49,760 nucleotides of DNA from a virus, in the IMG/VR virus record IMGVR_UViG_3300030329_004601, positions 1 through 49,760 of that record. The stretch is one strand, 5' to 3'. A program made the translations under genes and the position numbers. This document shows positions 1-49,760 of the stretch, one piece after another. The stretch's first letter is position 1, and every line of letters starts with the position of its first letter. The notes under the pieces are model-generated. The model saw only the letters and a program-made list of their open reading frames with translations. It was not told the origin of the DNA and searched no databases.

Positions 1-117
1 CCCATACCATTTATTTGCATACTTAACGAACAATATTGGCTTTCCATTAACTAATCTTACCTGGATATCTCCAATTTTTCCAAGCCTTGCATCTGGTGCA
101 CCTGTCCTATTTAACAC
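1..117 (-). CDS. Tail fibre N-terminus (partial, runs off the window)
   Basis: A GTG start at 117 follows an AGGAAG ribosome site and opens a frame that leaves the window at base 1. Its 39 codons give the same protein as the first 39 codons of the gene starting at 49724; five third-position transitions separate the two DNA copies. The start overlaps the end of the preceding gene by 11 bp, as at the other end of the window. It is best read as the same tail-fibre gene seen again across a circular junction, although a second, diverged fibre gene cannot be excluded. Confidence 0.85.
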   Translation of the reverse strand, partial: MLNRTGAPDARLGKIGDIQVRLVNGKPILFVKYANKWYG

Positions 118-1618
118 TTTTCTTCCTATATACTATTGTGATATCACTAATTTCTGTATCTGCAGAAACAGGATACGATCTTAAAACTGATGCTACACCC
201 TCAGTTTGAGCATCATTATATTCAAATCCAGATCCAATCCTTTCATCAAGAGGATAGAGTTCTAGTTGCATAGAATACACATTATTCGCAACACTGCTAT
301 TTTTTGGTTTTAAAGCGACTGTATGCCAATCACCCCCACCCTTCCTTGCTCTGATTTTACCTTTAGTTGAAACTTTATTAACCCTGTGTGTTTTATTCCT
401 ACTGGCAGGCCAATCATCAACTCCAGAAGGACCATCTAGTGATAAATTATCCCAATCTGATGTTTGAAATCTATCTTCTAAAAATATTGCATCTGGGGCG
501 TTGTGATCTTTAATTATATAATTTAAATCTTGAGTGGAATTAGTTGCAGTTGTCCCTGTTACCTCACTATAAAGAGATGTGTCATCTTCTATTTCATTAT
601 ACAGAGATTGATCAGGGCATTGCCAAACAAGGCAACTCTGGGCATCATCAAATTTATCATCAAAACCTGTATCTGCTATAAAGTCATATCTATCGGTATC
701 CGTTGCAAGACCTCTAGTCCCAATATCAACAGTTTGTATATCTATATCTTCTGTTTTTTGACCATTAACATAAAATCCTGCACATAGATTATGTCCACCT
801 CTGTAAGTAATATATACTTTATATATTTTTTTTCTAACGCCTGGAGAATCAAAATCAATTATAGGAGATCTATAATAGACAGCTTTTAGATTCATATCAA
901 AATGTTTAGGCATGTTATTGTTAACCCAATAATCATCAGCCCACATTAGTAAATTAGGTATTAGTTGACCATTAACAGGTTCAGACCAATTAGATGGACC
1001 ATCTGGACAAGTCGCCCAATTTTGACCGACAGGTGATGCTGCATTCCATGTATCGCTTGTATAGCCACAAGGTCTAGATGCAGATACAACTAAATGCCCA
1101 TCTCGATTTGTTACAAAATTAGTTTTTAACAATGAATATGGTTGATGAACCCAATAAGTCTCTCTTCGATATTGATTATTGTAAGTATAATCTTTGTTTA
1201 GAGTTATTGATTTAGGGGCGTATGTCCATGATTTGTTTTTAAAACTGTATAAATAGCAATCTCCACGAGATTGAGTTTGACATGCGTAGTTCCCACTTTT
1301 ATTGATAACTAATTTATCAGATGCTGCATCATAGCCTACAGTAGGGGTTGAACCATAATGCTCAGATCCAGACGGAGATCCAAAAGCCCATTTTAAAAGA
1401 CCATGAGATTGAAATGAATGAACATTAGGTTGATCAGATCCTCTGTTAAACGGATCAAATAAATCATCCACATCGCTATTCCAAAACCCTTGCCATCCAT
1501 TAAAAAAAGAATGATTTTTATTGAAATAGTGATGCCCAAAAGGTGAATTAAATCCTGACATTGAACTTCCCTTTATTACTGATTTGTATTTTGGTGCCTT
1601 TGCCCACGGTAATGCCAA
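107..1618 (-). CDS. Tail protein following the nozzle gene, 503 aa
   Basis: The TTG start at 1618 directly follows the stop of the 1027-aa gene. A ribosome site AAGGAG lies about 11 bases upstream, inside that gene, so the two are probably translationally coupled. The protein is rich in aromatic residues, Asp, Asn, Gly and Ser, with no membrane segment or signal peptide, as expected of a beta-rich virion protein. Its C-terminus (DITIVYRKKSVK) resembles the ends of podovirus tail nozzle proteins, so it may be the distal part of a split nozzle or a fibre adaptor; this is inference. The last 11 bases overlap the start of the tail-fibre gene. Confidence 0.6.
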   Translation of the reverse strand: MALPWAKAPKYKSVIKGSSMSGFNSPFGHHYFNKNHSFFNGWQGFWNSDVDDLFDPFNRGSDQPNVHSFQSHGLLKWAFGSPSGSEHYGSTPTVGYDAASDKLVINKSGNYACQTQSRGDCYLYSFKNKSWTYAPKSITLNKDYTYNNQYRRETYWVHQPYSLLKTNFVTNRDGHLVVSASRPCGYTSDTWNAASPVGQNWATCPDGPSNWSEPVNGQLIPNLLMWADDYWVNNNMPKHFDMNLKAVYYRSPIIDFDSPGVRKKIYKVYITYRGGHNLCAGFYVNGQKTEDIDIQTVDIGTRGLATDTDRYDFIADTGFDDKFDDAQSCLVWQCPDQSLYNEIEDDTSLYSEVTGTTATNSTQDLNYIIKDHNAPDAIFLEDRFQTSDWDNLSLDGPSGVDDWPASRNKTHRVNKVSTKGKIRARKGGGDWHTVALKPKNSSVANNVYSMQLELYPLDERIGSGFEYNDAQTEGVASVLRSYPVSADTEISDITIVYRKKSVK

Positions 1619-4600
1619 TTATATTACAACTCCTTTTGGAAGTTTGTGGGGTCTTCCTGATGCCAAACTGTCTTTTGAAAGATCAATAACATCTTCTCCA
1701 TCATAAAGATAAGCTCCACCAGAAGTTGCCCATGCGACTCCATGTTTAGTTTGTGTTACTTGCCCTGGATTATCAATTCCGTATCCTTGGTAAGATCCAA
1801 TAACTTCCTCGCCTTCATCTGTCACTTCTATAATATATAAATATTTTCTTTTAAATTGTAGTATTCTGTCTCCAAATGCCTCTAAATGAACTATTTCATC
1901 TCCATCTCCAACAACAACATCTACATAATGAAAGTTATCATCAGGGAATTTATCAAATTGATTAAGAGGCGATTTCATCATCCTATCTTCCATAACTTGT
2001 CCCCCAGGAAGCATAATATTCCCAACATAAGCTCTTCTTTTAACAATAACAGCAGTCTTCCAGTGAACCATAAACCCTATTCTTTCTTCATCGACATTTT
2101 CAACACAACCTGTACTATTATGTCCATTTAGTGCCTCATATGTCAATGTAGGCTGACCTTCCATTCTATACCATTCAGTTCTATTTGTAAAGATACCTCT
2201 TTGCTGCATCCATCGATTGCCCTCTAAATCTGCATTTTGAGGTGCTAAATACTTCGATGTTTCACCTTTTTCTGATACGCAGTTATATCCTGTTGAAGTA
2301 CCTCTTGTCATGTCAATCTCCATGAAATTATACCAATTGTCCTCATTGTTTGGTTTCATGTATAATCTAAATTTTGATATTCTGTAATCAATAAGACCAT
2401 ATCCATTATGAAAGAATACTCTAAAGGCTGGAGCAATCATCATAGGCCTATCTGGAATTTCATTTATTTCTTCTGCTGTTGTTTCTTGATCTAACATGTC
2501 AGAATAGATCCCATACATATTGCCTTCTGATTGAGCAGAATGTGTAATCAATTCAGCATCAAGTGGGAATAATGTAGAAGGCGTACCAAAAATAACTTGA
2601 CCTCCTTCAGTATGATCTATATGTTCTGAATCTGCAAATTCCTGATTCCAATTATTATCTTTTGGATCTATATCAAAAGTTGTATTAGCATCGATTGCTT
2701 TAACTTGATATGTTCCGTTATATAGTAATGCACCGTTACTATCTTTACAATTAATAAGTCTAACATAATCACCCACTGCAAGACCGTGAGCAGAACCCAC
2801 GGTAAACCTTTCTACATCTGTCTGTTTTGTTGAAGCAGCACTCATATCTAATTTTGTGCCTCCCCATACATCTGTATTATCCCAATCGTAATACTGCCCA
2901 TCATCTTTCAAATTTAAAGTAAAATCCCTACCTTCCTCACTAGCATCTTTTCTAAACATAACAATATTACTTTCCTGTCCATCATCTCTTACATAACTAA
3001 CTCCCAGTTTCCAATCTCTTTGCAACTCAATAGGAATGGTAGTTTTGGTTTTAAATGATGTTTTTGAAAAGCCAAATTGTAATTTTAATGCAGGCATTGG
3101 CAGTTCAGGGATTTTCATAAAGTTGCCTAAAAGAGTTGAATCTTTCCAAAGACCTTGAGAATCTATATTAACAGCATCATTTGTTATATCTTCCGTATCA
3201 GAGCGATCATAATATAAATATTTATCTATATAAGATTGAGCTGTAACAGCTCCTGTCGCCTCATCTCCAATTCTTTTTGGGAAAAATAATGGAGCAGATG
3301 GGTAACACCTCCATCCTTTAACTTTAACTTCTCCCAAATCATCTGGGGAGTCAGAATTTGCAAATCCTACTTTATATGTTTTTTCTATCCATCCGACAGA
3401 TAGGGATGTAAACCAAAATTTATAAGGAATCCTTTTCTGATAGATTCCATTTCGATCAGATCCATCCCAATTATTCAATTCTCCATAGTGCTCCATCATA
3501 GCAAAGCCATACTTATTTTGATAAACATCTTCTATATATTGTCTAGTTGGATGAAATTCCATTTCAAAATCACGATCTTGAGTGAAATTATTACTACACA
3601 TTCTGTAACTTCCATCCACATAATAGAACCCTGTTGAAGGAAGATCTCTGTAGGAAGTTACTGATGCAGTATATGACCCTGTTTTTAAATAATTATCTGG
3701 ATGATAATAATCCCTATGGCACATATGAGCTACAGGAAATGGGACAGAAGACGCAAATATTGCTAAAGATCCTTGCCCATAACCACCATTTAAATTGCCT
3801 TCATTGCCATGAACATAATGATTCCCATTGCTCTGGGCTACATAGTTCCATTCTCCAAAAAATTTTGGTAGACTTCCATCGGTATGGGGAAGAGGCATAT
3901 ACATTTTATGATCTTTTTCATCTAAAATAGAATATTCTTCTGGAGGGGTAACATTCCAAGACATCAAACGCTTATCATTTGCGTCTTTTTTCCATATAAA
4001 TGGATCAGTTTCATCTAAATAATACCCATAGGTATCAGCATCTCCAATATTCCACCTTGCAAGAGACCAGCTATTAATCCATCCATCTTCAGGAGTTCCA
4101 CTAGGGGTTCCGTCTCCAACAGGTCTTTCATTCAATCCCCCTAAATTTGAAAATGACCAAGGGGTTGTAGCTCCACCAGCAGTAGCATCGTGTGTAAAAT
4201 GAGCACCGTAAGCACTACCAGTTGTTTCAACATGAACCAAATAATGCCCATATTGATCTTTTATAACATTCCATATTTTATGACCAAGTTCATTGGCACC
4301 AGAATGATTCCTCATATCTCCATATCCACTTGCACCTTGAGGGGTTATACTCTTAAAATATCCTTCTTGCCAGTACCAATCAACTCCACCAGAATGAAAA
4401 TTACCTCTTAAATCGTAGTCATGAACAAAATATTTTAGCCCCCTACCAAGAGGAGTCCAATGTACATCTTCATAGCCATGATCAACTGCAGAAGAGTGGG
4501 CAGCCTTGTTTTGCACCCCTTGAGAATAAAATCCACAAGCAGGCATCAAATCAAATGTTTGCCCTGCAACACGAAGTTTCCCTTCATCTGAAACATCAAA

Positions 4601-4702
4601 GTTCCAAAGAAGAGTACTGCTTGTTTTTTCAAGATCTTGAGGTGCTTTTTTAGTAACAAGCCCTGTACTAAAATCGGTTATCTTAAAGGTTTCTTTAGGC
4701 AT
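1619..4702 (-). CDS. Large tail nozzle-like protein, 1027 aa
   Basis: The N-terminus (TFKITDFSTGLVTKKAPQDL) and the C-terminal part (IVHLEAFGDRILQFKRKYLY, then WATSGGAYLYDG) match the pattern of podovirus tail nozzle or tail-tubular proteins of the P22 gp10 / T7 gp12 type, which form the tube below the head-tail connector and are largely beta-propeller. The protein is larger than most of that class and carries Trp/Gly/Tyr-rich inserts in its first 500 residues that could be extra surface domains. It starts with ATG overlapping the previous stop by one base and ends against the TTG start of the next tail gene. Nozzle assignment is from sequence pattern only. Confidence 0.65.
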   Translation of the reverse strand: MPKETFKITDFSTGLVTKKAPQDLEKTSSTLLWNFDVSDEGKLRVAGQTFDLMPACGFYSQGVQNKAAHSSAVDHGYEDVHWTPLGRGLKYFVHDYDLRGNFHSGGVDWYWQEGYFKSITPQGASGYGDMRNHSGANELGHKIWNVIKDQYGHYLVHVETTGSAYGAHFTHDATAGGATTPWSFSNLGGLNERPVGDGTPSGTPEDGWINSWSLARWNIGDADTYGYYLDETDPFIWKKDANDKRLMSWNVTPPEEYSILDEKDHKMYMPLPHTDGSLPKFFGEWNYVAQSNGNHYVHGNEGNLNGGYGQGSLAIFASSVPFPVAHMCHRDYYHPDNYLKTGSYTASVTSYRDLPSTGFYYVDGSYRMCSNNFTQDRDFEMEFHPTRQYIEDVYQNKYGFAMMEHYGELNNWDGSDRNGIYQKRIPYKFWFTSLSVGWIEKTYKVGFANSDSPDDLGEVKVKGWRCYPSAPLFFPKRIGDEATGAVTAQSYIDKYLYYDRSDTEDITNDAVNIDSQGLWKDSTLLGNFMKIPELPMPALKLQFGFSKTSFKTKTTIPIELQRDWKLGVSYVRDDGQESNIVMFRKDASEEGRDFTLNLKDDGQYYDWDNTDVWGGTKLDMSAASTKQTDVERFTVGSAHGLAVGDYVRLINCKDSNGALLYNGTYQVKAIDANTTFDIDPKDNNWNQEFADSEHIDHTEGGQVIFGTPSTLFPLDAELITHSAQSEGNMYGIYSDMLDQETTAEEINEIPDRPMMIAPAFRVFFHNGYGLIDYRISKFRLYMKPNNEDNWYNFMEIDMTRGTSTGYNCVSEKGETSKYLAPQNADLEGNRWMQQRGIFTNRTEWYRMEGQPTLTYEALNGHNSTGCVENVDEERIGFMVHWKTAVIVKRRAYVGNIMLPGGQVMEDRMMKSPLNQFDKFPDDNFHYVDVVVGDGDEIVHLEAFGDRILQFKRKYLYIIEVTDEGEEVIGSYQGYGIDNPGQVTQTKHGVAWATSGGAYLYDGEDVIDLSKDSLASGRPHKLPKGVVI

Positions 4703-6417
4703 TATGTACCTGAACCACCACCGTGTGTAGTTCCATCAGACCATCCTGGATTCATCTTCGTTGAAGAAGCTCTAGTTCCACCTCCAGATGTTATCGCAAA
4801 GTTTTCTACAGTTGAATCATCAATGAAGTCATCAACTACGCATATTTTAACATAAGCCTCTCTAATACTGTTTAAGCTTCTTGCGTTTACAGATGCTATA
4901 GTATTCTTTCTTCCACTTCTCTGATACCCAGATAAAGCAGAATTAAAACATGCTAAAAATTTAAACTCTCCCAAAATAGGACATCCTTCAAATCTCATAG
5001 TTCCTGTTTCATAGTTTATCCATCCACTGCCCCCAGCAGCTCTATTTAAATTTCCATGTCCATCATCGAACATTATCGAAGAATAATCATCATCTTCAGG
5101 ATATGAAGGTGCTATCTGATTTTCAGTATCAAAGGTAGTTACTGCAGGTATATCCCCTACTCCCCAAGGAGTTGTTCCTGATGTGGGAGCTGCAAGAACG
5201 CAATTTGCCCCTGTGTGGTTATGAAGATTAGTAAATTGAATATCTCCATTTACTATATCAACACTTGCATGACATCTGACATTACTCGAATATGTCGAAT
5301 CAATTGCATCTTGTATTTTTCTCAACACTCCTGTGCTTTTTGCTCCTTTATTTCCCCAAGTAACATCATTCTTGTCAGTGGTAAAAGATATACTGGCGAA
5401 TGAAGTTCCTGATAATGTAATATTGAATGCATACGCAGTATTTTTAGCCAGTCCTGATGATCTCGAAGGGTGGACATCTCTCATTCCAAGTCTAGTAAAA
5501 CCACCTTCTGAAAATTTAATAGCCACAGATCCTGGCACTATTCCTTGAGGATAAGATTGACCACCAGTTCCATTCTGTCTTCCATATCCAAAGAAATTTG
5601 TAGTCATATACGATCCTTTTTCATCAGTGAATACTTCAGTATCAGAAGAATTTATATTGTCATCTGTGTATTTATTTTGGAAGTAAAATTCAACATGAGA
5701 GTCGTCAGCGTGTGTTGCAGCTGTACTTCCTGCTACTCCACGAGCTACAGTTATATCTGTATTACTGGATACATCTGCTGTAACTTGCATAATTTCATTT
5801 TCAACTCTAATTAAATCATATTTTTTAAAAAAGTATGTATCTCCACTATCTAAAACCAATGTTGTTACTGTAGTATCACTTCCCATGCCTGATCCGTTTA
5901 TTTCAACAGAAGTATCTGTAGCTGAACCACTATGATTGTAAGGTTGTACATTCCCAGCTTCAGCTGGAGATGTAAAGGAAGTCAATTCATATTTTTTCCC
6001 AGCAGATTGCAATGTTGCTGAAAATGGATTAGATTGATCTGTGTTTGTATCATATGTAAACATTTGAGTTGTAGGTAGATGCATATACTCACCACCATTC
6101 AATATAAAGCACAATACATGGTTATAAGGATCACCACCCCTAATCTCATCATCACTGTTATCGAATGCATTCAATACTATTTGAATTTCTACTGGTTGCT
6201 CAGTTACATTATGAACAAGCATAAATACACCCTTACCAAAATTGGAACTTGATTTGGCAGGGTCGAGTTTAATTAAATTTGTAAGGCCATCAGAATTAGT
6301 TACTCTGATTGTTTGCTCAAATGTAATATCAGAATTACCAGAAGATGATATACTTCCTCCGATACCACTGCCATATCCACCTGTAGCATTATAAGTTAAA
6401 TTAGTCGAAACTGCCAT
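4702..6417 (-). CDS. Tail or fibre structural protein, 571 aa
   Basis: A Gly/Ser/Thr/Asn/Asp-rich protein without membrane segments. Around residues 195-235 it has a segment (TYFFKKYDLIRVENEIMQV, then TVARGVAGSTAATH) of the kind seen in many phage baseplate and fibre proteins. The C-terminus is Gly/Ser/Thr-rich (GGGTRASST) and probably flexible. It lies directly upstream of the nozzle gene, sharing one base of a TAATG junction. A tail-associated structural role is inferred from composition and position; I do not recognise the family. Confidence 0.5.
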   Translation of the reverse strand: MAVSTNLTYNATGGYGSGIGGSISSSGNSDITFEQTIRVTNSDGLTNLIKLDPAKSSSNFGKGVFMLVHNVTEQPVEIQIVLNAFDNSDDEIRGGDPYNHVLCFILNGGEYMHLPTTQMFTYDTNTDQSNPFSATLQSAGKKYELTSFTSPAEAGNVQPYNHSGSATDTSVEINGSGMGSDTTVTTLVLDSGDTYFFKKYDLIRVENEIMQVTADVSSNTDITVARGVAGSTAATHADDSHVEFYFQNKYTDDNINSSDTEVFTDEKGSYMTTNFFGYGRQNGTGGQSYPQGIVPGSVAIKFSEGGFTRLGMRDVHPSRSSGLAKNTAYAFNITLSGTSFASISFTTDKNDVTWGNKGAKSTGVLRKIQDAIDSTYSSNVRCHASVDIVNGDIQFTNLHNHTGANCVLAAPTSGTTPWGVGDIPAVTTFDTENQIAPSYPEDDDYSSIMFDDGHGNLNRAAGGSGWINYETGTMRFEGCPILGEFKFLACFNSALSGYQRSGRKNTIASVNARSLNSIREAYVKICVVDDFIDDSTVENFAITSGGGTRASSTKMNPGWSDGTTHGGGSGT

Positions 6418-6427
6418 TCTCTCTCCT

Positions 6428-6673
6428 TTATTTTAAATCTTTAAGGAAAGCGATAATATGGTCATCAACAAGGTCAATTACCCATAAAATTACTTCCTTT
6501 TCCTTTTCTTCGCTTAATCCCCAGACATCAAATTTATCATTTAATTTATCAGCAACTGCATTCTGAAATTCAGGATCTTTAATTTTATCGACCAATAAAT
6601 CAACTAACTTTCCTTTTTCTGCTGACACTAAATCAGTTACATACCCTTTTACTGCTTCTTCTATCTGCTTCAT
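6428..6673 (-). CDS. Small helical protein, 81 aa
   Basis: A short, charged, helix-rich protein with no Cys and no clear membrane span; the C-terminal VILWVIDLVDDHIIAFLKDL is amphipathic. It sits between a small basic protein and the 571-aa tail protein, with a ribosome site AGGAGTAAT before its ATG. Function unknown; the position suggests a minor virion or assembly protein. Confidence 0.7.
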   Translation of the reverse strand: MKQIEEAVKGYVTDLVSAEKGKLVDLLVDKIKDPEFQNAVADKLNDKFDVWGLSEEKEKEVILWVIDLVDDHIIAFLKDLK

Positions 6674-6681
6674 TATTACTC

Positions 6682-6891
6682 CTATGTTTTCCTTGATCTG
6701 TTCTTTGACTGAGGCTCAAAGCCTGTTATCTTCCCATTCTTGTGAGACGCATCTAAGCCATCTCCGTTTCCGTATGTACCTTTATCTCTATTATATTTAT
6801 TGAGTTTTGCTCTGTACTTTTTTTTCTTTACTTGATAAGTGTCATACTCTCTTCTATAGTTTCTTCTATGTCTCGCATCTGTAGTTTTCAT
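6682..6891 (-). CDS. Small very basic protein, 69 aa, TTDARHRR motif
   Basis: A Lys/Arg/Tyr-rich protein (RREYDTYQVKKKKYRAKL) with no hydrophobic core. Residues 3-10 read TTDARHRR, the same as the last residues of the small gene at 16243-16434. The segment DASHKNGKITGF resembles DAQSRSKKIQGF in the gene at 16025-16243. It therefore combines pieces found in two adjacent head-region genes. Nucleic-acid or capsid binding is plausible from the charge. Function unknown. Confidence 0.65.
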   Translation of the reverse strand: MKTTDARHRRNYRREYDTYQVKKKKYRAKLNKYNRDKGTYGNGDGLDASHKNGKITGFEPQSKNRSRKT

Positions 6892-6893
6892 TA

Positions 6894-7868
6894 CTAGACA
6901 TTACCTAATGGATTATTCTGATTCCTTTTGTAAGGATTTTGAAAGGGGTTGGGTGTTGGACTTGGTGATGGTGCTCCTCCTGGCGTTGGAGGTGGTGTTC
7001 CACCTGGGCCTTGAGGAGTGAAGCTACCCCAAGATGCTCCACCTAAATTAGGATCTATTCCACCTTGGAAGTTAAAGCTCCCAAAGTCTTCAAAGGCTTG
7101 GTCTAGATGTGTATATCCTCCTACAACAGGATTATAAGTATCAGAGTTTGGAACAAACTGTCCTCCCACATAATCACCTTGAGCACCATGCCAAGCATCA
7201 TATATTCCCTGTTCATCCCAAATAGCATTTCCTTGGTCATCAATTCCTGTCATAAATTGATTGGCCCATCCTGGATCTGATTGTAGGGCTTGATGAAACC
7301 ACCAGTTTGCATTAGCTGGATATGTAGACCAGGGATTCCCAGGACCTTGTGCGTCATCATAACCCACATAAGGGTTATTAAAACTAGGATTTGCTGAATC
7401 AATACCTCCAGGATTATAATAATCACCATATTCTCCACCGAAAGTATTTACAAGCCAATCCAAATATCCTGATAATCTATTTTCGCCCAAATGTACTCCA
7501 GCGTCAGGGTCCCATATACCTGACCCCCAAGGGTTTCCTTGCCATCCAAAAGATGGATCAGGGTAATTACCTCCACCCCATTGCCCTGTTGGTATCTGTC
7601 CAGGATTACTATAATCTAAACTTCCTGGGTTAGTATTAACACCTCCTGTGAATCCACCCATAGCTAATTGATCCCAGATAGCTTGATTTGTGGCTTGTTG
7701 AGCTGTCCATAGGTCAGCTCCTGGTGCTGTATAACCCAATGAACCTGATCCCCATGCATCACTTGTTACATTTGAAGTTTCTCCTGTTTGCATCCCTGCT
7801 TGTCCCTGTCCTGGTTGATTATAAAATCTTTGTCCTGGGCTGTGTCCGTGTCCTGGTATATGTGGCAT
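6894..7868 (-). CDS. Gly/Pro/Trp/Asn-rich protein, paralogue 2, 324 aa
   Basis: A low-complexity protein dominated by Gly, Pro, Asn, Trp, Tyr and Gln. Its N-terminus (MPHIPGHGHSPGQ, then PGQGQAGMQTGETS) and C-terminus (GGASWGSF, PPPTPGGAP, PTPNPFQNPYKRNQNNP) closely match the neighbouring gene at 7870-8802, while the middles differ. The two genes are therefore tandem paralogues with conserved ends. There is no membrane span or enzyme motif. The setting among late structural genes suggests a virion-associated protein; the function is unknown. Confidence 0.7.
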   Translation of the reverse strand: MPHIPGHGHSPGQRFYNQPGQGQAGMQTGETSNVTSDAWGSGSLGYTAPGADLWTAQQATNQAIWDQLAMGGFTGGVNTNPGSLDYSNPGQIPTGQWGGGNYPDPSFGWQGNPWGSGIWDPDAGVHLGENRLSGYLDWLVNTFGGEYGDYYNPGGIDSANPSFNNPYVGYDDAQGPGNPWSTYPANANWWFHQALQSDPGWANQFMTGIDDQGNAIWDEQGIYDAWHGAQGDYVGGQFVPNSDTYNPVVGGYTHLDQAFEDFGSFNFQGGIDPNLGGASWGSFTPQGPGGTPPPTPGGAPSPSPTPNPFQNPYKRNQNNPLGNV

Positions 7869-7869
7869 A

Positions 7870-8802
7870 TTAGTAACCTCCTATTGAATTGTTTTGTCTT
7901 CTTTTATATGGGTTCTGAAAAGGATTAGGCGTTGGACTTGGCGATGGTGGCATGTTATTTGCACTTATCGCATTATTATTAATTGGTTGTGTAATCGGAG
8001 GTGGCGTTGGTGCTCCTCCTGGTGTAGGAGGTGGTGTTCCACCTGGCTGTCCACCCATATTACCAAAATTACCCCAACTGGCTCCACCTAAATTCTGTCC
8101 TCCCCATGGATCAAATTGAAATCCAAAATTTGCCATCGATGGTATATCAGTAGGATCATACCATTGTTGTTCACCGTGATAAGTTCCAGTCATTGGATTC
8201 CAACCTTGAACAACATCTCCACCCCATGGACTTAATGGGCTATATCCTCCAAATTGTGCCATCATATCATCCCACCAATGTCCTTGTCCTTCCGACCAAG
8301 AAGGATTATTTACATTGTATAGCATTGTAGGGTCAACCCAATACATATTGATTAAACTGTTAGGATCCTCTGTGATAAAAGGACCACCCCAATTTTCCCA
8401 ATTTTGCGACCACCAATCACCGAATCCTGAAAGATCCACTCCAGCAGCTGCAGCATTCTGAGCCCAAGGCATGTCCCACCAATTCTCCCAAGGACCCCCT
8501 CCTCCAAAATTACCACCAGGGCCAAAAGGACTCTGCCCTCCATAATCTGTTTCCATTTCTCCACCCCAACCTGGGCCTAAAGCTCCTGGATTGGTATTTA
8601 TTCCAGAGCCGAAATCAGTCATGCCTAATTGATCCCACCAAGCTTGTTCTGTAGCATCTTGTGCTATATGTCTAGGGGCTCCTGGTGCTGCTGCGTTCCA
8701 TCCTTGGTCTGATCCTACCATAGAAGTCTCTTCGGTCTGCACCCCTGCCTGTCCTTGCCCTGGTTGAAACTGGGTATATCTGTGTCCTGGTGTATGTGGC
8801 AT
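7870..8802 (-). CDS. Gly/Pro/Trp/Asn-rich protein, paralogue 1, 310 aa
   Basis: First of the tandem pair. It opens with MPHTPGHRYTQFQPGQGQAG and ends with PSPTPNPFQNPYKRRQNN, both nearly the same as in its neighbour. The middle is rich in Trp, Gly and Asn (GGPWENWWDMPWAQN), which is unusual for a soluble protein and suggests an extended surface or assembly role. The ATG lies just after the stop of the small holin-like gene, behind an AAGGAG site. Function unknown. Confidence 0.7.
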   Translation of the reverse strand: MPHTPGHRYTQFQPGQGQAGVQTEETSMVGSDQGWNAAAPGAPRHIAQDATEQAWWDQLGMTDFGSGINTNPGALGPGWGGEMETDYGGQSPFGPGGNFGGGGPWENWWDMPWAQNAAAAGVDLSGFGDWWSQNWENWGGPFITEDPNSLINMYWVDPTMLYNVNNPSWSEGQGHWWDDMMAQFGGYSPLSPWGGDVVQGWNPMTGTYHGEQQWYDPTDIPSMANFGFQFDPWGGQNLGGASWGNFGNMGGQPGGTPPPTPGGAPTPPPITQPINNNAISANNMPPSPSPTPNPFQNPYKRRQNNSIGGY

Positions 8803-8804
8803 AA

Positions 8805-8954
8805 CTACTCCTTTATCTCTTTAAATATTTTAATTAACATGTATACTAATGTGGCAATTGCTGCCATTGCACTAAAAAACGGAGGAGCCCATTCCAACCA
8901 ACTTAAAGTAGATCCTGCCATTCCTATTGTTGAAGTTCGTAAAGTATCTTCCAA
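8805..8954 (-). CDS. Small holin-like membrane protein, 49 aa, TTG start
   Basis: The TTG at 8954 directly follows the upstream gene's stop and has AAGGAG six bases before it. The product has one strong membrane segment at about residues 20-42 (APPFFSAMAAIATLVYMLIK) followed by a Lys/Glu tail (FKEIKE). That layout is typical of very small phage holins, which open the inner membrane for the endolysin. It lies beside another membrane protein (9176-9445), so the two could be a holin and a partner. The endolysin gene is about 15 kb away on the same strand. Confidence 0.6.
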   Translation of the reverse strand: MEDTLRTSTIGMAGSTLSWLEWAPPFFSAMAAIATLVYMLIKIFKEIKE

Positions 8955-9176
8955 CTATTTCTCCTTTTTTTCTTTTATCTTGCATTTGCAAGACTCGCAT
9001 TGTACAAAATCTCTTTGAGGATGTGCCATTTTTTCAATGAGATCTAATCTTTTTTCTATTGATTCAACTTTATAATCTAATTCATTGTCATTTTCTACAT
9101 ATGACAACACTTTATCTAGCTTAAATTGTTTAGCTACCAAACTGATAACTTTGTTTATTAGAATACCTTGTAACAT
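8955..9176 (-). CDS. Small coiled-coil protein with CxxCxC motif, 73 aa
   Basis: A helical N-terminus (LQGILINKVISLVAKQF) and a charged, probably coiled-coil middle lead to CESCKCKIKEKKEK. The Cys cluster with a Lys-rich tail may bind metal. The ATG overlaps the previous stop by one base, and the stop abuts the TTG start of the holin-like gene, so the three genes look translationally coupled. It may belong to the lysis group by position; family not recognised. Confidence 0.65.
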   Translation of the reverse strand: MLQGILINKVISLVAKQFKLDKVLSYVENDNELDYKVESIEKRLDLIEKMAHPQRDFVQCESCKCKIKEKKEK

Positions 9177-9445
9177 TAATTGTCCCTATGTTCCTTTTTA
9201 AAGAGCTTTTTTAGTATATGCTCTATACCCTCCACATATCCTTTAAGTGCCTGAAAATCTAGCTGTGTGGCCTTTATTTGATCAATTAGCTTAATAGTAA
9301 TGCCTTCAAGTCGCTTAAATCTCTCATCTAACTCTTCCATCAATTCGTTTTGAATGAACTGATTTTGTTTCCAAATAAAATAACCAAAAGCTGCTGCTAC
9401 CGTTAAAGGTATTCCAAATTGCTCTAAAAATGCTATAGGTTCCAT
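9176..9445 (-). CDS. Membrane-anchored coiled-coil protein, holin-like, 89 aa
   Basis: The N-terminus holds one membrane segment (residues 9-25, FGIPLTVAAAFGYFIW) followed by a charged helix with coiled-coil character. This layout recalls the BhlA/UviB group of phage holin-like proteins, though the match is by pattern only. The ATG overlaps the stop of the phosphoesterase gene (TAATG). Together with 8805-8954 it gives two candidates for the membrane step of lysis. Confidence 0.55.
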   Translation of the reverse strand: MEPIAFLEQFGIPLTVAAAFGYFIWKQNQFIQNELMEELDERFKRLEGITIKLIDQIKATQLDFQALKGYVEGIEHILKKLFKKEHRDN

Positions 9446-10227
9446 TATTTATTTCCATTTATAAGCTCACCCCATAAGGAGGTCTTTCCATCTATTATTT
9501 GTATTATATGCACTGTAAATCTTCCTTTATCGTAAAAGTCAACTATTGCAAATGCGTGACTCCAATTATGCTGTCTTCCCCCAAGCCAAGAGTTTTGCTC
9601 TTCTGTCATATCTTTTAAGCATCCAATACTCCAAGCACTCTTAACACCATCAAGATGTGTAACTGAACTTTGTTGAAGGTCGTGATGATGTCCGTACATA
9701 ATATTGCATCCAAGTCGTAGTAGATGGTTTCTCGTATGTTGGATTCCAGCAAAGTGGTGTCCATGATACATTGCCAACTTTCCCATCTTGAAGTACTTTC
9801 CCATTGGATGATACTTGTATTTTCTTTCTTTTAGTTTTACGCATTCTTTAAACCTATACTCCTTTAAGAATGGATGCTCTTCAACAAACCTATTCATCCA
9901 ATCATCATGATTACCTTCAATCATATGCTTTTCTTTGCATTTAGCTTTGTCGAGAGATTCATCAATCATATCAAGCCCTTCATTAACATCTTTTATATCT
10001 TGGTCAATGAATGGGATCTGATATTCAAGTGGAGGTCTTCTCTTTCTCTTCCACTGCCAATGTGAGCATCCGTGCCATTCTCCCACATCTCCCAAATCAA
10101 CATATGCTGTTGGTTTTACAATTTCTATCGTCTTCTTCAAACAATTTATCGCTGGTATATCTGCCAACGGAAAGTGCTTATCAGGTGTGACGATAACTCT
10201 TTTTGTTACACCTTTATCTTTTTTTAT
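9445..10227 (-). CDS. Calcineurin-like metallophosphoesterase, 260 aa, unusual start
   Basis: The two-metal phosphoesterase motifs are present in order: D-x-H (TPDKHFP), GD (VDLGDVGEWHG), GNHD (IEGNHDDWMNRF), a lone His (MYHGHHF) and GHxH (YGHHHDLQ). Such enzymes cleave phosphoester bonds; the substrate is unknown. The first ordinary start codon, a TTG at 10167, would cut off the D-x-H motif. The same frame runs up to a TAA at 10236-10234 and offers only ATA as a start, at 10227 (nine bases after AAGGAG) or 10233. I chose 10227. Either an ATA start is used or one base is variant here. It lies just after the lectin-fold gene. Confidence 0.8.
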   Translation of the reverse strand: MKKDKGVTKRVIVTPDKHFPLADIPAINCLKKTIEIVKPTAYVDLGDVGEWHGCSHWQWKRKRRPPLEYQIPFIDQDIKDVNEGLDMIDESLDKAKCKEKHMIEGNHDDWMNRFVEEHPFLKEYRFKECVKLKERKYKYHPMGKYFKMGKLAMYHGHHFAGIQHTRNHLLRLGCNIMYGHHHDLQQSSVTHLDGVKSAWSIGCLKDMTEEQNSWLGGRQHNWSHAFAIVDFYDKGRFTVHIIQIIDGKTSLWGELINGNK

Positions 10228-10240
10228 CTCTATTTACTCC

Positions 10241-11107
10241 TTAATATGGATCTGGCATAGTAACTATACCACCACGAGTAGTTTTTATATACCCATGTGC
10301 AGATCCTACCTTATCTTTAATAGCATTTGCTCTTTCTGACCCACCATCATCTCCTAATGGCCACCAAGCCTTTAATGAACTTGATATTCCAATTGGAGAT
10401 TGCCTTCCCCTTTTATACAGTTCTCCTACTTGAGTTGCATTTAAAGCTGACTCGAAATAAGATACATTACTTATATTACCATTAAAGGAAAAAGAACTAT
10501 TCATTGTTGTACCAATTGTATTTATTGTTCTATCTCTAGCAGCTTGTGCAGCAAGATAGGTTCCTGAATGATATGCACCAAGTGAAGTATTTGGAGTCCC
10601 AACTACACCATTTAAGTATGGGGTTAATGTAGCATTTGTAGATCCATCATACCCAGTCATTGTCACCACTATATGATACCATACTCCTAGATCTAAATCA
10701 TAATTAGCAGGACTAGCATCTTGTAAGGTATATATTTTCGCACCTCCTGCATCTTCTCCATCAGAATCCATAGTTGCATAAGTCATATATACCTTCATAT
10801 GGCTACTATCTGATCCTTGCGTAACAGCTAAACCACTGTAAGATAATTGATTGGCTATTGATGGTCCAAGTCCAACGATTCCATCATAGCTCGACCAAGA
10901 TGAAGTAGTTGAAAGTTCTCTAATCCATGCAGATAAAGTATGATTTTGAGTAATACCTACAGAATTGGTAAAAAGATTATTATCATTCGTTTCTCCAGGA
11001 GCTGCAAGAAGTATTCCTTGATTGGCCTCATCTGATACATTACCTTGATAACATCTAAGTAATTCTGTATCGGCAGATGAAGTTATTATTTTTCTTGAAG
11101 TTAGCAT
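10241..11107 (-). CDS. LamG/concanavalin-like jelly-roll protein, 288 aa
   Basis: The pattern is that of a laminin-G-like lectin fold: HTLSAWIRE near residue 60, GVWYHIVVTMTGYDG near 145, LNGVVGTPN near 168, FSFNGNISNVSYFESALNAT near 208, and a final KAWWPLGDD. This fold is common on phage tail fibres and decoration proteins, where it binds sugars. The ATG overlaps the preceding gene's stop by one base. It is probably a virion surface protein that helps contact the host; the ligand is unknown. Confidence 0.75.
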   Translation of the reverse strand: MLTSRKIITSSADTELLRCYQGNVSDEANQGILLAAPGETNDNNLFTNSVGITQNHTLSAWIRELSTTSSWSSYDGIVGLGPSIANQLSYSGLAVTQGSDSSHMKVYMTYATMDSDGEDAGGAKIYTLQDASPANYDLDLGVWYHIVVTMTGYDGSTNATLTPYLNGVVGTPNTSLGAYHSGTYLAAQAARDRTINTIGTTMNSSFSFNGNISNVSYFESALNATQVGELYKRGRQSPIGISSSLKAWWPLGDDGGSERANAIKDKVGSAHGYIKTTRGGIVTMPDPY

Positions 11108-11607
11108 TAATCTTTTACAATGCCTATTTTAAGTTGAATACCAGAAGCTGTCCAAGTAGTACTCGCTCCAGCTCTATTTACACCAGCTACATATATACTT
11201 GTTGTATCTGATGCTGCTTTTACGACTAAGCCTAAATTAGTTTTTGTAGATGATTGCCAGGCAATACCATCAAAATAACTAGACATTGATACTGTCCCTA
11301 ATATATCTCTTGCATTTGCATCTGTAATGGATACAGCTGCATCAATAGTTCCAAGAGCCGTGCTATCTGATTGAAAGACTAAATCAATAGCTTTCCCATT
11401 GTCATCTTCATCGAGTAGGACTATAGATTGTATTATTGCTGATCCTCCATTGACTGCTACTGCATTTGGAATTTCGACATAATCAAATAATACATCATTG
11501 TCATCAGTTCCACTTGCATCACAAGTTGGAGTGACGGTAATTAAATCAATGTCCATTTTGTTCAGTTTTTCCTGAACCGTATATTTGTGTAAGTTTGTTG
11601 TTGCCAT
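11107..11607 (-). CDS. Beta-rich virion protein, 166 aa
   Basis: A small Asp/Thr/Ala/Val-rich protein without membrane spans (FDYVEIPNAVAVNGGSAII, then SIVLLDEDDNGKAIDLVF). Composition and size suit a head decoration or small tail protein. It follows a 59-bp gap with a hairpin and has a clear ribosome site (AGGAGAATAAAATG). It is coupled to the downstream lectin-fold gene. Family not recognised. Confidence 0.65.
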   Translation of the reverse strand: MATTNLHKYTVQEKLNKMDIDLITVTPTCDASGTDDNDVLFDYVEIPNAVAVNGGSAIIQSIVLLDEDDNGKAIDLVFQSDSTALGTIDAAVSITDANARDILGTVSMSSYFDGIAWQSSTKTNLGLVVKAASDTTSIYVAGVNRAGASTTWTASGIQLKIGIVKD

Positions 11608-11625
11608 TTTATTCTCCTATTTTGA

Positions 11626-11662
11626 GTGTGCTTTAAGCTCTTGGCTAGAGCATGAACGCACT
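11626..11662 (-). promoter_or_regulatory. Hairpin in the gap between two virion genes
   Basis: The largest gap in this part of the late block folds into a hairpin: GCTCT (11637-11641) pairs with AGAGC (11647-11651) over a 5-base loop, and GTGC (11628-11631) pairs with GCAC (11658-11661) outside it. There is no U-run after it on the minus strand, so it looks more like an RNA processing or stability element than a terminator. Confidence 0.4.
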
Positions 11663-11666
11663 ATTG

Positions 11667-12131
11667 TTATGAACTTGCTACGAAAATTTCTGCATCACAT
11701 ACATCAGTTGGTGCAGTTAATTTAACACTTGTAATATCATGCCATCCAGTTCCAATGTCTAAAGTAGTTGCAGTACCAGCATTCATTGTTCCTTCGTGTT
11801 GATATAATAAAAATGATTCTCCTGCATTTAATTTATAGGCAAATTCATCGTTATCGGCATTTTTAACTCTAACAACAATATAATTTGCATTATCTAAATT
11901 TGTAATTCTAGCATACTTTACATTGTCATCATCAAATTGACTCCCACCCACAACAGAATCATCTGTTGTATATAAAGCTATTTCAGAAGTTGTAACATTC
12001 ACAATTCTTTTATATACTTCATTTATATCTGAGATTCTCAATACATTTTTAGATCCTTGCCTAGATCCATTTAAGGTTATATCTTCTTCTAGTGTAACTG
12101 TTAATGTTGCATTTGATAACGATGTTGCCAT
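11667..12131 (-). CDS. Small virion protein, 154 aa
   Basis: A beta-rich protein with repeated Thr/Val/Asp strands (ATLTVTLEEDITLNGSRQG) and KLNAGESFLLYQHEG near residue 105, a phrase seen in phage head-tail or decoration proteins of this type. No signal peptide or membrane span. It sits after two connector-like genes, so a tail completion or capsid surface role is likely. Family not recognised. Confidence 0.6.
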   Translation of the reverse strand: MATSLSNATLTVTLEEDITLNGSRQGSKNVLRISDINEVYKRIVNVTTSEIALYTTDDSVVGGSQFDDDNVKYARITNLDNANYIVVRVKNADNDEFAYKLNAGESFLLYQHEGTMNAGTATTLDIGTGWHDITSVKLTAPTDVCDAEIFVASS

Positions 12132-12140
12132 AAATTCTCC

Positions 12141-12536
12141 TTATAATCTTGGTAAAGCCAAGCCTCTAACTCCAGACTTTCTAGTTGGATATTTTTTAAT
12201 TGTTTGTTCGTATTTCTGCATATAATACATTGATCTCTCTAGATCGCCTCCTAGCTCATATAGTTTACATCTAACATAGTCTATAAGAGATCCATGAAGT
12301 CCACTGTCCAGTCCAATATCTTGCTTTAAATCATCTTCTCTGTCTTTAATAGTTTCATATTTTGCATGAGAGTGAACTCTTAGTCCATTTGCTATTGTAG
12401 TTCCATCATAAGTATCAAAAGTTTCTTTTACTTTAGAATCACTAGAGGAATCACTACTTCTCTTATATACAATAGCCAATTTCTCATTGTTGTTATACCA
12501 CGCAAAATAATCATTAGGATAATCTCTTTTAGCCAT
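12141..12536 (-). CDS. Head-tail connector-region protein, 131 aa
   Basis: A charged, helical protein with a basic end (YPTRKSGVRGLALPRL). The middle (IGLDSGLHGSLIDYVRCKLY, then ELGGDLERSMYYMQKYEQ) has the look of a well-conserved small structural protein. It shares a TAATG junction with the 94-aa gene upstream and follows capsid and adaptor candidates, so a role at the head-tail joint is likely. Exact function unknown. Confidence 0.65.
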   Translation of the reverse strand: MAKRDYPNDYFAWYNNNEKLAIVYKRSSDSSSDSKVKETFDTYDGTTIANGLRVHSHAKYETIKDREDDLKQDIGLDSGLHGSLIDYVRCKLYELGGDLERSMYYMQKYEQTIKKYPTRKSGVRGLALPRL

Positions 12537-12820
12537 TAATATTCATCCTCTTTTAAAAGTTTATGAGGATCAAGAAGTTTGGGAACAACAACATATCTAT
12601 CTGCAGTATCTTTTATTTCAACCCTAAATATATCAATAATCTGATCATCGATCTCATACCATCTTTTATTAGCAATAAGATCTTCTTTTTCTACTTTAGT
12701 ATAGTGTTGTTTCTTAGAAGCCAAATCCATTAATGCTTCATCAATAAGCTGAAACATCAACTTTTCAGGTTGCCTCCCAAACTCTCTCTCAAGCCTCTCT
12801 ATTATATCTCTAACTTTCAT
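12536..12820 (-). CDS. Small head-tail connector-like protein, 94 aa
   Basis: A compact helical protein (MKVRDIIERLEREFGRQPEK at the N-terminus) ending in beta/charged sequence (IDDQIIDIFRVEIKD). Size and helical bundle fit small head-completion adaptors, which bind below the portal ring. Both ends are coupled to their neighbours by one-base overlaps. The adaptor role is inferred from position and size. Confidence 0.6.
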   Translation of the reverse strand: MKVRDIIERLEREFGRQPEKLMFQLIDEALMDLASKKQHYTKVEKEDLIANKRWYEIDDQIIDIFRVEIKDTADRYVVVPKLLDPHKLLKEDEY

Positions 12821-13320
12821 TAAGCATCATTCATAATTGCTGTAACTATGCAAAGTGCATTCCCAGATCCTGCTGAACTAGGAGCCCCATTAGCTACGGT
12901 TACTGTTATAGCATATACATCTGCTTGAGTAGTAAGAGGGAATTTCCCTACCCAGGTGTCCCCAGAATCAATAAAAATTCCTTCGACTTCATTATAAGCT
13001 GCATTGTCTCCAGCAAGAGATAATACCACTCCTTCGCTTGTTGCTGTTGATCCATCAGTAGTCCCTGTATGTTTAATACATAACCATCTATAATGATCTC
13101 CAGACGCAACTGTGTCTTGACCTGCAGTAGCTGCATACTGATCTATATATGGTTGTGATGTTGGGAGTAAAGGTTCTGAAGCAGCACTTATTAACCTTTC
13201 TGTATAAACCCATTTATCTCCTGAATCTGCTGGTTCATATGATAAGTTTCCACTTATTGACATTTTTGAAATATCAGATAATACGGAAGCCGATATTGAA
13301 CCTGTTGCCTTATCTGCCAT
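12820..13320 (-). CDS. Small beta-rich structural protein, 166 aa
   Basis: Rich in Ala, Ser, Gly, Thr and Asp with no membrane span; alternating strands (ADVYAITVTVANGAPSSAG) suggest a beta-sandwich. It lies between the 563-aa coiled-coil protein and the small connector. Capsid decoration or tail joint are both possible. Family not recognised. Confidence 0.6.
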   Translation of the reverse strand: MADKATGSISASVLSDISKMSISGNLSYEPADSGDKWVYTERLISAASEPLLPTSQPYIDQYAATAGQDTVASGDHYRWLCIKHTGTTDGSTATSEGVVLSLAGDNAAYNEVEGIFIDSGDTWVGKFPLTTQADVYAITVTVANGAPSSAGSGNALCIVTAIMNDA

Positions 13321-13324
13321 TTAT

Positions 13325-15016
13325 TTATCCTCCTTGTTGTGGTTGTCCACCACCTGTTAGTAATTGTAGTCCTTTTTGATACTCAGCACTTAACATTTGG
13401 TATTGTCCAGACAACCACTGATAATCAGTAGAATGTTTTTGTATTATTGCTGAATAATTCTGTAGTCTAGCTGAGAACTGACCTAAGTTATCTGCATTGG
13501 TTGCTGATACTTTTTGCAACTCAGCTTGATATTTGTTTAAATCAGATGTAAAGTTTGTAGTATTCTGTGTCAGATCATTTTGATACTTCTGAACATATGC
13601 TTGTACATCTGCTTGATATTTACCAAGATCGTAACCTGTCTCTGCTTGATACTTCTGAATTGCTTTGCCAACTTCTGCTTGGTAATCTGCTAATTCATTT
13701 TGTATCCTAGCACTTTCATTTTGAATATCACTATTAAATTCTTGTAGTTGGCTTGAGTATTTAACTTGCCATTCATTAAAAGCCTTACCCCATACTTCAG
13801 CATTCCATCTTTGAACCTCTGTATTAACTTGTGCTTGATAAGTTCCAACTTCTGCTTGATATTTTTGCATTTCATTTGTATAATCTTGAACTTCTTTTTG
13901 AAATTTAAATGTTGGATCTTGTTGTGCTTTTTGGAGTTTAGCTTGAGTATCTTGAACAGCTATTTGTAATTTAGCTTGATACTCAGTATTCTGTTGATTA
14001 AACTTATTTACAGAGTCTGTTATCTCTGCATTGGCTTTTGTTACTCTTGCTCCTATCTCAGACACTCTAGCTGCAACCATCTCGCTATCTTCTTCTTGAT
14101 TGATCCATTTCTCGACATCTGCAAAATCTGCTGTTATAGCAACTGGATTATAAGTAGGAACCGTTTCATTGAAATTAACCAAAGATATATTCATCTCTGG
14201 AGTTGTAAGCGTTGGTACTGTTGGAGCTGCAGGAGGAGATGGTAGAACCATATCTGTAATACTGCCTAAACTTGGTATAGTAAATGTAGGTTTAATATAT
14301 CCTGTTAATGTTCCTACATCTGAGAAATCAATATCTGCCCCAGGAGGAGACGAGGGTAAAGTAAATGCACTAGGTGCACTATAGGATGGTAAAGCCGTAG
14401 AGATAACCTCTAAAGCTGGAGCAGATATATCTGACGGTAGCGTAGAAGATTTATCTGACATTAATCTTATTAAAGCTTTCATTGATACCGATAAAATTAT
14501 TAAATGCTCTACTTCATCAGGGAAATTGGCAATAGATGTTCCACTGGTAATATCATAAGTACCCCCACCACTTGTAGCAAATGCTGGAACAACTAGATTA
14601 TATAATTTAGCTACATTACTACTACTTGCTGGAAGTACCATTATCTTAGCTTCTGTGCCTGTGGCTCCTGCAGCTTGAGGTTCATAATAATACACAGGAT
14701 CAGATGCAGTTGCATATTCGTAACTATCTGGATCTTTAGCTTTATGAGAAAAAGAATAAGGAATTGCTCTACATTCAAATGTTTTTCCTGCACTGAAGGT
14801 TGTGTCTGTAGCCCTAAAAACAGCAAGAGGTTCAGAAGAACTTGCTACTCCACTTGTTGGATCAAAAGTAGTTTCATCTGCACATCTGAGTTTCATTTCT
14901 TTTGGCATTAAAAATTGAACCTCTTTTACAGAATCTCCAAACCAATCGGCTAGGGCAGCATTGTCAGTACTTCCAAAATTGGTGTAGTCATTTATTCTTT
15001 CTTGCAATGATGCCAT
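13325..15016 (-). CDS. Adaptor-like protein with long YQAE-type helical repeat, 563 aa
   Basis: The first 200 residues look globular (MASLQERINDYTNFG) and include a conserved-looking helix FPDEVEHLIILSVSMKALIR of the kind seen in podovirus head-tail adaptors. A Pro/Ser-rich linker follows (SPPAAPTVPTLTTP). From about residue 310 to 550 the chain becomes an irregular helical repeat built on YQAEV/YQAQV/KYQAEL units spaced 10-14 residues apart, then a Gly/Gln tail. This resembles a long helical barrel or fibre, perhaps running along the DNA channel. Assignment to the head-tail region is from position; the function is not known. Confidence 0.6.
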   Translation of the reverse strand: MASLQERINDYTNFGSTDNAALADWFGDSVKEVQFLMPKEMKLRCADETTFDPTSGVASSSEPLAVFRATDTTFSAGKTFECRAIPYSFSHKAKDPDSYEYATASDPVYYYEPQAAGATGTEAKIMVLPASSSNVAKLYNLVVPAFATSGGGTYDITSGTSIANFPDEVEHLIILSVSMKALIRLMSDKSSTLPSDISAPALEVISTALPSYSAPSAFTLPSSPPGADIDFSDVGTLTGYIKPTFTIPSLGSITDMVLPSPPAAPTVPTLTTPEMNISLVNFNETVPTYNPVAITADFADVEKWINQEEDSEMVAARVSEIGARVTKANAEITDSVNKFNQQNTEYQAKLQIAVQDTQAKLQKAQQDPTFKFQKEVQDYTNEMQKYQAEVGTYQAQVNTEVQRWNAEVWGKAFNEWQVKYSSQLQEFNSDIQNESARIQNELADYQAEVGKAIQKYQAETGYDLGKYQADVQAYVQKYQNDLTQNTTNFTSDLNKYQAELQKVSATNADNLGQFSARLQNYSAIIQKHSTDYQWLSGQYQMLSAEYQKGLQLLTGGGQPQQGG

Positions 15017-15210
15017 TAACGACCCTCATTCATTTTCTTTATAGATTCATCCATAGTCGTAGTACTAAATTCAACTTTAGTTGTTCCTGACCATGTCTTT
15101 CTCATATTAACATAATCAGCACAATTATTGCTTTTTAATTCAACTTTATTTGTAACCTCTTCAATGGGTACTACTTCTTTTTTATATTTATCGTATACAA
15201 AAATAGCCAT
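15016..15210 (-). CDS. Small hypothetical protein, 64 aa
   Basis: A short charged protein (MAIFVYDKYKKEVVPIEEV) with no motif I recognise. It is coupled to the 563-aa gene by a one-base overlap and follows a gap of eight bases. Probably a minor virion or assembly factor. Confidence 0.6.
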   Translation of the reverse strand: MAIFVYDKYKKEVVPIEEVTNKVELKSNNCADYVNMRKTWSGTTKVEFSTTTMDESIKKMNEGR

Positions 15211-15218
15211 ATTATTCC

Positions 15219-16025
15219 TTAATTAAATGGATTTGCCACTATTGGTCCTAATCCTGTAGGATCTTCAATAATAGTGGGAGGAGCTGCTATAGGCTGTCTC
15301 CTACCTTTAATTATTCCGTCTAAAATACTTCTAGCTGCATTATTAGCATCTTGTTCTCTGGCTGCATCTATCTGAGCATAAGATAGACCAGGCCCTTGAT
15401 ATATCCCCCCAGTTCCAGGACGATACCAAGGAGATGGTGTTCCTATTGATCCTCTACCATAACCTCTTTGCTGTGAGGTATATTCTTGTGGTCTTCTATG
15501 ACCCTGTCTTCCAAGATTTGGATCGTAAGTTGAGGCTCTGTCGATCCAAGCTTCAAAAGGATTTTCCTCTACCCAAGGAGTTTCTGTTTCATCAGCACTT
15601 TCATCAAAAATACCACCAACAGTTCCATGTATATTTTGATAATATTGTTGAACTTCAGGTATTATATTTCCATCTTCGTCATAAATATCACTATAATAAT
15701 TTCCAGTATATCCAGAATCTGGATCATTTAATAATTCATTTATATATGCTACTATATCTAAAATATTCGTATTTTCATCAAGATTAAAGTCATAAGGATC
15801 TGTTGCTGCAGTATATGTCATTGGTACTTCTTCTGGTATAATCTCTTCTCCTGGCATCTGAAAAGTAGGATTTAAATTACCCCAACTAGAAATCCCCCAA
15901 TCTATATTAGGATTAAAGCCAAAACCTGGCATAGGATCCCAAGATGCAGTTCCTGAACCTATAGGTCCAACATTTGGTTGTACAAAAGGATCTTGTTCTT
16001 GTACAGGTGCGTTAGCTAAAGCCAT
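15219..16025 (-). CDS. Pro/Gly/Asn-rich protein, 268 aa
   Basis: Low-complexity and acidic in the middle, rich in Pro, Gly, Asn, Asp and Tyr, ending in ATLDP-like turns and VANPFN. Composition is similar to the paralogue pair at 6894-8802 (for example GTASWDPMPGFGFNPNIDWG), though I see no clear alignment. No membrane span or catalytic motif. Likely virion-associated; function unknown. Confidence 0.6.
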   Translation of the reverse strand: MALANAPVQEQDPFVQPNVGPIGSGTASWDPMPGFGFNPNIDWGISSWGNLNPTFQMPGEEIIPEEVPMTYTAATDPYDFNLDENTNILDIVAYINELLNDPDSGYTGNYYSDIYDEDGNIIPEVQQYYQNIHGTVGGIFDESADETETPWVEENPFEAWIDRASTYDPNLGRQGHRRPQEYTSQQRGYGRGSIGTPSPWYRPGTGGIYQGPGLSYAQIDAAREQDANNAARSILDGIIKGRRQPIAAPPTIIEDPTGLGPIVANPFN

Positions 16026-16243
16026 TATTTACCTCCCTTTACTTTCCCACCTTTATAGTATTCTTTTACCATACCACCACCATAAAAGCCTTGAATTTTT
16101 TTAGATCTACTTTGAGCATCAACAAGCCCACCATCGGCATAACCTTGATACTCTATAGCTTCCCCTGTCTTAGCAGCTTCTTTTTTTGCTGCTTCTACAC
16201 CAGCTTTATCATAGCTATATTCTTTTTTTCCTACTTTAGGCAT
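16025..16243 (-). CDS. Small basic Gly/Lys-rich protein, 72 aa
   Basis: The N-terminal half is a charged helix (AGVEAAKKEAAKTGEAIEY) and the end is Gly/Lys-rich (GFYGGGMVKEYYKGGKVKGG), a layout seen in many small head-region proteins of marine phages. DAQSRSKKIQGF resembles a segment in the gene at 6682-6891. It shares a one-base junction with each neighbour. Function unknown. Confidence 0.65.
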   Translation of the reverse strand: MPKVGKKEYSYDKAGVEAAKKEAAKTGEAIEYQGYADGGLVDAQSRSKKIQGFYGGGMVKEYYKGGKVKGGK

Positions 16244-16434
16244 TATTTCTTCCTCCTATGTCTGGCATCAGTAGTATTGTATGTGCCATTGTTTATTTTA
16301 TCTAATAGTTTTTTACCATACTTATCTACCATGGATTTTCTTATAACATATTCTCCAGGTGTAAGCATTGCAGGGACTGTATCTGTTGACCCAGGTGCAT
16401 TCCCTTTTAGTTGTTTTTTTGTTTTTTTAGTCAT
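16243..16434 (-). CDS. Small protein with TPGEYVIRK motif, 63 aa
   Basis: Residues 17-40 (DTVPAMLTPGEYVIRKSMV) match a short motif found in many phage head and tape-measure-like proteins. The C-terminus ends TTDARHRRKK, shared with the gene at 6682-6891. The start is uncertain: ATG at 16434 has no clear ribosome site, and an in-frame GTG at 16479 lies inside the stem of a hairpin. I prefer the ATG. The motif may mark a portal or scaffold contact, but that is inference. Confidence 0.6.
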   Translation of the reverse strand: MTKKTKKQLKGNAPGSTDTVPAMLTPGEYVIRKSMVDKYGKKLLDKINNGTYNTTDARHRRKK

Positions 16435-16454
16435 AATTAAATTTTTAGGGATTC

Positions 16455-16514
16455 GGAGTGAGCCCTTTATACGACTCACTCCACAGTTCCCAATACTGCC
16501 AATCCTTATGGATT
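16455..16514 (-). promoter_or_regulatory. Two hairpins after the capsid and decoration genes
   Basis: GGAGTGAG (16455-16462) pairs with CTCACTCC (16475-16482), eight base pairs around a 12-base loop. A second hairpin pairs AATCC (16501-16505) with GGATT (16510-16514). They lie in the 90-bp gap after the decoration-like gene. With no U-run they are weak as a terminator; an mRNA 3' stabiliser or processing site protecting the capsid message is more likely. Confidence 0.5.
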
Positions 16515-16524
16515 CGGATTGTTA

Positions 16525-17010
16525 TTAAGTGAAAGGTGTAGCTAAAGTGCCATCGCCATATAGCATGCCAGATACTTGCCACTTAGATTCAGATATACAT
16601 TGATATTTTACCATACCACCTATAAATCTACCCTTAGTGTCACCATCAGCAACTATTTGATGATCTGCAGCAGCAGGACAAGACCATCCTACTGTTGCAC
16701 CAGCATTAGAAGCTACATGTGCCCCTACAGTGTCTTTATCTACAAGAAGAATGCTTCCCTGTAAAGTATCTGCATCTGAAGCTGCATCTATACCAAATGT
16801 TCCAGTAAATGTAGTTCCTACATGGAACTCATATACTAAACCAGCTTTTGCAGCTGGAAGAGTAATTACAATCCCACCTGCTCTATTCAAGTCATAAATT
16901 GTACCTGAATCTTCTGCAAGAACAGTATATGTTGCAACATCGATATTAACAACTTTTTGATTAGCTTCACCATAGTCACCACTATTTGAATTTAGTCTAT
17001 CGCTTCTCAT
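16525..17010 (-). CDS. Capsid decoration-like protein, 161 aa
   Basis: A Gly/Ala/Asp/Thr-rich beta protein (AGGIVITLPAAKAGLVYEFH, then FTGTFGIDAASDADTLQG) with no membrane span. It lies immediately downstream of the major capsid gene, where decoration proteins are usually encoded. The start ATG has an AGGAGATAATAA leader. Function inferred from composition and position. Confidence 0.6.
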   Translation of the reverse strand: MRSDRLNSNSGDYGEANQKVVNIDVATYTVLAEDSGTIYDLNRAGGIVITLPAAKAGLVYEFHVGTTFTGTFGIDAASDADTLQGSILLVDKDTVGAHVASNAGATVGWSCPAAADHQIVADGDTKGRFIGGMVKYQCISESKWQVSGMLYGDGTLATPFT

Positions 17011-17022
17011 TTATTATCTCCT

Positions 17023-18411
17023 TTAAGTTATAGCTTCAAAGTTATATAAACAATGAGACTCAGGAAGAGTAATTTCAAGACCTGCTTCAGTAAGGATCAT
17101 ATCCTTTCTTAGATCTTCATCTGCCTGTTGAACATTGGTAATAACATGAGTATCACGATTAAGACCGTTTCCGACTAATGGTCTGTACTTAACTTGAGCC
17201 ATATCAACGATAGCCATATAAGCCGAAGAAAATCCTCTAAATAGAGGTTCTTTTACAAGATTTAAATCGCCATGTATTGTATTGATAGCTAGAAGTTTGT
17301 GACCGTAAGAACCATTCACATACTCTTTATCAATATTATATTGTTGATATGTATTTGCATCGTAAGTTTCTTTAATTAAACCACCTGCACCAAACTTGTT
17401 AAACAAGCTCATTACAGGAAGTCCTGCTAAAGCTAACTTTGCAGAGGAACCACCTCTTGCTGGATCATAAATAACCTCGAAATCAGTTAAGATTCTGTCA
17501 TAGTTAAACTCGCTTTCATGTAAAGTTCTATTGTACGCCATTCCAGGAGAGTATGATAAATTACTATCTCCTGATGTAGGTGCACTATTTAAGACAATAT
17601 GACCTACGATACCTTCTGAGTATTGTATGCTATCTTGTCTAGATCTTTGACCGAAGAGCATAGCTCTTTCTATGTCTACTTTGTGTTCTCTTAACTTTAA
17701 ATTCCAAATTCGTGCCCATTCATTTGAATATCCTTTAAGATTTGTCGCAATTGCAGTGTTTGACATTTCTGCCGATGTTTTAAATATCTGTGTATAGCCA
17801 TAATCATCGTCTAATTGACTTGACCATGAATCAGGAGATCCTGTGCCTTCACCGAATGATGTACCAATAACTTGACATTTATCATCATTAGAAAGAACAT
17901 TATACCCAGTACTAAAATCAGAGTGAGGCAATGAAATGATACGGCCTGTAAATGTGTTAGCACTTCCAGTATCTGTTACTGCACTGTCAATCCTAACAGT
18001 AACATACGCTGTGCCAGCCGTACTATCTAAAGTCTGCACTGCAAACACCATACCTTTTTGAAGCCAATTTACATCGGATGCACTTCCAGAACTTGAATCA
18101 TCAACAGTAAATGCATACTGGTTGCCAGCTGTAACTGCTGACTCGCCATTAACATGGGCTGCTAATTCAAAAGATCTAGTTGTCCAATCAATCTTTGACC
18201 TATTTTCTAGGAACCTAAATACAGGATCCGAGGTAGGTGATTTCGACATTTTACTTAAATATACAAAGAATGGAGACTCTTCTGGACTCAACTCTGCTAC
18301 TCGTCCACTAAAATCATATAATCGTCTTTGATCAGGAGTGGATTCACCAGAAATAGTGGTAGCAGCATTAGTAATATCTGTGCTTTGTAAAAGCCCTGTA
18401 TTAATTGCCAT
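17023..18411 (-). CDS. Major capsid protein, SU10-like, 462 aa
   Basis: The N-terminal pattern GRVAELSPEESPFFVYLSKM, followed by PVFRFLENRSKIDWTTR, is that of the SU10-type major capsid family (HK97 fold). The C-terminal half has TDFEVIYDPARGG and a long beta segment. Its size is usual for the family. I chose ATG 18411, which has TTGGAG seven bases upstream; an in-frame TTG at 18423 lies within that site. It sits between the scaffold and a decoration-like gene, and its leader carries a hairpin. Confidence 0.85.
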   Translation of the reverse strand: MAINTGLLQSTDITNAATTISGESTPDQRRLYDFSGRVAELSPEESPFFVYLSKMSKSPTSDPVFRFLENRSKIDWTTRSFELAAHVNGESAVTAGNQYAFTVDDSSSGSASDVNWLQKGMVFAVQTLDSTAGTAYVTVRIDSAVTDTGSANTFTGRIISLPHSDFSTGYNVLSNDDKCQVIGTSFGEGTGSPDSWSSQLDDDYGYTQIFKTSAEMSNTAIATNLKGYSNEWARIWNLKLREHKVDIERAMLFGQRSRQDSIQYSEGIVGHIVLNSAPTSGDSNLSYSPGMAYNRTLHESEFNYDRILTDFEVIYDPARGGSSAKLALAGLPVMSLFNKFGAGGLIKETYDANTYQQYNIDKEYVNGSYGHKLLAINTIHGDLNLVKEPLFRGFSSAYMAIVDMAQVKYRPLVGNGLNRDTHVITNVQQADEDLRKDMILTEAGLEITLPESHCLYNFEAIT

Positions 18412-18424
18412 TTTACTCTCCAAT

Positions 18425-18474
18425 ATCCTATTTTCAACTACATTAGGTTTTAAGTAATGCCTTCAAGATAGGAT
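18425..18474 (-). promoter_or_regulatory. Hairpin in the capsid gene leader
   Basis: ATCCTAT (18425-18431) pairs with ATAGGAT (18468-18474), seven base pairs enclosing 36 bases, right next to the TTGGAG ribosome site of the capsid gene. It fills the gap after the scaffold gene. A 5' stem just before the ribosome site could protect the capsid mRNA or mark a cleavage site. Confidence 0.4.
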
Positions 18475-18488
18475 TTTTTGTTTATTTG

Positions 18489-19280
18489 TTAAAACTTATT
18501 ATTGTCGCCAGCTCCCATCACGCTATCCCAAATTTGATCTGCACCTGACTTTCTCTGTGGTTGTTGTCCTTGAACAACTCCACCTTGAGTAGGTCGTTGT
18601 AGATTTTGTCTAACTTGATCTAACGGATTTGGCTGTTGTTGTACCTGTGGGCTTTCAGTAGTTGCTCTCCACATCTTTAGTACATTGTCAACTCCATAGT
18701 CAGCAGGATTTCTAGATGCCCACTGCATAAACTGTTGAGATTCTTCATGAGATAGTCCTTTTTGGGCTAACTGCTGTTGAAGAGCTCCCATATTCTGCTG
18801 TTGTTGCATCTTATTTGCAAATCCACCGACTGCTCTGTTAACTGCACTATTGACCATTTGAGAGTCTTTCTGAACCCTATACTGGTACGATTTAGATTGA
18901 GGGTTATTATAGGCTTCCCAAGGATCAAACTCATCAGCTTCCATTTGAATTGGAGGAGGACCTTGTGGTCGTTGAGGCATAGGTCTTTGTGGTTGACCAC
19001 CCTGAACCATGGATTTTATTCCCTTCACTACATCAGGTCGTGATTCCAAGAACTTGCCAATCTTCTCGTAATTCTTTAGTTTCTGATTTTCGGCAGCCAT
19101 CTTGTCCTTTTCTGATTGAAAGTACTTTGCTTGTTCCTCCCAATTCTGATTAGAACCTCCAGGTGCTGTTTGTCCATTATCTTGCCCTACATTATCACTG
19201 GGTTGACCAGAACTCATATCCACGGCTTCAGCGTGAAGTTTCTGATTGTCAGTCATATATGCGTCATTGTTATTACTCAT
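18489..19280 (-). CDS. Scaffold protein, 263 aa
   Basis: A hydrophilic Gln/Asn/Pro-rich, mostly helical protein placed exactly between portal and capsid genes, where the head scaffold is encoded. It has a coiled-coil segment (YFQSEKDKMAAENQKLKNYE), a Gln/Pro-rich linker and a short basic C-terminal part (PQRKSGADQIWDSVMGAGDN) such as scaffolds use to bind the shell. No protease motif. Confidence 0.75.
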   Translation of the reverse strand: MSNNNDAYMTDNQKLHAEAVDMSSGQPSDNVGQDNGQTAPGGSNQNWEEQAKYFQSEKDKMAAENQKLKNYEKIGKFLESRPDVVKGIKSMVQGGQPQRPMPQRPQGPPPIQMEADEFDPWEAYNNPQSKSYQYRVQKDSQMVNSAVNRAVGGFANKMQQQQNMGALQQQLAQKGLSHEESQQFMQWASRNPADYGVDNVLKMWRATTESPQVQQQPNPLDQVRQNLQRPTQGGVVQGQQPQRKSGADQIWDSVMGAGDNNKF

Positions 19281-19291
19281 AACAGTTTCTC

Positions 19292-21337
19292 CTATTGTTT
19301 GCTATCTCTCTCTTCCTTTTGAGATTCACTACGAGCTTTGATTTCAGCATCAGTCTGCATTCGTAATTTCTCTGATGAGAGTTTAACAGCGTTACTTAAC
19401 TTGTCCATAGAAACTTTATTTTTGTGCTTACTGTCAAGTTCAGTTTCTTTAAGTTTACTTTTGAACTTTTCGACCTCTGTTCGCTTGTTGGCACTAATAG
19501 CCTCACGAGTCGATGTTTGTAAGTCACCTTGTAATTTTTTAATTTGTTCTTGTGCTCCTTGCAATTGTTGCTGTAATTGAGCAACCATATCATTTCTTTG
19601 CAATACACCTTGCTTGTCAAATATTTCTGTCTTTTTCAATGCTTCCACCCTATCGATAAGTCCAGCTTGATAAGCTTCCATATAAATCTGCCATTCGCCC
19701 CATTTATTAGAAGGCATAGTTGAATTACCAATAATTCTTATATCGAAAGTATTAACAGATAGATCGTTCTCTATTCCCATAATAGTTTGAGACTTATCAT
19801 CATACAATCGTTTATTTATTGTGTATTCATCAATATCATTATTAGGCTGAACAATTCTAAATGTTTTTTGATAATTGTAGTGAGACTTTGATAAATAATA
19901 ACAAACTCGTCCCACCCTCTTTAAACTTGCTTCAATATCTCTTAATTTTGACTTTGTTCGTCTTTGTCCGAAATCTTCCATCATCATAGTCGCAGACGAA
20001 GTTTTTGGTGCTACTTCTGTATTTCCTTGCATCATTTCAAATATGCCCATGTTAAGATCTATATAATGCTCAACAAGTTGTGGTAATTGCATAATTGAAC
20101 TTGCAAGTGGTTGTGGTGCAGGGAAATGTGGCTCACCGAAGGATGCATCATATTCTACAGTTGCATTAGGATTTGCCCATATCTGCTCTAATTCCTCTAT
20201 ATCGTCTACACTCCCTTGTGGGATAAGTAATTTAAGTCCAGCACTCGCCTGTGCATGTGATGTTATTAAAGATGTTACTTTATTAAGATATCTTTGAAAA
20301 TCTTTATTTTTTCTAACATCGCTCATTGGGTATGGAGTATTAGTCCATATATTAGGAACTGGAATAATTGGATAAGTATCAGTTTCTAATATCTCTTCAT
20401 ATAAAACTATTTGACCTAAAGTGCATGTTAATTTAATTCTATTTTGATTGACTGTAACGATATCAAGCATTCCTGCTTCAGCCATTTTCTGAACTTGAGC
20501 GTTTTGCATCATTTGTTGCATTTTCTGTTCATCAACGATTTGTTCTTTACCACTCTTCTTATCAAGGATTCTATAGTAAGGAACTTTTATTTTAGCGAAA
20601 TGCTCTATAAGTTGATACTTTTCAGATCCAGGCCCAATATCAGCATCTTTCACTCTGTCTGGAGTAAAAGAACCTTTAGTCCTTAAATTTTGAGCATCAG
20701 GATAATCATCATCATTATATTCCTCAATTTCATCAATTAAGGTTTTATCGCTACCTTCCTCTACAGGTTCTGATAATTGTGGATATAAATCCATCAATTG
20801 CATCTTTGTAAGTATGGTTGACAACATCATACCAGTTGCATCATCAAACCACTTATTTCTAGAGTTTGGATCTACATATATTCTAAATGGATCTATATAG
20901 CTAAACTTTACTTCGCCTCTACCATAATCGGCTTCTTTGTCTATATAGCAATAAAAGTATCCAAGCCCAGTAACAGCATAATCATGAATAACCTGCTTAA
21001 ATACTTCGTCACCATCAGATGCATCCCATATATACTCTAAAATAACTTTCCATACATTAGCCATCTTAGAATCAGAGTCTTCCCTTGCAACAGCAGAGAA
21101 CTTTGGTGTCTTTGATGTAGTAATAGCTTTAAACTGCTCTATTGCAGAATAAAGTCTATCCATTGATAAACTGGATTGATTTCTGGACTCTAGCTCAGAT
21201 ATCTCATTAGCAGAGAAATGATTACCAAGATAAAAATCGATGTCTTCTCGTGCTTGATCATCCCAATCTTTTCTAGCGTCAGACCATCTGCGAAATAGCT
21301 CTTTTATGCTCTTAACTCTAAAATCTTCTTGTATCAT
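19292..21337 (-). CDS. Portal protein, P22-like, 681 aa
   Basis: The start (FRRWSDARKDWDDQAREDI, then FYLGNHFSANEI) and the middle (YDASFGEPHFPAPQPLASSI, MGIFEMMQGNTEVAPKTSSA) fit the P22-like portal family. This ring of twelve subunits is the DNA channel at one capsid vertex. The C-terminal 120 residues are a long charged coiled coil (barrel-like) rich in Lys, Glu and Gln. It follows the terminase by 22 bp; the ATG has no ribosome site. Confidence 0.85.
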   Translation of the reverse strand: MIQEDFRVKSIKELFRRWSDARKDWDDQAREDIDFYLGNHFSANEISELESRNQSSLSMDRLYSAIEQFKAITTSKTPKFSAVAREDSDSKMANVWKVILEYIWDASDGDEVFKQVIHDYAVTGLGYFYCYIDKEADYGRGEVKFSYIDPFRIYVDPNSRNKWFDDATGMMLSTILTKMQLMDLYPQLSEPVEEGSDKTLIDEIEEYNDDDYPDAQNLRTKGSFTPDRVKDADIGPGSEKYQLIEHFAKIKVPYYRILDKKSGKEQIVDEQKMQQMMQNAQVQKMAEAGMLDIVTVNQNRIKLTCTLGQIVLYEEILETDTYPIIPVPNIWTNTPYPMSDVRKNKDFQRYLNKVTSLITSHAQASAGLKLLIPQGSVDDIEELEQIWANPNATVEYDASFGEPHFPAPQPLASSIMQLPQLVEHYIDLNMGIFEMMQGNTEVAPKTSSATMMMEDFGQRRTKSKLRDIEASLKRVGRVCYYLSKSHYNYQKTFRIVQPNNDIDEYTINKRLYDDKSQTIMGIENDLSVNTFDIRIIGNSTMPSNKWGEWQIYMEAYQAGLIDRVEALKKTEIFDKQGVLQRNDMVAQLQQQLQGAQEQIKKLQGDLQTSTREAISANKRTEVEKFKSKLKETELDSKHKNKVSMDKLSNAVKLSSEKLRMQTDAEIKARSESQKEERDSKQ

Positions 21338-21359
21338 ATGCTATAATATATTAAATTTT

Positions 21360-22946
21360 TTAAAATTCTACAAATCCACCCTTTCGAGCCCCTGTCATCC
21401 AATTATATCGTCTTTTTGTAGATCTCCATGAGCCTTGATCATCTTTCTCTTTTATTTTCTTTCCAGCCTTCTTATTTCCTTTAGCAAATTGAGTTGAAAG
21501 CCAAAATGCATCTATGCAGTCATCGTGAGATCCTTTTGGGAAATCAAGAAGTTCTCCTATAAATTCGTGCATATTTTTTTTGAGGTGTACAGCTCCTGCC
21601 TTAAACATTGGCTGAAGACCTTCAAATAGCCTGTCTTTCTTCTTTTGCTGTCCATAGTTCTTAATACCTTGCTCTATACCAGGCAAGAACAATCCCTCTC
21701 TTTTGCTCTTCTTAAAGACATAATCTCTTAACATCTCCTGATAGGCGATTGTTTCTATGTTGATTCTTTTGATTGGCTTATATTGTTTAGCAATTTCAAA
21801 TATTTTGTCGGCACACTCCATTGGGAGAACTCTTTTTCTCCAATATTCGATAACATAGTAATCATAGTTAGCAGACACACCAATAACCATAATAACACTA
21901 TAGTCGTTCCTAATACCAAGTGTCGAAGCAGGGTCGACCCCAATGTAAATATTAATGTATTCTTTAGACCCATCATCAAATTGTATGTACCACGAATTAG
22001 CTTCTTCTTGAAATTTAACACGCCCTTTATAAAGATTTCCACTTATATCCTCCTCGTTGAATACTTCATCTTCAGGACTCTTAGCCTGATTCATATATTC
22101 TTGATAAAACTTGGCAGGAGTACCTGAATCGATGTAAAATTGTTTTCTTTCTTCCAGTTTCTTAACAGGCCATCTACTTGGCCATAATGGAGTTCCGTCT
22201 TCTAGTAAAGCTTTATATGTTACTACATCCCAAGAAAACTCTTCTCCGTTTTTCTGTGAGGCTATGTTTTCCTTAACAAGCCCATTTAAAAAGCTATCGT
22301 AGTGAACTATAGTGCCATTGCACCATAAAAATCCATTCTTGTCAAAATCGATAGCAGGATACACTGCTGCAGTCACCCAATCCTTAATTTGCTGTCTAGA
22401 CTCTGGAGTCTTCGTATTTAGCTCAGACTCAAAATCATCAAGGATGATACCAGTGTATCTAGTTGATAATTGTTTTTTACCTCTAAGTCGCTGAGATGTT
22501 CCTTTTGCGATCATTCTGCAACCGTTAGCTAAAGTAAATTCAGCTTTAGTCCACTTATCGCCTTGAAGATCGCCAAAATAGTAATGGATCGCTGGATTCT
22601 CATAGATATGGTTTTGTATCCAAGCGAGGTTATCAGTAGCCTGATCCTGTGCTTCACCTATCCACGCTATAAATTCAGGTCGTTCTTTTGTTGCAAATAA
22701 GAAGCGATAAAGTACGGCACAAGCAGCCAAAGTCGATTTTGCGTGATCACGAGGAAGAACAAGTGCAAGTTGTGGCTTATTCCTGTCAATAAGTAGATCG
22801 CCCACCTCATAATGAAATTCTGGTGTTGCTGTAGCCAAAAAGTCTTGTGGGGAAAATATTTTACCAAAACTAATGAGATTCTTCTTTGCAAGTTCAAGAG
22901 TCCTCTCATTCTTAGAAACATCTCCATTAAGATTTAAATTAGCCAT
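21360..22946 (-). CDS. terL: Large terminase subunit, 528 aa
   Basis: The packaging motor: an ATPase domain with a Walker A-like loop LVLPRDHAKST (about residues 62-72), Walker B GIILDDFES (166-174), then an RNase H-like nuclease domain with D338 (IGVDPAST), E398 (INIETIAY) and D475/D476 (SHDDCIDAFW). The length is normal. ATG overlaps the previous stop (TAATG). It cuts and pumps phage DNA through the portal encoded next to it. Confidence 0.93.
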   Translation of the reverse strand: MANLNLNGDVSKNERTLELAKKNLISFGKIFSPQDFLATATPEFHYEVGDLLIDRNKPQLALVLPRDHAKSTLAACAVLYRFLFATKERPEFIAWIGEAQDQATDNLAWIQNHIYENPAIHYYFGDLQGDKWTKAEFTLANGCRMIAKGTSQRLRGKKQLSTRYTGIILDDFESELNTKTPESRQQIKDWVTAAVYPAIDFDKNGFLWCNGTIVHYDSFLNGLVKENIASQKNGEEFSWDVVTYKALLEDGTPLWPSRWPVKKLEERKQFYIDSGTPAKFYQEYMNQAKSPEDEVFNEEDISGNLYKGRVKFQEEANSWYIQFDDGSKEYINIYIGVDPASTLGIRNDYSVIMVIGVSANYDYYVIEYWRKRVLPMECADKIFEIAKQYKPIKRINIETIAYQEMLRDYVFKKSKREGLFLPGIEQGIKNYGQQKKKDRLFEGLQPMFKAGAVHLKKNMHEFIGELLDFPKGSHDDCIDAFWLSTQFAKGNKKAGKKIKEKDDQGSWRSTKRRYNWMTGARKGGFVEF

Positions 22947-23977
22947 TAATCAAACATACTTGGTGCTGGTCTATTCCACCAATTTGATATAGTTTGCATT
23001 ATATCTGCCTCTTGAATTTTTTCTATCTGTCTAGCCTTACTAAAAGACATATCTATATCAAACTCATCGAGATCAACCCCAAAATCTTTTTTTATTTTTT
23101 CATATTCAAGATCTCCATCACCCCAATAAGATAGCATTAAATCATCCATAGATATATTTTCTTTTGCAGCTTTATCTGCTAAAGCTTTAGAAAAATTAGG
23201 ATCTCCATATTGACCTCCTGCTCCCACTTCCCCTAATCTGTATTGTTTTGAAGACGGAATTGCATAACTTGCATAAGTCCCTATTAAAGAAGGTATCGAG
23301 GCCAAAGCTTCTAATATTCCTTCATTTTTAGCAACATTGCCAAAAGCAGTCCCTTTTGCCATTGTTTCCTCATACAGTCTTCCAAGATAATCACCTAAAT
23401 CCCCCATAGATTTCATTGTAGGATCCTCGTAAAAACGAGATCCTGTTGCTCCTGTTGAGTATCTTCTAGCATGTTCAACTTCTTCAGCAGCTGTTATAGG
23501 ATTAACGCCTTCCCATCCTTTGTGTGGAGTAATATTAATGCCTTTTCTTCCTGTAAGAAGGCCAAGTGCTCCAGGGGCTCCTGGAAAAAAATTATTTCCA
23601 GCATGGAAAACATTGGGGTCTGGATGATACTTTATATCAAAACCAGCTTTGCTTATAGATCCTTCTGGATCATATTTAGTCATAAAAGCTTCTGCTTCTT
23701 CTTGGCTTGTAATATTATCACCAACAAGGCCTGATAATAGATCTCCTCCGTACATCATCGATTTAGCAAATGGCCATCGTCCCAGTTTATCGAAAATCCT
23801 ATATGCTGAAGATCCAGTTGACCAAGCAATATCTAATGGATCTGCTATATCAAGTCCTTCCTTCCCTCCAAAATAATCAGCACCTTCTGGTCTTTGCCAG
23901 GGTTTTGACACATAGTCAGCAAGATCTGATATATAGTTAACCGTACTATCTAATACTGTATTTTCATATGCACTCAT
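22946..23977 (-). CDS. Unknown protein between terminase and lysis genes, 343 aa
   Basis: A soluble protein with several Gly/Pro-rich turns (GNNFFPGAPGALGLLTGRKG) and a helix containing ITAAEEVEHARRYSTG near residue 165. The ExxEH arrangement recalls metal-binding helices but has no second conserved site I can see, so this is not a protease call. A Met/Trp/Asn/Pro end (WWNRPAPSMF). It may be a virion protein, by its place beside the terminase. Family not recognised. Confidence 0.6.
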   Translation of the reverse strand: MSAYENTVLDSTVNYISDLADYVSKPWQRPEGADYFGGKEGLDIADPLDIAWSTGSSAYRIFDKLGRWPFAKSMMYGGDLLSGLVGDNITSQEEAEAFMTKYDPEGSISKAGFDIKYHPDPNVFHAGNNFFPGAPGALGLLTGRKGINITPHKGWEGVNPITAAEEVEHARRYSTGATGSRFYEDPTMKSMGDLGDYLGRLYEETMAKGTAFGNVAKNEGILEALASIPSLIGTYASYAIPSSKQYRLGEVGAGGQYGDPNFSKALADKAAKENISMDDLMLSYWGDGDLEYEKIKKDFGVDLDEFDIDMSFSKARQIEKIQEADIMQTISNWWNRPAPSMFD

Positions 23978-24163
23978 TTATTGATTTTTTCCTTCAGCCA
24001 CTTGTAAGCTATCTCTAACCAATTCTCCACTTGCTCCGAAATGGACATGATGGATTCTACAGCTTTCAGGACAAGAGTATCGAACCAAGTTTTTTTCATA
24101 AGCTTTATTTAACTCACCAAGGACAACAATCATACTAAACATGATTATTGCTCCCCAGTTCAT
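23978..24163 (-). CDS. Small membrane-anchored protein with Cys/His motif, 61 aa
   Basis: A short N-terminal hydrophobic segment (WGAIIMFSMIVVLGEL) and a C-terminal part with CPESCRIHHVHFGA, a cluster of two Cys and three His that could bind metal. It sits one base before the 343-aa gene and follows the endolysin gene, so a lysis accessory role is possible. The ribosome site is GGAGG. Confidence 0.6.
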   Translation of the reverse strand: MNWGAIIMFSMIVVLGELNKAYEKNLVRYSCPESCRIHHVHFGASGELVRDSLQVAEGKNQ

Positions 24164-24254
24164 TTAAACCTCCATTTAATTATTTAAAAATATAAACATC
24201 AACCCCATGATGATCTTATCTAAGACCCATAGAAGAATTAAGACGGATAACTTA

Positions 24255-24644
24255 CTATTTAAGCTCAAAGTGGGGTAAGTCTTTAAAGCCTGTATCTTTG
24301 ACTTGAGTGTCATCATTCCAGTCTCCTCCCCATCGAATTGGTATATCTAGCATTGCAGCAACGCCTTTAACAAACCCTGCAAAATAGTAGAAACGATCAA
24401 GATCATTGTAGTCAATGGGATAAGGAGCCACATCGATAGCCCTACTAGGATAAGAGTTATGACGGCCTTTTGGGAACTTGACTTTGGATTTCCCTTCCTC
24501 GAAGTATTTATTTTGTTCTTCTTCACCTCTATGTCCCTCCGTAACGGTACAATCAAAATGTTTAATTACTTGATAAAATATCTGTTGAAGATCTTCATGA
24601 CAAGTTTCTAGCTTTGACATTGACCTTTTACCAAATTTCGGCAT
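24255..24644 (-). CDS. Endolysin, M15 peptidase type, 129 aa
   Basis: A zinc D-Ala/L-Ala peptidase of the M15 (VanY / T5 endolysin) type. It shows the HxxxxxxxxD zinc pair in GRHNSYPSRAIDVAPYP (H62, D71) and the last zinc His in LPHFEL (H125), with the WGGDW loop in front. It would cut peptide crosslinks in the host wall at the end of infection. No signal peptide, so a holin is needed. Unusually it lies between the small and large terminase genes; ATG overlaps the previous stop. Confidence 0.85.
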   Translation of the reverse strand: MPKFGKRSMSKLETCHEDLQQIFYQVIKHFDCTVTEGHRGEEEQNKYFEEGKSKVKFPKGRHNSYPSRAIDVAPYPIDYNDLDRFYYFAGFVKGVAAMLDIPIRWGGDWNDDTQVKDTGFKDLPHFELK

Positions 24645-24886
24645 TATGCTTCTCCTTCCATGTTTAATAATCCATATATTGATGTTACTCTATCGTCCAT
24701 ATCGAACTCGCTTTTGCATGTTGGGCATATCCAACCAAGTATTTCATTAGTATCAGTGTCTAATATGCCTACCTTCTCTGTGAACATGTCTCCAATTTGT
24801 AAATTTGCTTTGCAAATAGGGCAATTATCACTTGGAGCTGCTTTCTTGTTCTCCGTGGGCGAGTAATTCTGCTTTTTTTGTGTCAT
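24644..24886 (-). CDS. Zinc-ribbon protein, 80 aa
   Basis: Two CxxC pairs (CPICKA and CPTCKS, 28 residues apart) form a zinc ribbon, preceded by a polar N-terminus. The ATG at 24886 has GGAG seven bases upstream; an in-frame TTG at 24892 is less likely. The gene overlaps the end of the small terminase gene by 59 bp in another frame. Such ribbons often bind DNA or proteins; role unknown. Confidence 0.7.
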   Translation of the reverse strand: MTQKKQNYSPTENKKAAPSDNCPICKANLQIGDMFTEKVGILDTDTNEILGWICPTCKSEFDMDDRVTSIYGLLNMEGEA

Positions 24887-25568
24887 TCTCAAGCTCCTGT
24901 GTTAATTTAGGTGAAATCCCACCCCAAACGGTAAGAGTTTCCTTTTTAGTTTCCTCTGTGCTGAACAAACCACTTATTTTTGCTAGACTCTCAAGGCTTC
25001 TAAGCTTGATATTGTCTTGTTCTGCAAGATCTGCTATATCTTTCATTCGCTGAATGATGTATGCATGAGTGACACCTTCTTCTTCTAATATTTCTTGGAT
25101 TTCTTTTTTAACCATATCTTGAACATTCTCCATTTTCATTAAGGAATTAGACCTATTGCGTATGTAACTCTCGTTTTTAGCGTTTGGGAATACCTCTTTG
25201 TAGGCAGATACCACATCCTTTCCCAGAGCTACATACTTGGCGAACAACTTTTGTTTGCTTTTGCTGCATGTATCCAGCTGATCTTTCCCATTAAAAGTAT
25301 AGATTCGGTCTGCAATCCCCTTTTTTCCCAAGATCGGAGTTTTTGACTTTGTATTGAAAGATCCTAAAACAGTGCGAATGCACTTAGTGTTCTGTATTTT
25401 GAAGGATTTAAGGTTTTGACAAACATAACCATCGCTGGTTTCTATCCAATCGCCTTCTTTAGCATTCCTCCAGTCTTTTCTTGCTGTAATATCAGGATGG
25501 TGTAAATTAAACTCAAATATGCTTTCATATAAAAAATGCTTCTTTCCTTTAATTTCTTTAAAATCCAT
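24828..25568 (-). CDS. terS: Small terminase subunit, 246 aa
   Basis: First gene of the late block. The N-terminal 80 residues (EGDWIETSDGYVCQNLKSF) are a beta domain, followed by a helical part (KQKLFAKYVALGKDVVSAYK, then a HTH-like stretch and IIQRMKDIADLAEQDN) typical of small terminase proteins, which recognise phage DNA and load the large subunit. Lys/Glu-rich tail. The ATG has no ribosome site; a promoter-like pair five bases upstream suggests a leaderless mRNA. Confidence 0.75.
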   Translation of the reverse strand: MDFKEIKGKKHFLYESIFEFNLHHPDITARKDWRNAKEGDWIETSDGYVCQNLKSFKIQNTKCIRTVLGSFNTKSKTPILGKKGIADRIYTFNGKDQLDTCSKSKQKLFAKYVALGKDVVSAYKEVFPNAKNESYIRNRSNSLMKMENVQDMVKKEIQEILEEEGVTHAYIIQRMKDIADLAEQDNIKLRSLESLAKISGLFSTEETKKETLTVWGGISPKLTQELENDTKKAELLAHGEQESSSK

Positions 25569-25573
25569 AGTTT

Positions 25574-25602
25574 AATTTATGAAAAATAAAAAATATTTGC
25601 AA
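25574..25602 (-). promoter_or_regulatory. Probable late promoter, leaderless for terS
   Basis: On the minus strand TTGCAA (25602-25597), a 17-base spacer and TAAATT (25579-25574) resemble a sigma-70 promoter. The ATG of terS begins five bases after the TAAATT box, so transcription would start at or next to the start codon. No ribosome site exists there, which agrees with a leaderless mRNA. The TAAATT box recurs in the candidate promoter at 31324. Confidence 0.5.
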
Positions 25603-25679
25603 GTCGACTTAGAATACTCCGAAAAACACCATAATGGTAGTTTTAAGATCGTTGAAAAAAAAAATTGAATCCCCCCTTA

Positions 25680-25724
25680 TATTAATAACAGTATTAATAG
25701 TGTATTAATAACGAACTATTAACT
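25680..25724. repeat. TATTAATA palindrome cluster (operator or origin iterons)
   Basis: The eight-base palindrome TATTAATA occurs at 25680, 25692 and 25703, with a near copy at 25717, so spacing is 11-14 bp, about one helix turn. Further single copies lie at 26045 and 26277. A 22-base stretch starting at 25680 recurs exactly at 31785-31806 inside the Cas4-like nuclease gene. One-turn spacing of a palindrome is what a dimeric regulator or an origin-binding protein would need. Confidence 0.5.
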
Positions 25725-26108
25725 AAAGAAAAATAATATAAAAAGAAAGTAAGTTGAAAAAATAGCATTAGAATGAGTGTAACGGTTGTTTTATTATCGC
25801 CCTATGGGTCATCGGCTCTTGGGGGGTTAGCGTTTTAGTTGAAAATCTAATTGAGAATGAGTCTCAATATCAATTATAATAACCATTATTTATATTACTT
25901 GCATTATATATATAATATGTTGTATATTCTAGGTTTTACCCTATTGTGTACTAAATGAGATTGGATCTCAATAAGTAATTAAATGTAATTAAGTAGTACA
26001 ATATATATATATCTATTTTATAGTATAAAACAAGTATAACAGCCTATTAATACGGCACTAATTATAATTTTTTTCTCGTCGACAAATCAATTTATTTTAA
26101 AAAAACAC

Positions 26109-26136
26109 TTGACTTACATTATATTTATAATATAGA
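26109..26136 (+). promoter_or_regulatory. Probable early promoter
   Basis: TTGACT (26109-26114), a 16-base AT-rich spacer and TATAGA (26131-26136) form a sigma-70-like pair, preceded by an A-run that could act as an UP element. The twelve bases AAAAAACACTTG before and into the -35 box recur at the candidate promoter at 31324. A transcript from here would start near 26143 and carry a leader of about 570 bases with both structured elements before the first early gene. Confidence 0.45.
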
Positions 26137-26284
26137 TTACTATTGTAATTTAAATTATAATTGATATCAATTTAGAATTAGTACTAATTAAATAAGTTTT
26201 AAAATATAACTGAGATTATAAAAACTTATAACAGCTTTTTAAATATAGTTAGATATATTAATAAATGCTAGTGAATTATTAATA

Positions 26285-26460
26285 GCGTTCAGTCGGTGAG
26301 GTGGTCGTATTGTGTCGAGGTGATCTCTGAACATAGCCATAAACAAGAAACCGACGACGAGGGTGATAATTTAATAACTGATAGCACGAAAAGATATAGG
26401 CTTCTAGCGAGGAGAAATCCGAGATGTATAAATTTGTTTGGCTGTTCGTGGTCGGTAACA
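26285..26460 (+). ncRNA. GC-rich structured element, possible pseudoknotted RNA
   Basis: A GC-rich island in very AT-rich sequence. GTTCAG (26287-26292) can pair with CTGAAC (26327-26332), and TCGGT (26293-26297) with ACCGA (26350-26354); the order makes a pseudoknot. CACGAA (26385-26390) pairs with TTCGTG (26445-26450), enclosing a hairpin CTTCT/AGGAG (401-405 with 410-414). No plausible gene lies here. The strand is assumed from the early promoter upstream. No known RNA family is recognised. Confidence 0.4.
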
Positions 26461-26616
26461 AATAAAGTATTTTAATTACTGCTAGATAAAATACAATTTA
26501 ATTTATAACGATAGGAATTTACATTGAATAAATGTTTACGAGTCGAAAAAAGAATAAATATAAAATTGATACTAGTCAAATTTTGTGAAGGGGTCGCAGT
26601 TACGGAACAAATTTTT

Positions 26617-26674
26617 TAGATGGAAGAGGGGTCAGCCCCTGCACGATAAAATAAAGTCGTATTTAATCCATCTA
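26617..26674 (+). ncRNA. Three-way-junction element before the first early gene
   Basis: TAGATGGA (26617-26624) pairs with TCCATCTA (26667-26674), eight base pairs. Inside are AGGGG (26627-26631) with CCCCT (26636-26640) over a UCAG loop, and ACGAT (26643-26647) with GTCGT (26656-26660). Together they form a compact three-way junction about 40 bases before the first early start codon. It may be a leader control element; no match to a known riboswitch was recognised. Confidence 0.45.
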
Positions 26675-26692
26675 CTAAGTGACAACAACAAC

Positions 26693-26705
26693 AATAAAAT
26701 AAGGA
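26693..26705 (+). repeat. Repeated ribosome-site leader, three copies
   Basis: The 13-base leader AATAAAATAAGGA stands before three early genes: here (gene at 26715), at 27128-27140 (gene at 27150) and at 27917-27929 (gene at 27939). Each is preceded by AACAA repeats and followed by AACTAAA-like spacers. A looser copy precedes 28390. The shared leaders probably give equal, strong initiation on early genes. Confidence 0.6.
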
Positions 26706-26714
26706 ACTAAAACA

Positions 26715-26897
26715 ATGGATAAAAAGACAGAAGATTTATACGATTATTTACTAGAAACAGAAACAGCAACGCAGGACGAAATCAGCCTAGTAACCTCTAT
26801 AAATGGGACTAATCTAGATACTTTAGAAGATATCTTATATAGTCGTACAGGTTATCATACTTTAAGTCAAATTCAAGAAATGGAAGGAGGTGAATAA
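26715..26897 (+). CDS. Small conserved-looking early protein, 60 aa
   Basis: First early gene, behind the repeated AAGGA leader. The product is acidic and helical (LYDYLLETETATQDEISLVT, LDTLEDILYSRTGYHTLSQI) and ends in EMEGGE. This layout is seen in small proteins of many phages but I know no function. It couples to the next gene, whose ribosome site is inside it. Confidence 0.7.
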   Translation: MDKKTEDLYDYLLETETATQDEISLVTSINGTNLDTLEDILYSRTGYHTLSQIQEMEGGE

Positions 26898-26898
26898 T

Positions 26899-27120
26899 AT
26901 GAGAACATATAATTGTGCTGAGTGTGAAAAGGAAGATATAGGAGCAAGAGGATTGTTCCTTGAAAGTATTACTTATCATATGTGGGCAAGGCTAGACGCA
27001 TATGGTAATTTTACTGAACTTTGTTGTGATGAATGTTATGACAATGGTAATTATAGCTTCAGGAAGGATGATTATTTTGATGAGGCTTACTGTGGGGAGA
27101 GATTAGATAATGATTACTAA
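26899..27120 (+). CDS. Small Cys-rich zinc-binding early protein, 73 aa
   Basis: CAEC at the start and CCDEC near residue 42, with a later Cys, suggest a zinc site. Acidic overall. ATG 26899 has AGGAGG eight bases upstream and is preferred to the in-frame GTG at 26890. It follows the first gene after one base. Probably an early host-takeover or regulatory protein. Confidence 0.65.
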   Translation: MRTYNCAECEKEDIGARGLFLESITYHMWARLDAYGNFTELCCDECYDNGNYSFRKDDYFDEAYCGERLDNDY

Positions 27121-27149
27121 AAACAATAATAAAATAAGGAACTAAACCA

Positions 27150-27908
27150 ATGAAAAACTTTTACGGAAAGCTATTAAGTCCACCAACATACAATTTCAAA
27201 CTAAGCAAGAACATTAAATTGAAAGTACATACTTATAGTTTAAACTTTGCTCATAGTGATCTAAGTGGTTATAATGTTTGCCCATTTGCAAACAAATTAG
27301 TAGAGGGAGAACAAAGTAAAAATAAAAGTTCGTGTTCTAGTGTATGCGTGGGATATCGAGGCAATGCACAGAGATTCAAATCAGTAATGCAATCAAGAAT
27401 TAAAAAAACAAAGATGTTTTTTAACAATAGAGAAGAGTTTTTAAAGCTATTGATTAAAGATATTAAAAAAGCAATTGCATTTAGTGAAAGCAAAGGATTT
27501 AAAGCATCATTTAGATTGAATGCTTATTCAGATATTAAATGGGAGAATATAAAGATTGATAATGGTGAGATCTTTCCACCGAATATATTTGAATTATTTA
27601 GTGATCAGATCTTTTATGACTACACAAAACACCCAAGCAGAGAAGTACCAAGCAATTATCATTTAACTTATTCACATTGGGGTAACTGGGACCATACACA
27701 GCAGAACATTAACAACCGTAACAATATTGCAATGGTATTTAATGAACTACCAAACAAATACAAAAACATCAAGGTTGTTAACGGAGATGATAACGATCTG
27801 AGAACAAAACAGAATGACGGCAACGGAGTAATTGTAGGACTTAAATTCAAAGGTAGTAAGAAAGAATTAAACAACGGAATTACTGAAGGCTTCGTAGTAG
27901 AAGCATAA
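27150..27908 (+). CDS. Gp88-like Cys-motif phage protein, 252 aa
   Basis: C44 (NVCPFANK), C62 and C66 (SSCSSVCVGYRGNAQ) followed by KSVMQSRIKKTKMFF, ASFRLNAYSDIKWENI and FYDYTKHPSREVPSN give the pattern of the Gp88 family of phage proteins, which share a CP...C...C head, an RLN-type strand and a YTK-type strand. The Cys set suggests a metal or Fe-S centre; the activity of that family is not established. Full length. It uses the repeated leader. Confidence 0.6.
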   Translation: MKNFYGKLLSPPTYNFKLSKNIKLKVHTYSLNFAHSDLSGYNVCPFANKLVEGEQSKNKSSCSSVCVGYRGNAQRFKSVMQSRIKKTKMFFNNREEFLKLLIKDIKKAIAFSESKGFKASFRLNAYSDIKWENIKIDNGEIFPPNIFELFSDQIFYDYTKHPSREVPSNYHLTYSHWGNWDHTQQNINNRNNIAMVFNELPNKYKNIKVVNGDDNDLRTKQNDGNGVIVGLKFKGSKKELNNGITEGFVVEA

Positions 27909-27938
27909 ACAACAATAATAAAATAAGGAGTAACCAAA

Positions 27939-28097
27939 ATGTTTTACATAATAGATGAAGACTACAAGATACACAAGATAACAGATGATAAAGAACTAGC
28001 AAAGGATATAGCAACAGAACTAAATGAAGATTGGTACGGATTGATGTATCAAGTATGTTCACAAAAACACTATAACAAAATGATAAGGAGTTTTTAA
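27939..28097 (+). CDS. Small early protein, 52 aa
   Basis: A short acidic protein (MFYIIDEDYKIHKITDDKEL) ending in SQKHYNKMIRSF. AAGGAG stands eight bases before its ATG, in the third copy of the repeated leader. It ends one base before the next ATG; the AAGGAG of that gene lies inside it. Family not recognised. Confidence 0.7.
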   Translation: MFYIIDEDYKIHKITDDKELAKDIATELNEDWYGLMYQVCSQKHYNKMIRSF

Positions 28098-28098
28098 T

Positions 28099-28353
28099 AT
28101 GGATAAGAAAAAAGTAAACCAAATAGAAAAAAACTGGACTAAGCAAGTTGCAGATGTTTTAATAGGGAGAAAGATAGTCAAAGTTGAGTATTTACCTATT
28201 AAAGAAGCAGAGCAGAGTGGTTGGTATTCTAGACCTATATGCCTTCAATTAGATAATGGTGCTTGGTTAGTACCTATGAGAGATGATGAAGGTAATGATG
28301 GAGGTGCTATACAGACATCATATGAGGTATTGCCTGTTATCCCTGTAATTTAA
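28099..28353 (+). CDS. Small conserved early protein, 84 aa
   Basis: A short soluble protein with ICLQLDNGAWLVPMRDDEGN near residue 47, followed by DGGAIQTS. The QLDNG...DDEGNDGGA pattern is common in small proteins of marine phages. No catalytic residues are evident. It is coupled to the 52-aa gene before it. Confidence 0.7.
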   Translation: MDKKKVNQIEKNWTKQVADVLIGRKIVKVEYLPIKEAEQSGWYSRPICLQLDNGAWLVPMRDDEGNDGGAIQTSYEVLPVIPVI

Positions 28354-28389
28354 CTAGACTAACAATAAATAATAATAAGGAGATCAATA

Positions 28390-28623
28390 ATGAAACAGAA
28401 CAAAACATTGTGGAAAGTAATTGAGAGAATACATAGGATGTTTCCTGATTTAATTGAGGATTATTTGAAGGAAGCTGATTTAGATATAGATAAAGTTAGG
28501 AATGCTAACAAAGAGTTTTTTGCTTTCAAAAAAGAGGCTGAAAGACTCAATTTATCTCTCTTTGAGTATGCTATGGAATTACGGCAGGAAAGTTTTCTTA
28601 AAAAAGCAAAGGAGGATAAATAA
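28390..28623 (+). CDS. Small helical early protein, 77 aa
   Basis: Helix-rich and charged (LIEDYLKEADLDIDKVRNAN), behind a clear AAGGAG. The stop overlaps the next ATG by one base. No motif recognised. Confidence 0.65.
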   Translation: MKQNKTLWKVIERIHRMFPDLIEDYLKEADLDIDKVRNANKEFFAFKKEAERLNLSLFEYAMELRQESFLKKAKEDK

Positions 28624-28832
28624 TGGAAAAGAAATATTCTGCTATAGTTGAGGTGTCTTGGCTGACATCATTTGAGGCTGAGGATGAAAAGCAATTTAGG
28701 AGAAGGTTAAAAGAACAATTTAAACAAGACTATAACATAGAAATAACAAATGCTGAAATTAAATCAATAGAGGAAGAGGTTACTACCAATATTTATGGGG
28801 ATATTGAATTAATAGCAAAGGAGAATAAATAA
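28623..28832 (+). CDS. Small acidic early protein, 69 aa
   Basis: A beta-alpha-like short protein (YSAIVEVSWLTSFEAEDEKQ) resembling the many small unknown phage proteins that begin with a strand and a charged helix. Coupled at both ends. Function unknown. Confidence 0.65.
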   Translation: MEKKYSAIVEVSWLTSFEAEDEKQFRRRLKEQFKQDYNIEITNAEIKSIEEEVTTNIYGDIELIAKENK

Positions 28833-28961
28833 ATGAAAATTAATTGGGAGCTGATTATTGATGAAGGTTACGATGATGACGAACTTGACTATATAGCAGA
28901 GAAAATAAGGAATAGAGAGTTTTTTGGAACTATAATAATAGATGAAGAGGAGGATAAATAG
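28833..28961 (+). CDS. Very small acidic protein, 42 aa
   Basis: MKINWELIIDEGYDDDELDY opens an acidic peptide rich in Asp and Glu. AGGAG stands before the ATG at the end of the previous gene. The ribosome site of the next peptide lies in its last codons. Acidic peptides of this kind can mimic DNA; that is speculation. Confidence 0.6.
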   Translation: MKINWELIIDEGYDDDELDYIAEKIRNREFFGTIIIDEEEDK

Positions 28962-28962
28962 T

Positions 28963-29040
28963 ATGGATACATTGATGATAGTAATTTTGGTAGCACTAAT
29001 AATAATAACTTTTAACCAAGCAATGAACTGCTTTAAATAA
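28963..29040 (+). CDS. 25-aa single-span membrane peptide
   Basis: MDTLMIVILVALIIITFNQA is one hydrophobic helix followed by MNCFK. GAGGAGG lies nine bases before the ATG, and the frame ends ten bases before the next gene. Codons and packing look like the neighbours. It is likely a genuine tiny membrane protein. Confidence 0.5.
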   Translation: MDTLMIVILVALIIITFNQAMNCFK

Positions 29041-29050
29041 AGGAGAATAA

Positions 29051-29287
29051 ATGGATAAGAAAATAGTAAACCAAATAGATAGACTTATAAAACATAATGA
29101 AACAATCTTAGAGGACTTGTATGGAAAGTTCTTAGTGAAGGAAGATGGTATACATTTTATGGAAAGTGAGCAATCTGCTTATGCTAGATCAATCGGATGG
29201 GTTGATGCTCTAAGATGGGTATTAAGTACTATGAAAAATGGTAGTCCAGTATCAGATGCACCACTAAACAATAAAGGAGATGAATAA
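29051..29287 (+). CDS. Small helical early protein, 78 aa
   Basis: Mostly helix (NQIDRLIKHNETILEDLYGK, YARSIGWVDALRWVLSTMKN). The RSIGWVDALRWVL segment resembles the small helical proteins often found in phage early blocks. Strong AAGGAG. Function unknown. Confidence 0.65.
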   Translation: MDKKIVNQIDRLIKHNETILEDLYGKFLVKEDGIHFMESEQSAYARSIGWVDALRWVLSTMKNGSPVSDAPLNNKGDE

Positions 29288-29445
29288 TGAGTGAAGTAAA
29301 ATTAACTATTAAAAATATTAATGATAAGTATGTTGTTGAATGGTCTGTAAGCAGTCTATTTCATAGAAAATGGAATAGAGATTGTAAGAAGGATGCTATG
29401 GAAACAATGGAAACAATACTTAAAGAATCAGCAAATTTTATATAA
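29287..29445 (+). CDS. Small early protein, 52 aa
   Basis: Short basic protein (MSEVKLTIKNINDKYVVEWS, then HRKWNRDCKKDAMETMETIL): two strands and a helix. ATG overlaps the preceding stop (TAATG) behind AAGGAG. No family recognised. Confidence 0.6.
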   Translation: MSEVKLTIKNINDKYVVEWSVSSLFHRKWNRDCKKDAMETMETILKESANFI

Positions 29446-29456
29446 GGAGAAGAATA

Positions 29457-29780
29457 ATGAGTGAATGGAATAAGTTGTTTGATATACTGCAAGTGTTAAA
29501 CCCACAGAGTGATTTATATACCAATGTGCTAAATATATCTTCTGAAATTGATGAAGATATAATCAAGGAAGATGAAGAGCAATGGGATGATATATGTCAT
29601 TATATGGCTGTGCTGAAGGAGGATAGAGTAGATGCTGATGAAGGTATATCAAGTATGATACGACTTCTTAGAGATATATATGATGGAAATACAGACACAC
29701 CTAAAGAAGATATTAGAAAAGAGTTAATGAAGTATGGTATTGATTTAATTTATAATGAAAGTATAAAAGGAGATGAATAA
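29457..29780 (+). CDS. Acidic early protein, 107 aa
   Basis: Acidic and helical (ISSEIDEDIIKEDEEQWDDI). No metal or nucleotide motif. It follows an AAGGAG and is followed directly by the next start. Function unknown. Confidence 0.65.
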   Translation: MSEWNKLFDILQVLNPQSDLYTNVLNISSEIDEDIIKEDEEQWDDICHYMAVLKEDRVDADEGISSMIRLLRDIYDGNTDTPKEDIRKELMKYGIDLIYNESIKGDE

Positions 29781-29930
29781 ATGAAATACGAAGTTGGAAA
29801 TACTGCTTGGGTTAGATATTGGGGTAACTTTGAGAGAAAAGGTGTAATCGTTAAGATCACAAGCGATGATGTTAAGTTTTATATAGATGGGATTGGAATT
29901 GTAAATGTAAAAGAGGAGGATATAGTATGA
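29781..29930 (+). CDS. Small beta-barrel-like protein, 49 aa
   Basis: MKYEVGNTAWVRYWGNFERK followed by GVIVKITSDDVKFYIDGIGI looks like a compact SH3-like or KOW-like barrel of alternating strands. The end overlaps the next start by four bases (ATGA). Function unknown. Confidence 0.65.
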   Translation: MKYEVGNTAWVRYWGNFERKGVIVKITSDDVKFYIDGIGIVNVKEEDIV

Positions 29931-30133
29931 ATAAGAAAATAATAGAACTAGTGCAATCTAGATTAGACAGAGGTGCTAAGAAATATGGTAAAGAGAATCT
30001 AGTATCAGATGGTAGGGAGTTCGTACAAGAAGCACTAGAAGAAGCATTGGATCTTGCAATATATGTAAGTATGAAACTAATAGAAATAAAAAATGATAAC
30101 TACAATAAAATCTTAGAAAAACAAGGAGAATAA
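29927..30133 (+). CDS. MazG-like short protein, 68 aa
   Basis: RLDRGAKKYGKENL and REFVQEALEEALDLAIYVSM resemble the helical ExxE..ExxD core of MazG-type nucleotide pyrophosphohydrolases, which clear unusual dNTPs or alarmones. It is shorter than full enzymes, so it may be a minimal version acting as a multimer. It overlaps the previous gene by four bases. Confidence 0.6.
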   Translation: MNKKIIELVQSRLDRGAKKYGKENLVSDGREFVQEALEEALDLAIYVSMKLIEIKNDNYNKILEKQGE

Positions 30134-30427
30134 ATGGAAACAAAAAGAATAGATGAAATAACTAGAAAAATGACAGAAATAGAAAACATACTTACAGGCG
30201 AGCAAGATGAATTTTTAAAGTTAATTGATGAGTTTATTGGATTATATGATGAACTTAGAGGATTGGACAATGACAATACAAGAGATATAGCAATTAGGTG
30301 TGTTGGTTCTATGTTTGATCATAACTTACTAGATTCAAAGTATTTATCAAGCGAAGATGAATTTGAGATTCAAGATATAATCCACGATGAAATCAACAAA
30401 GCTTTTAAAATAAAAGGAGATGAATAA
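30134..30427 (+). CDS. Acidic helical early protein, 97 aa
   Basis: Two charged helices (ITRKMTEIENILTGEQDEFL) with no motif known to me, behind AAGGAG. It abuts both neighbours. Possibly a partner of the MazG-like protein by position only. Confidence 0.6.
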   Translation: METKRIDEITRKMTEIENILTGEQDEFLKLIDEFIGLYDELRGLDNDNTRDIAIRCVGSMFDHNLLDSKYLSSEDEFEIQDIIHDEINKAFKIKGDE

Positions 30428-30619
30428 ATGAAAAAATACTTTATAGCAAGACCAATAAATGGTATATCAATAAATGGAAATGAATATCTACTAGGCGATG
30501 ATGGTGAGGCAGTTGAGTTTGAAACAAAAGAAGAATGTATGCAACATTGTAGAGATGTGGGATTAATAGAAAAAGACTCAAATGATGAATATTTTGTTTG
30601 GGAAGAGGAGGCAGAATAA
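30428..30619 (+). CDS. Small acidic early protein, 63 aa
   Basis: MKKYFIARPINGISINGNEY then LLGDDGEAVEFETKEECMQH: a strand-helix protein of the 'yields to update' kind common in phages, with no enzyme motif. Coupled to both neighbours. Confidence 0.65.
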   Translation: MKKYFIARPINGISINGNEYLLGDDGEAVEFETKEECMQHCRDVGLIEKDSNDEYFVWEEEAE

Positions 30620-30757
30620 ATGAATATAACAAGCATAGGAATAACTCTAATATCAATACTAATAGCAATAGCAATAGCAGTAGCTGGAACATCTTTTTTA
30701 ATCTACTTATTGCTAACGATCTTTGCTTGGATAGAAACTAAAAAATGGAGGTGGTAG
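30620..30757 (+). CDS. 45-aa membrane protein
   Basis: ATG overlaps the previous stop. Residues 5-38 are almost wholly hydrophobic (LISILIAIAIAVAGTSFLIY), enough for one long or two short spans, ending with ETKKWRW. It lies just before another membrane protein. Holin-like by composition but encoded with early genes, so an early membrane function is also possible. Confidence 0.55.
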   Translation: MNITSIGITLISILIAIAIAVAGTSFLIYLLLTIFAWIETKKWRW

Positions 30758-30758
30758 T

Positions 30759-31028
30759 ATGAATGATGAACTGACAGATAGAGAGAGATTGCTATTGAGA
30801 AGGTTTCATCCAAGTAGTTACCCATCGCTGTATAAAACAAAAAGAGGACAACAAATTATGAAGAAACTAAATTGGGGCAAGACGACCAAAGCAAAAGTAA
30901 TAGCAGAGCGATTGTTTGTATTCACATTGATGATAGTATTTTGCATTGTATGTTGGAGTGGTGTTATCAAACTAGGTGGATGGATCGCTAAGAACTACAA
31001 CTATTTAATATTTCTAATAACAGGATAA
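30759..31028 (+). CDS. Early membrane protein, 89 aa
   Basis: A basic N-terminal half (RERLLLRRFHPSSYPSLY) precedes one or two membrane spans (LFVFTLMIVFCIVCWSGVI and YNYLIFLIT). ATG follows GGAGGTGG in the previous gene's tail. It may anchor phage or host machinery; function unknown. Confidence 0.6.
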   Translation: MNDELTDRERLLLRRFHPSSYPSLYKTKRGQQIMKKLNWGKTTKAKVIAERLFVFTLMIVFCIVCWSGVIKLGGWIAKNYNYLIFLITG

Positions 31029-31038
31029 GGAGAAGACG

Positions 31039-31302
31039 ATGAAAGATAATACAGTACCAGAAGTAGAATACAATGAGGATGGATACATAGTACAAAAGAA
31101 TAAAGTTCAATACAGATTCCACGATGATGACCCTAGATATGTAGATGTAGGTATAACCGAAACAATAACTATAGCATCTATAGATCTAGAAAAAGGGACA
31201 ATTGTATTGGATGGATCCAGGGAGTTAACAGCAGAGCAATTATCCACCCTGGCCAATATGATCAGAGAACTACAAAACAAGCACAATGAACCACCTTTTT
31301 AA
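31039..31302 (+). CDS. Small early protein, 87 aa
   Basis: A strand-rich acidic protein (TVPEVEYNEDGYIVQKNK) ending in ELTAEQLSTLANMIRELQNK. Behind AAGGAG. It closes the run of tiny genes before a promoter-like gap. Function unknown. Confidence 0.65.
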   Translation: MKDNTVPEVEYNEDGYIVQKNKVQYRFHDDDPRYVDVGITETITIASIDLEKGTIVLDGSRELTAEQLSTLANMIRELQNKHNEPPF

Positions 31303-31323
31303 TGTAAGACAATTAAAAAACAC

Positions 31324-31352
31324 TTGTGCTACAATGGAATTTAACTTAAATT
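31324..31352 (+). promoter_or_regulatory. Candidate promoter for the replication module
   Basis: TTGTGC (31324-31329), a 17-base spacer and TAAATT (31347-31352) stand in the 74-bp gap before the RHH gene, with AAAAAACACTTG overlapping the -35 as at 26109. A transcript would start near 31359, just before an AGGAGA site. Confidence 0.5.
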
Positions 31353-31376
31353 AAATAACTATATAGGAGATATAAA

Positions 31377-31550
31377 ATGAGCGATGTAAAAAACAAAGCA
31401 TTTTTAATTAAGGACATAGATGAGACATCATGGAGAAACTTTAAGTCAAGAGTGTTACTTGAAGGCCATGATTCAATAAACAAACTATTCAAGAACTTTA
31501 TCGATACATACACTGTGAGGAGCTCAGAATATGAGAAAATACTCAAATAG
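31377..31550 (+). CDS. Small ribbon-helix-helix-like regulator, 57 aa
   Basis: A short strand (NKAFLIKDID) followed by two helices (TSWRNFKSRVLLEGHDSINK, LFKNFIDTYT) is the ribbon-helix-helix layout of Arc/CopG repressors. Such dimers bind short palindromes, so the TATTAATA clusters are possible targets. It has its own promoter-like leader and overlaps the nuclease gene by 20 bp. Assigned by pattern only. Confidence 0.5.
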   Translation: MSDVKNKAFLIKDIDETSWRNFKSRVLLEGHDSINKLFKNFIDTYTVRSSEYEKILK

Positions 31551-32283
31551 AGTACTTGATGTCCTAGATATATACGATGCCTATATTGACCAGAAGAATG
31601 CTGAGAATACGGAGGATAGGTATAAGGGTCGTGAACATTGGTATGGGGCCAGTTCGTCTGGCCTCTGTTCACGGAAGCTGTATTACAAGCATGTTATGAA
31701 GGCAGAGGAGACCAATGAAGTACAAACAGACTCAAAAAGATTGATGAGGCTTGGTACTATAGTTCATGATGATATTCAAAATGCTATTAATAACAGTATT
31801 AATAGTAGTCTTAAAAATACTATTAATAACGATATTAAGTATTATATTGAAGAAGAGATAAGAATAGAAGAACTAGGTGTACGAGGTTTTTACGATCTAG
31901 TATCTGTTGATGACCAGGTAACTCTTTACGATTTCAAAACAACATCGAGTTACTCATTCAAACAGAAGTTCGGAAGATCTGGTGGTAATTGGTCCGAAAA
32001 TAACATGATGCAGCTAGGTACATACGGCTATGGAGTGAAAGAGCAATTTGGTAGGCTAGATGCTATGTATCTCATTTATTACAACAAGGATACCTCTAAA
32101 ATCGATTATCAGCCTGTACCCTTAACATATGTCAATAAAGCATATAAGTACTGGAAAAACATCCAAAAATCGCATAAAAAGGGTATTCCAGGATTAGTAG
32201 ATGGTATATCACCAGTATATAAATGGGAATGCAGTTCTAAATACTGCAGATTTTACGATCTGTGTCAACACGGAATAAAATAA
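31531..32283 (+). CDS. Cas4/RecB-like Fe-S nuclease, 250 aa
   Basis: A PD-(D/E)XK nuclease with all motifs in order: H79 (GTIVHD), D122 (GFYDL), D134 and K136 (YDFKTT), Q161 (MQLGTYGY), plus four Cys (C46 near the start and C234, C239, C245 near the end) placed as in Cas4 and AddB iron-sulphur nucleases. It probably trims DNA ends for recombination. GAGGAG stands before its ATG. Its codons 85-100 contain the repeated TATTAATA motif. Confidence 0.85.
   Translation: MRKYSNRVLDVLDIYDAYIDQKNAENTEDRYKGREHWYGASSSGLCSRKLYYKHVMKAEETNEVQTDSKRLMRLGTIVHDDIQNAINNSINSSLKNTINNDIKYYIEEEIRIEELGVRGFYDLVSVDDQVTLYDFKTTSSYSFKQKFGRSGGNWSENNMMQLGTYGYGVKEQFGRLDAMYLIYYNKDTSKIDYQPVPLTYVNKAYKYWKNIQKSHKKGIPGLVDGISPVYKWECSSKYCRFYDLCQHGIK
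31785..31828 (+). repeat. Second TATTAATA cluster, inside the nuclease gene
   Basis: TATTAATA occurs at 31785, 31797 and 31821 within the nuclease gene; the first two form a 22-base exact copy of 25680-25701. The coding effect is a repetitive INN/INS segment of the protein. A binding site retained inside a gene, or local duplication, are both possible. Confidence 0.5.
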
Positions 32284-32284
32284 A

Positions 32285-32361
32285 GAGGATGGGGATGCTT
32301 GAAAACATAAAACGAACCTGTTGTTTGTTAGCTGATTACAAGGTTAGACATCCCCTACCTC
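32285..32361 (+). ncRNA. Long-stem RNA element after the nuclease gene
   Basis: GAGG (32285-32288) pairs with CCTC (32358-32361), and GGGGATG (32291-32297) with CATCCCC (32349-32355), separated by a 2x2 internal loop. Inside, AACC plus TTG can pair with CAA plus GGTT. It starts two bases after the nuclease stop. A 26-codon frame (ATG 32295 to 32375) lies in it, but the paired structure looks more constrained. Confidence 0.5.
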
Positions 32362-32385
32362 TTAACCTAAAATAAGGAGAAAGCA

Positions 32386-32694
32386 ATGTCATACTACAAC
32401 ACAACCAACGAAACAGGGAAACAGTTAACCTTAAGTTGGGATAAATCAAAAAGCCAGGAGGACTTGATCTTGGAGTTCTTTGTATTTCTAGATGCTAACT
32501 GTAAAGGGGTTGATGCTATAGCCACACCATTCGAGGTATGGGCACAATTCAACGATAAATATCCACTCACATCAATACGAAGAGCAATGTCAGACCTAAC
32601 AGCTGCAGGTAAGATTGTTAAAACAAGTATACAAAGGAAAGGTAAATACAACAAGGTGAACTTTTGCTGGAAACTAAATAAAGGAGAAGAATAA
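32386..32694 (+). CDS. Winged-helix DNA-binding protein, 102 aa
   Basis: The pattern TPFEVWAQFNDKYPLTSIRR followed by AMSDLTAAGKIVKTS is a helix-turn-helix plus wing, frequent in phage early proteins next to nucleases and SSBs. It may help load replication proteins or regulate the module. AAGGAG six bases before ATG; stop shared with the next gene. Confidence 0.7.
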   Translation: MSYYNTTNETGKQLTLSWDKSKSQEDLILEFFVFLDANCKGVDAIATPFEVWAQFNDKYPLTSIRRAMSDLTAAGKIVKTSIQRKGKYNKVNFCWKLNKGEE

Positions 32695-33089
32695 TGAACA
32701 TGAGAGATCTTTTTAATAAGTACACATTCCTGTCTAAGGAAGAGGGTGTGGACTTTTGGAAGTGTCATAATAGTTACATACTGACCCATGATGCTATAAC
32801 TAAAATAGCCAATTACGAACAAATAGAATTGGTTAGTATAGAATCCCTGGTAAATGCTGAAACCTGTGTAAGGTTTCTAGTTACAATGAAAGACAGAAAA
32901 GGGAGGAAAGTTATAACCGTGGGAGAAGCAACAACACAGAACTCTAAAAACAATTACTACGGAGCAATGGCTGAGAAGAGGGGTATAGACAGAGCTGTCC
33001 TAAAGCTGATTAATGCTTATGAGTATGGTGTATACTCAGAGGTAGAGGCCGATGCTTTTGAAAAACCAACCAAAAAGGAGAACGCATAA
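32694..33089 (+). CDS. Possible single-strand annealing protein, 131 aa
   Basis: A KVITVGEATTQNSKNNYYGA segment followed by MAEKRGIDRAVLKLINAYEY matches the shape of the Rad52/Erf-like cores: a strand, then an Arg-rich helix. It is encoded between a nuclease and an SSB, as annealases usually are. It is shorter than known ones, so the assignment is tentative. Confidence 0.4.
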   Translation: MNMRDLFNKYTFLSKEEGVDFWKCHNSYILTHDAITKIANYEQIELVSIESLVNAETCVRFLVTMKDRKGRKVITVGEATTQNSKNNYYGAMAEKRGIDRAVLKLINAYEYGVYSEVEADAFEKPTKKENA

Positions 33090-33835
33090 TGAGAACAAAA
33101 ACAATAAACCAAGTTAAGGAAACATCAAACTATTCCATGTTTAAAAGGATGCAAGGAAATAGAGTTGTCAATAAAGCACATCTCAAAAGATTAAGATCTT
33201 CAATAAACGAAGAATCTTTAATCGTTCCGATGATAGTAAACGAGAGATATGAGATCATTGATGGCCAGACAAGGTTTGAGTCCTGGAAAGAACTTAGACT
33301 TCCTGTTTACTATGTAAGGGTTAAAGGATATGGTTTAAAGCAGGTACAAAGACTAAACAGCAATATAAAAAACTGGAACATAAAAGACTATACCGACAGC
33401 TATTGCGAACTTGGTCTTCAAGACTATATAAGATATAGAGAGTTTAAGAAAGAGTATGGACTTGGGGATTACGAATGTATAGCGATGCTGAAAGGTGTCG
33501 TTGGTGGAGCTGGATCGAATTTTAACAGCTATAGAGACGGAAGGTTTAAAATAAGGTCTTACTCTAAGGCTTGTTATTGGGCAGAAAGGATTGTAGCATT
33601 AAAACCTTTTTATAAAGGATACAGAAGGAGATCTTTTGTTTTTGCAATGCTGCACCTACTAAGCAATAAGAATTTTGACTTTGATCGACTTATACAAAAG
33701 TTGAAATACCAATCTTCTAAATTGGTGGATTGCTCAAATAAAAGCCAGTATATTAACCTACTGCAAGATATCTACAACTTCAAAACAAACAATAAGGTTA
33801 ACTTGTTGTACTTAAACACAAAGGAGGAGAAGTAA
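33089..33835 (+). CDS. ParB-like N-terminal domain protein, 248 aa
   Basis: LIVPMIVNERYEIIDGQTRF, with D58-G59-Q60-T61-R62, matches the DGQHR loop of ParB-type CTPase/nuclease folds, followed by ESWKELRLPVYYV. The rest is helical and basic (YKGYRRRSFVFAMLHLLSNK). Phage proteins with this domain often have regulatory or nuclease roles; this one is unassigned. Coupled to both neighbours. Confidence 0.7.
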   Translation: MRTKTINQVKETSNYSMFKRMQGNRVVNKAHLKRLRSSINEESLIVPMIVNERYEIIDGQTRFESWKELRLPVYYVRVKGYGLKQVQRLNSNIKNWNIKDYTDSYCELGLQDYIRYREFKKEYGLGDYECIAMLKGVVGGAGSNFNSYRDGRFKIRSYSKACYWAERIVALKPFYKGYRRRSFVFAMLHLLSNKNFDFDRLIQKLKYQSSKLVDCSNKSQYINLLQDIYNFKTNNKVNLLYLNTKEEK

Positions 33836-34422
33836 TGGAACAAACAAAACAACTACCATTTATGATCGGAGAATACTACGGACATATATGTGATGTCGTT
33901 TTCAAGAAAGGTGTAAAAGTTCTTGGAAAGTATGAGGCAGATATCATAAATTACTATGTCAAGGTCGACTCTGAAAATAAAAAGAAAAACTACAAAAACT
34001 TCTACAACGGAGAGGAGGAAACAATAGATGGATCAACATATTCAGGAAGAAAGATCAAGGCTCTTGGCATCTTTAAATTTAAGTCTCCTGGAGACGGAGA
34101 TGACTTTGAAGCAAACCCTGACGGAAATAAAAAGTTTGCACACTTCTGTCAGGCTATTGGAATCAACCTCCAACAAACAGACACCAAAGTCGGAGACGAA
34201 GTAGTGAAGGTCAATATCCTTCCAGATCTAAAAGCAGAAGATATAGAAAACAAGCCTGTCGTTGCTGTTGTTGGCCATGCTAAACCGTGGGTCAATAAAG
34301 AAGGTAGGGAAGTAAAGTCCAAAGAGGTCAAATTCGTAAAGGTTTGGCCAGATGGACCTAAATTCAAAACCACCAACCAATCTACAGAAACAACAGTAAC
34401 TGATGACGAACTACCATTCTAA
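33835..34422 (+). CDS. Single-strand DNA-binding protein, DUF669-like, 195 aa
   Basis: A beta-rich domain (YEADIINYYVKVDSENKKK, IKALGIFKFKSPG) with a disordered tail ending TDDELPF, the acidic aromatic tip that SSBs use to contact partner enzymes. Size and placement fit the DUF669 phage SSB family. It would cover ssDNA for the helicase and annealing proteins. Confidence 0.8.
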   Translation: MEQTKQLPFMIGEYYGHICDVVFKKGVKVLGKYEADIINYYVKVDSENKKKNYKNFYNGEEETIDGSTYSGRKIKALGIFKFKSPGDGDDFEANPDGNKKFAHFCQAIGINLQQTDTKVGDEVVKVNILPDLKAEDIENKPVVAVVGHAKPWVNKEGREVKSKEVKFVKVWPDGPKFKTTNQSTETTVTDDELPF

Positions 34423-34547
34423 TGAAGATAGGTAGAATAAAAACGATGGCCATTAAACTTGCACTTGTTCTTGGTGTAAGCCCAAGTAAGATAGCAAGGA
34501 AGTTTAATATAGCCAGGTCAAGCGTTTATAGGATAAAGGGTAAGTAA
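34422..34547 (+). CDS. Tiny HTH protein, 41 aa
   Basis: LGVSPSKIARKFNIARSSVY followed by RIKGK reads as a resolvase-type helix-turn-helix and little else. ATG overlaps the SSB stop (TAATG) but no ribosome site is evident, so coupling is required. Probably a DNA-binding peptide or a remnant of a recombinase end. Confidence 0.55.
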   Translation: MKIGRIKTMAIKLALVLGVSPSKIARKFNIARSSVYRIKGK

Positions 34548-34551
34548 GTAA

Positions 34552-34650
34552 TGTGCAGGTGTGGTTTCAGAGGTCTGGTTAACCTCTTTGGGTTCTTATT
34601 CATAGCCCAATTCCTTATACCCACTCACCAACACTTGTTGGGCCTGCACA
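34552..34650 (+). ncRNA. Four-way-junction RNA element
   Basis: TGTGCAGG (34552-34559) pairs with CCTGCACA (34643-34650). Inside are three hairpins: AGAGGT/ACCTCT (34569-34574, 34582-34587), TTGGG/CCCAA (34588-34592, 34606-34610) and CCAAC/GTTGG (34628-34632, 34637-34641). The cloverleaf outline recalls tRNA, but loop bases are not those of tRNA. It lies between two coding regions, 18 bases before the zinc-ribbon gene. Confidence 0.55.
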
Positions 34651-34668
34651 AAAAATTTGAGGATTATT

Positions 34669-34845
34669 ATGAAATGTTGGCATTGTAATAACGATGTTAT
34701 ATGGGGTGGAGATTTCGATTATGAGGACTATGGTTTGGAAGGAGAAGGTATAGTCAGCAACATGTCATGTTCTGAATGTGAAGCATACTATGAGGTCTAT
34801 CTGCCGTTTGGAGAAAAGAAGGAGGAAATAAGTGAAGAAGTGTAA
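34669..34845 (+). CDS. Zinc-ribbon early protein, 58 aa
   Basis: CWHCNNDVIWGGDFDYEDYG and the later CSECEAYYEVYLP match a widely found phage zinc-ribbon family with the IWGGDxDYEDY phrase between its CxxC pairs. The role of this family is unknown to me. ATG 34669 (GAGG six bases upstream) is preferred to the in-frame TTG at 34657. Confidence 0.75.
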   Translation: MKCWHCNNDVIWGGDFDYEDYGLEGEGIVSNMSCSECEAYYEVYLPFGEKKEEISEEV

Positions 34846-34978
34846 ATATTGCGAAAAAAATGAAGGTGAGGTGCAGTTTTATCTAAGATATAAAAGTGTA
34901 TGTAAGAAATGTCATAACGAATATATGAAAGATTATAGGAGAAAAAAGAACATAAAAGATGGTTACTCATGGTACTAA
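34832..34978 (+). CDS. Small HNH-like zinc protein, 48 aa, GTG start
   Basis: CKYC at the start and CKKCHNEYMKDYRRKKN later give a CxxC...CxxCH set, like the N-terminal zinc finger of endonuclease VII-type proteins but without the catalytic part. GTG has AAGGAGG six bases upstream, in the last codons of the previous gene. Likely nucleic-acid binding. Confidence 0.6.
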   Translation: MKKCKYCEKNEGEVQFYLRYKSVCKKCHNEYMKDYRRKKNIKDGYSWY

Positions 34979-35053
34979 TTAGGCAGTTCGTCAAGGCCCT
35001 TTTATCTCACCCCACCTCCTCCGAGGTGAATATCCCACGGTGGGCTGCCTAAT
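34978..35053 (+). ncRNA. Multi-stem RNA element after the zinc-finger gene
   Basis: ATTAGGCAG (34978-34986) pairs with CTGCCTAAT (35045-35053), nine base pairs, extendable by G-U pairs. Inside are CACCTC/GAGGTG (35013-35018, 35023-35028) and CCCA/TGGG (35034-35037, 35041-35044). A T-rich stretch follows, so it could also end some transcripts. Confidence 0.5.
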
Positions 35054-35147
35054 GTTCTTTTGGGCTATAATGACTGTTTTTATAGTGTATAGTCTATGGT
35101 GTTATATTGAATTAAAAAAACTTGAGGATGAGCATGAAGGAGATTAG
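35052..35147 (+). CDS. 31-aa membrane peptide
   Basis: MFFWAIMTVFIVYSLWCYIE is one hydrophobic segment followed by a charged tail. The ATG lies on the last bases of the RNA stem, so pairing could hide its start. No strong ribosome site. Moderate support. Confidence 0.4.
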   Translation: MFFWAIMTVFIVYSLWCYIELKKLEDEHEGD

Positions 35148-35301
35148 TACAGAACTGCATATAATATATATAACAGGAGATGGATCTAAATTTATAGAGA
35201 AAAAAGATGCAGAGAAACACCAGGAAAAATTACTTCGTGATGATAGTATATATATGAAAAAACTAAAAAAAATAATAGGAGAAGTATGGGAAGAGCTATA
35301 G
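35134..35301 (+). CDS. Small charged early protein, 55 aa
   Basis: MKEISTELHIIYITGDGSKF with GAGG six bases before its ATG; a charged helical end. It overlaps both neighbours by 14-16 bases. Function unknown. Confidence 0.55.
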   Translation: MKEISTELHIIYITGDGSKFIEKKDAEKHQEKLLRDDSIYMKKLKKIIGEVWEEL

Positions 35302-35504
35302 ACATGGAAAATGACATCGATGCTATGAAAATCAGCATGACAGAGATAAGAAGAGATATCGATGGCTTAAAGAATACATTACAAGAAATACTAGACACGG
35401 TTAAAGAAAAACCAAAGCCAAAGAAAAAAGCGAAAAAGGTTGTGAAAGTGGAGAAAACTGATGAATCAGCAGATGGAAAGGATCAAGGGGAAGACAACAG
35501 CTAG
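35286..35504 (+). CDS. Coiled-coil Lys-rich early protein, 72 aa
   Basis: A helix with heptad-like spacing (RRDIDGLKNTLQEILDTV) followed by KPKPKKKAKKVVK and an acidic end. Such a basic segment could bind nucleic acid. Coupled to both neighbours. Confidence 0.6.
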   Translation: MGRAIDMENDIDAMKISMTEIRRDIDGLKNTLQEILDTVKEKPKPKKKAKKVVKVEKTDESADGKDQGEDNS

Positions 35505-35685
35505 ATGTACTAGGTGTACAGATTATAAGTATAATGCACCTATGTATATGTGGATTGGACTTATAACAGGGCACAAGCTAGGGAAAGTATGTCAACAGTG
35601 TGCGATAAAGGAAGCCTTTGGATCTAATTACAGGAATAATAAAAAATACCAGGAATGGTTAAAAGAAGAGGGTAAAAATGAGTGA
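35461..35685 (+). CDS. Zinc-ribbon early protein, 74 aa
   Basis: CTRC near the start and VCQQCAIKEAFG later form two CxxC pairs. The gene overlaps the end of the coiled-coil gene and its stop overlaps the next ATG. Probably nucleic-acid or protein binding. Confidence 0.6.
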   Translation: MNQQMERIKGKTTARCTRCTDYKYNAPMYMWIGLITGHKLGKVCQQCAIKEAFGSNYRNNKKYQEWLKEEGKNE

Positions 35686-36058
35686 ACTATTAAATGAACT
35701 AGGTGAAGCTATAGATGGAGCACAAAAACAGGAGAATGAAATGACAAAAAGACCAAACAAGAAACCTACAAACATGCAGCTACAATATGTTATTGACAAC
35801 CTGCTTAGAGATGTAGGTCAAATGATGCAGAGATTGTGGGCATTAGACACAGCTTTTGCAGCTTACCTGGATATGACAGGTGAAGCTAAAGATCTTCAGA
35901 AGTTTATACAAGAAAGGAACGAAGAACAAAACAAAGAACCTGAAGTTAAAACAGTTGAGGAAAAAGATGAGCATAACAAAACTAGTGATGGAGATCCTGA
36001 AGGAGAAAAGGTGGGCTCTGTATTACACGCAGAAGCCACTGCAGACTCTAGCAGTTAA
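35678..36058 (+). CDS. Acidic helical early protein, 126 aa
   Basis: Helical core (MQLQYVIDNLLRDVGQMMQR, LWALDTAFAAYLDM) with acidic tail. Its C-terminal 30 codons overlap the next gene in another frame. No motif recognised. Confidence 0.6.
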   Translation: MSELLNELGEAIDGAQKQENEMTKRPNKKPTNMQLQYVIDNLLRDVGQMMQRLWALDTAFAAYLDMTGEAKDLQKFIQERNEEQNKEPEVKTVEEKDEHNKTSDGDPEGEKVGSVLHAEATADSSS

Positions 36059-36209
36059 AAATGATACACCACTATTAAGAATAAATCAAGTTGATGAGAG
36101 GGAGTTGGCGAAAGCTATTGAGGAGGCATTGACAGAACTTACAGGAGAGTTAGAATGGAAAAATACGGAATCGCCTTCGCAGAAAGATTCGACTCCAAGA
36201 CAGACTTAG
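35967..36209 (+). CDS. Small early protein, 80 aa, overlapping two genes
   Basis: MSITKLVMEILKEKRWALYY then VDERELAKAIEEALTELTGE. ATG 35967 has GAGG six bases upstream; a longer in-frame GTG start at 35880 is less likely. It overlaps 92 bp of the gene before and 55 bp of the one after, in different frames. Function unknown. Confidence 0.55.
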   Translation: MSITKLVMEILKEKRWALYYTQKPLQTLAVKNDTPLLRINQVDERELAKAIEEALTELTGELEWKNTESPSQKDSTPRQT

Positions 36210-36379
36210 ATGATTGGTTGATACAGTTCTACAGTGAAAGACTGGACTACTTCCAAAGAAATATGGGAAGAACAACAGAGCACGGAACTAAAATTACCCC
36301 ACTCATTCTAAGGAAGACTGCAGAGAGGTTTGTCGAGCTTTTAAAGAAGAGAAGCCAAGTCCAAAACTTAATGCCATAA
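36155..36379 (+). CDS. Small helical early protein, 74 aa
   Basis: Two amphipathic helices (DDWLIQFYSERLDYFQRNMG, LRKTAERFVELLKKRSQ). It precedes the helicase by 15 bases, so a helicase partner or loader is possible by position only. Confidence 0.55.
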   Translation: MEKYGIAFAERFDSKTDLDDWLIQFYSERLDYFQRNMGRTTEHGTKITPLILRKTAERFVELLKKRSQVQNLMP

Positions 36380-36394
36380 AAAAAGGAGATAACC

Positions 36395-37699
36395 ATGTTA
36401 AAGATACCACCCCACGAGCAAGGACTCGAAGAAGCAGTTCTTGGAGGTATGATCCATTGCTCAAAAAATATAGAGAAAGCACTCCAATATATACCCACCA
36501 AAGATGTTTTTTTTAATGAAACTTCAAAGAGACTATTTGAAATAATAAAGAAAATGATCAACAGTGATGAATCGATAGATCTTGTTACTGTCTGTGCAAA
36601 ACTTACATCTAAAGATAAGAAAAAAGGTGTAAATCAGTATTATGTTACATCTTTAAATAATGAAGTTACCTCTGCAAGTTTAGAGGTGTACTCTAAGGCA
36701 TTGTATGAGAAGTATCTACTTAGAGAAATTATAAATAGAGTTAGAAATATAGAATCACTTGCATTTGATAACAACACAGATGTATATGAAAAATTAAATA
36801 CGACCCATAGCTTGATCGGAGAGTTGGTAGCTATACGACCAGACAAGAAGTTCGATATCGATAAAGAATTATCTGAGGCTATGAAGTCAATCACTAGCGA
36901 CAAGTCAAAGCTTATAAGAACAGGGTATTTGGAGTTAGATGTCCTAGCAGGAGGACTCACAAGAGGGGAGTTAACTATTATAGGTGGTAGACCAGGACAC
37001 GGAAAGACTTCGTTTATGCTTAACATCCTAGCAAATGTAGTCACAAATAAGAAAAGAGCATTATTCTTTAACAGAGAACTGCCCAACTCAGAAATGATGA
37101 AGAAGATAATAGCTAAAGAGAGTGGAAAGATCTCATATAGTACAATTAGAAACGGTGTATATAACGAGAGTGATATTGATGAGCTTAAAAGAGTTAAAGA
37201 TCTCATACTTGACAAGTACAATAAAGAGACATTTGTAATGCATGATTCTATAAAGGATATAACTAGAGCATCTACAGAGATTAAGAAATTTAAACCAGAT
37301 ATTGTATTTGACGATTATATCCAACTTATAGCCACTAAGGGTCATGAGAGAGAAAGAAGGCTTGAAATTGAGAAAATAATAAATGAATACAAATGGATTG
37401 CCAAAGAGAACAACTGTGTAGTTGTACTTGCATCTCAGTTAAATAGGGCTATAGAAACAAGAGGTAACTACGAGCCTATGCTATCTGATCTTGCTGAGAG
37501 TGGATCTATAGAACAAGCAGCTGAGAATGTCTTTTTTGTCCATTATGGGTTTAAAGCCAATCCAGACAAGTTCCCTAAGAATAGAGTTAAAATCATTGCA
37601 TCTAAGGTAAGGTATGGGAATACAGGTACAGTAGAACTTGGATACGATGGAGATAAGGTTGATTATTACCCAATAGAGGATACATATGTCACAGTCTAA
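36395..37699 (+). CDS. DnaB-like replicative helicase, 434 aa
   Basis: The N-terminal DnaB domain (PPHEQGLEEAVLGGMIH) leads to a RecA-like core: Walker A GGRPGHGKT (197-205), E228 of FFNRELPN, Walker B DIVFDDY (302-308), sensor ASQLNR (346-351) and SDLAESGSIEQAAE (364-377). It unwinds DNA ahead of the host polymerase. No primase domain is fused. AAGGAG before ATG; the end overlaps the resolvase gene by 14 bp. Confidence 0.93.
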   Translation: MLKIPPHEQGLEEAVLGGMIHCSKNIEKALQYIPTKDVFFNETSKRLFEIIKKMINSDESIDLVTVCAKLTSKDKKKGVNQYYVTSLNNEVTSASLEVYSKALYEKYLLREIINRVRNIESLAFDNNTDVYEKLNTTHSLIGELVAIRPDKKFDIDKELSEAMKSITSDKSKLIRTGYLELDVLAGGLTRGELTIIGGRPGHGKTSFMLNILANVVTNKKRALFFNRELPNSEMMKKIIAKESGKISYSTIRNGVYNESDIDELKRVKDLILDKYNKETFVMHDSIKDITRASTEIKKFKPDIVFDDYIQLIATKGHERERRLEIEKIINEYKWIAKENNCVVVLASQLNRAIETRGNYEPMLSDLAESGSIEQAAENVFFVHYGFKANPDKFPKNRVKIIASKVRYGNTGTVELGYDGDKVDYYPIEDTYVTV

Positions 37700-38138
37700 A
37701 AAGCTATATATAGGAATAGATCCAGGACAGGGTGGTGGTATTGCCCATATAGGTACAAGAATGAAAGCACATAAGTGTCCCAGGACTCCAGAGGATATGT
37801 CTATACTGCTTGGGATTATAGTAGATGGGTATGCTCCTGATGATGTGGTATTATATATGGAGAAGGTGTGGGCTTTCCCTTTCGACACTCCTAAGACATC
37901 ATTCGGACTAGGAAAGAATTATGGGCGATGGGAGGGGATTGTTGCCTCTTATGGTATCCATATGCATTACATTACACCTAAACAGTGGATGTCTAGATTT
38001 AATATACCTAAGTTTAAAGATAGGCAGGATAGAAAAAGGTATTTAAAGATGAGGGCTCAGAAACTGTATTCAGGTGTAAAGGTTACACTTTATAATGCAG
38101 ATGCTATTCTAATAACCAATTTCGCTAAGAATAATTAG
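37686..38138 (+). CDS. RuvC-like Holliday junction resolvase, 150 aa
   Basis: GIDPGQGGG (D12), LYMEKV (E59) and NADAILI (D139) give the acidic residues of a RuvC-type nuclease, with a basic stretch DRQDRKRYLKMRA between. It would resolve branched replication products before packaging. Last gene of the early block; its stop overlaps the stop of the opposing late gene (TTAG, 38135-38138). Confidence 0.85.
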   Translation: MSQSKKLYIGIDPGQGGGIAHIGTRMKAHKCPRTPEDMSILLGIIVDGYAPDDVVLYMEKVWAFPFDTPKTSFGLGKNYGRWEGIVASYGIHMHYITPKQWMSRFNIPKFKDRQDRKRYLKMRAQKLYSGVKVTLYNADAILITNFAKNN

Positions 38139-41100
38139 AATTTAAGTTTAGGTGGTCTGGGAGATTCAGATCCGTGATACCAAGGAGCATACTTCTGTTC
38201 ATGTTTAAATGTATTCATAGCCCTTGTAAAAAATGCCTTTCTAAATTCATGTTGTTTTAGCAAAGCATCAAGCTCTTTTTTCACCTCTGGTTTCAAAGTC
38301 CTCATAAAAGCAGCTTTCTCAACCTTACTTAAATAACTAATAGGATTATAATTATCTATAGAAGCTTTTATGCTTCTAAATATATCTTTCCTATGCTTTA
38401 AGAAATCATGTCTATTATGTCCATTGGGTGCAGATAAAGCACTTGAATAAAGAGCATTTACTATGCCCCAGGTTGACTTGACTATTTCATCTTCAGTGCC
38501 AAAAAAGAAAGCATCTCTTAAATATTTATTGTATGGCAACATATGTTCTCTCCCATAGCTACTTATATCAGCCCCTTCCTTAACATTCTCTGAGGCCCAT
38601 TCAGCTGCATATGTATTAAACTGACTATTCTTCCTATAAAACTCACTTGCTTCCTTCCTGCTTACTTTTCTTATATGCCCATACCCTGTCACCACTCTTG
38701 TAGCAAAATCGTCTGCTGCGTCCTGCCATGTCTTATATCCCTTTGAAAGTCCTAACTTGCTTTTAAAGTCTTCAAACATCTCTGGGGATTTAATCTGCAT
38801 CGTGTTTGTCCACATCTCACTAGCAAACCTGGCCGTGTAGTTACCAATAACAAAATCTGCAGCTCTTCCACCTAGAGATCTTTCCTGCTCAGTTCCATAT
38901 ATTGTTGTGTATGGATCAAACATATGACCAAACAATTGAAAGAACTCCCCTTTATGTAGATAAAACATAGATTTTTTCCAAGCTTTACCATCTTTATCGT
39001 AGTCGTAAGGATTACCCATATGCATCATTGCTTGATAATAATCTACTAAAGCTTTACCACCTAGCATTGTACCTGTAGCAGCTAATAGCATGGGATATGG
39101 ATTTTGATATTTAACCATAGGTTTAACAAAATTTCTATAGAAGTCTTGAGTTTTAGATGCTGCTAATTTCTGAAATACTAAGGCTGGGGATGCAGCTTTG
39201 TGGGACATCCATGAAGGAAGCATAACAAGTCCTGTGCCTCCAAGTGCAGTTTGATGACCGTAATTGTCAACCTTATTTAATATAGTCTCATACCTTGCTA
39301 AATTATTATTAGATGTTAAATCTCCTTTCTCTATTAATTTGATATCTTTTTCAGATAACATGTACTTATTCTCAAGCTCTTCTCTGATCTGTTTTTTTAT
39401 ACGATCCCTTAATTTTGTATTCATTAAAAGCTTTCTACCTGTACCTCGAAGCCATCCAGGATTTTCATTTCTGAGTAAAGCCTCTAAGGTACTATAATTA
39501 AACCTTGCTGCATCAAATGCAACTACTCTCATCCAGTTCTCTGTAGATTTCATGCCGTTTAATGACATAAACTTACTCGTGTATGTTCCAAGATTTTCTA
39601 GTCTAGTATGTCTATCCATATATTCCTTAGACCACATATCTAAAACACCATGCTCTTTGGCTTCCTTCCATAATGCAGGGTTCATACTTCTAGTAATAGC
39701 CCTAAGTGTAGCTAGTGTCCCATTATGGCCCCATACTTGAGGAAGTCCCATAACGACATTCTTTACAGCTTGTGTATAATAAGGAGATGAAAGCCCTGTC
39801 ATTACCCCAATCTGAGAGAAGTAACCACCAGCAGCAATTAACTTACCACCTTGTTCAGGCCTTACTTGTAACAACCTTTCAAAACTTTTATTTATCCATT
39901 CTCCCATAGGTTTATACTCTTTCATGATATTGAGTATTTTATGGGTATGTCTTTTTGCTCCATACTTAACACCAATATCTGTAAACTCAGGAAGAACTTC
40001 AAGAGCTGCAAGATTTTTAGCAGCAGCATCTGCATACCTTGCTAAATATCCATCAATTGAAGATTCGTATGTCTGTATAATCTTACCATCGTGCTTGAAG
40101 AAAGCTTCAAATTCTGGTAATCTTTCGAGTAAATACCTATTTCTAAGCTTGTGATGTTTGTCGTTATTTTTCAATTGGAGGAAAACTTCAGTCTTTACCT
40201 TTGATAGCCAACCGTTGTGCAGTAAAGGATTATCCATGAGTTCTTGGACTGCCTTTTTAAATTTGTTAGGATTCTTGGTAGGGTCAATACCAAGTTCTTT
40301 TTTAGCATAACCCTTCGCCCATACCTTGTAATTCTTTTTGAAGTATTTATTAAAAATTCCAGTTTCTTGGTTGGAGAATAGAATTTCTCTAGCTTCATTT
40401 GTAAATACATTTGTTGTGTAGTCTTTTAAGTACCTGTCAAATATCTCTTTAGTAGCTTTTTCAAATTGTTGCTTTGTAACACTTGACTTTAGATTCCTTT
40501 TGTACATTTCCCATACACCATCAGTAAATTGCTTATGATAATCAGCAACCCATTTTTCCCTTCCAGTAAGTCCGTTCTTCTCTATTTTCTCTAACAGTTT
40601 TATATGCTCTTTACTTAAAACTTTTTCGGCTAATTCTTTATTTCTTAAAACATTTTTTCTAGCACTCTTACTAACAATGTATTTAATTATTGCTGCATCA
40701 TCACCAAGGGCTTTAGACATAACTTCGATAGCTCCTTTCATTGGGGACTCATACCTTATTCTTCTTTGAGCTTCGTAGTGTGATTGTATCCTAGATAGTG
40801 TATTAAATATTTTAGAGAAAGCCTTCTGACCTTTCTTGCCAAAAGTCTTACCCATCATATACATGATCATGGAATCTGAGTTGCCCACCCTCCACTTTAA
40901 CGATTTGCCGTACACTTTTTTAAGTAATTCAGGTTGAATGTTTGCTTCATTTACAGCATCAATATATAGATTTTCATTTGGGAATTTCTTTTGCCCAATG
41001 GAATGCATATGAAGATCAAAAAGATCAAATTGTTCTTTAGTGGTAAAGTTTTCTATCTTTCCATCTTTCGCCCCAAGAAGCGAGGCTAAAGTCTTTTCTT

Positions 41101-43675
41101 CCACTTTGGATAAGATCCTTATTCCGTCAGGACTCGTGTGCAAAAGCTCTTTAGACTTAAAGAAGCTCGTTTCCAAACCCTTCTTTACATTAAATACTTG
41201 CTTAGTTTTTATATAATCAATCCATCTAAGGACATCAACTTCATGGGCATTTTTTAAACTTTCTCTTCCTATGATGTCCATTTTTTCATTCATATTTTTA
41301 TTCTTTTTAAACCCTGCCTGCTTCTCGATAGCCTTGGCATACTGTATTAATCCCTTTCTAGTTTTTTCATTAAATGATACTGCTTTTGGCTTCTCAATTA
41401 ATTGTTTTAATTTTGAACTAAGAGCTCCAGGCATGGTGTAGAATTTCTGCCCAAGGAATTTAATCGAAGACATGGCTCCTTTTATAAGTTCTGGCGTTGC
41501 AATAGGCCCTTTAGCCTGAACTGTAGATGGAACATTAAATCTAGGTATGTCAACCATAGGATTACCACCAACCTCTCTGGTTGTTTGAGAGAATACATTA
41601 TCAAGTTTATTTATTAATCCGTCAACCTGCTTCATCTTTGAGACAGACATTGTTTTCTTATTCTCGGCTATACTTTTGTTTGGATCGAACCCTTTAACCT
41701 TCTCAGCTAGAAAGTCCTTTACCCATTGTTTGTGGTTTACAAAATTACTAAGAAGCTCTCCACCTTTGTTTTGTATGAATTTTGCATATTCCGTGATAGT
41801 ATTAACGATAGGCTTTGTTCTTGCATTGTCAGGAAGCTTCTGGCTTACAGTATAGACCAGTTGATCTTTATTTTGCTCTGTTAAATTAGGATCTTTAACT
41901 ATATCTTGCACACCCTGCCTATCTAGATCTCTTAAATTTTTAGCTTCAACCTCTTTTGATATTTCGGATACATCTCTGCCTTGATACGCCTCGTCTTTAG
42001 CCTTGACGACTTTCCTGGCTTCCTCAATACCCATCTTAGAGATGTCAATATTATACTGTTTTGCTTTTTCTTTTACAATTTTATCTGTATATCGAGTTCC
42101 ACCCCTTGCTCCGACAGAAGCATTTAATTTATCCAAGCCTTCGACTATTCTTTTTTCAACGGATATTCCTAATTCTGCTTCTCTAGGATCTTTAGATTTT
42201 TGTAATTTCTTTGAAGCAGTTAAAGACACCATTAAAGCTTCATATACTTTAGGCCAGGTCTCTTTGAAATTCTTTGTGTCTAATTTTTTTGATGCAGCCT
42301 CTTGAAGAATAGCTAGTGCTTCGTTAACACCACCAACATCTTTAACCTGCTTTTTATTTAATTTCTCTAAACTTGATTTTATGACATCAATTGCCTCTCT
42401 GGAAACATCAGGATCTCTAGCTAAATTACCCAAGGTTTCTTCTACGACCTTTACTTCCTTAGAGGTTATATCAGTTTTAAGGCCCATGTTGATAAGAGCA
42501 TCTTTTGCTTCTACTTTCAAAACATCGATAGAAGGTTTTAAAATTTTACCATATGTATTACCCCAAGCTTTCATTCCAAAAACCATTGCAGCGTTAGTTC
42601 CAACCATTTGCATATAATCTTCAAATTCTGCAGGTTTAGATATACCTTCTTCGCTAGCGACCCCTGATACTGCCATATGGAGAGCTTGAGGAACACTTAA
42701 AGCTGCGATCTCTGCTCCTGCCATACCACCCTGGCTGTACAGCAATCCTTTTAATACATTACCTTTGAGTTCTTCATTTAATAATAATTCAGATCTCTTT
42801 GCAGCCATGCCAGTTCCGACACCACCAGCTAAAGCACCGATAAGGCCAGACTCAAAAGCAGATTTAGCGACATAATTTGTAAGATCCGATCCTCTCTTGC
42901 CTTTATTGTGCCCATCAAAAAATGCGTGAGTGCCACCAAAGAATGATAAGTTTGCAAATCCATGAGCAGCTCCTTTTGCAGTTGAAGTAGCTATAGGGTT
43001 GAATACATATTCAGTTGCTTTTGTTTTTCCCCAAGATTCTGCTGTTTGGATAAGTCCTGTTCTTTGTGCAACTTGACCAGCACGAGTCTGAACTCCTCTT
43101 ACCAGCCATTCATTAGCAGCTTTGGTGAGCCCTGGAGCGAATCTTGAAGCGACAGGTCCCCATACAGGCTTTGTTAGCTTCGCTCCCCACTGCCAAAACT
43201 TTCCACCTGCAAACATTGTTGCTATATCTCCTGGCATCGCCATTCCTATTACAGGGGCAAGCATGTCCTCCCACCATGTGGTATTTTCATATTCTTCTGG
43301 GCTGTATCTTGGTTTTCCTGTGGCAAATTGTTCTGAAGCCCCTGTTATAGATTGCATGTAGGCCTTTTTCCACATAGGGGCAGAATTTTCATCAATGAAC
43401 CAATCGAAACTTTCCTCAAGAGTCGATAGTTTCTTAGAGTGGTCCTCTTCTCCAGAGCCTATTGAGGGGACGAATGATTTTTTTACTTCTTGTCTTTTTC
43501 TATATAAACTTAAACCTTCTTGATCAGGCTCAACAGTAGAAGGATCTAATTTCAGTCGTTGGATCGCATCGGCATAGGCTCGTGATGGGTAGTCTCTTAC
43601 ACGACCTGCACTAAAAGGGACCTCCTCTAGATACCTTTTAAAAAGTTCTTGTTTGCTAATACTATAATCAGACAT
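38135..43675 (-). CDS. Giant internal virion protein, 1846 aa
   Basis: Last late gene and the largest in the window. Residues 130-340 hold several Gly/Ala-rich hydrophobic stretches (MLAPVIGMAMPGDIATMFAG, FESGLIGALAGGVGTGMAAK, MAGAEIAALSVPQALHMAVS) that could enter membranes; the rest is long, helical and basic. The part near residues 1330-1600 (ITRSMNPALWKEAKEHGVLD, HKAASPALVFQKLAASKTQD) resembles the large polyvalent internal proteins of podoviruses. Likely ejected with DNA, as T7 gp16. No transglycosylase or polymerase motif seen. Confidence 0.7.
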   Translation of the reverse strand: MSDYSISKQELFKRYLEEVPFSAGRVRDYPSRAYADAIQRLKLDPSTVEPDQEGLSLYRKRQEVKKSFVPSIGSGEEDHSKKLSTLEESFDWFIDENSAPMWKKAYMQSITGASEQFATGKPRYSPEEYENTTWWEDMLAPVIGMAMPGDIATMFAGGKFWQWGAKLTKPVWGPVASRFAPGLTKAANEWLVRGVQTRAGQVAQRTGLIQTAESWGKTKATEYVFNPIATSTAKGAAHGFANLSFFGGTHAFFDGHNKGKRGSDLTNYVAKSAFESGLIGALAGGVGTGMAAKRSELLLNEELKGNVLKGLLYSQGGMAGAEIAALSVPQALHMAVSGVASEEGISKPAEFEDYMQMVGTNAAMVFGMKAWGNTYGKILKPSIDVLKVEAKDALINMGLKTDITSKEVKVVEETLGNLARDPDVSREAIDVIKSSLEKLNKKQVKDVGGVNEALAILQEAASKKLDTKNFKETWPKVYEALMVSLTASKKLQKSKDPREAELGISVEKRIVEGLDKLNASVGARGGTRYTDKIVKEKAKQYNIDISKMGIEEARKVVKAKDEAYQGRDVSEISKEVEAKNLRDLDRQGVQDIVKDPNLTEQNKDQLVYTVSQKLPDNARTKPIVNTITEYAKFIQNKGGELLSNFVNHKQWVKDFLAEKVKGFDPNKSIAENKKTMSVSKMKQVDGLINKLDNVFSQTTREVGGNPMVDIPRFNVPSTVQAKGPIATPELIKGAMSSIKFLGQKFYTMPGALSSKLKQLIEKPKAVSFNEKTRKGLIQYAKAIEKQAGFKKNKNMNEKMDIIGRESLKNAHEVDVLRWIDYIKTKQVFNVKKGLETSFFKSKELLHTSPDGIRILSKVEEKTLASLLGAKDGKIENFTTKEQFDLFDLHMHSIGQKKFPNENLYIDAVNEANIQPELLKKVYGKSLKWRVGNSDSMIMYMMGKTFGKKGQKAFSKIFNTLSRIQSHYEAQRRIRYESPMKGAIEVMSKALGDDAAIIKYIVSKSARKNVLRNKELAEKVLSKEHIKLLEKIEKNGLTGREKWVADYHKQFTDGVWEMYKRNLKSSVTKQQFEKATKEIFDRYLKDYTTNVFTNEAREILFSNQETGIFNKYFKKNYKVWAKGYAKKELGIDPTKNPNKFKKAVQELMDNPLLHNGWLSKVKTEVFLQLKNNDKHHKLRNRYLLERLPEFEAFFKHDGKIIQTYESSIDGYLARYADAAAKNLAALEVLPEFTDIGVKYGAKRHTHKILNIMKEYKPMGEWINKSFERLLQVRPEQGGKLIAAGGYFSQIGVMTGLSSPYYTQAVKNVVMGLPQVWGHNGTLATLRAITRSMNPALWKEAKEHGVLDMWSKEYMDRHTRLENLGTYTSKFMSLNGMKSTENWMRVVAFDAARFNYSTLEALLRNENPGWLRGTGRKLLMNTKLRDRIKKQIREELENKYMLSEKDIKLIEKGDLTSNNNLARYETILNKVDNYGHQTALGGTGLVMLPSWMSHKAASPALVFQKLAASKTQDFYRNFVKPMVKYQNPYPMLLAATGTMLGGKALVDYYQAMMHMGNPYDYDKDGKAWKKSMFYLHKGEFFQLFGHMFDPYTTIYGTEQERSLGGRAADFVIGNYTARFASEMWTNTMQIKSPEMFEDFKSKLGLSKGYKTWQDAADDFATRVVTGYGHIRKVSRKEASEFYRKNSQFNTYAAEWASENVKEGADISSYGREHMLPYNKYLRDAFFFGTEDEIVKSTWGIVNALYSSALSAPNGHNRHDFLKHRKDIFRSIKASIDNYNPISYLSKVEKAAFMRTLKPEVKKELDALLKQHEFRKAFFTRAMNTFKHEQKYAPWYHGSESPRPPKLKF

Positions 43676-45666
43676 TATTCAGAAAGAGATTTTATAAATC
43701 TTTTAATTTCTTTATTGTAATCATCTGACAATTTTTTTAGTGCCTTCGAATCAAATGTCATTACCTTTTGTGTCATTAGGATCTTTTGCATTTTATTCAA
43801 TATCTTCCTTTGTTTCTCATTTGGCTTTATCTTCTTTCCATCAACTTCTATAGTGAAGTCTTTATCCTTCAAGATCTCTTTTAGCCCCTTATGATCTGAT
43901 ATATATTTTTCGATTTTGTTTGTAATTGAAGACTGTTTTTTAAATTCAGCTTTTTTAGCTTTTAGATCTTCTTTAACTTTCTGATTTTTCGCTCTATCGC
44001 TTGTCATTATAAGCTGATCTGCAGCTTTAGAAAAATCAAACACCTTTTCAGCAGACACAGGTGGAATGGATGGGGATTTAATTCCATATTTTTTATTTAA
44101 CGCCATATCTAATTTCATGTCCAGTTCTGTTTTATATGAAGACTTTTTATTTATATTGAGGCCTTGTGCCTGACCTCTTCTTATGGCATCGTTAATAACC
44201 TTTTTGTCAGTACTGATTAAAAAGTCTGTATTGTCCTTAGAAAATGGATTTCTTGGGGCTTTCCTCAATGTATAATTAAGAGTCTGAAATATTTTAGTTG
44301 CAAGACCACTGGCAATATTCTCATTATCAACATTTGTAACAGTTAATATATTCTCTTTTATTTCTTCAGGGGTTTTAACAGTTATGTCTCCATTTTCGTT
44401 TGTCGTTAACCCTGTTAAGTTTGCTATAGTGGGATCTGCTGCCACCTTTTTAGTTTCGACTGGATCTGCTAAAGCTTTAGTTTTAGTTTCGACTGGATCT
44501 GCTGGAGGTTTAGTTGGGATTACTGGACTTTCCTCCATCCACTGATCCTCTGGAATAACCCTTCTCCCATCTTCATCTAATACTAAACCTTCTGTTGATC
44601 CTGTAGGTACAGCAGCATCAAAAAATTCATATTGCTCAAATTCCTTTGGATCAAGATTTGACATAAGGAAAAGATTCTGCAAGTAATTATCTCCATCTGT
44701 TATATATTGATAATTAGCATTCATTCTTTTTAGGCCATCCATAACTTGTTTTAGATGGTTCTCTAATCCTTGTGTTGTAAATTGTGACATTGGAAGTTGG
44801 GTGCCATCAGGCAGGGCTATAAATTGGTCTGAATAAGAAGACATTATAGGCTGTCCAGTTACAGTGTCTACACCTCCAGTTTCAAATTGTAAATTTTCTA
44901 TATCCATCTTTACGCCATTGTACTCTATAATCCCTCCAGATGCATCAGCCTGATTTAATAATTGTTTTATTTGAGTAACAGTTCCAAATTGTCCCATCAT
45001 TGCTTTTTCTAGGGCTCCTGCTGTCTCTCCCTTTCTCTTTAGGTGGACATTTTTAAAATAATCAGGACCTTTTAGTATAGCTCTCTTGTCGTTATCTGAG
45101 AAATATCTAGATTCATTTAGAATAGCATTGCCTTTAAAGGCGACATCATCAATGAATTTAATTATAAAATTATTTGGCTGACCTCTGTATGCACTTTGAT
45201 GTATATCTGCGTATTTAGGGATCATATCTTGCATATTAGAAACCATATCTGCTAGTTTCTGATTCTCTTCAACAGTCGGAACTATTTCATTGTTCAACCA
45301 TTGATCATAATATGAATCCATTCTTTTAAACTCATCTTCCATATTAATTCTTGATGAATTATCAGCCTTCATTTTATTAAAGCTGTACTTGGCAGCATCA
45401 ATATAATCTATTGTATCTGCATCAAACTCATTCTGATTATTGGAAACATAATCATTAAACTTTGATTCCATGCTTTCTAGGTGGTTTTGGTTTAAAGGGT
45501 CATTGGCAGCCAGCTTTATCCACTTCTCCATATTCCCCATATGTCTAGATCTTAAAGCATTCGCAGTTCTCGAAGCCGAAGCATTCATACTTTGAATGGT
45601 ATTAATAAGATTTAAAGCGTTATTTAGATCATCATAGGGATCTTTTGTTTTCCATCCGTTTGCCAT
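43675..45666 (-). CDS. Internal virion-like protein, 663 aa
   Basis: A hydrophilic, mostly helical protein rich in Asp, Asn, Lys and Gln with two close repeats of DPVETKTKALADPVETKKVA near residue 400. It precedes the giant protein and is coupled to it by a one-base overlap. The layout is that of T7-type core proteins encoded in a row. Function inferred from position. Confidence 0.6.
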   Translation of the reverse strand: MANGWKTKDPYDDLNNALNLINTIQSMNASASRTANALRSRHMGNMEKWIKLAANDPLNQNHLESMESKFNDYVSNNQNEFDADTIDYIDAAKYSFNKMKADNSSRINMEDEFKRMDSYYDQWLNNEIVPTVEENQKLADMVSNMQDMIPKYADIHQSAYRGQPNNFIIKFIDDVAFKGNAILNESRYFSDNDKRAILKGPDYFKNVHLKRKGETAGALEKAMMGQFGTVTQIKQLLNQADASGGIIEYNGVKMDIENLQFETGGVDTVTGQPIMSSYSDQFIALPDGTQLPMSQFTTQGLENHLKQVMDGLKRMNANYQYITDGDNYLQNLFLMSNLDPKEFEQYEFFDAAVPTGSTEGLVLDEDGRRVIPEDQWMEESPVIPTKPPADPVETKTKALADPVETKKVAADPTIANLTGLTTNENGDITVKTPEEIKENILTVTNVDNENIASGLATKIFQTLNYTLRKAPRNPFSKDNTDFLISTDKKVINDAIRRGQAQGLNINKKSSYKTELDMKLDMALNKKYGIKSPSIPPVSAEKVFDFSKAADQLIMTSDRAKNQKVKEDLKAKKAEFKKQSSITNKIEKYISDHKGLKEILKDKDFTIEVDGKKIKPNEKQRKILNKMQKILMTQKVMTFDSKALKKLSDDYNKEIKRFIKSLSE

Positions 45667-45675
45667 ACAATACTC

Positions 45676-47016
45676 CTATGCGTATAAGTTTGCTAGTTTC
45701 ATAAGATCACCAGAGAGCCTTCCTCTTTCTTTTCCTATTTGCCCTAGTACTGATGATAGTATATTCTCTTGTTCTTCTTGATAAGCAGATCTTTGTTCCT
45801 CAAGCCACTGATTATAAGCACCACTGCCAGCAAGTCCTCCTGTTGGATCAGATGTTGCCATTGCAGTTAATATATCAAAAGTTGGATCTGTTTGAGCTTG
45901 TTGTATATAAGGAGACCACCCACCTACAAGAAGTCTGTCGTATTCTTCTGGATCAACCATTAAATCCTCGACTTGATCTCTATATTTACCTGATTTGAAA
46001 TCTTTATATTGTTGACTGTTATACCATGCTTCTGCTGTAGGCTCTTGACCTTTTGTCATTACATATTGATTTCTAAAGGCATTCATCGCAACACTTTCTT
46101 CTAGACTTCCAGCTTCAGTTAAAAGCATTTGCTCATCTATTGCCAAGTTCCTATAATCTTCTTCTTGAACATCTCCCCATTGCATACTTATATCATTTGA
46201 TATATCTACATCAGACACCCCTTGAGATCTTGCATGTGATGCATAATCTTGAGCCGTTACATATCCTGATTCATTTGCTTTAGGGTTTTCAGGGTCATGC
46301 ATTACTTCATTTGTTTTATACCATCCCCAATAGTCATCATCTGACCGAGGGTCATTCTCAACAAATGGCATATCAACACCCTTTCCTGCTACTTTACCTC
46401 CAAATGTTATATTTTCATAAATATCGCCCAAACCTCTCATATTACCAAGATCTCCACCCTCCTGGACTTCTCCCCATCTAGGACTTCCAGGAAGTATCAT
46501 ATTTGGATCTGTTAGCCCTCTAAGCTCATCATCGCCTTCGTATTCACCTAAATACCAACCTCCTTCACCTAGATTGGCATCCCACCCCTCTCCAGGCATA
46601 AGGGCAGAGTATGCATCTGCAAAAGGTGATAAAGCAGTGTTCATAATAAATCCAAGAGGCCCTCTATCCCAAGGATTCTCTAAATTGTAAATTAAATTGT
46701 CGTCCCTCCAAGGAGTTACTTTTGAATATAGATGACCAAGAGCAACTAAAGGCTTCCCTTGCCTTATAGCTTGCATTGGCTTCGATTTGGTTACATTTTT
46801 ATTCCACCACCTAGAAAGTCTACTTCTATACTCAGGCATTCCTGTGTTAGGATTGATAGTTCCAGACCCCATATATTGAGTGAGAAGCTCCCCTGCTTTG
46901 CCGTGCTTATCAATTAAAGAGGCTTCCATAGGGTTGACATGAGATAATCGGTTGTTTACATACCTTAATTCAGTATCTCCACCTCTTCCTTGATTTTTAA
47001 CTAATTTATTCAACAT
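45676..47016 (-). CDS. Virion-associated protein, 446 aa
   Basis: Acidic, Gly/Trp/Asp/Tyr-rich, with no membrane span; the C-terminus (IGKERGRLSGDLMKLANLY) is helical. The start follows a few bases after the 148-aa gene. Probably an internal or tail-completion protein by position. Family not recognised. Confidence 0.6.
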   Translation of the reverse strand: MLNKLVKNQGRGGDTELRYVNNRLSHVNPMEASLIDKHGKAGELLTQYMGSGTINPNTGMPEYRSRLSRWWNKNVTKSKPMQAIRQGKPLVALGHLYSKVTPWRDDNLIYNLENPWDRGPLGFIMNTALSPFADAYSALMPGEGWDANLGEGGWYLGEYEGDDELRGLTDPNMILPGSPRWGEVQEGGDLGNMRGLGDIYENITFGGKVAGKGVDMPFVENDPRSDDDYWGWYKTNEVMHDPENPKANESGYVTAQDYASHARSQGVSDVDISNDISMQWGDVQEEDYRNLAIDEQMLLTEAGSLEESVAMNAFRNQYVMTKGQEPTAEAWYNSQQYKDFKSGKYRDQVEDLMVDPEEYDRLLVGGWSPYIQQAQTDPTFDILTAMATSDPTGGLAGSGAYNQWLEEQRSAYQEEQENILSSVLGQIGKERGRLSGDLMKLANLYA

Positions 47017-47019
47017 ACC

Positions 47020-47466
47020 TTATTGTCCCCCATATCTTTTAACTGTGGTGAGCCAGTCATTAATTGTTTCCATAACATTTGATCTGTTACTTTGGACTTG
47101 TTGGAGGATGTTTGACAGAACTGATGATCCTGCACCACCAAATTTATCTAAACTGTATTGTTTCATTAAATTCGATAAACCTCCTGATGTAAATCCTCCA
47201 AGATTCCTACCTTGCATTTTCTTTAAAGCAGATCCAGGTTTTCTCATTTCTCTGTCAATCAACGGTTTAAAATGTTCTATATTTGACATTTTGAATGTTT
47301 CTGGATCAACAGCAGGGAACATATTTGATCTAAAGAATTTAGGATTTAAATTATACCTCTCAACCAATGCTCCCATAATACTTGATGGATCATAGATATT
47401 AACATCTAAATCTCCGAAAATTCCCTTTAATTGTTCTCCATATCCTGGATATTTCTGTTCTGACAT
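47020..47466 (-). CDS. Virion-associated protein, 148 aa
   Basis: A mixed helical protein (MSEQKYPGYGEQLKGIFGDL; then PGSALKKMQGRNLGGFTSGG) with Gly/Ser turns. It is tightly packed in the internal-protein gene row. Function unknown. Confidence 0.6.
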   Translation of the reverse strand: MSEQKYPGYGEQLKGIFGDLDVNIYDPSSIMGALVERYNLNPKFFRSNMFPAVDPETFKMSNIEHFKPLIDREMRKPGSALKKMQGRNLGGFTSGGLSNLMKQYSLDKFGGAGSSVLSNILQQVQSNRSNVMETINDWLTTVKRYGGQ

Positions 47467-47474
47467 TTATCCTC

Positions 47475-48368
47475 CTAATACCTTAAATTATTTCTGCCTC
47501 TTTGTGCTTGATACACCCACGGACTGTCCCAACCCCCAGCCGTTAACCTTTTTAAAATTGTTGGAGCCATAGACATAGCAAAATTCCCTAACGGAGATAC
47601 TGATACTGGAGCAGTAGCTTCGGTTGTGGGAGTTTGAGCAAGAGCCTTTGTATAGTCTGGGTTAATAGTCGCACTAGACCCTAATGACGAAATATTTTTC
47701 GCAGCATCTGTAGTATAGCCTTCCCATAAATCGCTAGGTATAACAGCTTCGGCTCCTGGTGAGAATTGAAGTTCACTTCCAGGAGTATGTATAAAATCTT
47801 TTATAGTTACATTGCCTGTAGGGGCATCTTTACCCCCATAAATTAGTTTTTGAACAACGCTCCAATCTGAAGGATCCCCTGAAGGGGTTTTAATTCCTAA
47901 TGTTTTAGGATCCATTGCATACTGAGTAACCCCTTCACTCATGGTTCCTCCTAGTATATAATTTTTTAGTATTTCATCATAATTTCTTAAATTCTCGATA
48001 TCCCCTTCAAGTGGTCTGTATCCCTCATATTCAGAAATTAATGCATCTAATTGTTCTTGAGCCCCCTGTGTTCCAATATAAGCCCCTCCAGCCCTACCTA
48101 GAGTTGCTCCTCCTTTCGTGAAAAGGCCTGTACCTCCAGTTATTGCGTCAAGTATAGCTCCAATTCCACTCCCTATAGCTGTACCTGCATCGGACATCTT
48201 TTCTGCTGTCTCTCCAGTCTCTGTAGTAACATCTTCAGCTTTTCTTGCAAATTCATTAACAATTGTATTTTCACTAAACCGTTTCCACCAATCGGCAAGT
48301 CTTGCTGAAGTCTGAGATTTTAGTTGCCCTACTGTATTTCCTGCGAGTAATTGTGCGATTGTTGCCAT
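47475..48368 (-). CDS. Virion protein with Gly/Ala-rich segment, 297 aa
   Basis: A Gly/Ala-rich, possibly membrane-active stretch (DAGTAIGSGIGAILDAITGG, GATLGRAGGAYIGTQGAQ) follows a charged helix. Such Gly-rich segments occur in ejection proteins such as T7 gp14. The C-terminus is QRGRNNLRY. ATG follows the short 19-codon frame by a one-base overlap. Confidence 0.6.
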   Translation of the reverse strand: MATIAQLLAGNTVGQLKSQTSARLADWWKRFSENTIVNEFARKAEDVTTETGETAEKMSDAGTAIGSGIGAILDAITGGTGLFTKGGATLGRAGGAYIGTQGAQEQLDALISEYEGYRPLEGDIENLRNYDEILKNYILGGTMSEGVTQYAMDPKTLGIKTPSGDPSDWSVVQKLIYGGKDAPTGNVTIKDFIHTPGSELQFSPGAEAVIPSDLWEGYTTDAAKNISSLGSSATINPDYTKALAQTPTTEATAPVSVSPLGNFAMSMAPTILKRLTAGGWDSPWVYQAQRGRNNLRY

Positions 48369-48427
48369 TATTTCTCCCTTTTCTGACGATATAACTTAAT
48401 AAATTTTATACTTTTTTCAAAATGCAT
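48368..48427 (-). CDS. 19-codon linking frame, uncertain
   Basis: MHFEKSIKFIKLYRQKREK is framed by TAATG junctions at both ends, linking the 40-aa and 297-aa genes into one coupled chain. It is very basic. It may serve only to pass ribosomes on and carries the ribosome site (GGGAG) of the next gene. Confidence 0.3.
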   Translation of the reverse strand: MHFEKSIKFIKLYRQKREK

Positions 48428-48549
48428 TATTGTGAGTTGATCCAATCAACTATTTCATTTAATTTATCTATTATTTGTGTTATGAACATTCCTGTCGTGT
48501 CTCTATCTAAAGTTTCCCTGTCATTTGGTTCTAAATTTATTCTATCCAT
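48427..48549 (-). CDS. Small protein, 40 aa
   Basis: MDRINLEPNDRETLDRDTTG then MFITQIIDKLNEIVDWINSQ: a short charged protein with a helical end. ATG overlaps the tail-fibre stop (TAATG). The length and packing support a real gene. Function unknown. Confidence 0.6.
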   Translation of the reverse strand: MDRINLEPNDRETLDRDTTGMFITQIIDKLNEIVDWINSQ

Positions 48550-49724
48550 TATATTGTCATCTCCAAAGTAACGCTAGCATTGACATTTTTAGTCCCACTT
48601 CCATCTGTATATCTTGCAAGTAAAAACACTTGATGTCCTGCACTTAAACTATAACTTAAAGCTCCTGATGTAATCGCATAATATCTACTAGCAGTTAAAT
48701 TACCTCCTACTTCCAATGTACTTCCAATCTGTGTTGCTGTACTTGCTGTACTTGATCCGTTAGCAGGGACAGTTATATCCCATAATTCAAACTCATAAGG
48801 CTCTGTTGATGTTACATAAAAATTTATTCTTGCTCTTGTTAATGTAACTGCTTGGATTGAATTAAAAATAGAATATTTCAATTCTCCTATACCAAAATCT
48901 GAAGCAGATACCGATGTCCCTAGAGATTGGTTCCCAACATAATAAGTATTAACAGCAGACATTCTCCAATTCATAGATTGGTAGGTAGCGTAGGCATATT
49001 CAGTACCTCCTGCATTGTCATCTACATATTTTTTAGTAGCTACATGTGTATCTGCAGAAGGTGTGTATGTCCCTCCATTCTCTTGTAAAATAAACTCTCC
49101 TCCACTTGCCAGATTAATAGACACATCTGTATTTGGAGTTATGCTTAAATCGCCATCAGGATCAATTGTAAGATTTGCATTTGCTGCAGCTGCGTCCACT
49201 GTTGAGATTGTTGTCTCTCCATTATTACCACCTGATGAGATTTGAAAATAATCATCTGTATTTCCGTTCCAAGCATACAATACTAAAGTTGGTACAATAG
49301 CCCCCCCATTTGAAAAGCCTATTATTTTCTCCTCACCATTAAGGATTGTTAAATCCCTTCCACCTGTATTTAAATTTATATCATTAGAAACTGATGATGT
49401 TGAGCTTGTTAAGTTTATAGCTCCTCCACTTTGAAGTGTAAGGTCGCTACTTGTCACAATCTTTGAACCACTTCTGCTTCTTGTTGTTAGATCTACAGTG
49501 CCACCTTTAACCTTTAGAGCACCATTAACTTTGACACTTCCGTTGGGTTGGACTATACTCTCTTCTTTTTTCTTTGTATGTTTAGTTAGAGACTGTTTCA
49601 ACTCTGTCCCATACCATTTATTTGCATATTTAACAAACAATATTGGTTTTCCATTAACTAATCTTACTTGGATATCTCCAATCTTTCCAAGCCTTGCATC
49701 TGGTGCACCTGTCCTATTTAACAC
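48549..49724 (-). CDS. Tail fibre with TKKYVD motif, 391 aa
   Basis: The GTG start has AGGAAG upstream. The N-terminal 40 residues are shared with the partial copy at the window start. The middle is Gly/Ser/Thr/Asn-rich (LTSSTSSVSNDINLNTGG) with repeated short strands, ending near residue 235 in ADTHVATKKYVDDN, a phrase that recurs in many phage tail fibres. The last 150 residues form a beta-rich tip, probably the host-binding domain. Start overlaps the preceding tail gene by 11 bp. Confidence 0.75.
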   Translation of the reverse strand: MLNRTGAPDARLGKIGDIQVRLVNGKPILFVKYANKWYGTELKQSLTKHTKKKEESIVQPNGSVKVNGALKVKGGTVDLTTRSRSGSKIVTSSDLTLQSGGAINLTSSTSSVSNDINLNTGGRDLTILNGEEKIIGFSNGGAIVPTLVLYAWNGNTDDYFQISSGGNNGETTISTVDAAAANANLTIDPDGDLSITPNTDVSINLASGGEFILQENGGTYTPSADTHVATKKYVDDNAGGTEYAYATYQSMNWRMSAVNTYYVGNQSLGTSVSASDFGIGELKYSIFNSIQAVTLTRARINFYVTSTEPYEFELWDITVPANGSSTASTATQIGSTLEVGGNLTASRYYAITSGALSYSLSAGHQVFLLARYTDGSGTKNVNASVTLEMTI

Positions 49725-49760
49725 TTTTCTTCCTATATACTATTGTGATATCACTAATTT

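Follow-up and report, generated by a model that had tools for sequence, protein, structure and literature searches.

Genome organization and the divergent control region

The uncultivated virus contig IMGVR_UViG_3300030329_004601 was analyzed over its full 49,760 bases (hereafter, the window) and probably derives from a marine phage. Relatives of its terL product are found in hundreds of IMG/VR contigs, with up to 83% amino acid identity among the best 80 of them, while identity to cultured phages stays below 60% overall and reaches 24% to 27% for the best among the matches listed. The late genes, including terS and those for the endolysin, TerL, the portal, and the major head protein, run leftward from position 25568, and the early genes run rightward from 26715 and encode a GP88 family protein, a Cas4-like exonuclease, a ParB-like protein (33089 to 33835), a DnaB-like helicase, and a Holliday junction resolvase. 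Between them lies the sole divergent intergenic region of the window (25569 to 26714), which contains the GC-rich island studied here (26285 to 26460). The cumulative GC-skew minimum of the genome is located near 25500, and ARAGORN detected neither tRNA nor tmRNA genes in the window.

Upstream of terS, this control region carries a single-copy element of roughly 100 bp (25758 to 25857) that we call element C and that is conserved, likewise upstream of terS, in 53 related loci. Its conserved arms (AAAAATAG..TTAGAATGNGTG and GTTGAA, with the left side given as AAAAATAGNNTTAGAATGNGTGTG) are mostly 66 to 70 bp apart and enclose a GC-rich, variable center. Because the distance between the arms is fixed, the center is free to vary, and terS adjoins, element C looks like a packaging (cos/pac) site or another protein-bound DNA site; considered as an RNA, it gave no consensus structure or covariation on either strand. 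The terS leader itself contains a long A/T-rich hairpin on the minus strand (25670 to 25750; base CTTTCTTTTT..AAGGGGGGA, z of −3.5), and relatives without the R RNA described below carry a comparable C-run plus AT-rich repeats at this position.

Among the rightward promoter-like sites of the control region, the best is TTGAGA-18-TATAAT at 25851 to 25880 on the plus strand, which agrees with the consensus at 11 of 12 positions, a consensus match only, and overlaps the first of two operator-like palindromes that lie 104 nt apart (25847 to 25869, ATTGAGAATGAGTCTCAAT; 25951 to 25973, ATGAGATTGGATCTCAAT). A candidate sigma70-type early promoter at 26109 to 26138 on the same strand (TTGACT-18-TAGATT), from which the original prediction had the island transcribed, is indeed present as a consensus match but weak (9 of 12) and inferior to the site at 25851; a similar promoter sequence precedes a rightward ORF in a related locus (L082, 5236 to 5286). 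The island would not form the 5′ end of a transcript from 26109, as had been proposed, but would begin ca. 140 nt into the RNA. No intrinsic terminator was found downstream of it.

Within the early leader, the better-supported structure is not the island but a three-way-junction fold on the plus strand at 26613 to 26684, ca. 30 nt ahead of where the early genes begin, in which TAGATGG..CCATCTA encloses AGGGGTCAGCCCCT and ACGA..TCGT hairpins. Its folding signal is the strongest of the control region (z of −3.9 in a sliding scan and −3.0 when refolded), and no relatives of it were found in the loci searched. A translation-start context, ACAATAAAATAAGGAACTAAAACAATG, is repeated ahead of early genes (26692 to 26714 and 27124 to 27149) and also occurs in four related loci (L009, L010, L035, and L041).

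Composition, coding potential, and relatives of the island

The island reaches 44% GC on a plus strand containing 50 G and 27 C (GC fraction of 0.4375) between flanks of 18% to 19% (0.181 at 25871 to 26284 and 0.192 at 26461 to 26580), and both of its ends are sharp in composition. None of 2,000 dinucleotide-preserving shuffles of 25569 to 26714 contained a 176-nt stretch as GC-rich, so that the central observation of the original prediction, a GC-rich island (43.8%) in an AT-rich region, stands. GC skew rises from about zero in the left flank to +0.30 in the island and stands at +0.22 in the right flank; the early genes have +0.24, so that the excess of G over C on the plus strand has the same sign in the island as there. 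Imperfect 18-nt AT-rich repeats occur in three copies in and around the island (26254, 26367, and 26468), a constellation seen in none of 500 block shuffles within 291 nt but in 13% of those across the whole control region.

Two frames are open over nearly the full length of the island, one of 60 codons on the minus strand (TTG start at 26461) and one of 59 codons on the plus strand (GTG start at 26296), and at least two such frames arise in shuffles with p of about 0.02. Judged by the phage's own codon usage, the best island frame reaches p of about 0.1 compared with p ≤ 0.003 for each of ten real small early genes, which agrees with the earlier impression that no frame looks coding. A conserved protein, which would have spoken against an RNA, did not emerge either, as neither protein families nor phage proteins match the island frames. 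We therefore regard the island as apparently non-coding.

The island appears to be an orphan, by which we mean an orphan among the sequences that were searchable. The covariance comparison with Rfam that had been suggested for it gave no family match, neither on the window at gathering score nor on 25560 to 26720 up to an E value of 10. The suggested alignment of related phages likewise produced no homolog in about 97 related-phage loci, and nucleotide searches of phages and plasmids returned chance matches only (9% to 18% coverage). No exact 18- to 19-mers of the island were found in IMG/VR, and two isolated matches of a 20-mer in genomes did not extend and were judged to be chance.

The proposed pseudoknot

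The interleaved complementary segments that had suggested a pseudoknot are present as described, with segment a (GTTCAG, 26287 to 26292) complementary to a′ (CTGAAC, 26327 to 26332) and segment b (GTCGGT, 26292 to 26297) complementary to b′ (ACCGAC, 26350 to 26355), all on the plus strand and with base 26292 common to a and b. Both pairings are nonetheless at chance level: in 84% of shuffled islands, two stems of at least six base pairs interleave, and in 63% such a pair scores at least as high as that of the island. It thus resembles H-type pseudoknots in the order of its complementary segments but shows no interleaved helices beyond chance, given that 63% to 84% of shuffles equal it. The "closed hairpin domain" of the original prediction does appear in the minimum-energy fold (26350 to 26456, plus strand), yet it and the pseudoknot are mutually exclusive because both use ACCGAC at 26350 to 26355, which can pair equally well with GTCGGT at 26292 to 26297 or at 26451 to 26456.

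Island folding energy shows no excess over shuffles on either strand, with z of about +0.7 to +0.94 on the plus strand, where 168 of 200 shuffles were at least as stable, and z of +1.08 on the minus strand. This lack does not settle the matter, since genuine R RNAs behave alike in their pseudoknotted 5′ portion: whereas z ranges from −0.8 to −3.2 for full-length members of that family, values of +0.12, −1.05, and +0.75 were obtained for the first 176 nt, which hold the pseudoknot. The z value of the island is consequently compatible with a pseudoknotted RNA without supporting one. With pairing at chance level, no folding excess, no Rfam match, and no relative, the evidence does not bear out the island as a pseudoknotted RNA, and we doubt that the specific pseudoknot proposed for it is real.

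An R RNA family in related phages

The signal that drew attention to the island, a GC-rich and ORF-free stretch in an AT-rich control region, was traced into relatives and in this way led to an RNA family that we call R RNA. We catalogued GC-rich islands with AT-rich flanks in related-phage loci and found that nearly all ORF-free ones are either R RNA or element C. The generalization that such islands are typical of functional RNA is therefore partly borne out, since ORF-free islands in relatives do mark conserved non-coding elements, but element C looks like a DNA site; the calibration is also modest because it consists of repeated sightings of two families only.

R RNA is a covarying, pseudoknotted RNA of ca. 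240 to 290 nt found in dozens of uncultivated, mostly marine-looking viral contigs. It is present in 16 loci related through terL and early genes, mostly between terS and element C, and loci from a pattern scan of IMG/VR added at least 42 matches (E ≤ 0.001), some of which are the same contigs again. Members include L028 (7332 to 7571, minus strand), L034 (863 to 1135, minus), L066 (369 to 633, minus), L095 (813 to 1100, plus), L169 (8003 to 8280, plus), L155 (3700 to 4013, minus), and L082 (about 4780 to 5158, minus), plus about 50 more loci. Outside the terS group, R RNA adjoins other genes, such as a sigma factor and a replication initiation protein near the member in L169. R RNA islands have 36% to 44% GC beside AT-rich flanks, and several members have a promoter-like sequence just upstream.

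A covarying pseudoknot is formed by the hairpin loop UUGGYUNAANNCUU, which pairs with a downstream (N)AAGGGG inside a second helix, and further covarying helices are present. Across 11 sequences, 97.8% of alignment cells pair and 13 of 21 pairs show double-sided changes; covariation scores 0.55, whereas shuffles give 0.19 and sliding the partner gives no more than 0.14. None of five loci tested matched Rfam, and a search of open-licence literature turned up no fitting description of an RNA of this type in phages. R RNA is a well-supported family, without an Rfam match in the loci tested, and a stronger result than the island itself.

The 8 to 13 nt that follow GGCUCC(G) in R RNA recur ca. 70 to 94 nt downstream at the 3′ end of the RNA, after CUCACCA. 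Within a phage the two copies agree exactly, whereas they differ from one phage to the next, as seen for GGGATAGTAT in L155, AAGGTTATAATAT in L082, CGAGTTACATA in L103, AAGGTTGTA in L169, and AGTACAAAG in L148, each of which occurs twice. A repeat match of 9 out of 9 was found in 26 of 41 members (mean of 8.6) compared with 2.8% (mean of 6.9) when copies were paired across phages, and repeats differ even between closely similar phages (GAGCAA in L053 and GAGTAA in L097). Such a pattern would be expected of a guide or template directed at the RNA's own flank, of a landing site, and equally of gene conversion between the copies; an internal guide complementary to both copies was not found consistently.

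The island shares with R RNA its GC-richness, freedom from ORFs, plus-strand orientation, and a-b-a′-b′ topology (in R RNA, a hairpin loop with a downstream segment), and in part of the related phages R RNA occupies the same divergent control region. It nevertheless lies on the opposite side of element C and has none of the motifs of R RNA, i.e., the invariant loop, AAGGGG, GGCUC, the covarying helices, and the copied 3′ end. The loop and its (N)AAGGGG partner are absent from 26285 to 26460, where GAGGGTGAT at 26360 comes nearest, there is no GGCTC in the island, and no 3′-copied direct repeat was found beyond the imperfect 18-nt ones. In a search of 2.5 kb with a narrow covariance model (R1), the island came out on top (8.5 bits, E of 0.073), but this hint fell to noise with a broader model of 43 members (R2), with which the island was the 28th best hit of the window (6.9 bits, E of 7.9); members score 27 to 161 bits with R1 and 52 to 146 bits with R2. 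The island is not a member of the R RNA family, and R RNA is not present in the window.

Interpretation of the island

The likeliest single reading, held tentatively and short of an even chance, sees in the island an orphan RNA element that is carried by the plus strand within the early leader. It would be a lineage-specific, non-coding part of the long untranslated leader that opens the rightward early transcript and would act as RNA, namely as a locally structured segment whose GC-richness would be kept by selection against the strong surrounding AT bias. We infer that the island is transcribed, that it folds, and that its folding is of consequence. Evidence in favor comes from the sharp change in composition, the lack of a phage-like coding signal, the position between divergent late and early operons, the sign of the skew, plausible rightward promoters upstream, and the near-constant coincidence of ORF-free GC islands with conserved non-coding elements at this control region of related phages; against it stand the missing folding excess, the chance-level pseudoknots, and the absence of a homolog among the sequences searched, of a terminator, and of membership in R RNA, together with the fact that, measured against shuffles, the leader folds most stably elsewhere, at 26613 to 26684. 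The island resembles regulatory RNAs in the 5′ leaders of phage early operons in lying downstream of a promoter-like site and ahead of the early genes, but it matches no Rfam leader and has neither a terminator nor a structure that would sequester a ribosome-binding site. That it does the job of R RNA in this phage, whether as an unrelated substitute or as a family member that has diverged past recognition, seems very unlikely, despite the same control region and strand, a size of similar order, and a similar composition and interleaved topology.

Other explanations dispense with RNA structure. The complementary segments could be repeated motifs in an array of DNA sites of the operator or replication-origin type, present in both orientations and bound by a phage protein that recognizes a GTCG-containing motif. 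ACCGAC/GTCGGT (GTCGGT twice and ACCGAC once) ranks first among the 6-mers of the island. GTCG/CGAC occurs 13 times in 25569 to 26714, fivefold above the 2.6 expected from dinucleotide shuffles, and despite the low GC content this is its densest stretch of the genome (14 in 25001 to 27500 compared with 1 to 10 elsewhere); two of the control-region sites form GTCGAC palindromes (25603 and 26078). The setting between divergent operons, with an 18% GC stretch, palindromes, and the skew minimum near 25500, would fit as well, and it is possible that these are binding sites for a phage-specific protein. However, the enrichment is absent from the control regions of 26 related phages (0 to 3 copies each), the sites have neither regular spacing nor a long consensus, the skew minimum is equally expected from the switch in gene direction alone, and binding sites alone would not account for a 176-nt island with two sharp ends, so that we consider such an array unlikely, albeit worth keeping in view. 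Recently acquired or decaying foreign or former coding DNA with a residual higher GC content and no current function would agree with the lack of a homolog, of a conserved position in relatives, and of a folding excess, as well as with the two nearly full-length open frames (p of about 0.02). Yet no frame has phage codon usage or a protein match, insertion scars or flanking duplications are missing except for the weak 18-nt AT-rich repeats, and strong selection usually acts on the control regions of phages, which makes this origin improbable, too. A small lineage-specific protein of 59 amino acids (plus strand) or 60 amino acids (minus strand) is far less probable still, for although both frames are open and the plus frame scores least poorly for codon usage (p of about 0.10), there is no ATG start, no ribosome-binding site resembling AAGGAACTAAA of the neighboring genes, and no family match, with all ten real small genes at p ≤ 0.003.

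The island is so far a single orphan candidate of modest interest, and its value is methodological, as the pointer that led to R RNA. If that family holds up, an RNA that carries a copy of its own 3′ flank, with both copies changing in concert from phage to phage, raises a directly testable question.
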